From positions 1 to 40,589 of IMG/VR virus record IMGVR_UViG_3300032011_000032: a stretch of DNA of 40,589 nucleotides, one strand, 5' to 3'. Under the pieces are notes generated by a model. That model did not search any database. It was not told the origin of the DNA and saw only the letters and a program-made list of their open reading frames with translations. The stretch is from a virus. How positions within the stretch are numbered: the stretch's first letter is position 1; the number at the start of each line of letters is the position of its first letter. Of this stretch, positions 1 to 40,589 are shown one piece after another. Position numbers and translations under genes: made by a program.

Positions 1-3000
1 ACCCCAAGCCTACACAAGTCAGGGTATGTAAAAACTGTATCATTGACATCAGCAGGAGCACAATGGGGGCAGAGTAGCAGTGGGACTGGTGCAGATAAGT
101 ATAAAACAAATGACTGCCCCATTACCTTTCAAAATATTGATGGACATCTTTGTTTATTTGCAGACTCTTCTGCAGAAACTTGGGAATTTTTTTCTACTGG
201 TTCATTTGGTTATGCATTTGAGCTTAAGGTTGTAGGAGGTAGATTACCTAAGGGCTTATCACAAAACACTGTATATAAAACAGCCATAAAGAGTGATACC
301 TATAGTACTACTACAGGTGGATGGTTCCTTGTACCACTTAATTGTTTTGAAGAATCTGGAAAAGTAGGTACGACTTCTGTTAGAACCCAGATACATGGTG
401 GTTTTTGGGGGCATCAAGATAGGATTCCTGTTACAGATGGAGATTTAGGTAGTGGATCTTTTTTTATACAAGCAAATATATTCTCTGTGCCACAACATAT
501 AAGAAGCATTTATGGCGTCCAGCAAATGGGTGGTGCAGCAGAGTTTCTTATGCAAAGTTCCTGGGTTCGTCCATATGGCGAAAATTTTAAAGTAAACGAA
601 AGAGTTCGTTTTAGGATAGGTGGCCTGCCAGTTTCTGCTGTCACTGGGCCAACAAATATATCAGGTAATTTTCAAGCAAATTTAACATCTACTTCAGTAT
701 ATGGAACATCTTCATCTGGCTCAGGTGTTTTTGCCCATTTTACTATTGCATCAGATGCATCTTCTAACCTTACAGTAACCCTTACTAATGGAGGACATAG
801 TTACAAAGTAGGTGATACTATAACTATAACAGACCCTGGCAATACCACTAATACTCTGATGCTTACAGTAAGCGGAGTAACTGGGACAGTACCAACACTT
901 CCAACAGGTTTTGCTGAAGATACAGATTATTGGGTGCATTCAGTTACTGCTGCTACAGCGTTAAATGATAATAACCACACTGGTAAAGTACAACTTAAAG
1001 CTACAGAATCAGGTTCAGCAATGTCTTTTACTGGCAACTCCCCATTTGGTTCAGCAGCTACATTCGGTAGTACTAGTAGTACTGTTGGACATATTTTTCT
1101 TTATTCTGCAACTACAGCAGAGACAGGTAAAGATTTTTATGGAAGATACACTGTCAATGGCACAACTGGAGTTATAGAAAATAGTTTAAAAATAATAAAC
1201 CCTGGGGAGGGATATGCAGAAGCACCGAGTCAGATAGTTTTTTCCCAGTCACAAGATACAGGTGGAAATGGTACTGCTAATAGAGGGGAAGCTAGTTGTA
1301 CTCATGTAAACGGAGTATCTCCATCTGTAGTTGAGTGGGAACTGGAGATGGAACACCGCAATCAGGACACAACAACTCTTGAAGAGGAGATTGCTGCACC
1401 ATTAACAGGCAGTACAAATGTACTTAAGGTAAAGGATACAAGTGTATTCCCTGCTGCTTCAGCAAGTGGTAGTCCTGGCCCTAAGAAAATATTAATAGGC
1501 AATGAGGTATTTACCTACACTGGTAAAACTAATACAACTTTTACAGGTGTAACAGGAGGAGCTGATGGGACTACTGCTTCTGCTCATGGTCTAGGAGTAA
1601 AGGTTCTCAGCTATGATGAGAACTATGTGAATGCAACAGTTACTAATGGAACAATAGAGATAGAGGGATTTGGATATAGGGACAAGTCTCGTACTCCGAT
1701 ATCCTCCTTATATTCTATGCAGTCAGATAACTGGCCTCCACTTGGATTGGAATATAATGAAAAGCTAAAGCAATTTTTTGAAACAGAAAGTAAGGATGAC
1801 CACTTCCGTTATATAAAGGCAGTAGGTTCATTATACTTTGGTGCATTAGATTCAGACCTGAGGTTCTCTAAGTATGGGACACCTGAGTATTGGCCTCTCG
1901 ATGCAGTAGTTACACTTGATTCAGAGATACGTGGTATAGAAGAGTTTGCAGGAGAGGGTATAGTCTTTACAACTAACTCTGTCTATCGTGTCAGGGGTAC
2001 AGATCCTAAGACTATGGTTGCATTTAGAGTGCCTGATGCCAAGGGTATACCAGCAGGATACGAGCATACAATTTCCAGCTTTAATGGTGGACTTATCTGG
2101 CTCTCTGCTAGCGATGGAATAATAATGTACTCTGGTGGCAGGGTCACCTATCTGACAAGGGACAAGCATAACATTACCCAGCTTAAGAAACCTTATTCAT
2201 GTGTATCAGATGGTGTTTACTGGCTATTTCAGGAACCTGGCAGTGGTAACGGATACAGACTGGAGATGGCTACAGGTGAGATGCGTTTAGCTAGGACATC
2301 TATAGAAGCATACTATGCTTATTTTGCAGATGCATTAGGTACTGGTGTTGTAGTGACAAAGGATAACATTGTTAATACAGATGACACAACATTTACAGTA
2401 GAAGAGATAGGTGGATCAAAGGTTAATAATTTAAAATGGAAGAGTAAGAAGCTGGATGTAGGAGAACCTGCAATACCTAAAGCATTAGGTTCAATAGCAA
2501 TAGTATATGAAGCATTAAATAGTAGTAGTGCATCAACTATTGTAGATGGTATAAGAGGGCAGGCATTAGCAGCAGAACTTCTTGGCTTAGATCCTGATGA
2601 TCTTGATGCAGGAGATATCCTTGCTGCTGAAGAACAAACATCAACTGATCTATATGATATCTTCACTAAGTATGACCAGCCTAACCAGACATTTCTTGTA
2701 GATACAGGTGGTGATAACCTAACTACTCTCCAAAGACGTACTGTGATTATGCCAGTAGGATTTGATACATCTACTGTTACTGTAGGTGATAGGGTTTGGA
2801 ATGAATTGCTGGCAGATAATACTAAAGTTGAGAGTCTTACAACAACTACAATAAGTAGTGTTGCTTATCCTTCTATTGTTTTAGATAAGGAACCACTTAA
2901 ATCAGGGACTGGTACTATATACTGGGGTAACCTCCCATTAGTAGAGATATACCTCAATGAAGATGAGACTGCATCGAGGTCATTCACACTTCCTCCTGGT

Positions 3001-3369
3001 GATTCGGTAGAGCCTCAGTCAATGGATCTTTATTTAGAAGATCTAAAGAGATTCAGAACTATTTCCGTTGCGATAGAGGGCGATGTGAGAGTTCAGGCGT
3101 TATCTCTAAGGCACTATCCTCTACAAAGTTATCAGTCCCAGAGCTTACATCATAGTGCAGATGTGTTTTATAAAGGTGCAATAGATTTTAGAGTGATGTT
3201 AGATGGAGAATTAATATACAGGAAAGAGTTAGACAATGCAGGTGATGACTTTAAGGAAGAAAGAATATACTTACCTGCTTCTTCTTATGGACAAAGAGCA
3301 CATTACATGAACGAGAGTCGTTCTGGAATGATTGAATCAGTTAAATTTAATGGATCGTTAGCAGCATAA
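1..3369 (+). CDS. Tail tubular/stabilization-like protein (5' partial)
   Basis: The reading frame is open from base 1, so the gene is cut by the window edge; the first available start (TTG at 43) is internal and not the real one. About 1120 residues are visible. The first half is rich in Gly, Ser and Thr and looks like beta-structured tail material. Residues about 560-760 contain a pattern (LRFSKYGTPEYWP, then IRGIEEFAGEGIVFTTNSVY) that resembles the propeller-like region of T7 gp12/P22 gp10-type tail proteins, which join the portal-proximal tail to the nozzle and hold DNA in the capsid. The C-terminal 70 residues form a small beta domain repeated in the next gene. The stop overlaps the next start as TAATG, indicating translational coupling. 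The tail assignment rests on pattern and gene order, not a database search. Confidence 0.65.
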   Translation, partial: TPSLHKSGYVKTVSLTSAGAQWGQSSSGTGADKYKTNDCPITFQNIDGHLCLFADSSAETWEFFSTGSFGYAFELKVVGGRLPKGLSQNTVYKTAIKSDTYSTTTGGWFLVPLNCFEESGKVGTTSVRTQIHGGFWGHQDRIPVTDGDLGSGSFFIQANIFSVPQHIRSIYGVQQMGGAAEFLMQSSWVRPYGENFKVNERVRFRIGGLPVSAVTGPTNISGNFQANLTSTSVYGTSSSGSGVFAHFTIASDASSNLTVTLTNGGHSYKVGDTITITDPGNTTNTLMLTVSGVTGTVPTLPTGFAEDTDYWVHSVTAATALNDNNHTGKVQLKATESGSAMSFTGNSPFGSAATFGSTSSTVGHIFLYSATTAETGKDFYGRYTVNGTTGVIENSLKIINPGEGYAEAPSQIVFSQSQDTGGNGTANRGEASCTHVNGVSPSVVEWELEMEHRNQDTTTLEEEIAAPLTGSTNVLKVKDTSVFPAASASGSPGPKKILIGNEVFTYTGKTNTTFTGVTGGADGTTASAHGLGVKVLSYDENYVNATVTNGTIEIEGFGYRDKSRTPISSLYSMQSDNWPPLGLEYNEKLKQFFETESKDDHFRYIKAVGSLYFGALDSDLRFSKYGTPEYWPLDAVVTLDSEIRGIEEFAGEGIVFTTNSVYRVRGTDPKTMVAFRVPDAKGIPAGYEHTISSFNGGLIWLSASDGIIMYSGGRVTYLTRDKHNITQLKKPYSCVSDGVYWLFQEPGSGNGYRLEMATGEMRLARTSIEAYYAYFADALGTGVVVTKDNIVNTDDTTFTVEEIGGSKVNNLKWKSKKLDVGEPAIPKALGSIAIVYEALNSSSASTIVDGIRGQALAAELLGLDPDDLDAGDILAAEEQTSTDLYDIFTKYDQPNQTFLVDTGGDNLTTLQRRTVIMPVGFDTSTVTVGDRVWNELLADNTKVESLTTTTISSVAYPSIVLDKEPLKSGTGTIYWGNLPLVEIYLNEDETASRSFTLPPGDSVEPQSMDLYLEDLKRFRTISVAIEGDVRVQALSLRHYPLQSYQSQSLHHSADVFYKGAIDFRVMLDGELIYRKELDNAGDDFKEERIYLPASSYGQRAHYMNESRSGMIESVKFNGSLAA

Positions 3370-3926
3370 TGCCTGAATTTCAACAGTACCCTGAGCCTAT
3401 GGTATTTCACCAAGCACTAATTAGTGTGATACCTAAAACTACAGATGGAAATCTTGAGTTTAGTTTCGCAACTGATGGTGAACACTCAGGGACAGAGATT
3501 GTTAATGGGGTAGGATTAACAACTAAGGGGAAGCTTCTCCCTCTTAGAGTTTTTCCAAACCCTTCACAAGCAGGTTCACTCTTACAGCTATCTATAAACG
3601 ATGGGTGTGAGATGGTTCGATGCGATATAGTGGCAGCACCTATTGCTTCTCATAGAGTTGTTAAGGAGTTGTCAGAAGCACAAATAACATATAAGGGGGA
3701 AGTAACGATAGAGATGTATTTCGATGGGAACCTACTTGGTAAGAGTAGACTCTTTAGTTCTACTGACTGGAAGACTGAGAAGTTTTATCTACCAGCAGGA
3801 TCAAGAGGTTATATATTCCAGTGGAGACAGATCAATAACGTCAGCTTAAACCCAAGAGGTTATGTCGGTTCACTGGAGACAGACTTATTAATCGGTGATA
3901 GGGAAACACCAGAAGTTCCAGGGTGA
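3369..3926 (+). CDS. Structural protein, paralogue of the upstream tail protein's C-terminus
   Basis: A 185-residue protein whose start overlaps the stop of the upstream tail gene (TAATG). Its residues about 105-175 align by eye with the last 70 residues of that protein: YKGEVTIEMYFDGNLLGKS against YKGAIDFRVMLDGELIYRK, followed by a shared (E)(K/R)xYLPA(G/S)S segment. The shared part is a beta-strand-rich domain, probably an assembly or receptor-exposed module of the tail. No signal peptide or membrane segment is visible. Most likely it is a minor tail protein that binds near or competes with the homologous domain of its neighbour. The function is inferred. Confidence 0.6.
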   Translation: MPEFQQYPEPMVFHQALISVIPKTTDGNLEFSFATDGEHSGTEIVNGVGLTTKGKLLPLRVFPNPSQAGSLLQLSINDGCEMVRCDIVAAPIASHRVVKELSEAQITYKGEVTIEMYFDGNLLGKSRLFSSTDWKTEKFYLPAGSRGYIFQWRQINNVSLNPRGYVGSLETDLLIGDRETPEVPG

Positions 3927-3930
3927 TATT

Positions 3931-4131
3931 ATGTCAGAGTCAGAAAGATACGGAGTTAATGTAGTTGCTGCTCAGCTAGATGATCCATTAACACAAGAAG
4001 CATTTAGAGATCAGGAAAGAGTTAATGCAGAACTTAAGTCAAAGATAAATTCTTTAACAACACAGGTTGCATCACTAAGAGGGATGATACAGGAACAGGC
4101 AGAGACACTAGCAATATTCATGGATGAGTAA
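3931..4131 (+). CDS. Small coiled-coil protein
   Basis: 66 residues from the ATG at 3931, which follows an AGGGTGAT ribosome-binding site; a longer reading from 3895 overlaps the previous gene and lacks a site. The sequence is largely helical and charged, with heptad-like spacing in the second half (LKSKINSLTTQVASLRGMI), which suggests a short coiled coil. It lies between tail and internal-protein genes, and its stop overlaps the next start (TAATG). It may be a small tail or chaperone-like structural component. I do not recognise a family. Confidence 0.55.
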   Translation: MSESERYGVNVVAAQLDDPLTQEAFRDQERVNAELKSKINSLTTQVASLRGMIQEQAETLAIFMDE

Positions 4132-4643
4132 TGGGAACTGAGGCAATAGCATTTTCATCATCAGACATTACTGCATTACAGAATGATGTTAATGAACTTA
4201 ATACTAAATTGAATGCATTGATTGTTGAGTTTAATAAATGCTCTGATGATACAACAATTAATAAAGGAAAGATTAATGATCTATTAGATAAGATTTCTGA
4301 TGGATATTCAGCTACCCAAACAACAGGTACAGGGGCTGCTACCGATTCTATTCTTACAAGACTTTCTCACTTGGATGAGGATTACAAGAATTTAAGTGAT
4401 GATGTTGATGGATTAATGACTGGTGGTAGAACTGCTTCTAGGGGTAGTGGTGGAACAGCAGGTCAAAGGTCTATTGATATAACTGCAACAACAGGAACAG
4501 GAGTAGATACTTCAGTGAATGCAAGCTCTGCATCAGTAACTGGGACATATGGAACAGGAGACAGTGTGGTTACATTGGGTAGTAAAGGTGAAATAAAAGC
4601 CAGAAAATTAGCACGCAAAACATTAAACAGTCTACGTAAATAA
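4131..4643 (+). CDS. Coiled-coil structural protein, Gly/Thr-rich C-terminus
   Basis: 170 residues, with the start coupled to the preceding stop (TAATG). The first 95 residues contain helical heptads (ITALQNDVNELNTKLNALIVE and a second helix after a glycine turn). Residues 95-150 are Gly, Ser and Thr rich with repeated TGTG motifs, and the end is basic (KARKLARKTLNSLRK). This architecture, a coiled coil followed by a flexible Gly/Thr segment, fits a minor virion or tail component. No catalytic motif is visible and no family is recognised. The gene lies in the tail-to-ejection-protein stretch of the operon. Confidence 0.6.
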   Translation: MGTEAIAFSSSDITALQNDVNELNTKLNALIVEFNKCSDDTTINKGKINDLLDKISDGYSATQTTGTGAATDSILTRLSHLDEDYKNLSDDVDGLMTGGRTASRGSGGTAGQRSIDITATTGTGVDTSVNASSASVTGTYGTGDSVVTLGSKGEIKARKLARKTLNSLRK

Positions 4644-4651
4644 AGGAATAT

Positions 4652-6109
4652 ATGGCGAATCCAATTACAGATTTTTTTGAAAGTATGTCTGGCACTTCTA
4701 GGCAGAGTTATGGGCCTGATCTGTATGATGACAAGGAGTTCCAGAAATGGAAGAAGAAACAGAATGAACTCTATGGAACACTAGATAATACTAAGCGAAG
4801 GTACGATAGTCAGGCAGGGAAGTTCCTTGATATCTATGATGAGTCTGGGAAAGAAGCAGATAGGTATAGGGGATTAGCAGAGGGACAGATTGGCAGGGCT
4901 GGTTCATCTTTCGATAGAGCCACGAGTTCTTTTGGTAGGGCAGAAGCAGATATAGGAAGAGCAAGAGGATACCAAGGCTCTGCTAATGCTTTGATGGCAG
5001 ACAGGGAACATTATGCTAATCTTAAAAGAAGAGCAGAAGAGAGGAGAAGGGGATTTGATAGTGCCCGTCTTGAAATGGACTCTATAAGAGGAAGGGTTGG
5101 TAGACCAGCACAAGATAGTGGCATGACACAAAGACTGCTAGATGCATTTAAGGGAGCACAAGAGAGTAACAGAGAAATAATGGAAGCAAACACTGCACAG
5201 TTAGCTAGGACTAACCCTGTAGCTGCAGCAAAAATGCAACAACAGTTTAATGAAGATACATTGAAGTCTATAGGCCAGCTTAAGCAACAGGGTATGGTGA
5301 CTGATCAGCAACTGAGTGATAACAATCTCACAAGAGAAGCTGGACTACTCATGGATTCAACTAGTCTTTACAGTCAGCAAGCAGGCCAAGATCAGATGCT
5401 TGCTAACATACAACAGCAACAGATATCAAACTATGGCAATGCTGGTTCTGCCGCACTGAATGCGGCTGGTGCAGAAGGTGATCTAGCAAGAGGTTATCTT
5501 TCACAAGGGGGACAGTATGCAGGATTAGGTTCTCAGTATGCAGGTATGGGTTCACAGTTAGACAATAGAGGGGCTAATGCCCTTACTGCAGGTATGAAAT
5601 ATGAGGGGCTGGGCTATGGTGCACTACAGGATCAGGTGAGTATAGCAAATAAGGGAGTAGAGCGTCAGGATAAATTCAGGATGAGTGATGCTGCTGCTAG
5701 AGCAAGGGTAGACTCCTTTAATAATCAGCGTAGAAATATGGGAATACAAAATACATTAGGTTTGGTTGATGCTGGTGCCAAGATATATGGAGCTGCTGCA
5801 ACTGGTGGTCTTTCTGTACTCCCTGAAGTTGCAAAACAAGTAACTCAAAAACCAAAAACTCCAGTTCAAAACTCAAATAATAATACGAAATATTTGGGAA
5901 GTCGTAGTAACCAACATCAATTTGAGATCGCTAATACAAGAGGAAGACAGGTGCAAGCAGTAAGGCCAGTAGTAAATCCAGTAGTAAATCCAGCAGTAAA
6001 TAATACTACAGTAACACCAACTAGTTGGAGAAATTATGAGGACATACCTACTGATATGTATAGTAGACCTCTTTATAGAGATCAAAGTGGTTGGCATTTA
6101 TCACAATAG
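4652..6109 (+). CDS. Probable internal/DNA-ejection virion protein
   Basis: 485 residues, starting 8 bases after the previous gene with AAAGGAATAT in front of the ATG. Residues 25-230 are long charged helices (RYDSQAGKFLDIYDESGKE; a repeated A/G-R-A pattern at IGRAGSSFDRATSSFGRA). Residues 230-330 are rich in Ala, Gly and Gln, with repeats of the kind QYAGLGSQYAGMGSQL. The C-terminal 100 residues are polar, with repeated VVNPVVNPAVN units. Helical, Ala/Gly/Gln-rich proteins encoded between the tail tube and a giant virion protein are typical of podovirus internal or ejection proteins that form the trans-envelope channel. That role is inferred from composition and position. Confidence 0.55.
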   Translation: MANPITDFFESMSGTSRQSYGPDLYDDKEFQKWKKKQNELYGTLDNTKRRYDSQAGKFLDIYDESGKEADRYRGLAEGQIGRAGSSFDRATSSFGRAEADIGRARGYQGSANALMADREHYANLKRRAEERRRGFDSARLEMDSIRGRVGRPAQDSGMTQRLLDAFKGAQESNREIMEANTAQLARTNPVAAAKMQQQFNEDTLKSIGQLKQQGMVTDQQLSDNNLTREAGLLMDSTSLYSQQAGQDQMLANIQQQQISNYGNAGSAALNAAGAEGDLARGYLSQGGQYAGLGSQYAGMGSQLDNRGANALTAGMKYEGLGYGALQDQVSIANKGVERQDKFRMSDAAARARVDSFNNQRRNMGIQNTLGLVDAGAKIYGAAATGGLSVLPEVAKQVTQKPKTPVQNSNNNTKYLGSRSNQHQFEIANTRGRQVQAVRPVVNPVVNPAVNNTTVTPTSWRNYEDIPTDMYSRPLYRDQSGWHLSQ

Positions 6110-6134
6110 AACACACTTATAATTAGGAAATATT

Positions 6135-7100
6135 ATGGCAATATATTTTGGGAATCTAGATAGAGAACTGGCGGAAAGACAGAACGTAATCAGAGAGGAT
6201 GCTGAACGTCAGTATAGGGGTAGCCGTAATACGATGAAAGCTATTACTGGTGTAGCAGATACAGCAGCAACAGAAATACGTAGATACCAAGGGAAAAAAA
6301 GAGAGAACGAACTCCTGAAGTATAACATGGAAAGGCAGAAGAAGGATGACCAGATGAAAACCCAACGTCATAATGCGAGTATGCTAGACCATGAGTTAAG
6401 AAACATTGCTGTTATAGAAAAATCTAATGTTGATAGCTTTAGACACAAATATTATAAGGGTAGAGATCCTAAGGTGCTCAGTGCTGAACATACAACTCTA
6501 ACAAAGATGATGGATAATGATTTAATGAGGACTTCATCAGTTGATAGGATAGGTAGATATGGTTTTTTATATAGTAAGGATGCAAGGAAAGCATTAAAAC
6601 ATTATCATGAAGTAAAAAAGTTAGCGGATCAAGGTGTTTCTGGTTCTGAAAAAACTTTATTAGCTGCTCAGGCTAAGCTAGATACCTATGCTCCTCTTTC
6701 ATTTAATGATTATTTAGTTTCAGAGGAACTTGTTGATACGTCAGTGCTTCAACATAATCCTTATAGACATGCGAATTCTCTACGTAGAACCACTTTAAAA
6801 AGGCATGGTTATCCTATCTCTAATCCTGAAGAACTAACAGAAAAATTTTCAGGTAAAAGTAACAATAAAATTAAACAGACTGCTTTACAACAATTACTGG
6901 AAGAGACTACTAACAATAATAAAGTGCAGCCTAAAAAAAATAATGAATATAAGGGGGGTAGTAAAGAGGATGATGATGATTGGTCTTTTAAAGATCTTTT
7001 AACTTTTGGGGCAAGAGATAGTTTTAAAAAAAATAATAAGGAAGAAGATGTTGGTTTATCATGGGAAGAACTTAAAAATAAATTCGGATGGGGGAACTAA
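6135..7100 (+). CDS. Probable internal virion protein, charged and helical
   Basis: 321 residues, with an AGGAAATATT site before the ATG. The N-terminal 90 residues are strongly helical and very basic/acidic (LLKYNMERQKKDDQMKTQR), and the C-terminal 80 residues are Asn, Lys and Asp rich and probably disordered (KEDDDDWSFKDLL). No enzyme motif is visible. It sits directly upstream of the giant protein, and its stop codon shares bases with that gene's start (TAATG), so the two are probably translated together. It is likely a second small internal or ejection protein. The family is not recognised. Confidence 0.55.
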   Translation: MAIYFGNLDRELAERQNVIREDAERQYRGSRNTMKAITGVADTAATEIRRYQGKKRENELLKYNMERQKKDDQMKTQRHNASMLDHELRNIAVIEKSNVDSFRHKYYKGRDPKVLSAEHTTLTKMMDNDLMRTSSVDRIGRYGFLYSKDARKALKHYHEVKKLADQGVSGSEKTLLAAQAKLDTYAPLSFNDYLVSEELVDTSVLQHNPYRHANSLRRTTLKRHGYPISNPEELTEKFSGKSNNKIKQTALQQLLEETTNNNKVQPKKNNEYKGGSKEDDDDWSFKDLLTFGARDSFKKNNKEEDVGLSWEELKNKFGWGN

Positions 7101-10100
7101 TGGATCTAAGAAGAATACAATCTAACGAAGATACCAGACAGCCAGCAGAACTTAGTGGTGGTGCTGCTAAAAAATATCGGGATGAATTAAATTCTGATTG
7201 GTCTTGGGTATCGAATCCATATACAGCTTGGAGGGCTAAGCGTAGTTCCATTGAGACTGAACTATCTAAGCTAAGACCAAACTATACACAGGATGAACTT
7301 AACAAGGTATATAAAGCAGTAGGATTAGATAACAGTACTGATCCTGGGGACTTTAATAGAGAGTCAGGGTTTTTTGGTTCACTTAGTAGAGCAGGACAGA
7401 TTGCAGCCAATAGTGCAGGTACATTAGTAGATACTGCAGGCTTAAAATTTGATGACTGGACTGGTGATACTGAGGGTATGATGGAGAACCAAGAACAGCT
7501 TGACCAGCAAGCTATGGAAAACTCTATCATACAGAACTTCCAGAAGCAGAGTGGTGGGGGACAGAACAAAGTTACTCAGTTCCTCTTTGACCTTGCTGCA
7601 TCTGCACCTATCATGGCAGGCGTAATGGGTGTTGGAGCTGCTGGAGGATGGGCATTAGGTCTTGCTGGTGTACCAGCTTGGCTTGCTGGGATGTTAGGAA
7701 TGGGAGCTGCCGATGCTTTATCTGAGATGGGATTTAACTATGCTGATATAGTTACCGATCCTATGGTTCGTGAGAAGATGGAGAGAGCAGTTGGTGAGAA
7801 GCTTAATGATCAGTCTATGGAGGAGATTAGATTAGAGGTACAGAAGCGTCTCATGGACGAAGCTGATTCTAGTGCTGCTCAAGTTGGTGTTGCTAACTTT
7901 ATCAATCCATTAAACTGGCAACCAGTGTCAGGCAAATTCCAGAAGTTAATGAGGGTTGGTGAAGGCAGGATGAAAGCCATTGGGAGACAGGCATTAGGCT
8001 CTGGTGTACGTGAAATGATAGAAGAATTTGGTCAGTCAGTAGGCTCTCAGTATACTGCTGCTGAAGCAAAGATGAAAGCAATGCGTGATGCTGATGTAGA
8101 CCAGATCCCTGAGTTAGGTGTTGACTTTAAGCAGGCAGGATATGAAGCATTGATGGGTCTGACTGTAGGTGGAACAATTGGTGCTGGTGGTGGATACAAG
8201 AATTATGGTGACTGGGCTAGTGGTAGGGCTAATGTAGTTGAAGAGGGTATAGGTAGAGGTCAGGGCTTGGAAGAGAAGTTAGCTGCTAGAGGTGAGCTTC
8301 TACACAAGAAGCCTGGTGATAAGAATTTCTTAGGCAAGGGGCCGATACAATCTAATACACGTAGACTCGTTGACGCAAATGATTCTGATAAGTTTTTAAA
8401 TTGGTACTACCAAGCAGATCCAAGAGAACAGCAGATAATAGATGAAGAACTAGAGAAAATGAATTTAGGTGAGGAGCTAATGGGTGAGGTTAGTTCTCCT
8501 GAAGTCGTATCTAGTCGTAAGGAAAACGCAAAGTCTTTTATTTTTGCTAAAGAAAATATGCCCACCCTTCCCGCATTAATAGATGAGACTGTTCCTGCAG
8601 ACGCTGACATTGAGATAGCAGATGATTCACTAAAAATTATCTTTAACGATATTAGAAAAAAGCCTGAAGAATTAAGAAAACCTAGAGAGAAAGCTCTATT
8701 TGATTTAATACAAGAATATCCAAACGGAACCTACAAAGATATAGATAGGGCTGCTAGAGAAAGATTAAGGGATGAACCTAAACCAACCCAGACATCCAAG
8801 CCTAAAGAGACTGTTAGTGAAACTATAATTACACCAGTCCGAGAAAGATTAACTATTAGTCCTCCCAAGACAGAGCAGACTAAACCAGCAGAGCCACTTG
8901 AAACTAGCGAGCCTGTATCTGCAACAGTTCCACCAGATCCAGTTACTTCTGTTGATGAGGCAGTTCCAGCAGTAGAGGCAGAAGAAGTACTACCTCCTGT
9001 TATAGTCAATCAAAGTAAAGCTTCAGGTCAGATAACAGATCTTCTGAATCAGTGGCTTAAGGATGCTCCTAATGATAAAGCTAAGATATATTCTAAGAAG
9101 GAACAACATAGTAAAAACTCCAGTCGTTTAAAGAAAGAAGGTAAGAAACTTGGGTTACCATTTAATAAAAAAGATAGGTACTCATTTACTCCAGATCAAA
9201 TACTAAATGTAGCTAAAGAGATAGCTGCTCAACAAGGTATTATACCCACCAATACTGTAGTCTCTGAGAGTCTTCCGGTAGAAGTAACTCCTGAAGTTAA
9301 AGTTGAGGAGAGTGCACCCTTAATGCTAGAGAAGCCAGCTATTACTAGGAGTAAACCAGATGCCAGAAACTACGATAAGGACAACAATGAGTTACCACAG
9401 AAGATTGATGATGCAGATGTTTCTCAATTCATAAACAGAGTCGTAATAATTGAGACACCAAACAGATCAAACAAAAGGAGTTATCTCAGAGTTGAGGGTG
9501 GCCCAGAAGCACAGTCAAAGATTGATAGGGAGAAAGCAGGACTCAGAACTGGGTCTGCGTTATCACCTAGAAATACCACTACTAGTAGAGCTATCCAATT
9601 CAAGGGTATAAAGGATGGGAAGATTATATTCTATGATGTTAAAGGTGGGACAAAGACAGACTTAACTGTACCAAACCTCCCTCTCAAGAAGGTTCCCGTT
9701 GGTCAAGCAACAGCAGAGAATGCATTGAGACACCTGCAAACCTTAGAAGAAAAATCTTTTGTTGGCATTAAAGAGAAAGAGGTAGGCAAAGAAAAATTCA
9801 ATGTTGCCAACTCTTCTTATCAGACAGTCTATAGCAATCAAGAACTACAGGAGAGCGACCAAGCTGCACAGGTTAGGGAAAGACAGGATAAGATCAGTGC
9901 TCTTCAGAGAGAGATTGATACTCTTGAAGATGAGGTAGAGATAGCTACTATGCAAGCTAAGATAGATACATTAGATGAAGAGTTAGCATCTTTACTACCT
10001 GAAAAACCTGAGGAAGGGGTTAGGGTTAGAGAGGGTGAGCCTTCTGTTAAAGGTGATCCATTGAATATACGTGGTCAGATACAAAGAACTGTTAATGGGA

Positions 10101-13100
10101 AGATAAAGAACCTTAAGAAAGTTCTTGATGAGAATAACAACACCTTCCCTAAATCTAGTATAGAGCAGACATTAACTGATATTGAAAACACTTCTCCAGA
10201 AAAAATTACCTTTGATAGGAAGAGTATAGAAGTGGATGGAGATACAATATTTGTTGATACTGCACTTAGCAATATGTCTAGTGCAGAATTAGATACTATT
10301 CTATATACAAATGGGTTTAACTTGATGTCACCTAATGATATAGAAATGTCAAGTGAGCCGTATGTGAGACAAGATCAAATGAGGACACTTGAGATTGCAC
10401 TCAGTACTCCTGTTAGCCTTAAGGATAAAAAGTTTACCGATCCTATTATAGATCCAGATACTGGAGAAGATATAGCAGTTAGAGAAAGGGCTGAGAAGCA
10501 GGAGTACGAGGAGAATCTTAAAGAGAATATTACTAGAGTTAATGCACCGCCTACCGAAGATGAACCACAGTTAGGTGAAGTTATTAAGACCCAGAAGGAA
10601 GAAGCTAAGTTAGAGAAGAAGAGAGAAGAGGTTGCAGAAAAGGAAGACACTCGTGAAGCTGATGCATTGGATGAGAGTAGCCCACAGAATGAGAGTGGAG
10701 AGATTAAAAATTGGAGACAACATGCCCGTGATAAGATGGCTAAGTATAACAGCACAAAGAAAGGCAATGCTGGCATATCAACTACAGAAGCATTAGGAAA
10801 GATAAGGGCATCACTTAATGAGAATGCAAATAAAAAAAGTGATGAAGAATTATTGGAATATCTATGGGCTAAAGAGGGTAGAGGTACTAAGGGCACACCT
10901 AATGTTGTAGTAGTTGGTGGTAAGTCTGGAGTTAAGAAGCTTGGGTTTAATAATGTTGAGGTTACACTTAAAGACAAGGATAGCCCTGAAGTTTATACGC
11001 CTAAGTGGACTAGTGCAGATGCACCTTATAAGAAACTGGCTAATGATTTCATTAATGAAAAACCTGCACCTGTTAAACCTATCAAGAAACCTGTTCCAAA
11101 GAGTGCACCTGAACCCACAGTTGACGTTGAGCCAAAGGAAACTACCCAAGCACCAGCAGTAGCTTCACCTATAATCACAATAGAAGAACTTACAGAAAGA
11201 AAGGAAGGCCAGCCCGAAGATAACTTAGGAACAATTATATTGCCAGGAGATAAGGAAGGTAAATGGACAACCATCATTACCTCACCTGAAAAATCATACT
11301 ATCAGGATGTATCAGAATGGGATGCCAGAAATTATACAGGTAGTGCTGGGTTCACTAACCAGATCAAGGAAGATTTGCCGGGGTCTACTAGAGCACCAAA
11401 GAAACTAACAGAACTAATCCGTAATAGGATGAGAGATTGGTTAGTTGGTCGTGTTCAAACAGAGGAAGATATCGACTCCTTAAAGGTTGAGATGGAGGAA
11501 AGATACTGGCCTATCTTGACTAAGGATAATCGTGACACAGTTAATGAAGCCCTTATAGCAAAAGGTTCTACTCCTATACCTACTACTATATTAAAAAAAA
11601 AATCTAAAGTAAGGGAGCCAGTAACTACTGAACCTACTCCTCAACAAGAAGCCCCTATAAAACAGGGGTTCATCTCTGAGAACGCTCTCTCTGCCGAGAA
11701 GCTAATCCCCACAAAGAAACCATCCGCACCTGATGTCTGGTATGTAGATCCGTATGAGATAGAAGATATCTTTATGCCTTATGTTAAGTCCGGTCAGTTA
11801 GTAGAGTATGAATCTTTTACTGAGCAGGAATTTCCTTACGGCTTTGAGGTTGTCCGTAAAGGCAAGAAGTGGTTTATGATTAAGCTGGATATGATGGATA
11901 ATTTACCTATCAGGGTGGATAAAGAAGGTAAGTTAAATAAGATGGAAGTCCCATCCTTTATTAAGGATGTGCTTACAAGGAGGGGTAAGGAAACTTTTGG
12001 CAGGGACAAGCCTATAGATCAGAAAAGCTACAAGCTAAGCTCTACCGAACTCACTGATCCTAAACTAGCATCAGAGTTATTAGTAAACTTAAAGAGAAAA
12101 GAGAATGTATTAGATGAACTTAATGAAGCACACCATGATAAGAAGAGGATCAAGTATGCACGTATATCTATGGAGGATAAGACTGCTGTAGAAACATTCT
12201 GGCTTAATAAGGATTTTGAATCTGTTGATGAGAATGGTAATGAATTAAAAGCATTCATTACATTCAAGAGTGAGGAACTGGCACAGGAATTTGTTAATGA
12301 TATAAGGAAGAATAATCCAAGCTTTGACAAGCTAGATAAGATTAATACCCAGAATATTCTTAATGAACAGATACAAGGTGGAGCAGAAGCTGTAGTTGAT
12401 GAAGCTATAGGAGAACTAAGGAAGGAGTCACTTACACAAGGTAGTGTTGCTAACATAGAGCTGATGGAAGGGCTTGAGCAAACTGACCCAGATCTTGATG
12501 ATGTAGGTACTATTACTGGCTTTGCTGAAGACTACTGGGATTCAGGAGAAGAAGCAAAAACTATAGCAGATAATATTAAAAGGCTTAGGAATAGAAGAGT
12601 TGATGAGGATGGCATTGACCATACTCAGGATTCATTAAGCTTTGAAGAACTTCAGGGAGTAGTAGATGATTTCAAAAATACATTCCCTAGTATACCTGCT
12701 ATAGAAATAGTTGATACTCATACTGACTTGCCAATTGATGGTGATAACTCTGATACATATGGTATGTATGAAGATGGCAAAATCTACATAGTAAGATCAG
12801 CACACCCAGATACAGATGAGGTACTAAGGACTCTCTGGCATGAAGGTGTAGGACACCTTGGGCTTGAGAATTATCTTGGAGAAAATAACTTTAATAAGTT
12901 AGTGGATTTAATTGAGGGGACTCTTCCAGATGAAACCTTTAATAGTTACCTAAAGGATATTGGTGAGGGTACGCCAAAGCAAAGAGCAAGGCAGGCAGCT
13001 AAGGAATATCTGGCACACCAAGCTGATGGATTATTTCAAGATGCACCGCCAACACTATGGGATAAGATAGTAACATGGTTTAGGGAAGCTATGTATGGTA

Positions 13101-15829
13101 TGGGGGCGAGGATTACTTGGAACGAGCGTGATATTAAAATGCTGTTGCTTAGATCTGCAGACAAATTAAGAACTGGTGCACCTATAAGAGTGATTAATAA
13201 CGAGGGCACTGTAAACAGAAGGTCTTCTTCACAACAAGATAAAGCATTTAATAGAACAAGCCTTGATGAAACTAAGAGAGGTTCTTGGGATAAGATGTAT
13301 GGTGATGAGAAGACTGCTCAAGAAGGTTCTTGGTGGTATAACATTAGACGTAGCTTGGCATGGAATATAACAGATCCTTATAGCAACATTAAGGAAGATA
13401 TTGGTATGACAGAATATATGGTTGCTCGTCTTGCTAAGAGGGCAGATGGTATATTAGCTACTGTACTGAAACATTCTGGAATAGCGGTTGATAGAAGGAA
13501 TGTAAATGGTGTCCTTGTTAACGAGACTAATCTTGATACTAAAGTTAAGGGTCTCTTCCAGGCATTAAAACCTCTTGGCACTGAGACTGAGAGGAAACAG
13601 TTCTTTGCATGGATCGCCTACAACAGGGCGAGTAAGCTTAGTAAGGAAGGTAGAGAGAACAGGTTTAATGAAGAAGACATAAAGGCTGGGCTTACTTATA
13701 ATGAAGGTAAGATAAGAGATGCTACTACTGGTGCAATGTTATCAAGGAGTCTTGTTTATGATAAGGTGAGGAAGGATGTTATGAATCTAAACAATTCCAT
13801 ACTCGACTTCGGTGTTAAAATGGGGTTGCTGCAAGCTGCTGCCCGTAATAATTTTGAGCAAGATTTTTATGTACCATTCTATAGGATAATTAATGAGGAG
13901 ATAGGGGATTCAATGAAGGGTAACCCTGTTCAGTACAACTCCTTAACAGGACAAAAAACAGTTAAGAGATTGAAGGGTTCTACTAAGGGGATAGGTGATC
14001 CATTTAATAACCTGCTTCATAACTGGTTACATATAATAGATGCGTCTGTTAAAAATGATGCGGCTGTTACTACAATCAGATCAGCAGTTGATATTAAAAA
14101 CCCAATGGATTCTTCTCAGCAAATGGTTGAGAGAACATACTCTCCATCTGCGAGAACACTCCGTGTATTAGAGGGTGGTAAGGAAAAGTTATATGATATT
14201 AATAACAAATTACTTTACCAATCGTTGGCATCACTGGGGTCAGAGACTAAATTCCCAGGGCTTAAGTATCTTATTGATGCAAAGGGATTGTTCACTCAAA
14301 TTGTTACAGCCAATCCAGTTTTTAAAATAAATAATATTGTAAGAGACACAGTTTCTGCCGCAGGTACTTCTGATGTTGGGTTTAATTTTTTCAAGAATGC
14401 AGTCGGTGGATACAGGAGTATAAAGGATAGTGAAGCAAGGATGTTAGTATCAGGTGGGTACATACAGTTCGCTAACCTACGATCAGATGATCCTAATTAT
14501 GCAGAGACTATGCTAAAGAAGGAGCTGTCTTCTGGATATATGTTAAGCAATCCTGAAACAGATGAGACCTTTCTATCTGCTCTTAGTAAGGCAAAGAAGA
14601 TGGGTCGTACTGTTTGGGATTCTTATTCTAAGATAGGGGATAAATTAGAGAACGCAAACAGAGCATCGTTATTCAAGGCACTGTTAGAGGGAGGGAAGAG
14701 TCAGACTGAAGCTGCTTTTGAAGCAAGAGACTTAATGGACTTTACTCTTCACGGAGGTTCTGACTGGGTGAAGCTAGTGACATCGCTTACTCCATTCGCA
14801 AATGCAATGTTGCAAGGTAAGTATAAGTTAGGTAGGTCAATAATAAATAATCCTAAACCAGTTGCAATAGTAGCTGGCCTAGTTTTATTAGCATCAATAT
14901 TTGAGGAGATATATTTTGAGGACGATGAGGAGTACCAGAACAGACCTGATTGGGATAAAGATACTTACTGGTGGTTAAAGATACCAGGGACAAAGACTGT
15001 GTTTAAGTTACCTAAGCCGCATGAATTTTCTATGGTAGGTAACATAGCATGGAGGTCTATGAAGTTAGCTGAAGAAAAAAATCCTGACTTAGGTAAAGCT
15101 GTTTCTAGTATAGTAACCTCAATCGTATCCAGAGAGTTTGGAATTGTACCACTTCCTCAAGCGATAAAACCTATAATAGAATTAGGCATGAACAGGAACC
15201 TGTTCTTTGATAGGGATATCGAACCTAAGGGTAGTCAGGGAAGATCGCCTAGCTTAAGGTATGGACAGTATACTTCAGAAACAATGATGATGGCATCTAA
15301 GGCTCTAAGTTTTCTGCCAATAGATAAACTGAATCTTTCTCCATATCAACTTGAACATCTTGTTAATGGATATTTTGGATGGTTGGGTGAGTTGGTTCTT
15401 GGCGGGGCAGATATGGTAACACGAACAACTGGAGACTTTCCTGAGAGACCAGCTCGTGAACTGCTAGACTATCCTATGGCTAGAAGATTGTTTAAATCTT
15501 CTCCATATAGAAATACAAAGGCTAGTTCAATCTATTATGAGAGACTAAAAGAACTTGAACAGACAGTACAAGACCTAAAGTTTTATCGCAAGGTAGGTGA
15601 CTGGGAAAAATATAATGAGACATATGATAGTAAGGCAGAGATACTAAAGTATCATGGTTTTATGAGGAAGAAAAAAAGAAACATTAATGATTTTAATAAT
15701 CGCATTACTGATATTAGGAACAATAGGAAGATGAGTGGTGAGGAAAAAGAGGTAAGGTTAGATAGGATGTATCAGTTAAGGAATGGTCTTATTGATAAAA
15801 CAGTTAAGATTCTTACTGGGTTACGCTAA
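7100..15829 (+). CDS. Giant polyvalent virion/ejected protein with zincin-like motif and LPD38-like domain
   Basis: 2909 residues from ATG 7100, preferred over ATG 7088 because it overlaps the previous stop (TAATG) and has GGGGGA in front. Visible parts: a hydrophobic Ala/Gly helical segment at about 160-210; long P/E/K-rich linkers at about 500-720 and 1280-1500; a TLWHEGVGHLGLENYLG motif near residue 1914 (HExxxH, not the canonical HExxH) recalling the protease-like domain of phage polyvalent proteins; a region at about 2395-2560 with NPVFKINNIVRDT, ENANRASLFKALLEGGKS and LTPFANAMLQGKYK, which matches my memory of the LPD38 domain; and one more hydrophobic segment at about 2587-2605. Such proteins are thought to be packaged and injected with the DNA. 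It ends the rightward structural operon. The fold assignments need profile searches. Confidence 0.7.
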   Translation: MDLRRIQSNEDTRQPAELSGGAAKKYRDELNSDWSWVSNPYTAWRAKRSSIETELSKLRPNYTQDELNKVYKAVGLDNSTDPGDFNRESGFFGSLSRAGQIAANSAGTLVDTAGLKFDDWTGDTEGMMENQEQLDQQAMENSIIQNFQKQSGGGQNKVTQFLFDLAASAPIMAGVMGVGAAGGWALGLAGVPAWLAGMLGMGAADALSEMGFNYADIVTDPMVREKMERAVGEKLNDQSMEEIRLEVQKRLMDEADSSAAQVGVANFINPLNWQPVSGKFQKLMRVGEGRMKAIGRQALGSGVREMIEEFGQSVGSQYTAAEAKMKAMRDADVDQIPELGVDFKQAGYEALMGLTVGGTIGAGGGYKNYGDWASGRANVVEEGIGRGQGLEEKLAARGELLHKKPGDKNFLGKGPIQSNTRRLVDANDSDKFLNWYYQADPREQQIIDEELEKMNLGEELMGEVSSPEVVSSRKENAKSFIFAKENMPTLPALIDETVPADADIEIADDSLKIIFNDIRKKPEELRKPREKALFDLIQEYPNGTYKDIDRAARERLRDEPKPTQTSKPKETVSETIITPVRERLTISPPKTEQTKPAEPLETSEPVSATVPPDPVTSVDEAVPAVEAEEVLPPVIVNQSKASGQITDLLNQWLKDAPNDKAKIYSKKEQHSKNSSRLKKEGKKLGLPFNKKDRYSFTPDQILNVAKEIAAQQGIIPTNTVVSESLPVEVTPEVKVEESAPLMLEKPAITRSKPDARNYDKDNNELPQKIDDADVSQFINRVVIIETPNRSNKRSYLRVEGGPEAQSKIDREKAGLRTGSALSPRNTTTSRAIQFKGIKDGKIIFYDVKGGTKTDLTVPNLPLKKVPVGQATAENALRHLQTLEEKSFVGIKEKEVGKEKFNVANSSYQTVYSNQELQESDQAAQVRERQDKISALQREIDTLEDEVEIATMQAKIDTLDEELASLLPEKPEEGVRVREGEPSVKGDPLNIRGQIQRTVNGKIKNLKKVLDENNNTFPKSSIEQTLTDIENTSPEKITFDRKSIEVDGDTIFVDTALSNMSSAELDTILYTNGFNLMSPNDIEMSSEPYVRQDQMRTLEIALSTPVSLKDKKFTDPIIDPDTGEDIAVRERAEKQEYEENLKENITRVNAPPTEDEPQLGEVIKTQKEEAKLEKKREEVAEKEDTREADALDESSPQNESGEIKNWRQHARDKMAKYNSTKKGNAGISTTEALGKIRASLNENANKKSDEELLEYLWAKEGRGTKGTPNVVVVGGKSGVKKLGFNNVEVTLKDKDSPEVYTPKWTSADAPYKKLANDFINEKPAPVKPIKKPVPKSAPEPTVDVEPKETTQAPAVASPIITIEELTERKEGQPEDNLGTIILPGDKEGKWTTIITSPEKSYYQDVSEWDARNYTGSAGFTNQIKEDLPGSTRAPKKLTELIRNRMRDWLVGRVQTEEDIDSLKVEMEERYWPILTKDNRDTVNEALIAKGSTPIPTTILKKKSKVREPVTTEPTPQQEAPIKQGFISENALSAEKLIPTKKPSAPDVWYVDPYEIEDIFMPYVKSGQLVEYESFTEQEFPYGFEVVRKGKKWFMIKLDMMDNLPIRVDKEGKLNKMEVPSFIKDVLTRRGKETFGRDKPIDQKSYKLSSTELTDPKLASELLVNLKRKENVLDELNEAHHDKKRIKYARISMEDKTAVETFWLNKDFESVDENGNELKAFITFKSEELAQEFVNDIRKNNPSFDKLDKINTQNILNEQIQGGAEAVVDEAIGELRKESLTQGSVANIELMEGLEQTDPDLDDVGTITGFAEDYWDSGEEAKTIADNIKRLRNRRVDEDGIDHTQDSLSFEELQGVVDDFKNTFPSIPAIEIVDTHTDLPIDGDNSDTYGMYEDGKIYIVRSAHPDTDEVLRTLWHEGVGHLGLENYLGENNFNKLVDLIEGTLPDETFNSYLKDIGEGTPKQRARQAAKEYLAHQADGLFQDAPPTLWDKIVTWFREAMYGMGARITWNERDIKMLLLRSADKLRTGAPIRVINNEGTVNRRSSSQQDKAFNRTSLDETKRGSWDKMYGDEKTAQEGSWWYNIRRSLAWNITDPYSNIKEDIGMTEYMVARLAKRADGILATVLKHSGIAVDRRNVNGVLVNETNLDTKVKGLFQALKPLGTETERKQFFAWIAYNRASKLSKEGRENRFNEEDIKAGLTYNEGKIRDATTGAMLSRSLVYDKVRKDVMNLNNSILDFGVKMGLLQAAARNNFEQDFYVPFYRIINEEIGDSMKGNPVQYNSLTGQKTVKRLKGSTKGIGDPFNNLLHNWLHIIDASVKNDAAVTTIRSAVDIKNPMDSSQQMVERTYSPSARTLRVLEGGKEKLYDINNKLLYQSLASLGSETKFPGLKYLIDAKGLFTQIVTANPVFKINNIVRDTVSAAGTSDVGFNFFKNAVGGYRSIKDSEARMLVSGGYIQFANLRSDDPNYAETMLKKELSSGYMLSNPETDETFLSALSKAKKMGRTVWDSYSKIGDKLENANRASLFKALLEGGKSQTEAAFEARDLMDFTLHGGSDWVKLVTSLTPFANAMLQGKYKLGRSIINNPKPVAIVAGLVLLASIFEEIYFEDDEEYQNRPDWDKDTYWWLKIPGTKTVFKLPKPHEFSMVGNIAWRSMKLAEEKNPDLGKAVSSIVTSIVSREFGIVPLPQAIKPIIELGMNRNLFFDRDIEPKGSQGRSPSLRYGQYTSETMMMASKALSFLPIDKLNLSPYQLEHLVNGYFGWLGELVLGGADMVTRTTGDFPERPARELLDYPMARRLFKSSPYRNTKASSIYYERLKELEQTVQDLKFYRKVGDWEKYNETYDSKAEILKYHGFMRKKKRNINDFNNRITDIRNNRKMSGEEKEVRLDRMYQLRNGLIDKTVKILTGLR

Positions 15830-15837
15830 TTTAGATA

Positions 15838-15897
15838 CTCAGATCGCTCTGTGTTGGAAGGAACGAGGGTATCAGGTACTCTGACACCCCCGTATTT
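15838..15897. repeat. 60-bp dispersed repeat, copy A
   Basis: This matches positions 35570-35629 without gaps at 45 of 60 positions by hand count. The conserved blocks are CTCAGATC-n-CTCTGT, AGGTACTCT and CACCCCC-n-TATTT. This copy fills the gap between the convergent ends of the giant virion gene and the leftward ribbon-helix-helix gene. Confidence 0.6.
15867..15889. terminator. Hairpin at convergent operon ends, possible bidirectional terminator
   Basis: GGGTATCAG and CTGACACCC flank a GTACT loop. The stem has one A-C mismatch when read rightward, which becomes a G-U pair in leftward RNA. It lies exactly between two operons that converge. No clear U-run follows on either strand, so it is not a textbook intrinsic terminator; it could instead be an RNA-processing or protein-binding site. 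Confidence 0.4.
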
Positions 15898-15898
15898 A

Positions 15899-16180
15899 CT
15901 AGTCTTCTAAGAATATGTGAGGTTTATAAGCATACGGATCTGTAAGGTGGACAGTTCTACCATCCACACTTACCTTGTTGTTCTTGTCAACTTCACTGAC
16001 TTCTGGTTCTTGCCGCAACTCCATTTGCTTTGCAGTCTCAATCCATGAGACACAAGAATCAGCCAGAAGTTTTGATAATGCAACACCTTCCTTCTCAGCT
16101 TTCTTCTTATACTGTTCAATAACTTCAATAGGAAGGCGTATTGTTACAGGCTTTGACTTCCTAGCTATAGGGAATATCAT
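15899..16180 (-). CDS. Ribbon-helix-helix (CopG/Arc-like) DNA-binding protein
   Basis: 93 residues. Residues 8-45 (KPVTIRLPIEVIEQYKKKAE, then EGVALSKLLADSCVSWIE) have the form of a ribbon-helix-helix domain: a short strand with TIRLP, then two helices. The acidic tail after residue 55 has no recognised domain. The start overlaps the end of the SSB gene by about 20 bases and has GGAGAAGG immediately before it, so it is translated with SSB. It is the last gene of the leftward block and probably a small transcriptional repressor, perhaps of the early genes. The target is unknown. Confidence 0.65.
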   Translation of the reverse strand: MIFPIARKSKPVTIRLPIEVIEQYKKKAEKEGVALSKLLADSCVSWIETAKQMELRQEPEVSEVDKNNKVSVDGRTVHLTDPYAYKPHIFLED

Positions 16181-16541
16181 CCTTCTCCCCTGCTGATGCT
16201 CCGCCTTCGGACTTAGAGTCTAAGAACTGGAGCGAACGTACATTAACTTCAGTAGTGTAACGCTTCTCTCCTTCCTTAGTTTCCCATTGTCGTGTCTGGT
16301 TCTTACCCTCAAGATAAACTTGAGAGCCTTTCTTAAGGAAGGACTGAGCGAGCCTAGCCTGAGCACCCCACATAACAATCTTATGCCACTCAGTTTTCTC
16401 TTGTTTCTCGCCAGTATTCTTATCCTTCCAGTACTCGTTTGTAGCTAGATTAAAGTTAGCTACCAAATCGTCACCAACTTCTCTGCATTCAGGGTCACCA
16501 CCAAGACGACCGATTAATTCTACTTTATTTAAAGATGCCAT
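16161..16541 (-). CDS. ssb: Single-stranded DNA-binding protein
   Basis: 126 residues with a typical bacterial/phage SSB OB-fold: the N-terminal pattern MASLNKVELIGRLGGDPE, a central TEWHKIVMWGAQARLAQSFL, then GSQVYLEGKNQTRQW and YTTEVNVRSLQFLD. The C-terminal tail is short and acidic and ends DDIPYS, a variant of the usual DDDIPF tip through which SSB recruits partner proteins. It coats ssDNA during helicase-driven replication and exonuclease-driven recombination. The start has AGGAG 7 bases upstream. It is co-transcribed with the upstream XRE-type regulator and the downstream ribbon-helix-helix gene. Confidence 0.92.
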   Translation of the reverse strand: MASLNKVELIGRLGGDPECREVGDDLVANFNLATNEYWKDKNTGEKQEKTEWHKIVMWGAQARLAQSFLKKGSQVYLEGKNQTRQWETKEGEKRYTTEVNVRSLQFLDSKSEGGASAGEKDDIPYS

Positions 16542-16550
16542 AATTTTCTC

Positions 16551-16775
16551 CTAATAATTTTTAGTTAGTAGTTGTCCAACATCAGTCTTTAAGACAGATG
16601 CTATCTGGAACAACCTGATTAATGTTGGGTCTGCTCGTCCAGCCCTCCAATTATAGACGCTCATTCTTGTAACGCCTAAGTCTTTAGCTAGACCAGTGCT
16701 GGTAATATCATACTTATGCATGACATCCCTCAGATTACGAGGGAAACTTTCCAGACTGAACTCTGTTACTTCCAT
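16551..16775 (-). CDS. XRE/Cro-CI type helix-turn-helix regulator
   Basis: 74 residues. The helix-turn-helix covers residues about 24-60, with TSTGLAKDLGVTRMSVYNWRAG as recognition region and DPTLIRLFQIASVLKTDVGQLL as the following helices, the standard Cro/C1 arrangement without extra domains. It is the first gene after a strong leftward promoter (16837-16864) and heads the regulator-SSB-RHH group. It has a GAGGA ribosome-binding site. It probably autoregulates this promoter and may set early/late timing; no prophage maintenance genes accompany it. The class is confident and the target inferred. Confidence 0.82.
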   Translation of the reverse strand: MEVTEFSLESFPRNLRDVMHKYDITSTGLAKDLGVTRMSVYNWRAGRADPTLIRLFQIASVLKTDVGQLLTKNY

Positions 16776-16836
16776 AGTCCTCTTTCCTTTTTCTTTTTAA
16801 ATAAAATAAATAAATAAATAATAAATAATTATTATT

Positions 16837-16864
16837 ATTATATCATTTTATTTTTACAAGTCAA
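16837..16864 (-). promoter_or_regulatory. Strong sigma70-like promoter with extended -10 (regulator-SSB operon)
   Basis: Read leftward: TTGACT, a 16-base spacer, then TATAAT preceded by TGA (extended -10). Transcription would start near 16830, leaving an AT-only leader of about 50 bases made of TAAA and TTA repeats before the XRE gene. It lies in the only sizeable gap of this part of the leftward block. Confidence 0.7.
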
Positions 16865-16876
16865 AGTAATAATTTA

Positions 16877-17524
16877 CTATGAACATCCACTTGTCTCGCC
16901 ACATGATACGCACTTGAGACATGCACCATTCCTGACCAGTGTGAACTGACTACAGTTTGTACATGCTTCTCCTTCGTAGCCTTTCATGCGAGCTTCTGCC
17001 AGTTTATCTTCCTGGCTTTTGTCTTCAGAAACTAATGCTTTCTGAATTGTTTTTAATTCTTCTTTAGTTAGTTCATCGTCATCATCTTCTTCGTCAGGTT
17101 TATCAATGTACTCATGTATTTCCTCTACTGGTTTAGGAGGAGGGACGGGGAGTATATGAGCAAGGTCATCCCGCCCACTATACTCAACTGCCAACTCCCT
17201 AAATATGTAGTCTATAATTGAGGAAGACATCTTAATAGATGGACTTCCCTGAACCATACCTGAAGGTTCAAACTTGGTAAATGTAAATGCATTTACAAAC
17301 TCATCTAGTGGTACTCCATACTGCAACCCCAGTGATACTGCGATTGCAAAGTTATTCATAAGACATCTGAACGCTGCTCCTTCTTTGTGCATATCAATAA
17401 AGATCTCTCCTAAAGAACCATCCTCATACTCTCCAGTGCGGAGATATACCTTGTGCCCACCAATCCTAGACTTCTGTGTAAATCCACATCTTCTATCTGG
17501 TAGGTCTCTTCTTAATGTTTTCAT
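16877..17524 (-). CDS. Stand-alone C-terminal (TSCPD + Cys tail) domain of class II ribonucleotide reductase NrdJ
   Basis: 215 residues. Residues about 5-125 match the C-terminal region of alphaproteobacterial B12-dependent ribonucleotide reductase as I remember it ([71 protein letters not shown]). An acidic linker of about 60 residues follows, then a Cys-rich end: [28 protein letters not shown] (CxxC-x10-CxxCxxC-x5-C). In full-length class II enzymes the C-terminal cysteines relay electrons to the active site. No catalytic barrel, cobalamin-binding region or other RNR gene is present. Ten bases separate it from the helicase gene; AAAGG serves as ribosome-binding site. It could supply or interfere with the redox tail of host NrdJ. 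Family confident, role inferred. Confidence 0.8.
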
Positions 17525-17534
17525 ATTATACCTT

Positions 17535-18863
17535 TCAATTTATTGTGTCCCAGTCAACAGAGTTATTAGTCTGATCCTGTACTTTGTTTGTGCCACCATC
17601 GAAATCTAGGGTAGCTATACCTGTAGTTCCACCTCGTGCTTTAGCTATGATAACATCGACTTCACCTTTATGATGTTCTGCACGATTAAGGAATAAAATA
17701 TTATGTGCTACTCTCTCAAGTGCACCACTCTCTCCAAGATCACTCGCCATAGGGATCTTAGATGATCTCTTCTCAACCTCTCTATTCAATTGACAGAGAG
17801 CAAGAACAGCAACTTGATTACGTTGTGCTTTATTTCTTAGACGCTTAACGAAATCACCCATTGCTTCGGTCAATGATATGTGTGATCGTCTCTCGCCCCA
17901 AGGTAGTTCATGCAAGTGGTCAATGATTATGTACTTGTATCCCTCATTGATTGCCCAATTGATAGACCTCATTACCTCTGCAGGTGTCTCAGATGTATCG
18001 TCAACAGAAAGATTCTTAGCCCATATCTCATTTTGTTCTGCCCTCATCTTAAGGATTGCATCCCAATCACCTTGCTCAAACTTGTGCATCTCAAGCAGTT
18101 TATTGAAGTGTACCCCTGATGTATGAGAGAACATCTTCTGTGCTATCTCATTCTTATTCATCTCAATTGAAATGAATAGAGTTTTGATACCTCTCTTTGC
18201 AGCATCAGCAGCTAAAGCTACTGCAACTGTAGTCTTACCAACAGCAGGTCTCGCCCCTAATAGTGAGAGCGATCCATATCTGAAGCCATATATAAAGTTA
18301 TTTACACTTTCAAAAGGAGTTGGTACGAACAAGTCATTCATACTCTGTTCTCCCTGTTCTTCCCTCTTAGTCATCTCATTGATTTCTTCCTCAGCAATAC
18401 CTAAGAAGCTATTGAATGGGCGTGCCGATGCACGTTCCAGTTCTTGGACAGTCTCACTTAATGCTTCGACTTCAGAACTTGCATCAGCACCATCCGAAAT
18501 ATTCTTTGCAGTTTTCTCCGCAACCTTAGCGGCATGAGACTTCCTATAGTTAGTAACTATAATCCCAGTGTAGTCTTGGAAGTTATCTACTACTGCATCT
18601 ACATCCCTGATGTTCATAATAGAATCCTGAACATCAATATCATTACTGAACTTACTTGATAACTTTTTATTGTTTAAGATATGTGATGATACTGTTACGT
18701 TATCTACACTTGCACCAGTATCATACAAATCAAGAGCAGCATTATATATTGTGTTGTTTTTAATATCTAAAAACATATAAGGCTGAACAAGTGTCCTGAC
18801 CTTAGGTAATAGATCAGGATATGTAAAGCATATGGATAGAAGACTCAGCTCTGCACTTATCAT
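17535..18863 (-). CDS. DnaB-family replicative helicase
   Basis: 442 residues. An N-terminal helical domain (about 1-110) resembles the DnaB N-domain. The RecA-like core begins near 180, with Walker [17 protein letters not shown] at about 205-220, Walker [15 protein letters not shown] near 310, and a later [22 protein letters not shown] segment typical of the DnaB arginine-finger region. It unwinds the fork 5'-3' as a hexamer. The usual GxGKT position is GKT after PAV, and the Walker B continues HLH rather than YLQ, a mild variant. The start overlaps the loader-candidate stop (ATGA). With no primase or polymerase in the window, it probably recruits host enzymes. Confidence 0.9.
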
Positions 18864-19393
18864 AGAGCACCCCCTGTAACCATCTTTCTGGTAGCTAGGG
18901 TTTGCATTTCGATAGGCTTAGCTTCGTATGTACCCTTACATATAGGGTTAAAAGAATCCCCATGCTTTGCTAGAATACTATATGTATCCATGAACGCCTT
19001 CTTCTGGAAGGAGAGATCTGTTGCAGATAGGCTACCTAAGAATGTTAATCCTCCTAATCTTCTGCATGTCTCAGCAAGAACTGTATCATAAAAATGTATA
19101 GGTCTTCCTGGGTGTGACTTTAATACTTGGAACAACTGGTTCCACGCCATCAATCCATCCTCCACTATGTCACTATAGAGTGCGTTGTAGAACTCTGCTG
19201 GGCTGGGCATACCAGATTTAGTTCTTGTCTTAATTAAGTTCTGGTATCCAGCCTTAATCTCTTGTTCGTTTAAGGAATGGAGAGCATTCCTCCAGATACC
19301 AATCAGAATTTCAGTCTCTTCCTTACTAACCTTATGCCCATAGACTGTCATTAACTCTGCTACTAACTTCTCCACCATTTCTTCTCGGCTCAT
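18860..19393 (-). CDS. Probable helicase loader / replication protein
   Basis: 177 residues and mainly helical. The N-terminus (EEMVEKLVAELMTVYGHKVSK, then EIKAGYQNLIKTRTKSGMPSPAEFY) resembles the N-terminal part of phage helicase-loading proteins that count and clamp DnaB. The second half (HPGRPIHFYDTVLAETCRRLGG) resembles a small domain seen in phage replication proteins. There is no ATPase motif. It lies between the initiator and the helicase, overlapping both (by about 60 bases with the initiator end; ATGA with the helicase), the classic position of lambda P/DnaC-like loaders. Function is from context; similarity is from memory. Confidence 0.6.
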   Translation of the reverse strand: MSREEMVEKLVAELMTVYGHKVSKEETEILIGIWRNALHSLNEQEIKAGYQNLIKTRTKSGMPSPAEFYNALYSDIVEDGLMAWNQLFQVLKSHPGRPIHFYDTVLAETCRRLGGLTFLGSLSATDLSFQKKAFMDTYSILAKHGDSFNPICKGTYEAKPIEMQTLATRKMVTGGAL

Positions 19394-20096
19394 TGTCCTC
19401 CTTTAGAATATCAGTTATGTGTGTGTTGTCTTCAGCACTCTGTTTCCTGAATGCCCTGACATATTTACAATCTGTTTGTCTTGGATCTGTATGTACTAAA
19501 TTACCTAGATCCCTGCACCTCATAGCGTAAGTGTTCTTAGTGTCTAAGTGTTCCTTCATTTGGTATGCCAGATATGTAATAACTTTCTTGTATGATTCCA
19601 TACTGAAGGGTTCTCCATCTACTTTTAATTTAAGTATTCTTTCTGCACCCTTAACCCACTTACCACGTTGAGATGGTGTTGTTGGTTCGTAAACCTCACC
19701 ATGTATGTCCTTATTTATATTAGTAAACATCTCTATCATTCCATTAACATCGGGACTCTCCTCTTTGAGAACAGTCTTTCTCTTTACATTCTTGATAAAG
19801 AATTCTGATTCAAAGTTTATCTGATATATACTAGGCAATCTTTGCCCACCATAAAATTCAGGTGACATAGAACTAATAAATCCCTGCTCTTCCAGATACT
19901 CTATCCTCTTCTGTATTACTCTCCTTGTGAACCCAAGCTTATTAGCAAGCTCTTGTACTGACACAGTAGATCCGTTACCTTCCTCGCCAGGATGGTCGAG
20001 AAGAAAATACCAAAGTAAGACACTGCAAACAGGGTCTTTGAACAGGAACTTACTCAGCTCGTGCTCAACTGTTAATAAATTATTTATCTTTACCAT
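19332..20096 (-). CDS. Replication initiator-like protein with N-terminal winged helix
   Basis: 254 residues. Residues 12-80 form a winged helix-turn-helix: SVLLWYFLLDHPG, SVQELANKLGFTRRVIQKRIEYLEEQGFI. The middle (residues 120-200) includes RGKWVKGAERILKLKVDGEPF and YLAYQMKEHLDTKNTYAMRCRDLGNL, which resembles the C-terminal part of phage replisome-organiser (O/DnaD-like) proteins. It probably binds the origin and brings the loader and helicase. No Shine-Dalgarno sequence is visible before the ATG, and the leader can form two mutually exclusive hairpins (20121-20156), so expression may be controlled there. Its 3' end overlaps the loader gene. Confidence 0.65.
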   Translation of the reverse strand: MVKINNLLTVEHELSKFLFKDPVCSVLLWYFLLDHPGEEGNGSTVSVQELANKLGFTRRVIQKRIEYLEEQGFISSMSPEFYGGQRLPSIYQINFESEFFIKNVKRKTVLKEESPDVNGMIEMFTNINKDIHGEVYEPTTPSQRGKWVKGAERILKLKVDGEPFSMESYKKVITYLAYQMKEHLDTKNTYAMRCRDLGNLVHTDPRQTDCKYVRAFRKQSAEDNTHITDILKEDNEPRRNGGEVSSRVNDSLWA

Positions 20097-20120
20097 AATA
20101 GTTTTATTTAATTAAGATTG

Positions 20121-20156
20121 AGGTAGCTAACTCCTACCTGTATAAGATAGGAGTTA
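20121..20156 (-). promoter_or_regulatory. Two mutually exclusive hairpins in the initiator leader
   Basis: Hairpin 1 pairs TAACTCCTA with TAGGAGTTA (9 bp, 20128-20136 with 20148-20156, 11-base loop). Hairpin 2 pairs AGGTAG with CTACCT (20134-20139 with 20121-20126). Both need the same bases at 20134-20136, so only one can form fully. The pair lies in the 76-base gap between the annealase stop and the initiator start, which lacks a Shine-Dalgarno sequence. Confidence 0.45.
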
Positions 20157-20172
20157 ATAAATGTGAGGAGAT

Positions 20173-20871
20173 CTATTGAGCAGCAAGCTTTTCTTTGTTC
20201 TTACTGTCAAGGAACGTAACAATAGTCTCAAGGAACAAATCCCTGATAGACTTAGGTAAGTTATCCCTGCCACCAACAGAAGCAACAAGATCTTCATACT
20301 CTTTCTTAAGTTCTATCCCTTCATCCCAAGTATTTAACTTCATGGCCCTTGCATTCATGCCAATCAACTGGTCTGTAATCTTTGCCTTTATCTCAGGCTT
20401 CTTAGATGGGGCAGGCTCAGGCTCAGGCTCAGGATCTACCTTAGGTATATAGTTGTGAACCTCAGGCTTTTCCTTAGGGGCAGGCTTAGACTTCTCTGCC
20501 TTATCCATTTGCTTAGCCTTATCTTTAGCCGCATCTATCTCCTGCTTAGAAGCCATCCCATACTCTATAAGGATTCCTGCCTCAGCCATAGCACGACCAA
20601 TAGCAGATGTCTCACAGTTCTCTAAGTAAGAAGTCCTGTTGACCATGCTTGATTTGTCTGCCTGATACTCGTGGGCATGTCCATTACCTTTGGGGTTACC
20701 ATCGTTATCATAAACAGTAGACTTAAAGACACAGAATCCCTTGTCGTGATCAAAGAACAGCATCTCAGTTTCGATACGACCCTTAGGATATAGCTTCCAA
20801 TAAGCCCTTACTCTTTCGCTTACATCAACGTAAGCCTTGCCTTTAATATTTGTTTTTCTTAAGTCATCCAT
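20173..20871 (-). CDS. Probable single-strand annealing/recombination protein
   Basis: 232 residues. The N-terminal 110 residues are compact: KGKAYVDVSERVRAYWKLYP, AGILIEYG preceded by SYLENCETSAIGRAMAEAG, a motif common in phage recombination proteins of the Erf/Rad52-like type that I recognise only by pattern. A Lys/Pro/Glu-rich linker (about 125-165, with repeated EP units) separates a short helical C-terminal domain that ends in KNKEKLAAQ. It is encoded just downstream of the YqaJ-type exonuclease, the usual exonuclease-annealase pairing. It has an AAAGGA site. It would anneal resected ssDNA during recombination-dependent replication. Confidence 0.6.
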   Translation of the reverse strand: MDDLRKTNIKGKAYVDVSERVRAYWKLYPKGRIETEMLFFDHDKGFCVFKSTVYDNDGNPKGNGHAHEYQADKSSMVNRTSYLENCETSAIGRAMAEAGILIEYGMASKQEIDAAKDKAKQMDKAEKSKPAPKEKPEVHNYIPKVDPEPEPEPAPSKKPEIKAKITDQLIGMNARAMKLNTWDEGIELKKEYEDLVASVGGRDNLPKSIRDLFLETIVTFLDSKNKEKLAAQ

Positions 20872-20913
20872 AATATAATCCTTTAATAAGTGGTTAATTA
20901 ATTTATTTATTAT

Positions 20914-21798
20914 CTAGTTAATTCTCAACACATTTCTTTTGTCTAAACTGCATATGCCCTTGATACTCTGCACTTCATCACCCATGCTGGCACGTAGACT
21001 GTTACCAGCCTTGCGTTGTATCTGCTCCAGCCTCTTGATTTCTTTACGAGTCTCGGTATAGATGTTTCTGTTATCTATATCTACATCAGAAGCAACTGCA
21101 GTCTTACGTCCAGTAGAATACTGAGCCTTTAAACTTTTGGATGTTGATGCGTGACCATCAGGCTCAGGCATTTGTTCGCTCTTAAAGAGTTCAATAAATG
21201 CTGCTTCCTTTAACATCAACTCCCTTGTATTATCCAACCTCTCTTCTCTACTTACCTCAAGAAGTATTAGTGGTTGGTGTATATGGTGGAAGATTGCATA
21301 TACAACTCCTCCAAATGGTTGCCCTGGATTAGGACACCCCTTAAATTGTGTGAAGCTTAGGTAGTGATCTCCTTGTGACATGTAGTCAGGTGGAATCTCA
21401 CCAGCCTTCGCTTGTTCTATCTTAGAGTAGGATGAAGTAGTCTTCACCTCCACTATATATCCATTGTCTGCCACTCCATCTAAGTCAGCAATCGCCCAAG
21501 GATATTCCTCATTCAACAGCATACAGTTTGGCTTAAAGATATTATTGCCAGTCATTTCGTATACTTCATTGAGAGCAACTGGTTCTAGTGAGTGACCACG
21601 CTGAACATTTAATTTGTCTGATAAATCAGGGAACTCTTCTAGTCCACGCTTCCTCCTCATAAGAGTGTAGCCTGATGTGAAAGAGTTAGTCCCATCAATA
21701 CTACTTATCTCACTACCTCCAAGATATGGGCCGAGAGAATATCTAGGTCTGATTGTATCCCAGTCCTCCTTAGTAAAGTCGTGCAGTATTATACTCAT
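20914..21798 (-). CDS. YqaJ/lambda-type 5'-3' exonuclease
   Basis: 294 residues. The PD-(D/E)XK nuclease core is visible: GGSEISSIDG near residue 28, RGHSLEPVALNEVYEMTG near 65 (conserved GxxxEP), YPWAIADLDGVADNGYIVEVKTTSS at about 98-122 (catalytic D and ExK), then SQGDHYLSFTQ (the conserved Q-containing helix). The C-terminal 100 residues are helical. It resects dsDNA ends to give 3' tails for the annealase encoded next. The start is well marked by AAGGAG. Downstream spacing to the annealase is 42 bases and AT-rich. Confidence 0.82.
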   Translation of the reverse strand: MSIILHDFTKEDWDTIRPRYSLGPYLGGSEISSIDGTNSFTSGYTLMRRKRGLEEFPDLSDKLNVQRGHSLEPVALNEVYEMTGNNIFKPNCMLLNEEYPWAIADLDGVADNGYIVEVKTTSSYSKIEQAKAGEIPPDYMSQGDHYLSFTQFKGCPNPGQPFGGVVYAIFHHIHQPLILLEVSREERLDNTRELMLKEAAFIELFKSEQMPEPDGHASTSKSLKAQYSTGRKTAVASDVDIDNRNIYTETRKEIKRLEQIQRKAGNSLRASMGDEVQSIKGICSLDKRNVLRIN

Positions 21799-21807
21799 TC
21801 ATTCTCC

Positions 21808-22056
21808 TTAGTTATATTGTTTATAGTTCTGTTCGTATTCAAGTATTAAATCCTTGTCCTGCATTTCCTGTCTCTCTTTTTTATGACAGTCTCTGGTAGG
21901 GAATCTAATACTATGACCACAAGGGAAGTAAGATCTTACTCTACCTTCTGTCCTGTTGAGTGGATGTAATTTGAATGAGAGATCTTCAGTTTTAGCATCC
22001 CATTCTACTGCTTTACCTTCATGCAGTGCCCTAGTCTTTCTATTCTTTTTATACAT
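21808..22056 (-). CDS. Small hypothetical protein
   Basis: 82 residues, basic at the N-terminus (MYKKNRKTRALHEGKAVEWD). One patch near residues 43-58 (YFPCGHSIRFPTRDCHKKE) has Cys-x-His and Cys-His spacing that could bind a single metal ion, though there are too few ligands to call a zinc ribbon. It lies between the VWA-metallopeptidase and the exonuclease with a clear AAGGAG site and a gap of less than 10 bases on each side. The family is unknown. Confidence 0.6.
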   Translation of the reverse strand: MYKKNRKTRALHEGKAVEWDAKTEDLSFKLHPLNRTEGRVRSYFPCGHSIRFPTRDCHKKERQEMQDKDLILEYEQNYKQYN

Positions 22057-22064
22057 ACAACTCC

Positions 22065-23525
22065 TTACACTGCTATTTGTGTGAATTTACCATAGCTTGG
22101 TAACCCAGGCCAACCTGAAAGACATTCTTCAGGTTGTGTTGACATCCATAAGACAGGATGATCTGGTTCTTCAGGATAATCATCCTCCATGTCAGTCATA
22201 ACTATATAGCAGCTTGGATTTATATCACCCTTCAACTCAAGTTCCATTGCCTTATTGAATGCACCTGTAAAGTTAGTGCCTCCAGATACGAGACGTTTAT
22301 ACTCAGGCATTGTACCCTCACCGACTAACTCCACATGTTCATCTGGTATATCGGAGTATCCTGCAAAGTGTATCACTGCTACATTACATAGTGGTATATC
22401 TCCATCCTCAAACAGTTCATTTATATTAGTAAAGACTGCTTGCACTTCCTCCTCACTCATCGAACCTGACTCATCTATCATAATTACTATGTCATCAAGT
22501 CTCTTGCCACTCTTACTTGGCATCCAGAACCCATGATGTAACCACTTATTAGATGGCTTCATCCAGTTCTTCTTTGTCTTAGATTTGAGGGTGAGGTATT
22601 CTTTAAGAGCATCCTCCCACGAAACAGTCTCTGTATTATTCAGTTCGATTATCTCGTTGAGATTAAACCCTCCCTTGCCTGAAGTCTTACTGCTTGCGAA
22701 CTCTGCCCTTGCATTAGACTCGATGAACATATCCTCTAGTTCCTCTGCTGATACACCTATACTAAGGGATGCTAGAGTACCTGAGTATTCATCAGGTTCA
22801 TCTTCAGAATCAGTTCCCTTCCAGTTACTATCACCTTCAGGTTTATAATCATCTACTAAACCGATCTTAATTTTCTCAAGCTCTTCCTTGAATTGTTCAG
22901 CTATTAAATCCTCTGCCCTCTGAGGTGGTGGATCATCACCTGTATCAGGGTTTGGCTTAGCATTATTCCCAGACTCGTCAAGGGATTTCTTCTTACCCTT
23001 AGGCTTCACCTTACTATGGAGTAAGTCATAGACCATTTCCGTAGTCATCTTTGCTCCATCATATCTAGGATCAAGTAACCCTTCTGGGATACCATCAACA
23101 CTGGTTGGCATCGCTCCGATCCCCATCTTAACAAGGATACTATTGATACAGTAATCTCCTGCTATATTCCAGAGCCTTTTATCACGACCATTCCTTCTTG
23201 TTGAATGGCACATAAGATTGTGCATAACCTCATGTGCTATGATAAAAACATTATTAAGTATAGACATGGACAGGACAGCATCAGGATTGTACCCAATCAC
23301 TATACCATTAGTGTAATACTTACAGTCATAACGCCAGTCAGCTACAGGTCGTAGTCTCTCCTTTAATATAACCCCTAGTGTTGGGTTTGTTTGAAGGAGA
23401 TACAGTACTGATTCCTCATACTTTTTCCTCGCCCTTATTAATGTGAACTCATCAGGCTCATAACTCTGATCTTTCTCACCTAAATTATGAGGGTCGAGTA
23501 TATTAACACCTGCATTTAGTGTCAT
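22065..23525 (-). CDS. Metallopeptidase-VWA protein (CobT/DUF2201-like)
   Basis: 486 residues in two parts. The N-terminal part has a canonical zincin motif at about 96-100, in IIAHEVMHNLMCHSTRRNG (HEVMH), followed by WNIAGDYCINSILVKMG, as in the putative metallopeptidases fused to VWA-like domains (DUF2201 type). A charged, acidic linker (about 190-300) follows. The C-terminal VWA-like domain has an intact MIDAS start near residue 350: DDIVIMIDESGSMSEEE (DxSxS), then SGGTNFTGAFNKAMEL and CYIVMTDMEDDYP. VWA proteins commonly work with MoxR-type AAA+ ATPases, and one is encoded about 2.6 kb upstream in the same leftward block. The substrate is unknown. The AAGGAGG site is strong. Confidence 0.78.
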   Translation of the reverse strand: MTLNAGVNILDPHNLGEKDQSYEPDEFTLIRARKKYEESVLYLLQTNPTLGVILKERLRPVADWRYDCKYYTNGIVIGYNPDAVLSMSILNNVFIIAHEVMHNLMCHSTRRNGRDKRLWNIAGDYCINSILVKMGIGAMPTSVDGIPEGLLDPRYDGAKMTTEMVYDLLHSKVKPKGKKKSLDESGNNAKPNPDTGDDPPPQRAEDLIAEQFKEELEKIKIGLVDDYKPEGDSNWKGTDSEDEPDEYSGTLASLSIGVSAEELEDMFIESNARAEFASSKTSGKGGFNLNEIIELNNTETVSWEDALKEYLTLKSKTKKNWMKPSNKWLHHGFWMPSKSGKRLDDIVIMIDESGSMSEEEVQAVFTNINELFEDGDIPLCNVAVIHFAGYSDIPDEHVELVGEGTMPEYKRLVSGGTNFTGAFNKAMELELKGDINPSCYIVMTDMEDDYPEEPDHPVLWMSTQPEECLSGWPGLPSYGKFTQIAV

Positions 23526-23538
23526 AGTTCCTCCTTAG

Positions 23539-24453
23539 TTAAAGTGTTTCTGCATAAGCATCCAAGTTGTTGGCTATATCTGTTGCTGATTTCTCAACAA
23601 CCTCTTTAGCATCAGGGTTTTTAAGTACCTCCTTATCTCTAAGGCCATCGCATGTAACTTCTTCAACAACTCTATTAGCTAAGTCTCTTAGCGTTGAGTC
23701 GTTAGTAAAGTCAATTGCAGGTAATGAGTCTGCATATTTATACAGCTCATCAAGTGTTGAGTTATGTATCACCTTGTCTGTCTTAAGAGAGTTGGTAATA
23801 TGTGTAAGCTTATTACTTAAGGCATCAATTAATTTTAGAACTGATTGCTTTTGTATTACCTTAAGTCTTTCGTCATAGGTTTCAACCAAGTCTTTCTGTG
23901 TAGCAGGATCAAGTGAACACCTAAAGTCAGTGCCCTTAGGTATAGGATCTATTGTCACAGTCATACTGATTGATTGATATACTTCCTCATTGCTTGGATA
24001 GTCATTAGGATTGAAGAGATTACCCAAGTCATTTTGTGAGGCAGTCTTTGCTAAGGGGTATGTCTTATGTGCAAACTCATAAGCCATATGATCAAGTGCT
24101 GCTCTTCTCTCAGCAATCATTGTATTGTATGGCTTCATATGTTTTGCACCCCCTGAGAAAATATTAGTAGACATGATGTCAGTGTTCTTAGTCCACCTCA
24201 TCCCTCCTGTATACTCGTTATGTATCTTACGAGTCTCACGCTGATAGCTTGCGATAGGATCATACAAATTCTTTGGTATGATATTCTTACTGGATTTAGT
24301 TGTCTGACATCCAGTGTTTCGGAATGATTCTTGTGCATTATAATGGTTCGCTAAAGCCTGACCAGCATCGTCTATCTTTCTTGATAAGCCGAAGTTAGTT
24401 AAGTTCATTTGTACTATCACGGCTCCCGTAATAATTTCTAGTTCATCACTCAT
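23539..24453 (-). CDS. Conserved phage protein of unknown function (possibly DUF3150-like)
   Basis: 304 residues, mixed then helical. Features: IVQMNLTNFGLSRKID near the start, a central stretch with GGMRWTKNTDIMSTNIFSGG, a middle beta-rich patch (SISMTVTIDPIPKGTDF), and a long helical C-terminal half. From memory it resembles the DUF3150 group that accompanies MoxR/VWA genes in phages; this needs checking. It lies directly upstream of the VWA-metallopeptidase gene with a 13-base gap and is coupled to the preceding 39-residue gene (TAATG). It is probably a partner of the AAA+/VWA pair. Confidence 0.6.
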   Translation of the reverse strand: MSDELEIITGAVIVQMNLTNFGLSRKIDDAGQALANHYNAQESFRNTGCQTTKSSKNIIPKNLYDPIASYQRETRKIHNEYTGGMRWTKNTDIMSTNIFSGGAKHMKPYNTMIAERRAALDHMAYEFAHKTYPLAKTASQNDLGNLFNPNDYPSNEEVYQSISMTVTIDPIPKGTDFRCSLDPATQKDLVETYDERLKVIQKQSVLKLIDALSNKLTHITNSLKTDKVIHNSTLDELYKYADSLPAIDFTNDSTLRDLANRVVEEVTCDGLRDKEVLKNPDAKEVVEKSATDIANNLDAYAETL

Positions 24454-24572
24454 TAATCCTCCGTGTAATATTCAGGGTTATCAGGATCTTTATTATCCTG
24501 TTTCTTTTTCTCAAATCTTTCATAGTAATCGTCTTCATTTGTGAACCAACTAGGTTCTGTGTATTCATTCAT
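24453..24572 (-). CDS. 39-residue acidic small protein
   Basis: A short gene supported by signals on both ends: the start overlaps the previous stop (ATGA) with GGAGG upstream, and its stop overlaps the next start (TAATG). The product is very hydrophilic with many acidic and aromatic residues (MNEYTEPSWFTNEDDYYERF, then PDNPEYYTED). Its final codons also carry the ribosome-binding site of the next gene. No function is known; it could be a small inhibitor or adaptor. Confidence 0.65.
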   Translation of the reverse strand: MNEYTEPSWFTNEDDYYERFEKKKQDNKDPDNPEYYTED

Positions 24573-24784
24573 GTTTCCTCCTTGATCTTCCAGTATTCTA
24601 GCCGACATTCCCATACTGACCTGTTGTTAGTACTGAATGTATTTGATGCTATCCAACTGGCTAATTCATGTCTGTGATTCGGACTATCCACACCCTTGTC
24701 AAAGCTTATAAGTTTGTTATAAAGTTTGTCAGATACATCTAGCTTAATGGTCGAATGTATAAGTACCTCGTGTTTCTTCTTCAT
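24569..24784 (-). CDS. Small hypothetical protein
   Basis: 71 residues with a basic start (MKKKHEVLIHSTIKLDVSD) and mixed helix/strand content. No motif is recognised. It starts with an ATGA overlap with the zinc-ribbon gene and ends EET, because the last three codons and stop are the GAGGAAACATGA signal that starts the next gene. It is part of the tightly packed row of small genes between the AAA+ ATPase and the 304-residue protein. Confidence 0.6.
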   Translation of the reverse strand: MKKKHEVLIHSTIKLDVSDKLYNKLISFDKGVDSPNHRHELASWIASNTFSTNNRSVWECRLEYWKIKEET

Positions 24785-24990
24785 GTTTCCTCCTCATCTG
24801 GGTAGCAGTCATCGCAGACTATCATGCCTTCGTAACCACCATAATGAATTGATAGTTCACCGCACATTTCACACTTGGTTTCCTGACATTCTGGACACTT
24901 CCATCCATCCTCCCAGCCAAGCCTGTCTATAAATCTACCGCTTCCAAGTGCTGTGCTGTTACCACACTCTACACATGGGTCTACTGTCAT
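24781..24990 (-). CDS. Double zinc-ribbon small protein
   Basis: 69 residues with four CxxC pairs: CVEC (residue 6), CPEC (32), CEMC (40) and CDDC (59). These would allow two zinc sites, in the order of two treble-clef or ribbon units. The rest is acidic (PDEEET end). Such proteins in phages often bind nucleic acids or host proteins. The start and stop are both in the repeated GAGGAAACATGA junction. It is next to another, single-ribbon protein. Confidence 0.7.
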   Translation of the reverse strand: MTVDPCVECGNSTALGSGRFIDRLGWEDGWKCPECQETKCEMCGELSIHYGGYEGMIVCDDCYPDEEET

Positions 24991-25187
24991 GTTTCCTCCT
25001 TCTCCTTTTCTATTACGTCTGAAAACTCATCAAAAACTAAGTTATACCACTCTGTCCCTTCTGCATCACAATCGGCACAGGAAAATAAATAGCCTATTGA
25101 ATTGTCTGCCCAGTCATAATCACCATAGTCTAAAGCATAGCTATTACATACAGGGCATTGCCCTGCTGTTTCAGTTTTATTTGTCAT
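24987..25187 (-). CDS. Zinc-ribbon small protein
   Basis: 66 residues with CPVC at residue 11 and CADC at 36, spaced by an aromatic/acidic loop (YGDYDWADNSIGYLFS), as expected of a single zinc ribbon. The C-terminal half is acidic and helical (VFDEFSDVIEKEKEET). It overlaps the preceding gene (ATGA) and the following one through the same junction sequence. It is probably a small regulator or host-protein binder; the target is unknown. Confidence 0.68.
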   Translation of the reverse strand: MTNKTETAGQCPVCNSYALDYGDYDWADNSIGYLFSCADCDAEGTEWYNLVFDEFSDVIEKEKEET

Positions 25188-25447
25188 GCTTCCTCCTCCA
25201 TCTTTGTGTTTATAATTGTGATCGCAAACCTTAATGCTTCAATCCAACCTAGATCTACACCTTCAGGCTCATCAGCTTTCATTCCATCGTCAGATTCTTC
25301 TATACTTAAGATGACTTTATTAAATTCATCTTTAAGTTCCTGACAGCAACAGTCATTGTCACGGATAACACGATAGCTCTGTGTCTGTGCATCCCACTGT
25401 CTGATTCCTCCTGCCATTATTCTCCTGACATTTTCCTGATCATTCAT
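25184..25447 (-). CDS. Small hypothetical protein with CCCQ cluster
   Basis: 87 residues. There is a run of cysteines (DNDCCCQELKDEF) near residue 33, an acidic middle, and a helical C-terminus (IEALRFAITIINTKMEEEA). No family is recognised. It overlaps the previous gene at ATGAATGA and the next at ATGA; AAGGAGG precedes the start. The gene ends in EEA through the variant GAGGAAGCATGA junction. Confidence 0.6.
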   Translation of the reverse strand: MNDQENVRRIMAGGIRQWDAQTQSYRVIRDNDCCCQELKDEFNKVILSIEESDDGMKADEPEGVDLGWIEALRFAITIINTKMEEEA

Positions 25448-25721
25448 TATCCTCCTTGTAGTGAGGGTTTACCCTATACCATATCCATCCCATATTCTTA
25501 GAGACTGCTCTGTATATTCCAAGATAGTCTGTATCCTTACCCATAACCCAATCTCTTTTATACATTTCACTTACCTTCTTATTCAGCAGGTATAGGTTTA
25601 CTGGTAGTTTAATCTTATTAAATTTACTAGCATTGTATGTCGATAGAGATTTCTTAATTGCTCCATCTATTGTTACCGACCACCTCCATTGCAGAGGTGA
25701 TACGGCTATGTATATTGCCAT
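25440..25721 (-). CDS. Small hypothetical protein
   Basis: 93 residues, aromatic and basic, without signal or membrane segment (MAIYIAVSPLQWRWSVTIDG, then KRDWVMGKDTDYLGIYRAVSK). The content suggests a small mixed alpha/beta fold with many tryptophans and tyrosines. It is coupled to its neighbours, overlapping the next gene by 8 bases, and begins 9 bases after the previous stop with AAGGAG nearby. The function is unknown. Confidence 0.6.
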   Translation of the reverse strand: MAIYIAVSPLQWRWSVTIDGAIKKSLSTYNASKFNKIKLPVNLYLLNKKVSEMYKRDWVMGKDTDYLGIYRAVSKNMGWIWYRVNPHYKEDNE

Positions 25722-25730
25722 GTAGTCTCC

Positions 25731-25958
25731 TTAATTTATCCTCATGTTATCCCATTGCTCCAATTCCACACGGGTATTCAACGATGAAACTAATGTAGTT
25801 AAGGCGTTATTTTTCACTTCAAAAATAAGTATCCAGCCACTGTTTTTTCTATGTTTAAGTGCATGTGCCTTTGCCTTATCCTCAGTATCATGTGGCAACT
25901 GCCAATATGTTTTTCCATGTGGCTCTGCAATGGTTAATGCGTGATATGTACTATTCAT
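25731..25958 (-). CDS. Small hypothetical protein
   Basis: 75 residues (starts MNSTYHALTIAEPHGKTYW). It is a mix of strands and helices with no catalytic motif. The start overlaps the end of the preceding 58-residue gene by 8 bases and has AAAAGGAG in front of it. It is part of the row of short genes following the MoxR-like ATPase. Confidence 0.6.
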   Translation of the reverse strand: MNSTYHALTIAEPHGKTYWQLPHDTEDKAKAHALKHRKNSGWILIFEVKNNALTTLVSSLNTRVELEQWDNMRIN

Positions 25959-26127
25959 TTACTGACTCCTTTTCAGGCAAGAATGAAGTAAGTAATTCTA
26001 TTACCCAATCACTCTCTGTTGTTTTAAGTTCAGTGAATCTAAGTATTAATTCTTCAATAGCAGTTACATCACCAGCATCTATGTCAGTTTTTATCTGATC
26101 TATTACTTGGTCGCAAAGATTTTCCAT
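25951..26127 (-). CDS. 58-residue helical acidic protein
   Basis: The frame begins at the ATG directly after the AAA+ gene stop (1-base gap) and ends in TAG within the next gene's start region. Its residues (MENLCDQVIDQIKTDIDAGD, then a helix with AIEELILRFTELKTTESDW) form an amphipathic, acidic helical protein of a kind common among small phage genes. No strong ribosome-binding site is visible, so translation is probably coupled to the AAA+ gene. The function is unknown. Confidence 0.65.
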   Translation of the reverse strand: MENLCDQVIDQIKTDIDAGDVTAIEELILRFTELKTTESDWVIELLTSFLPEKESVNE

Positions 26128-26128
26128 A

Positions 26129-27295
26129 TTAAGCTGCGATTAGAGTGTGATACTCAGTTGATTTCTCACATGCTTCAAGAACTTCTTTGTTCCCTGCATT
26201 TTCAATGAGAGCCTGAGTAGTTTTAGGTAGGTCAGGTGATATCTCCTTACCTAACATCTTAATGTAAGCAAGGATATTATCAGCAGTTTTAATGTTGAAA
26301 TGTCTAGGATTAGTAAGTGCCCCGACTGATATCCATGTAACCCCAAGACTCATAGGATCATTAGGATCAGGGAGTTTAGCCTTAGCACCACGCTTCTTTA
26401 CATCCTCAATATCAACCAGCTTATCAAGCTGATCTATCAGTCCAGTAAGACTGGCACCAACACCATCACCAACAAGACCACAGACTAAAGCCCGTCTAAT
26501 CTTCTTGATGTTAGGCATCTTGCCCCAGACTTTATCATCCCTCTCGATTACAGTAAGGACACGGCTTACATCATGCCATGATCTTGGTGTAGCATGAGCA
26601 TACTCACCCTCACGAAACCTCTGCTTATCGAAGTTCCTCCATGTAGGATTATCATCTCTATCCTGGTGCTTAATGAAGAAGATTATTCTTCCATCAAGTT
26701 CCAGTCCAGAGTCTCTGCCTACAGTATCAGGTAGTGAGTCCCAGTCAGGTAGATGAGAGCCATCATTCTGGAATCCATTCTTAGATATCCTAGCCCACTC
26801 ATCCAGATCATTATCGACACCAATATGACACCAACGATTAGCCATCGGGCCACTCATCCTACTGTTCATTGCCTCATCCTTAGACCTGTTGGATGCACCA
26901 ACAAATGTAGTATATGGTGACAGTTCATGGTCTCCGACTCGACCCTCAGTTAGCCATTGCATCACACCCTTCTGGGCATCAGTCTCACCAAGCAGGAACT
27001 CATCGAAGAACACCATCAGTCTCTTGTTGAGATCCGTAGGTAGATATTCAGGTGGACAATACTTTGTAAGTCCATCCTTAACTTCCATCAACCCACGAAT
27101 ATCTATACCCTCGATCTGGGATAGTCTCATATCAACCAGCCCATAATCAGGATCAGACTTCTGGATGTGTCTATGTAGTTCCTTGACAAGAGATGTCTTC
27201 CCAACACCCTGATGAGAGTGCATGAAGAGTGGGATACCTGCTTTACTGCAAATCAATATCGCTGTCTGTGTCTCCTGTGTAGTCAATGTCTTCAT
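26129..27295 (-). CDS. MoxR-like AAA+ ATPase
   Basis: 388 residues, taking the ATG at 27295 because AAGGAG lies 7 bases before it; an upstream ATG at 27322 has no site. Walker A is HSHQGVGKTSLVKEL (K33), then VDMRLSQIEGIDIRGLMEV, Walker B LMVFFDEFLLGE near residue 100, and a later TTFVGASNRSKDEAM sensor-1 region. This is the MoxR/CobS type of AAA+ ATPase, which remodels partner complexes together with VWA-domain proteins. The VWA partner candidate is at 22065-23525. A 51-codon frame overlaps its start. A promoter-like pair lies upstream at 27567-27595. Confidence 0.8.
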   Translation of the reverse strand: MKTLTTQETQTAILICSKAGIPLFMHSHQGVGKTSLVKELHRHIQKSDPDYGLVDMRLSQIEGIDIRGLMEVKDGLTKYCPPEYLPTDLNKRLMVFFDEFLLGETDAQKGVMQWLTEGRVGDHELSPYTTFVGASNRSKDEAMNSRMSGPMANRWCHIGVDNDLDEWARISKNGFQNDGSHLPDWDSLPDTVGRDSGLELDGRIIFFIKHQDRDDNPTWRNFDKQRFREGEYAHATPRSWHDVSRVLTVIERDDKVWGKMPNIKKIRRALVCGLVGDGVGASLTGLIDQLDKLVDIEDVKKRGAKAKLPDPNDPMSLGVTWISVGALTNPRHFNIKTADNILAYIKMLGKEISPDLPKTTQALIENAGNKEVLEACEKSTEYHTLIAA

Positions 27296-27398
27296 TATCT
27301 TTCTCCTTATTAAGGTTATCATTGTAGTTAGAGAGAGTACTCCCTATAAGATTAAGGAAGATGTTAAACCACCTCTCTTCTGTTAGTTCATGTCTCAT
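27243..27398 (-). CDS. Possible 51-residue protein overlapping the AAA+ start
   Basis: An out-of-frame reading that begins at ATG 27398 just after the 24-residue gene and ends inside the AAA+ gene. The first part is helical (MRHELTEERWFNIFLNLIGS) and the end strongly acidic (EDIDYTGDTDSDIDLQ). It has no clear ribosome-binding site, and about one third of it lies over the AAA+ coding region, so it may be chance. It would carry ribosomes to the AAA+ start. Confidence 0.35.
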   Translation of the reverse strand: MRHELTEERWFNIFLNLIGSTLSNYNDNLNKEKDNEDIDYTGDTDSDIDLQ

Positions 27399-27404
27399 AT
27401 GTTT

Positions 27405-27479
27405 CTAGTATTTATCGTTCAGATCCTTGACAATCAGGATGACTGCCACGACTATTAATATTAGTATGAAATACTCCAT
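27405..27479 (-). CDS. 24-residue single-span membrane microprotein
   Basis: ATG at 27479 with AAAGG 5 bases upstream. The product is almost entirely hydrophobic for its first 17 residues (MEYFILILIVVAVILIV) and then charged (KDLNDKY), so it should sit in the inner membrane with a short cytoplasmic tail. It stands immediately upstream of the 51-residue frame and the AAA+ ATPase. A holin-like, superinfection or membrane-anchor role is possible; none can be assigned. Confidence 0.5.
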   Translation of the reverse strand: MEYFILILIVVAVILIVKDLNDKY

Positions 27480-27566
27480 TATTTCCTTTAACATTTTGTT
27501 TAACCTTAGTTGCTGTACACACTGTAAAACTACAGCATTTCACTTTACCTGTGGTACTACAACGTA

Positions 27567-27595
27567 ATGATAATTGATTAGGAATTTAATAGCAA
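27567..27595 (-). promoter_or_regulatory. Probable promoter upstream of the AAA+ gene set
   Basis: Read leftward: TTGCTA (4/6 to TTGACA), a 17-base spacer and TATCAT (5/6 to TATAAT). It lies in the 122-base gap before the 24-residue gene and could give the AAA+ block independent expression. Confidence 0.4.
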
Positions 27596-27601
27596 GTTAT
27601 A

Positions 27602-27796
27602 TTATACATATATAAATTCCTCCTCAAATAATACACGGCTCTCATCTAATGGAGCTGTCATAAATTCAAATGTGTCAGGTACTACCTGAAACATATCACC
27701 GCATGAATGGCATTTGAATGCCAGATACTCATCGTAGTCTGTGACCATCTTCTCAGTCTGGTCAGAACTACAGCCTGTACATGTTACGTTTTCCAT
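27602..27796 (-). CDS. Zinc-ribbon small protein
   Basis: 64 residues with CTGC at residue 6 and CHSC at 31, separated by an aromatic strand (YDEYLAFK) as in a typical zinc ribbon, followed by strand-rich sequence (MFQVVPDTFEFMT) and an acidic C-terminus. It starts with AAGGAG. It overlaps no gene but begins 8 bases after the 49-residue gene. It is probably a nucleic-acid- or protein-binding accessory protein. Confidence 0.68.
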   Translation of the reverse strand: MENVTCTGCSSDQTEKMVTDYDEYLAFKCHSCGDMFQVVPDTFEFMTAPLDESRVLFEEEFIYV

Positions 27797-27804
27797 ATGT
27801 CTCC

Positions 27805-27954
27805 TTATTTCTTTCCAAAAACGTTAGGGTAATGGGCTATTAATCCAGCCTTAGTGTATCTAATGCTTAAGGACTTACCAATTTCAGCTAATGTAGCTTC
27901 CTGTTCCTTACGCATGTTGCCAAGTATTTGCTTAATCATTTTATTCTTAGTCAT
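27805..27954 (-). CDS. 49-residue basic HTH-like protein
   Basis: ATG at 27954 with AAGGAG 5 bases before it. The product is basic, and its middle (ATLAEIGKSLSIRYTKAGLI) has the helix-turn-helix look of a short DNA-binding unit. The preceding helix is KMIKQILGNMRKEQE. It follows a leader that contains two perfect inverted repeats (27986-28020, 28031-28048), which it or another regulator could bind. The role is inferred. Confidence 0.6.
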   Translation of the reverse strand: MTKNKMIKQILGNMRKEQEATLAEIGKSLSIRYTKAGLIAHYPNVFGKK

Positions 27955-27985
27955 ACTTCTCCTTAATGTATAGTTTTAGTTGACA

Positions 27986-28048
27986 AGACCACACCAATCA
28001 TGTACTATGAAGTGTGGTCTCAGTTACCACGCAGGACTGCTATCCTGC
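27986..28048 (-). promoter_or_regulatory. Leader with two perfect inverted repeats
   Basis: AGACCACAC pairs with GTGTGGTCT (9 bp, 17-base loop, 27986-28020), and GCAGGA with TCCTGC (6 bp, 28031-28048). Both lie in the gap upstream of the 49-residue HTH-like gene. They could be operator sites or RNA hairpins. They do not fold into a recognisable tRNA. Confidence 0.45.
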
Positions 28049-28060
28049 ATGTAAATAGAG

Positions 28061-28351
28061 TTAGCTGACGTAGAAGCCAGCAACTCCGTGTTCTCTGTAG
28101 ACACTCTCCTCAGGTAAAAGATTGAGGTCTTTAATGAGGGGATTGTCTACACCTATCCTAGTTCTACCTGTAGGGACAGGGTGACTGTCATAACTGGCAG
28201 GTAAGCCTCCTTCAACATCTACCCGATTGATAAACTCATGAATCTCAGGACTACATTCATATGCAGTATCCTGATATTTATGTCTCATCGAAGGTCGGTT
28301 CTTCTTACACAATTCAAATGACAGTTTTGTTACCATAGTATTAGCACTCAT
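28061..28351 (-). CDS. Small hypothetical protein
   Basis: 96 residues with a good TAGGAGA site. The composition is balanced, with a basic, His/Arg-rich first third (KKNRPSMRHKYQDTAYEC) and a Gly/Pro/Arg segment (VPTGRTRIGVDNPLIKDL). No motif is recognised. It is the first gene after the 364-base non-coding stretch, so it is likely to be the first gene of a sub-operon. Confidence 0.6.
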   Translation of the reverse strand: MSANTMVTKLSFELCKKNRPSMRHKYQDTAYECSPEIHEFINRVDVEGGLPASYDSHPVPTGRTRIGVDNPLIKDLNLLPEESVYREHGVAGFYVS

Positions 28352-28715
28352 AGTGTTCTCCTAATTGAGTGGTTAAATCACCAAGTCACCATTATTGGCT
28401 ATTGGTTTGGGCAATATGCCCTAAATAGGATGCTTAAAACACCCCTAGATTGAAAGGAAGTACATCAATAGGTACAAACACCTAGAGAATATATGTCATT
28501 CCAATCCAGCTATGTTCTAAGGGATATTGTTGTTCTTAGGGGAGTAATAATATTATTATTATTTATTTTTAATAAATAATATAAATATATAAAAGTAATA
28601 ATAGTCGTTGCACATAGGGTGGAACAACGATATCAGTAGGTTAGGTAGGATATGTTTGACATGGTACTGCACCTCGATCTGCTGAAACACAGTACCATAC
28701 TAGGCTTGCACTTAA
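28352..28715. other. Non-coding AT-rich region with inverted repeats, possible replication origin
   Basis: 364 bases without a convincing gene on either strand. It contains an AT-only palindrome (28557-28581, 11-bp arms, TTT loop), a 6-bp hairpin TCGTTG/CAACGA (28605-28630) and a perfect 9-bp inverted repeat ATGGTACTG/CAGTACCAT (28661-28698). AT-rich, palindromic gaps within early regions are typical origins or operator clusters. No iterons matching a known initiator are evident. The origin role is inferred. Confidence 0.4.
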
Positions 28716-28994
28716 CTAATTGATGAACCTCTTAGGCATTGGGCCAGGTTTAAGCTGGGAAGCAAACCTGTCATAGTCAACTCCCTTTTCATCAAGCAAG
28801 TAACGTAAGGCAAGTTTGATCCCTTCAACCTTACCTAATTCCCATTGAAGTTTTTGCTCAGCTTCCTCACCGAACAAAGTATTACCACAGGTATCATACA
28901 TCTGGAGATCAGACTTTATATCCCTAAGGATACTAGTCATCTCCTTGCCTATCTTATACTCTACTCCTGTTTTATCTATATTTTTCCACTTCAT
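28716..28994 (-). CDS. Small hypothetical protein, helical
   Basis: 92 residues, mostly helical, with a basic start (MKWKNIDKTGVEYKIGKEM), a long helix (EEAEQKLQWELGKVEGIKLALRY, residues about 43-65) and a basic end (PGPMPKRFIN). No family is recognised. It overlaps the previous gene through a junction (AAGGAGAATATATGA) that is also found at the start of that gene. It precedes the long non-coding region. Confidence 0.6.
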   Translation of the reverse strand: MKWKNIDKTGVEYKIGKEMTSILRDIKSDLQMYDTCGNTLFGEEAEQKLQWELGKVEGIKLALRYLLDEKGVDYDRFASQLKPGPMPKRFIN

Positions 28995-29011
28995 ATATTC
29001 TCCTTGTTAGG
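28991..29011 (-). repeat. 21-bp junction repeat, copy 1
   Basis: Identical over all 21 bases to 29209-29229. It encodes the C-terminal PNKENI and stop of one gene and, at the same time, the AAGGAG ribosome-binding site and ATG of the next. Confidence 0.75.
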
Positions 29012-29212
29012 GTTATCACTCCACATTGGGCATGCCATTTCGTGAGCATCTTGGATTGCTATCTCAGCATTATTAGCTGAAATCCAGCAATCAAAAGAAC
29101 TAGTGTAACCAAAGTTCTTCCATGCTAACTTAGCTAGTTCTGCATGGCAATCCTCACACTTTACGACAGACACCCTATCTAGAGGTGGTAAAGTCGGATC
29201 GAATTCAGTCAT
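28991..29212 (-). CDS. Small protein with CxxC pair
   Basis: 73 residues. It has a CEDC pair near residue 15 and single Cys at 42 and 60. The C-terminus is PNKENI, identical to that of the preceding gene because both are encoded by the same 21-base junction that starts the following gene. It may bind one zinc ion, but the fourth ligand is uncertain. The function is unknown. Confidence 0.6.
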   Translation of the reverse strand: MTEFDPTLPPLDRVSVVKCEDCHAELAKLAWKNFGYTSSFDCWISANNAEIAIQDAHEMACPMWSDNPNKENI

Positions 29213-29229
29213 ATATTCTCCTTGTTAGG
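29209..29229 (-). repeat. 21-bp junction repeat, copy 2
   Basis: This is the second exact copy of the 28991-29011 sequence, 218 bases away, at the junction of the 70- and 73-residue genes. The flanking bases differ immediately on both sides. Confidence 0.75.
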
Positions 29230-29421
29230 TTTTAGTAAGTAAGCATCTTTGAGAAGTTGCAACTCTTTAAGAAGATTACCAGCATCATATGGCATGACAC
29301 CTTTCTCTTCTAACCATATCGCAAGTCCCCATACATTTGAGATTGCTTCAAGGTTACGGGTTTCACTCCTAACTTCTGCTTTTTTCTGAACCTCTCTCAA
29401 TTCAGCTAACTCATCGTTCAT
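29209..29421 (-). CDS. Small hypothetical helical protein
   Basis: 70 residues, helical throughout (ELAELREVQKKAEVRSETRN; GNLLKELQLLKDAYLL), with no Cys or catalytic motif. It ends PNKENI through the repeated 21-base junction. The start has GGAGG. It directly follows the two overlapping tiny membrane proteins. The function is unknown. Confidence 0.6.
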   Translation of the reverse strand: MNDELAELREVQKKAEVRSETRNLEAISNVWGLAIWLEEKGVMPYDAGNLLKELQLLKDAYLLKPNKENI

Positions 29422-29434
29422 ACATCCTCCTTCA

Positions 29435-29584
29435 TTAAATGTTAATGATTACTAGGTAAGCAACGCCCAAGAATGTTGCTACCATGTAGAGATCACGAGC
29501 AAAGGTTAATATGCTAGACTCGTCATCGTTTACGCTATTGCTATAGACCTTGCTCAGGTCTAGTTCAGGTTCGTACTTAATCAT
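29435..29584 (-). CDS. 49-residue protein with C-terminal membrane span
   Basis: ATG at 29584 overlaps the stop of the preceding 30-residue gene (ATATGA). The first 30 residues are acidic and soluble (MIKYEPELDLSKVYSNSVND), and residues 34-49 are hydrophobic (MVATFLGVAYLVIINI), giving a tail-anchored small membrane protein. It is translated by coupling; no separate ribosome-binding site is clear. With its neighbour it could form a holin, anti-holin or membrane-anchor pair. This is inference. Confidence 0.55.
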   Translation of the reverse strand: MIKYEPELDLSKVYSNSVNDDESSILTFARDLYMVATFLGVAYLVIINI

Positions 29585-29673
29585 ATGCTCACCATAATGT
29601 AGGTTAGCCTTAACACGATTACTGCACCTAAAACGACTATCGCTAGGTTGATTATGTTTTGCACTATTTGCAT
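29581..29673 (-). CDS. 30-residue single-span membrane microprotein
   Basis: The start at 29673 is set by AGGAG 6 bases upstream; an ATG 5 bases earlier is too close to that site and stops after four codons. The product is almost one continuous hydrophobic span (IINLAIVVLGAVIVL, then RLTYIMVSI). Its stop overlaps the next start. It is too short to be found by length-filtered gene callers, but the signals at both ends support it. Confidence 0.55.
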   Translation of the reverse strand: MQIVQNIINLAIVVLGAVIVLRLTYIMVSI

Positions 29674-29784
29674 ACCATTCTCCTTATGTTTGGGTTAGTG
29701 AGACTGATCCCTGTAACACACGTTGTGCCAAGCGATCAGGGGATACTGTAACGTAATGCTTTACGCAAGCCTTACAGTAGACAT

Positions 29785-29817
29785 AAAAAAAACCCCTACC
29801 ACCGAAGCAGTAGGGGT
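29785..29817 (-). terminator. Strong intrinsic terminator with UUCG tetraloop
   Basis: Read leftward: ACCCCTAC and GTAGGGGT form the outer stem, inner pairs close a C(UUCG)G tetraloop, and eight U residues follow immediately (29785-29792). It lies 7 bases after the stop of the 109-residue gene and so should end its transcript. Confidence 0.9.
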
Positions 29818-29823
29818 CTGGGG

Positions 29824-30153
29824 CTACATAGTAGCTATGGCCTCTTGCACACGCAATAAGCCTTCCCTGTTCCAGAAGCCATAAGGCTTCTTAGGGTGTT
29901 CAGCTCTCGCAGTGTTATAACCTTGTGTGCGTATAGCGTTAAGGCCAGGAATCTCTTTCCAGCCTTCGGGAAGCTCTACACGCTCATGCGTAACGGCCTT
30001 CTTCGCTTGCTTCTTCTTCGGCTTAAGCTTCGCTTGAACCTTCGTGATGAAGTTATGCTTCTCCGCCTTCGGGGAATCTGCCTGAAGCTTCGCTTCAATG
30101 CGCTCGAGTGCGTGAAGGATCGCTACGTTTACGTTTTCGTTGCTATGTACCAT
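29824..30153 (-). CDS. Lysine-rich 109-residue protein, lone GC-richer first gene
   Basis: 109 residues from ATG 30153, chosen because AGGAG lies 7 bases before it; a longer reading to 30276 crosses the promoter. It has a helical N-terminus (NVAILHALERIEAKLQADSP), a Lys-rich middle (VQAKLKPKKKQAKKAVTH) and a compact C-terminal third (LPEGWKEIPGLNAIRTQG, YGFWNREGLLRVQEAIATM). It is the first gene downstream of the leftward promoter and is closed by the strong terminator. Its codons are clearly richer in G and C than those of its neighbours, with repeats of AAGCTTCGCTT, so it may be a recent arrival. It may be a DNA-binding early protein; the family is unknown. Confidence 0.65.
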   Translation of the reverse strand: MVHSNENVNVAILHALERIEAKLQADSPKAEKHNFITKVQAKLKPKKKQAKKAVTHERVELPEGWKEIPGLNAIRTQGYNTARAEHPKKPYGFWNREGLLRVQEAIATM

Positions 30154-30266
30154 CGTGTTCTCCTGTGTGATGGGTGTGTGTGGGCAAAGTTGCCCTGACT
30201 CACACACGCATGATTGCGTGTATGTGCCTGAAATCGTGAGAGTATATCTCCCTGACTTCTGGTTCC

Positions 30267-30275
30267 AGTATAGCA
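30267..30275 (-). promoter_or_regulatory. Leftward promoter with extended -10
   Basis: Read leftward, TGC-TATACT is an extended -10 (TGn plus 5/6 TATAAT). No good -35 is present, as is common for extended -10 promoters. The position would start RNA near 30260, giving a leader of about 105 bases to the 109-residue gene. Confidence 0.5.
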
Positions 30276-30418
30276 AAATTTTACGAAAATCCAGAAAATT
30301 TGAGACGAAGGGATTTGCAGGAAATTTGATGATTGATGAAGAGAAATAAAAAGATTTCCGTGATCACGCAAGACCCCCCCAGGGGCAACCGCACGCCCCC
30401 ATGTATATATATATTGGA

Positions 30419-30490
30419 GTCCCTCTCTCTTCTACCTCCTCTCCAATTTTTGACCCCCCCTCTTTTTTTTACCCCCCACCCCTTATTTTA
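30419..30490 (+). repeat. Polypyrimidine tract with C-runs
   Basis: About 70 bases that are almost only C and T on the plus strand, including C7 (30454-30460), T8, C6 (30472-30477) and C4 (30479-30482). The opposite strand therefore has closely spaced G-runs that could form a G-quadruplex. Two more C-runs (30374-30380, 30396-30400) precede it. This is very unlike the rest of this AT-rich genome. Confidence 0.65.
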
Positions 30491-30509
30491 GATTCCGTGA
30501 AAAAAATAC

Positions 30510-30539
30510 TTGACACCCAATTTTTGATTGATTTATAAT
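30510..30539 (+). promoter_or_regulatory. Consensus sigma70-type promoter for the rightward operon
   Basis: TTGACA at 30510-30515 and TATAAT at 30534-30539, separated by 18 bases; both hexamers are perfect. The start would fall near 30546, about 40 bases before the first rightward gene. It implies transcription by host RNA polymerase. Confidence 0.85.
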
Positions 30540-30588
30540 ATAGGTAACCAAATAGTAAATTGTTCTTTACACTCTTAAATGGAGGAGC

Positions 30589-30843
30589 ATGTATCAGTTA
30601 TTAATATTGGTTACTATGATTAGCATTGGGGTGGCACTTTTAGATCAGCCATCTCACTGGGACAGCAACAAAGTCTCATATGTAGAAAAGGTAAAGTTGT
30701 TTGATTCTAGGTTATCCAGAGAAGTCTCTAATATGGAGAAGGGTAGCAAGAAGGAACATCACAAAGTAGATCGTTTGGATGATGGTTTACGTGGTAGCAT
30801 TCCTATTGAGGATCTAATCCAAGGATTCAGGGGGTTGCTATAG
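30589..30843 (+). CDS. Small membrane-anchored protein
   Basis: 84 residues. Residues 1-19 (MYQLLILVTMISIGVALLD) are a hydrophobic signal-anchor without a clear cleavage site; the remainder is charged and soluble (DSRLSREVSNMEKGSKKEHHK). GGAGGAG precedes the ATG closely. It is the first gene after the rightward consensus promoter. It could be a membrane-targeted early protein or a lysis-timing protein; no family is recognised. Confidence 0.6.
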   Translation: MYQLLILVTMISIGVALLDQPSHWDSNKVSYVEKVKLFDSRLSREVSNMEKGSKKEHHKVDRLDDGLRGSIPIEDLIQGFRGLL

Positions 30844-30866
30844 TATTCTTTCCAGATCAGTACAGG

Positions 30867-31259
30867 ATGTTTGATCAGAAAGCAAAAGACGCAGTAAGGG
30901 GTTGGTTAGAAGATAAGGGGCTGACACTTGAACCTGACGTTGAAGATTACAAGGCTGATATAAAGGCTACTGTTAAGGAGCATCACGAGGTAGAGGTTAA
31001 GCCTGGATGGTCTGGAGAGTGGCCTAATTGGTCTACAGTCCATATTCCTTTAAGGAAGAGGTCGTTGCTGGGGCTGTCTGACAGGTTATTATTCTGGGTA
31101 TTGAATAGTGATTGTAGTCGGGCAGTCTTGGTGAATGGCAGTAACCTTAAAGATGAATATATAAAGAACATACCAAATAGTCGGAATCCTTCTGGCGAAG
31201 ATTTTTTTGATATCCCTATTAAATTTTGTGAAAAGATAACCCTGAGGAGTAATGGCTAA
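30867..31259 (+). CDS. Conserved-looking phage protein of unknown function
   Basis: 130 residues, a single compact mixed fold with a distinctive tryptophan-rich core (KPGWSGEWPNWSTVHIPLRK) and FWVLNSDCSRAVLVNGS. The arrangement of strands and charged residues recalls small phage nucleases or host-protein binders, but no catalytic set can be named. Only AGG lies before the ATG. It overlaps the small terminase start by 8 bases, so it is translated with the packaging genes. Confidence 0.55.
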   Translation: MFDQKAKDAVRGWLEDKGLTLEPDVEDYKADIKATVKEHHEVEVKPGWSGEWPNWSTVHIPLRKRSLLGLSDRLLFWVLNSDCSRAVLVNGSNLKDEYIKNIPNSRNPSGEDFFDIPIKFCEKITLRSNG

Positions 31260-31869
31260 AGGAATAGGTAGCAGGGTTAAGGTAAAGAAGCAGGGCAATA
31301 AGAACAGTACTAAGGTTAGTACAGGGTCTAGGGCTGAGCAGGCACACCATAGGGCAGTAATGAAGGCTGCTATTAAGGTTGACTATGAGTCTGGCTTACT
31401 TACTAGGGGGCAGATAGTAGAGAAGTATGGTATCTGGAGGAGTACTCTTCAGAAGTATGTAGGTGAGGGTGATTGGGAGTATGCTTCAAAGAGAGAGGCT
31501 GCTCTGGCTAACGTACATACAAAGATGATTAAGAAGTATGCGGATCATCGTGCAACTATATCTGACCAGCATCTTGATGAGTTGAATAGGCTGAAGGAGA
31601 TGGTTCTATTATCTAATGATAAAGGTGAGGTGGATTTGCTTACAGCTAAAGCTAAAACTGTTATGGATATCATTAAGAGTGAGAGGATTGCACTTGCTAT
31701 GCCGAATGAGTATAAGTATATAGAACAGAAGAATGAGAATGTATTTAGGGTTGAGGATGCATTAAAGGAACTTGACCACCAAATGAATCCTCAGATTGAG
31801 GATGTAATTGAAGGTGAATTTACAAAGGAGGAAGATGGCGAAAAGGAAAAAGTCAGCGAGAGAAATTAA
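31252..31869 (+). CDS. terS: Small terminase subunit-like protein
   Basis: 205 residues. A helix-turn-helix at about 40-75 (KVDYESGLLTRGQIVEKYGI, then RSTLQKYVGEGDWEYA) followed by a long helical oligomerisation region (DQHLDELNRLKEMVLLSND) and an acidic C-terminus is the typical plan of terminase small subunits, which bind pac/cos and hand the DNA to the large subunit. GAGGAG precedes the start. It is encoded 2.5 kb before the large terminase with resolvase and HNH genes in between. The assignment is by architecture and position. Confidence 0.68.
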   Translation: MAKGIGSRVKVKKQGNKNSTKVSTGSRAEQAHHRAVMKAAIKVDYESGLLTRGQIVEKYGIWRSTLQKYVGEGDWEYASKREAALANVHTKMIKKYADHRATISDQHLDELNRLKEMVLLSNDKGEVDLLTAKAKTVMDIIKSERIALAMPNEYKYIEQKNENVFRVEDALKELDHQMNPQIEDVIEGEFTKEEDGEKEKVSERN

Positions 31870-32074
31870 AGCTGAACAGAAACAGATCATGGATTCACGG
31901 GCATTGTTAGCTTTGATGTTAGCGTCTGCCGCAACTGCCTGGAAGACAGGTGTCCCTTATTCAGACTTATTAGCTAATGCAGAAAGGGAAAACTTAAAGG
32001 CTGACAGTTACTTTCTGGATTTAGCAGATAATGTAGGTACAATGTTTACTATGGTGGAGGCTGAAGATAAATGA
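31835..32074 (+). CDS. Small basic-start protein
   Basis: 79 residues from ATG 31835, where AAAGGAGGAAG gives a very strong ribosome-binding site; a longer frame from 31808 has none. A basic N-terminus (MAKRKKSAREIKAEQKQ) is followed by an alanine-rich helix (LLALMLASAATAWKTG) and an acidic end. It overlaps the small terminase end by 35 bases and the next start (ATGA). The function is unknown; it may assist packaging. Confidence 0.6.
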   Translation: MAKRKKSAREIKAEQKQIMDSRALLALMLASAATAWKTGVPYSDLLANAERENLKADSYFLDLADNVGTMFTMVEAEDK

Positions 32075-32628
32075 GTTCAACAGTTTGTTTTATATGTAAG
32101 AAAGACCTACCAGTAGGGAGGACACGTTTTTGTTCTGAGAGTTGTTCTTACCATCATAAGCTAGAACGTGCTGCTCTTAAGCGTGGTAATATAAAACTTG
32201 ATCCTATTGATTGTGATACTTGTGGTAAAAGATTTGAGCCACGTACTAGTAGACAGAAGTATTGCGATATACATTGTTGGCATGTTGAATATAATAAAAG
32301 GAGGGTAGAGAAACGTGCTTTAACAGCTAAACAACCTAAGGTTAAACCTGCAGCAAGGTTTCATCCTAGTTGGCAGTCTCCTACATTTGGGGAGAGAGTT
32401 GTTACTACAGCCGAGTTTGTTAATTGTGATACCCCTGAGAGGCGTGAGCTTAAGGTTGCAGTAGAAGAATTTCTTGAAAAAGGAGGTACTATTACCAGAT
32501 ATGGAGATCAGATACCTACTGTAGATATACAAACAGATCTAACTTGGCAACTACCTGAGTCAGAAGAGAAGAAGATTCAGGCGGAGCTGCAGAGAATATG
32601 GGGGGTTGAGGATGTACTTGGGAATTGA
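32071..32628 (+). CDS. Double zinc-finger protein in packaging cluster
   Basis: 185 residues. There are two Cys-rich units at the N-terminus: CFICKKDLPVGRTRFCSESC (residues 6-25) and CDTCGKRFEPRTSRQKYCDIHC (about 49-70), each with a CxxC...CxxxC pattern like the zinc fingers that accompany HNH nucleases. The second half is a mixed region without a clear HNH (no DH/N/H series). It may be a DNA-binding partner or a degenerate HNH. The start overlaps the previous stop (ATGA), and its end overlaps the RuvC-like gene. Confidence 0.6.
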   Translation: MSSTVCFICKKDLPVGRTRFCSESCSYHHKLERAALKRGNIKLDPIDCDTCGKRFEPRTSRQKYCDIHCWHVEYNKRRVEKRALTAKQPKVKPAARFHPSWQSPTFGERVVTTAEFVNCDTPERRELKVAVEEFLEKGGTITRYGDQIPTVDIQTDLTWQLPESEEKKIQAELQRIWGVEDVLGN

Positions 32629-33079
32629 TCCGGGCTTTTCAGGAGCACTGGCAGTGTTAGATAAGAATTTACAGGTCATTCATTACCAAGACATGCCAAT
32701 CATCGAAGTTGCTAAGAAACGTGAATTACATGAACCAGAACTTTATAATATTTTCTCTCGTTTCTCACCTAAGTATGAGAACTTATTAGTTGGTATAGAA
32801 AAATCACAGACGATGCCGAACCAGGGGATCGTGTCAAGTGGTCGTTATATGGCTAGTTATGGCTTTCTGAGAGGTCTGTGCGTGGGCATGGGCTTGCCAT
32901 ACTACTTGATACGCCCCCCATCTTGGAAGAAATTGATGCTTGGGGATATGCCAAAGGAGAAAGGATCTTCTATCCAGAAGGTGAATCAGATATATCCTGA
33001 TATAAAATTAACTAGGAAGAAGGATCATGGTATAGCAGATGCTATATTGATTGCACGTTATCTTAGTAAAATTCAGTGA
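32612..33079 (+). CDS. RuvC-like Holliday junction resolvase
   Basis: 155 residues from ATG 32612, preferred over the TTG six bases earlier. The RNase H-like core shows MYLGIDPGFSGALAVLD (catalytic D6), LLVGIEKSQTMPNQG (catalytic E), and near the end DHGIADAILIARYL (catalytic D pair), the RuvC arrangement. It cuts branched recombination intermediates before packaging, in keeping with the phage's exonuclease and annealase. The gene overlaps the previous and next genes. The absence of RuvAB partners is normal for phages. Confidence 0.85.
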   Translation: MYLGIDPGFSGALAVLDKNLQVIHYQDMPIIEVAKKRELHEPELYNIFSRFSPKYENLLVGIEKSQTMPNQGIVSSGRYMASYGFLRGLCVGMGLPYYLIRPPSWKKLMLGDMPKEKGSSIQKVNQIYPDIKLTRKKDHGIADAILIARYLSKIQ

Positions 33080-33477
33080 TAAAAACCTGCGAATATTGCA
33101 AAGAGGATTACACTCCTAATATTCATGGGCAAGCGGTGCAGAAGTATTGTTGTAGAAATTGTAAGGAGAAAGCTGCATTCCACAGAAATAAGCTTGCAGG
33201 TAAGAAGAGGAAGAGGAAGGGTGGATATAATAGGACAACATATATAAAATGCTGGATAAAAGCACAGGAACAGGATCGTGGAACTGCTCCTTGTTTCTAT
33301 TGTGGAATAAGATTGCCAGCTAAGGGTGACTGGGTTCTTGATCATATGGAGCCTCTATCTAGTTTAGATACTGTAGAAGAACAGCTATCTGATGAGAATC
33401 TTGTAGTATGTTGTAACAGTTGTAATATAAAAAAAGGTAAGATACCTTTCAAGGAATTTATGCAAATGATTAGATAA
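33076..33477 (+). CDS. HNH endonuclease
   Basis: 133 residues starting at GTG, which overlaps the resolvase stop. An N-terminal zinc finger (CEYCKEDYTPN, then KYCCRNCKEKAAFH) is followed by the HNH domain at about 70-125: CFYCGIRL, then WVLDHMEPLS (DH), NLVVCCNSCNIKKG (N and CxxC). The order is that of phage HNH proteins encoded beside terminases, which help the terminase to cut DNA at packaging. It may alternatively be a free-standing homing nuclease; its position favours packaging. Confidence 0.85.
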   Translation: MIKTCEYCKEDYTPNIHGQAVQKYCCRNCKEKAAFHRNKLAGKKRKRKGGYNRTTYIKCWIKAQEQDRGTAPCFYCGIRLPAKGDWVLDHMEPLSSLDTVEEQLSDENLVVCCNSCNIKKGKIPFKEFMQMIR

Positions 33478-33704
33478 TGGAGAAACAATTTCAAAGGCTA
33501 GATAAGTTATGGTCAACTATAGCTTCCCATAGTAAGGAGACTATCATAGAGGCAGTTCTCTTAGATGAGCGTGATAGGGCGGTGGCAGGTGCAGACCACT
33601 CAATGGTCAGGTCTATAGATTATAGATTAAAGGATCTGGTACATAAACCACGACCAAAAGGTATAAACATGAATGATGCAAAGGCAATTGCTCCAGATAA
33701 ATAA
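33477..33704 (+). CDS. Small hypothetical protein before terminase
   Basis: 75 residues, helical and charged (MEKQFQRLDKLWSTIASHSK; ETIIEAVLLDERDRAVAGAD). It starts inside the HNH stop (TAATG) and ends directly before the large terminase start, so the genes are coupled. It may be a short terminase accessory. The family is not recognised. Confidence 0.6.
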   Translation: MEKQFQRLDKLWSTIASHSKETIIEAVLLDERDRAVAGADHSMVRSIDYRLKDLVHKPRPKGINMNDAKAIAPDK

Positions 33705-35489
33705 ATGTTAGCTCCTAAGAAATCCAACAAAGAAGCAATGCAGGAGTTGATGGATAGGTTGCAAGATCACGATACCTATTTTAATTACTGCCTTAAGATA
33801 CAGGAGTTGGGTACTAAGAAACTAATCCCCTTCCAGATGAACAGTGTGCAGAAGATTCTGCATGAAGTAGCTCAGCAGCAGCTTGAAGATATAGGACATG
33901 TCAGGATAATTGTTTTAAAGGCTAGACGTTTTGGTATCTCTACATATGTTCAGGCCAGGATGTTTAAGCGAGCAGCTACTATGTTCAACCAGCTAGTGCA
34001 TATCTGTACACATTCTAAGAATACAACCTCAGAGATGTTCCAGATGACAAAAGTTATGGAACAGAACTATCCAGATTTCATTAAACCTCTCTCACACTAT
34101 TCAGGTAAACAGGAACTGACATGGGGTTCTGTTGATGGCAAAGGACTGAACTCACGTTATGGTATGAGTACAGTGGAAGGTTCAGAGGTTGTAGGTGCTG
34201 GTATTGATATGCTCCACTGTTCAGAGGTAGCACGTTGGGGCAGTAGGGCTAAGGAGTATGCGACTGGTTTAATGAACTGTGTTATGCAGGGGTATGGCAC
34301 AGAGATATGGTTGGAGAGTACAGCTAAGGGAGTTGGAAATTATTTTGAAAGAGAATGGTGGCGAGCAGAGAAGGATGACTCTGGTTTGAAACCTGTGTTC
34401 TTCCCTTGGTTTGTTTTCGATGAATACAAAACTGAGTTGTCGGAAGATGAAAAGAAGGATGATAGTTTTATAAAATCTCTTGGCACTAACCCAGCTTTCG
34501 GTGGAGAGGAAGAAAAAGCTTTACTAGGTGTTGAGACATCATATAAGACAACAGAGGGAGAGTTACTCTTCAAGATTACTCCTGAACACTTAAAGTGGCG
34601 GAGGAACAAGATAATCTCTCCAGAGTGTCAGGGAGATTTAAATGTGTTCCACCAGGAATATCCTACTACTGCAAGAGAAGCTTTCGTTGCTTCAGGTAGA
34701 AGTGCGTTTGATTCTGTAAACTTAACTCAGATGTGGTTCGATGCAGATGAGCGTGAACGTGATAGCCCACCTAAAAGATTTGAAGTTCCAGTAAATGGGT
34801 TTGCATATAAGGATGGCAGGGAACAGATGCGATACTTTATGAAAAAAGATCCTGGCGGAGAGCTTGCTGTATTTAATCCGCCACAGTTGGGTAGAGAATA
34901 TAGAATAGGTGTTGATGTTTCAGAAGGAATACTTAGCCAAACCGGGGACTCCGATTACTCTGTTATAACAGTCTTAGATGCTGAAACCTTTGAGGAATGT
35001 GCTACTTGGTCAACTAGGATAGACCCTGATCTTTTAGCTTGGGTAATTACAACTATTGCGACATGGTACAATATGGCACTAGTAGCAGTCGAAAATAATA
35101 ATCATGGATTATTAACCCTCAAGTTCCTATCTTCTATCCATTCATACGAAAACCTGTATATAGAGAAAGCCCTTGATGAGCGTGGCAATAGGCAGAAGAA
35201 GCGTCTGGGTTTTAATACTAATATAAAAACTAGGAAGTTAATACTTGACTTGCTCAGGAGATTGATCAGGGAGAGACAGATAGAAATTTTTTCAAAAGAA
35301 ACTGTAGACGAACTACAGACCTTTGTTATTAATAAAGATGGTAAAGAAGCGGCTCAACATGGATGCCACGATGACAGGGTAATGTCCCTTGCAATTGCAG
35401 CCTACATGTGTTACATGTATCCATTCGACCCTTCTCCATCCATGCCAATGCCGAGAACACAACGTACAGAGTTCTATGTAAAGAGTTAG
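33705..35489 (+). CDS. terL: Terminase large subunit
   Basis: 594 residues. The ATPase shows a Walker A variant KARRFGISTYVQA at about 72-84, then a Walker B/catalytic segment GIDMLHCSEVARW near 168-180, and a coupling motif near LWLESTAKGVGN. The nuclease begins near 400: RIGVDVSEGILSQTGDSDYS (D), LVAVENNNHG near 465, and GCHDDRVMSLAIAAYM at about 553 (paired D). It translocates DNA into the prohead and cuts it. Length and motif order are normal. It has no strong ribosome-binding site, and the stop is followed by a 151-base gap with a promoter-like pair. Confidence 0.92.
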   Translation: MLAPKKSNKEAMQELMDRLQDHDTYFNYCLKIQELGTKKLIPFQMNSVQKILHEVAQQQLEDIGHVRIIVLKARRFGISTYVQARMFKRAATMFNQLVHICTHSKNTTSEMFQMTKVMEQNYPDFIKPLSHYSGKQELTWGSVDGKGLNSRYGMSTVEGSEVVGAGIDMLHCSEVARWGSRAKEYATGLMNCVMQGYGTEIWLESTAKGVGNYFEREWWRAEKDDSGLKPVFFPWFVFDEYKTELSEDEKKDDSFIKSLGTNPAFGGEEEKALLGVETSYKTTEGELLFKITPEHLKWRRNKIISPECQGDLNVFHQEYPTTAREAFVASGRSAFDSVNLTQMWFDADERERDSPPKRFEVPVNGFAYKDGREQMRYFMKKDPGGELAVFNPPQLGREYRIGVDVSEGILSQTGDSDYSVITVLDAETFEECATWSTRIDPDLLAWVITTIATWYNMALVAVENNNHGLLTLKFLSSIHSYENLYIEKALDERGNRQKKRLGFNTNIKTRKLILDLLRRLIRERQIEIFSKETVDELQTFVINKDGKEAAQHGCHDDRVMSLAIAAYMCYMYPFDPSPSMPMPRTQRTEFYVKS

Positions 35490-35507
35490 TGTAAAGAATT
35501 CTTTTTC

Positions 35508-35536
35508 TTGACGAGCCGTTTGATTGCTTGTATCTT
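35508..35536 (+). promoter_or_regulatory. Possible promoter between terminase and portal genes
   Basis: TTGACG (5/6) and TATCTT (4/6) are separated by 17 bases, followed by repeated TATTTGAA units (35543-35563) and the 60-bp dispersed repeat. It could start the head/tail operon. Confidence 0.4.
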
Positions 35537-35569
35537 ATATCATATTTGAATATTTGAATATTTAAGCAT

Positions 35570-35629
35570 CTCAGATCTCTCTGTAACGAAAGAAACCTGA
35601 TACTCAGGTACTCTAGCACCCCCTTATTT
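35570..35629. repeat. 60-bp dispersed repeat, copy B
   Basis: Second copy of the 15838-15897 sequence (45/60 by hand count). In this copy CCTGA-TAC-TCAGG can form a short hairpin just before AGGTACTCT. It ends 12 bases before the start of the 20-residue lysine-rich gene. Confidence 0.6.
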
Positions 35630-35640
35630 TGACGATTTTT

Positions 35641-35703
35641 ATGAATTACGGACTTAAGAAGCCTGTCAAAAAGAAACGCAAAACAAAAAAGAAGAAGTCT
35701 TAA
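35641..35703 (+). CDS. 20-residue lysine-rich micropeptide upstream of portal
   Basis: MNYGLKKPVKKKRKTKKKKS: more than half the residues are Lys or Arg. The stop overlaps the portal ATG (TAATG), and no clear ribosome-binding site precedes either, so translation of the two is probably coupled. It could be a DNA- or RNA-binding peptide, or only a leader that sets portal translation. Conservation would decide. Confidence 0.45.
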   Translation: MNYGLKKPVKKKRKTKKKKS

Positions 35704-37841
35704 TGGCGGAAATCAAAGCTGAAAGCAACCATTACATCACTGAAGATAGTGAGGAAGTAAAGGGGCTTTTACCAGATTCTCTTGGACTTATAGTACAGGA
35801 GTTATACCAGAAAGGTGCTGGTGATACAGATCGTAAAACCCGTGAGGAGATTTGGGAATCGGGCTGGCATGCTATGAGAGGTGAGTTCCCTGATACTACA
35901 TCTAAGGCAGTTGATGTAGCTAAAGAGAGAGGAATATATGTCAACCTAACTAAAAGAAAAGTGCATGAGGCTAGGACTAAGCTGCTATCCTCAACCCTCC
36001 AGCAAGGCAAGATCCCATTTAAAATTACTCCGTCACGTAGACCAAGATTTGTTTCTCCAGATCTTCTTGAAGCACCAGAGCCGTATGATGAAGCGACTAA
36101 TAGGGCGAAGAATTGCGAACAGAGGATAAGAGATATACTTGATGAGACCTCTTATGAGGATACATTGAGTAAAGCCATTAACGAAATGACGTTATATGGC
36201 ACAGGAGTAACTAAGTCGATAGTCTTGAAAAAGGTAGATTACCCCCTTTATCAGACAGCCAATCGTGACCCCATGCTCCAGATGATAGAGGAGCAGGCAG
36301 AATCGGAAATGGTTCCTCATGTTGAATGGATATCAATATGGGATACATTCCCATCTCCAGGTGCGACAGGTAAGAGTGATCTTGATTGGGTTATCCAAAG
36401 AAGATTCTTGTCTGCTCAGGAATTACGGATGATGGCAATGAAATCAAATGGTGTCATTGATCCTTTATTAGTAGAAAGCTGTATTGAGACAGGAGAAGGT
36501 CAAACCTCTATGGATACTGGTGGGATATCACCACGAAGATTTAGTCAGGGGGTAGAACAGGTTAAGAACTTTACTATACTTGAATTATGGCATAAGGGTT
36601 TAGGCAGGGAAGACATTGAGCCTTATATGGATCTTCCTCAGAAGAAAGATGGAGACCCAGTACATATGCCAGTGGTTATTACAGTGCTGGGATCTAAGGT
36701 TCTGAGGGCAATGCCGAATCCTTTTGATGGTAGATTACCCTACGATTTTTGTTACTGGCAGGAACAGGAAGATAGTATCTGGGGTAGCGGTATATATGAA
36801 GCTATCCGTGATGATCAGGATATGATGAATTTTGTCTACGGCATGATAGTCGAAGGCAAAACAATGGCAGCTCTCCCGATGGCTGCACTCAATCCTAATG
36901 CATTCGATGCAAATAGTGATGACTTCTATGAGATGTATCCGGGAAAAATCTGGAGACTTAAGGCAGGTGAGAGTGTTAATGATGCATTTAAGTCTGTAAT
37001 TATACCAGATGTAACTAATGGTTTAGTTGATCTGCTTAAGATCATTGAGAGAAATACAGATCTGGCATCAGGACAAGTCCCTATTGGTATGGGAGCAGGT
37101 GCTCAGTATCAGACTAAGACTGCTACTGGTATGCAGATTCTGAACGAGAACTCTAATAAATTAACAAGCGGAGTTGTACGTTCACTTAATAATATGGTTA
37201 CATCCAATGTTCAGGCAATCTACCATTGGTTAATGGCGGATTCAGTTGATCTTGGGATTAAAGGAGACTTCCTTTGTCAGGCAAAGAGCTATGATACATT
37301 CATGGCTAAAGAAGTTACTATCCAGCAGGTATTGCAATTGATTCAGGTAGTGGGTCAAGTGCCAGAGATGCGAGATAGATTTAATTTTGAAAAATTGGCA
37401 GTACCTTTAAAGGCAGGTTTAGGATTAGAAATTGATGGATTGATTAAGTCAGAGGAAGAAGCAGCTCAAGAAGCACAGCAAATGCAACAGCAAGCCGAAC
37501 AACAACAGGTGGTAGCTGCACAACTTGATGCTGAAACATATGAAAACAGAGCAAGAGTTGATGAGAAGAAGGCAGTCGCAGCAGATATCCGTAAAGGAAT
37601 AATACAGGAGCGATTAGCAAAAATAAAAGAAGGTGGTGATGTACCAACTAATGAGTTGCCTGATCTTCTTCAGCAGACATCAATATTACTTATGGAATTA
37701 ATGGAACAACAGAATGTTCAACTTCAACAAGAACAACAACAACTCCAGGCCGAAGCCGAACAACAGCAGGAGCTTGGACAGGGAGAAGCTGGAGTACCTC
37801 CTGACATTGGAGGACGACCCGAGATGGAACCAGCTATCTAA
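35703..37841 (+). CDS. Portal protein
   Basis: 712 residues, large as in N4/P22-type podovirus portals. Residues 20-560 are a continuous mixed fold with typical portal segments (IYVNLTKRKVHEARTKLLSS, LYGTGVTKSIVLKK, YDFCYWQEQEDSIWGSGIYE, GAQYQTKTATGMQILNENSN). Residues 580-690 are a Gln/Ala/Glu-rich coiled coil (many CAA/CAG codons), and the end is acidic and Gly/Pro rich. It forms the dodecamer at the packaging vertex and joins the tail. It sits directly after the terminase and before the scaffold. Another gene starts inside its 3' end in a different frame. Confidence 0.85.
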   Translation: MAEIKAESNHYITEDSEEVKGLLPDSLGLIVQELYQKGAGDTDRKTREEIWESGWHAMRGEFPDTTSKAVDVAKERGIYVNLTKRKVHEARTKLLSSTLQQGKIPFKITPSRRPRFVSPDLLEAPEPYDEATNRAKNCEQRIRDILDETSYEDTLSKAINEMTLYGTGVTKSIVLKKVDYPLYQTANRDPMLQMIEEQAESEMVPHVEWISIWDTFPSPGATGKSDLDWVIQRRFLSAQELRMMAMKSNGVIDPLLVESCIETGEGQTSMDTGGISPRRFSQGVEQVKNFTILELWHKGLGREDIEPYMDLPQKKDGDPVHMPVVITVLGSKVLRAMPNPFDGRLPYDFCYWQEQEDSIWGSGIYEAIRDDQDMMNFVYGMIVEGKTMAALPMAALNPNAFDANSDDFYEMYPGKIWRLKAGESVNDAFKSVIIPDVTNGLVDLLKIIERNTDLASGQVPIGMGAGAQYQTKTATGMQILNENSNKLTSGVVRSLNNMVTSNVQAIYHWLMADSVDLGIKGDFLCQAKSYDTFMAKEVTIQQVLQLIQVVGQVPEMRDRFNFEKLAVPLKAGLGLEIDGLIKSEEEAAQEAQQMQQQAEQQQVVAAQLDAETYENRARVDEKKAVAADIRKGIIQERLAKIKEGGDVPTNELPDLLQQTSILLMELMEQQNVQLQQEQQQLQAEAEQQQELGQGEAGVPPDIGGRPEMEPAI

Positions 37842-38013
37842 GATTTTATCGGCTAGACTTAGACGGAAAGAGGAAAGACTCTCAGAGAAGCCCCTCTATG
37901 ACGTAAAGGACGTAGCCACCTTTAATAGTCTCATTGGAGAGATCAAAGAAATCAAGAATGTACTTGACCTTGATCACTTGATCCGTGAGGCACTAACCCA
38001 TAATGATGAGTGA
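37774..38013 (+). CDS. Small protein overlapping the portal gene end
   Basis: 79 residues if it starts at TTG 37774 (AGGAG just before it). An ATG at 37714 is open too, but the added part would be Asn/Ser-rich sequence read out of frame from the portal's CAA tracts. The product is charged and helical (DREKLEYLLTLEDDPRWNQL; ATFNSLIGEIKEIKNVLDLD). At least 170 bases lie beyond the portal stop, so it is probably real. The function may be head assembly. Confidence 0.55.
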   Translation: MDREKLEYLLTLEDDPRWNQLSKILSARLRRKEERLSEKPLYDVKDVATFNSLIGEIKEIKNVLDLDHLIREALTHNDE

Positions 38014-38016
38014 CCT

Positions 38017-38805
38017 ATGCTAGAAGCACCTCCTCAAGGAGAAATGCCTAACCAGCAAGAGCAAACTGATACAGGGGCAGACAAAGTAGCTGAATTAGAG
38101 AAGCAATTAGCTTCAGTTACTAAAAGCTATGATGACATTAGACCTCATGCTGATCGTGCATATACTGCACAGAAAGCAAAAGAGTCTGAGAATCAAGAGC
38201 TGAGAGCTAGACTGGCTGTACTGGAACGTGAAAACGAACTAAGTCTCCAGGCTAAAAAAGATCAAGATGAAGATGAACTGTCAGAAGATGATCTACGAGT
38301 CATGGAAGATTTCCCTGAAGTAATGAGAACTTCAGAAAGAATCGCAGACAGGCTTATGAGAAAGAAGCTGGCAGAGTTTAAGTCTCAACAACAAGAATCA
38401 GTAGATGACAAGATAAGCAGGTATGTTGAAGAAAAATATGATGCACCTTTAAGTGACTTGACTCGTAAGTTTGATTCGATGTCACAGCAATCATTTTTCG
38501 ATAGACAACTTGGTTATGGTGTTTGGCCTTCGATTGAAGACGATCAGTCTTTTATTGAATGGGTTAATAAAGACTCAATGTGCCGAACTGCTATGACTCA
38601 AGGAGACAATGAAGCCAAAGCTCAGGTTATTAGGATGTACCTTGAGCAAAATGGAGGCGGTGGTGAAATGTATAAAGGACAAGATCCTCAGGATCTTAGA
38701 CGTTATCAGGCATCACAGCTAATGGGCGGATCACAGTCTCTGTCTAATACAACTGATCCTACTCAAGGTTTAACAGGCGAAGCATTATTTGATGCGATAG
38801 AGTAG
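38017..38805 (+). CDS. Probable scaffolding protein
   Basis: 262 residues, acidic and strongly helical. Residues 20-100 form a coiled coil (KVAELEKQLASVTKSYDDIR; ELRARLAVLERENELSLQAK). The middle is charged and helical, and the C-terminal part is mixed, with GGGGEMYKGQDPQDLRRYQA. Location directly before the major capsid gene, composition and size are typical of phage scaffolds, which guide prohead assembly and then leave. The assignment is by position and architecture. Confidence 0.7.
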   Translation: MLEAPPQGEMPNQQEQTDTGADKVAELEKQLASVTKSYDDIRPHADRAYTAQKAKESENQELRARLAVLERENELSLQAKKDQDEDELSEDDLRVMEDFPEVMRTSERIADRLMRKKLAEFKSQQQESVDDKISRYVEEKYDAPLSDLTRKFDSMSQQSFFDRQLGYGVWPSIEDDQSFIEWVNKDSMCRTAMTQGDNEAKAQVIRMYLEQNGGGGEMYKGQDPQDLRRYQASQLMGGSQSLSNTTDPTQGLTGEALFDAIE

Positions 38806-38820
38806 TTAAGCCGAGAGATC

Positions 38821-38851
38821 TTGTCTCTTTAATAAATTTTAATCTTATAAT
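38821..38851 (+). promoter_or_regulatory. Possible promoter upstream of the capsid gene
   Basis: A perfect TATAAT (38846-38851) lies 11 bases before the capsid ATG, with TTGTCT 19 bases upstream of it; the spacing is long. An AGAGA/TCTCT hairpin overlaps the -35. The leader would be very short, so this may be coincidental or weak. Confidence 0.3.
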
Positions 38852-38862
38852 AGGACAAGACA

Positions 38863-40137
38863 ATGGCTAATAACTGGGTTAGCGGAAGTAATACTCCCGC
38901 AGTCGCTCATAATAGAGGTGGTACTGGACAGGTAACTGTTGCAGGAACCATGAAATATGGCTCTCTGGATGAAACAGAAGCCATTAAGATACAGAAGAAA
39001 TTTCTGTCAATCGCAAAACGTAACATGGTATTCGCACGTTTTGCACAGAAGGAAACCAAGGAGCGTCAAGGTGGGCTAGAAGTTCGCTGGAAGCGTTTTG
39101 AAAAGTTTGGTCTTCCTCTCGTACCATTGGCTGAAGGTGTAAAGCCTCCTGCCGACAGCTTGCTGCAAACAATCATTAAGGTAAAGTTACACCAATATGG
39201 TTCATACGTTGCCACAACTGATGTTCTCGTAGCAGCAGCTCAAGATCCAATCATTCAGCAAGTTACTGAACGCCAATCAATTCAGGCTGCAGAACTGATG
39301 GATTTTCTCACCTATTTACACGCACGTTCTGGTACTCAAGCTGCTTTTTCTGGTGGTACTACTAGAGCAACTGTTGCAAAAACTATCTGCAACACAATTG
39401 GTGTAAATGCTTCTTCTCAAACACCAGATACAACTTTACTTGATACTGCAGTACGTACACTGGAATATCAGGAAGCACGTAAGATTGCTAAACAGATGAC
39501 TCCATCCCCTAAGTATGCTACTGAGCCAGTGCCAGAGTCATACGTAGCGGTTTGTCATACTGATCTTCGTAAGGATATCGAGCTATTGCCTGGATTTATC
39601 CCTTATCAGAAGTATAGTAACAACGGGCAACAGATGTTACCTGGAGAGATTGGAGCTGTAGGTGTAATTCGTTTCATTCTTACAACGCAAGCTGCACCTT
39701 TTGGAAAAGATCCAGCAGGAACAGCTTACAAAAACTTGAACATCTCACTCACACAGGGTTCAGCATATGTTGCTGGTCATACTGGACAATCGTTTGGTAC
39801 GACTACTGGTACTGTTGCTGACACTGGTGACTATGCAGAAGCTGGTGCAACCACTGAATTTGGTGCTGCTCATGGAGGTAATACCACATTGGTAAGAACT
39901 CCTGCTGATGCTAAGTTTCAGGTTTATCCTGTGATAATCTTCTCTGCAGAAGCTTTAGGGTGTGTAACACTCTCTGGTTTTGATGCAGTAGTACCTAAGG
40001 TTGTGATGCCACAACCTGCAGTAACTGATCCATTGGGTCAGTCTGGTTCAGTTGGCTGGAAAAGCTGGTATGCTTGCCAGATCCTGAACGAAGACTGGAT
40101 CTACAGGATCGAGTGTGCGTGTTCTAAACTCGACTAA
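38863..40137 (+). CDS. Major capsid protein, N4-gp56 family
   Basis: 424 residues. The pattern AIKIQKKFLSIAKRNMVFARFA, then GGLEVRWKRFEKFGLPLVPL, VKLHQYGSYVATTDVL and PEPVPESYVAVCHTDLRKDI matches the N4 gp56-type major capsid family (HK97 fold) as I know it. It has AGGAC before the ATG. Its codon use is slightly richer in GC than its neighbours, as expected for a highly expressed gene. It assembles the icosahedral shell over the scaffold. Confidence 0.88.
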   Translation: MANNWVSGSNTPAVAHNRGGTGQVTVAGTMKYGSLDETEAIKIQKKFLSIAKRNMVFARFAQKETKERQGGLEVRWKRFEKFGLPLVPLAEGVKPPADSLLQTIIKVKLHQYGSYVATTDVLVAAAQDPIIQQVTERQSIQAAELMDFLTYLHARSGTQAAFSGGTTRATVAKTICNTIGVNASSQTPDTTLLDTAVRTLEYQEARKIAKQMTPSPKYATEPVPESYVAVCHTDLRKDIELLPGFIPYQKYSNNGQQMLPGEIGAVGVIRFILTTQAAPFGKDPAGTAYKNLNISLTQGSAYVAGHTGQSFGTTTGTVADTGDYAEAGATTEFGAAHGGNTTLVRTPADAKFQVYPVIIFSAEALGCVTLSGFDAVVPKVVMPQPAVTDPLGQSGSVGWKSWYACQILNEDWIYRIECACSKLD

Positions 40138-40150
40138 TTAAAGAGTGTGA

Positions 40151-40585
40151 ATGCCTAAAGGGTTTCAGGGGTGGGTTCCACCTGCCCCTGTTTCAGAGCA
40201 GTTATTTGAAAGTTCTATTATTGAGATTACATCTGATAGCCTTACTAATGAAGAACTTGCTATAACGAATGCTCGTTTTGATCATCGTCTTTATCCTAAC
40301 TCATTACCTGAGAGAATCTCTGTTGTAATGACGGAACCTTTTGCAGGAGTAAATGCAAAGATTTGTTTAGGCAGGGTTAATGATGCTAAAGAAGATGAGT
40401 TATATTTAAACTGGACAGAGCTACCGGATGTTCCTTATTCCTTTCAGCAAAAGCCAGAATCTATTTTTATTCCACCGGACGAATCAAATAATATAATTCG
40501 TCTAAGTTTCAGGCTGAGAGGGGGTGATCCACCAACGTCTGGAAGAATTCTTTTCTTTATAAAACACAGGTTAATATGGCAGTAG
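40151..40585 (+). CDS. Probable head completion / neck protein
   Basis: 144 residues, beta-rich, with PERISVVMTEPFAGVNAKIC and IFIPPDESNNIIRLSFRLRG and no helical coiled coil. The location directly after the capsid gene and the size fit a head completion, decoration or connector protein. The end overlaps the start of a further gene that runs off the window. The family is not recognised. Confidence 0.55.
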   Translation: MPKGFQGWVPPAPVSEQLFESSIIEITSDSLTNEELAITNARFDHRLYPNSLPERISVVMTEPFAGVNAKICLGRVNDAKEDELYLNWTELPDVPYSFQQKPESIFIPPDESNNIIRLSFRLRGGDPPTSGRILFFIKHRLIWQ

Positions 40586-40589
40586 CAGG
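40576..40589 (+). CDS. Start of a further gene cut by the window edge
   Basis: ATG GCA GTA GCA GG starts within the last codons of the 144-residue gene in another frame (AGG five bases before it). Only four codons are visible, so nothing can be said of the product. Overlapping starts are the rule in this operon. Confidence 0.3.

Follow-up and report, generated by a model that had tools for sequence, protein, structure and literature searches.

The window (the whole stretch of DNA analysed, 40,589 nucleotides of IMG/VR record IMGVR_UViG_3300032011_000032; 60% AT) comes from an uncultured bacterial virus. The phage is podovirus-like: its gene products include a head-tail adaptor, an internal virion protein, a major head protein, a DnaB-type helicase, an SSB and a RecE/YqaJ-type exonuclease. 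In a leftward early-type operon, between the genes for a MoxR-like ATPase (26129-27322) and a metallopeptidase/VWA protein (22065-23525), the same 13-letter DNA joins four adjacent small genes, ending one gene and starting the next. The ATPase and metallopeptidase/VWA genes, both on the minus strand, enclose this small-gene array together with a gene for a 304-aa unknown protein, and the set is kept in the relative L006 (see below).

All genes of the array are on the minus strand. In the direction of transcription, a left flanking gene of 93 aa (25440-25721) is followed by small genes for an 87-aa protein (25184-25447), a 66-aa Cys-pair (zinc-ribbon-like) protein (24987-25187), a 69-aa Cys-rich protein (24781-24990) and a 71-aa protein (24569-24784), and by a right flanking gene of 39 aa (24453-24572). 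A family search of the small proteins gave one weak PHROG match, that of the 69-aa protein to phrog_35699, a family of unknown function; the 87-, 66- and 71-aa proteins were assigned to no family. By codon usage the linked minus-strand ORFs outscored the overlapping antisense ORFs, the 71-aa gene having the weakest coding signal (z 1.5).

A motif scan for GGAGGAARCATGA located copies at 24569, 24781, 24987 and 25184, all on the minus strand, and none elsewhere in the window. The copy at 25184-25196 is the single-change form GGAGGAAGCATGA, which closes the 87-aa gene and provides the Shine-Dalgarno (SD) and start of the 66-aa gene; the other three are exact copies of GGAGGAAACATGA, at 24987-24999 (start of the 69-aa gene), 24781-24793 (start of the 71-aa gene) and 24569-24581 (start of the 39-aa gene). 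Every junction is a -4 overlap, in which ...GAG GAA ACA TGA closes one gene and ATGA opens the next, and the linked proteins end, in the same order, in EEA, EET, EET and EET. The copies are 197, 206 and 212 bp apart. None of 100 dinucleotide-preserving shuffles reached four copies (expected number, 0). These results confirm the preliminary description of the locus, which reported four copies of one start cassette (one with a single change) about 200 bp apart, each providing both the final codons and stop of a gene and the RBS and start of its successor. It had also taken the linked proteins to be unrelated, and paralogy among them was indeed undetectable: the best pair (24987/24781) gave a BLASTP E value of 7.8, and 1% of shuffles reached its score. 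Part of the 13-mer is ordinary, namely a strong SD (GGAGG) and the ATGA overlap; the excess is the identical spacer. A search for an RNA element matched neither an Rfam family nor a tRNA.

A second repeated junction, different from the first, was found in the same phage by in-register matching of gene starts. It is a 21-bp stop/start joint, CCTAACAAGGAGAATATATGA, with two minus-strand copies 218 bp apart (29209-29229 and 28991-29011), and both proteins upstream of the copies end in PNKENI. All 378 pairs of gene starts on the minus strand of the window were compared; the longest in-register runs ending at ATGA measured 21, 15, 14 and 14 nt, and every one of them belonged to neighbours or next-neighbours.

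Two related contigs were compared with the window. The 51-kb contig L005 carries the same four junction copies; its identity to the window over the 8 kb compared is 99.96%, too high for any evolutionary contrast. The nearest comparable relative is L006, a 34-kb contig whose ATPase is 80% identical. There the left flanking gene (88 aa, 11193-11459) is followed directly by the right flanking gene (41 aa, 11466-11591): exactly the four junction-bounded genes are missing. L006 also lacks two other genes upstream. The 87-, 66- and 71-aa genes are absent at this position; the 69-aa gene has a homologue away from the array, at 9262-9411 (reported alignment identity 51%). Gene content thus changes at the junctions, as the preliminary description had expected of relatives, in the sole informative one; an unchanged gene content with junctions no better conserved than other ribosome-binding sites, named there as the finding that would speak against it, was not what L006 presented. 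As only one relative is informative, the comparison does not polarise gain against loss of the block.

The motif GGAGGAARCATGA was not found in the L006 record with up to one mismatch allowed, and the junction at the array site is AGGAGAATATGG, with the SD AGGAGAAT, which differs from GGAGGAAAC. The array has in common with the lambdoid boundary sequences described below a gene content that differs between relatives at the junction; a boundary sequence would also stand at the junction of the partner genome, and in L006 the 13-mer does not. With a junction other than GGAGGAAAC in L006, homologous recombination at this 13-mer is a putative step. No close cultured relatives were found. Bacterial genomes searched with an alignment of two proteins (metallopeptidase/VWA) yielded no confirmed relative, the A1 profile gave no further relatives, and the A3 profile gave one extra fragment (L141), which ends short of the junctions.

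Junctions of orthologous genes have diverged. Over the 9 nt before the ATG, window and L006 matched at a mean of 4.2 positions and none of 17 orthologous starts was fully identical, whereas the copies of the first array are identical among themselves at 8-9 of 9 positions. The spacer therefore drifts fast, and the array copies are probably of recent common source. Such divergence makes it unlikely that the spacer is under strict selection. L006 has a repeat of its own, GGAGAAGTA, with four copies within 1.6 kb (8445-10012), each just before a gene start; elsewhere in the 21-kb locus the coding strand has none. The distance from GGAGAAGTA to the ATG differs among the four genes. These genes are not insertions; window orthologues exist, with other junctions, and some local junction similarity therefore arises without gene insertion.

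The two-copy array pattern was found in six stretches of viral contigs, the contig of L005 among them, and in none of 85k bacterial and archaeal genomes. A longer form of the joint, CCGCCGAAGGAGGAAACATGA, is present in L010 and L013 and, with these, in 32 viral contigs altogether (L010, L013 and L245-L274; locus GC 0.33-0.67), where it joins 16 upstream families to 25 downstream families. The proteins that end in PPKEET at CCGCCGAAGGAGGAAACATGA include a DUF551 protein, an HNH endonuclease and a PGDYG-like protein. In the locus of the L013 array a DUF551 protein ends in PEPPKEDKP, and for this reason the joint may derive from the 3' end of a DUF551 gene, the C-terminus of that protein being its possible source. 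In L009 (5484-6366) genes are partly duplicated, with copies that begin and end at GGAGGAAACATGA; neighbours share either their first 20 residues (heads MKTVRDILIAELKRM) or their last residues (tails IYVPMEET). One ORF of L009 passes through a cassette in a different reading frame, which resembles a fusion.

The sharing of start junctions was then measured in an IMG/VR sample of GGAGGNNNNATGA pairs at distances of 197-227 bp, in which the spacer was free to vary; 120 loci were listed, a sample and not a census. Among the matches listed, 43 of 146 non-paralogous pairs of neighbouring GGAGGNNNNATGA junctions had identical spacers, against 2.1% of GC-matched cross-phage pairs, so that neighbour identity was about 14 times the GC-matched background; the per-locus mean was 0.26 (bootstrap interval 0.18-0.34). 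Identity within one genome fell with distance among these matches, from 28/125 at 0.3-1 kb to 10/62 at 1-2 kb, 4/76 at 2-4 kb and 1/56 beyond 4 kb (adjacent versus more than 3 kb, Fisher p ~1e-9, pairs within a locus being counted as independent). With such a decay, a preference for a single spacer throughout the genome is rejected. The excess recurred in a second SD register, AAGGAGNNNNNATGA (15/81 versus 0.7%). Identity ends at the edges of the SD and of ATGA, and the flanks are not shared. Neighbours with identical joints were no more similar in protein sequence than other neighbours (paralogy z 0.51 and 0.50). Spacers vary from phage to phage (CCGC, CATC, TTGT, AAGC and others) and among junctions of one genome that lie more than about 3-4 kb apart, and at least three identical joints per array were present in 9 of the 120 loci listed. 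The survey shows local sharing of start junctions to be common in the phages sampled. The array of L096 had no match among cultured phages.

In our judgement the 13-mer is probably an SD/stop-start junction whose local, near-identical copies come from the turnover of small accessory genes within a single operon: as such genes are gained, lost and swapped, the junction would be carried along with them or remain behind. The moving unit would be [ATG...gene...GAGGAAACA-TGA]. Each junction combines the final codons and stop of a gene with the SD, spacer and ATG of its successor, so that any event with its two endpoints in junctions, be it an exchange, a duplication or a deletion, would preserve all reading frames and translation signals. 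Termination-reinitiation at ATGA is standard knowledge. The gene-moving step would be recombination within the short joint, through a phage annealing/exonuclease system or by microhomology, and the YqaJ/RecE-like recombination exonuclease encoded at 20914-21798 (minus strand) is a candidate actor. The array may have grown in the window lineage rather than shrunk in L006. The observed basis consists of the identical copies, the junction-bounded block absent in a relative, the faster divergence of orthologous junctions, the general local sharing that decays with distance and the occurrence of one longer joint beside many unrelated families in a variety of phages.

The preliminary description had seen in the cassette a linker that would let small genes be inserted, swapped or duplicated by short homologous recombination while expression is kept. 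The change of gene content in L006 and the local sharing of junctions support the linker, whereas short homologous recombination is not borne out by L006, where the junction is different. Short homologies recombined poorly in the single published test located: in a phi80/Dlp12 assay with nin homology whose longest perfect match was 11 bp, fewer than 1e-8 recombinants per phage were obtained (PMC3945230). Given this yield, the exchange would have to be an infrequent event or depend on a longer stretch of temporary homology.

Other explanations of the repeated joint were weighed against the same evidence. The anti-SD gives no prediction of these spacers, which counts against the view that the joint is a functional motif for translation initiation or regulation (the proposal made for Start-Associated Sequences, SAS), with copies that selection would keep alike, for instance for coupled re-initiation or the binding of a phage translational regulator. 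The exact overlap with SD and start, the end of identity at the SD and ATGA edges and the service of one operon by all copies would all fit such a motif, but spacers that vary between phages, and over distances of more than about 3-4 kb in one genome, and that are not kept at orthologous junctions make it unlikely. The joint could instead be the last trace of tandem gene duplication, the coding parts having diverged fast. The partial tandem duplicates of L009, bounded by the same joint, and the Cys pairs of two window proteins agree with this; a fast-drifting spacer is, however, not expected to outlive the coding sequence, and with paralogy undetected in the window and identical-spacer neighbours of the survey no more similar than others we regard duplication as distinctly unlikely. 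Paralogy of the linked proteins was itself rejected by the window comparisons and by the survey.

Local gene conversion or short-patch homogenisation would make junctions alike while the genes stay put, and GGAGAAGTA, common to four orthologous, non-inserted genes of L006, could be read in this way. Its offsets to the ATG differ, though, and gene content does change at the window array, so that this process is a very unlikely source of the copies. That an ordinary strong RBS and ATGA overlap with an A-rich spacer should be repeated by chance is scarcely credible, common as GGAGG and ATGA are in a genome of this AT content: the survey excess over the GC-matched background and the shuffles, none of which gave four copies, reject it. 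Turnover of small genes between shared junctions is the reading that we retain. It is quite possible, if short of probable, that start junctions of tailed phages generally behave as locally shared recombination linkers, a regional SD-spacer-ATGA 'adapter' being placed on neighbouring unrelated small genes, decaying over 2-4 kb and allowing adapter-to-adapter turnover with expression preserved.

Several known systems resemble the array in part. Lambdoid 'boundary sequences' at module junctions have been proposed as sites of homologous exchange (Susskind & Botstein 1978; Clark et al. 2001, both cited in PMC3029335). In the lambdoid nin region we found 24 identical nt before ninG (P22) and roi (HK97, HK620), and GAGGCCGCATGAC before ninH after three different genes, ninG (lambda), ninY (P22) and rus (ST64T). 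As in the window, a short shared sequence lies at the module junction and nin swaps fall right at start junctions; in the window, however, it is the SD/stop-start overlap that forms the boundary, and it recurs at four successive junctions of one genome. The window feature is best read as a probable RBS form of the boundary-sequence idea.

In mycobacteriophages, gain or loss by recombination has been proposed for repeat-flanked single genes, namely Island3 gene 68 (PMC3029335) and Corndog gene 14, with its 17-bp direct repeat (PMC4351075). There too a small gene is present or absent between two short repeats at gene ends, but these are single genes with repeats of 17 to about 50 bp and not an array with a 13-bp SD joint. 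SAS, described in Cluster K mycobacteriophages and Cluster EF Microbacterium phages (PMC3203893, PMC7302621), share with the window a 13-bp repeat in the RBS position before unrelated genes. They are, however, dispersed over the non-structural half, mostly in intergenic gaps of more than 50 bp, are often accompanied by an upstream repeat and are conserved between subclusters, whereas the window motif occupies only four consecutive -4 overlaps, is absent from L006 and has diverged orthologous junctions. The promoter-early stem-loop (PeSL) cassettes of T4-type phages are short repeated regulatory sequences between small genes for which gene shuffling has been proposed (cited in PMC4503421). Their repeats, proposed to drive shuffling of small genes, recall the window, but they place a promoter and stem-loop between genes, whereas the window joint is an SD/start within a 4-nt coding overlap with no intergenic space.

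Such joints look like sites where viruses add, lose and swap small genes with expression intact. It is debated whether illegitimate or short-homology recombination lets phages take up and discard small accessory genes by the dozen while polycistronic expression stays intact. The identity of neighbouring junction spacers, its decay over kilobases and its dependence on junction type form a measurable signal that makes this debate testable over all phage genomes and that flags gene clusters in active turnover, with accessory, defence and counter-defence genes. No paper reporting a population-level spacer-identity signal was found in the open-access literature searched, and this signal may be the part that a specialist finds new.

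Two further features of the window were recorded outside the array. On the plus strand, 7088-15829 is an ORF of 2913 aa with an LPD38 large polyvalent protein domain close to its C-terminus. On the minus strand, 16877-17524 encodes a 215-aa protein that matches the C-terminal part, and not the whole, of ribonucleotide reductase large-subunit profiles.
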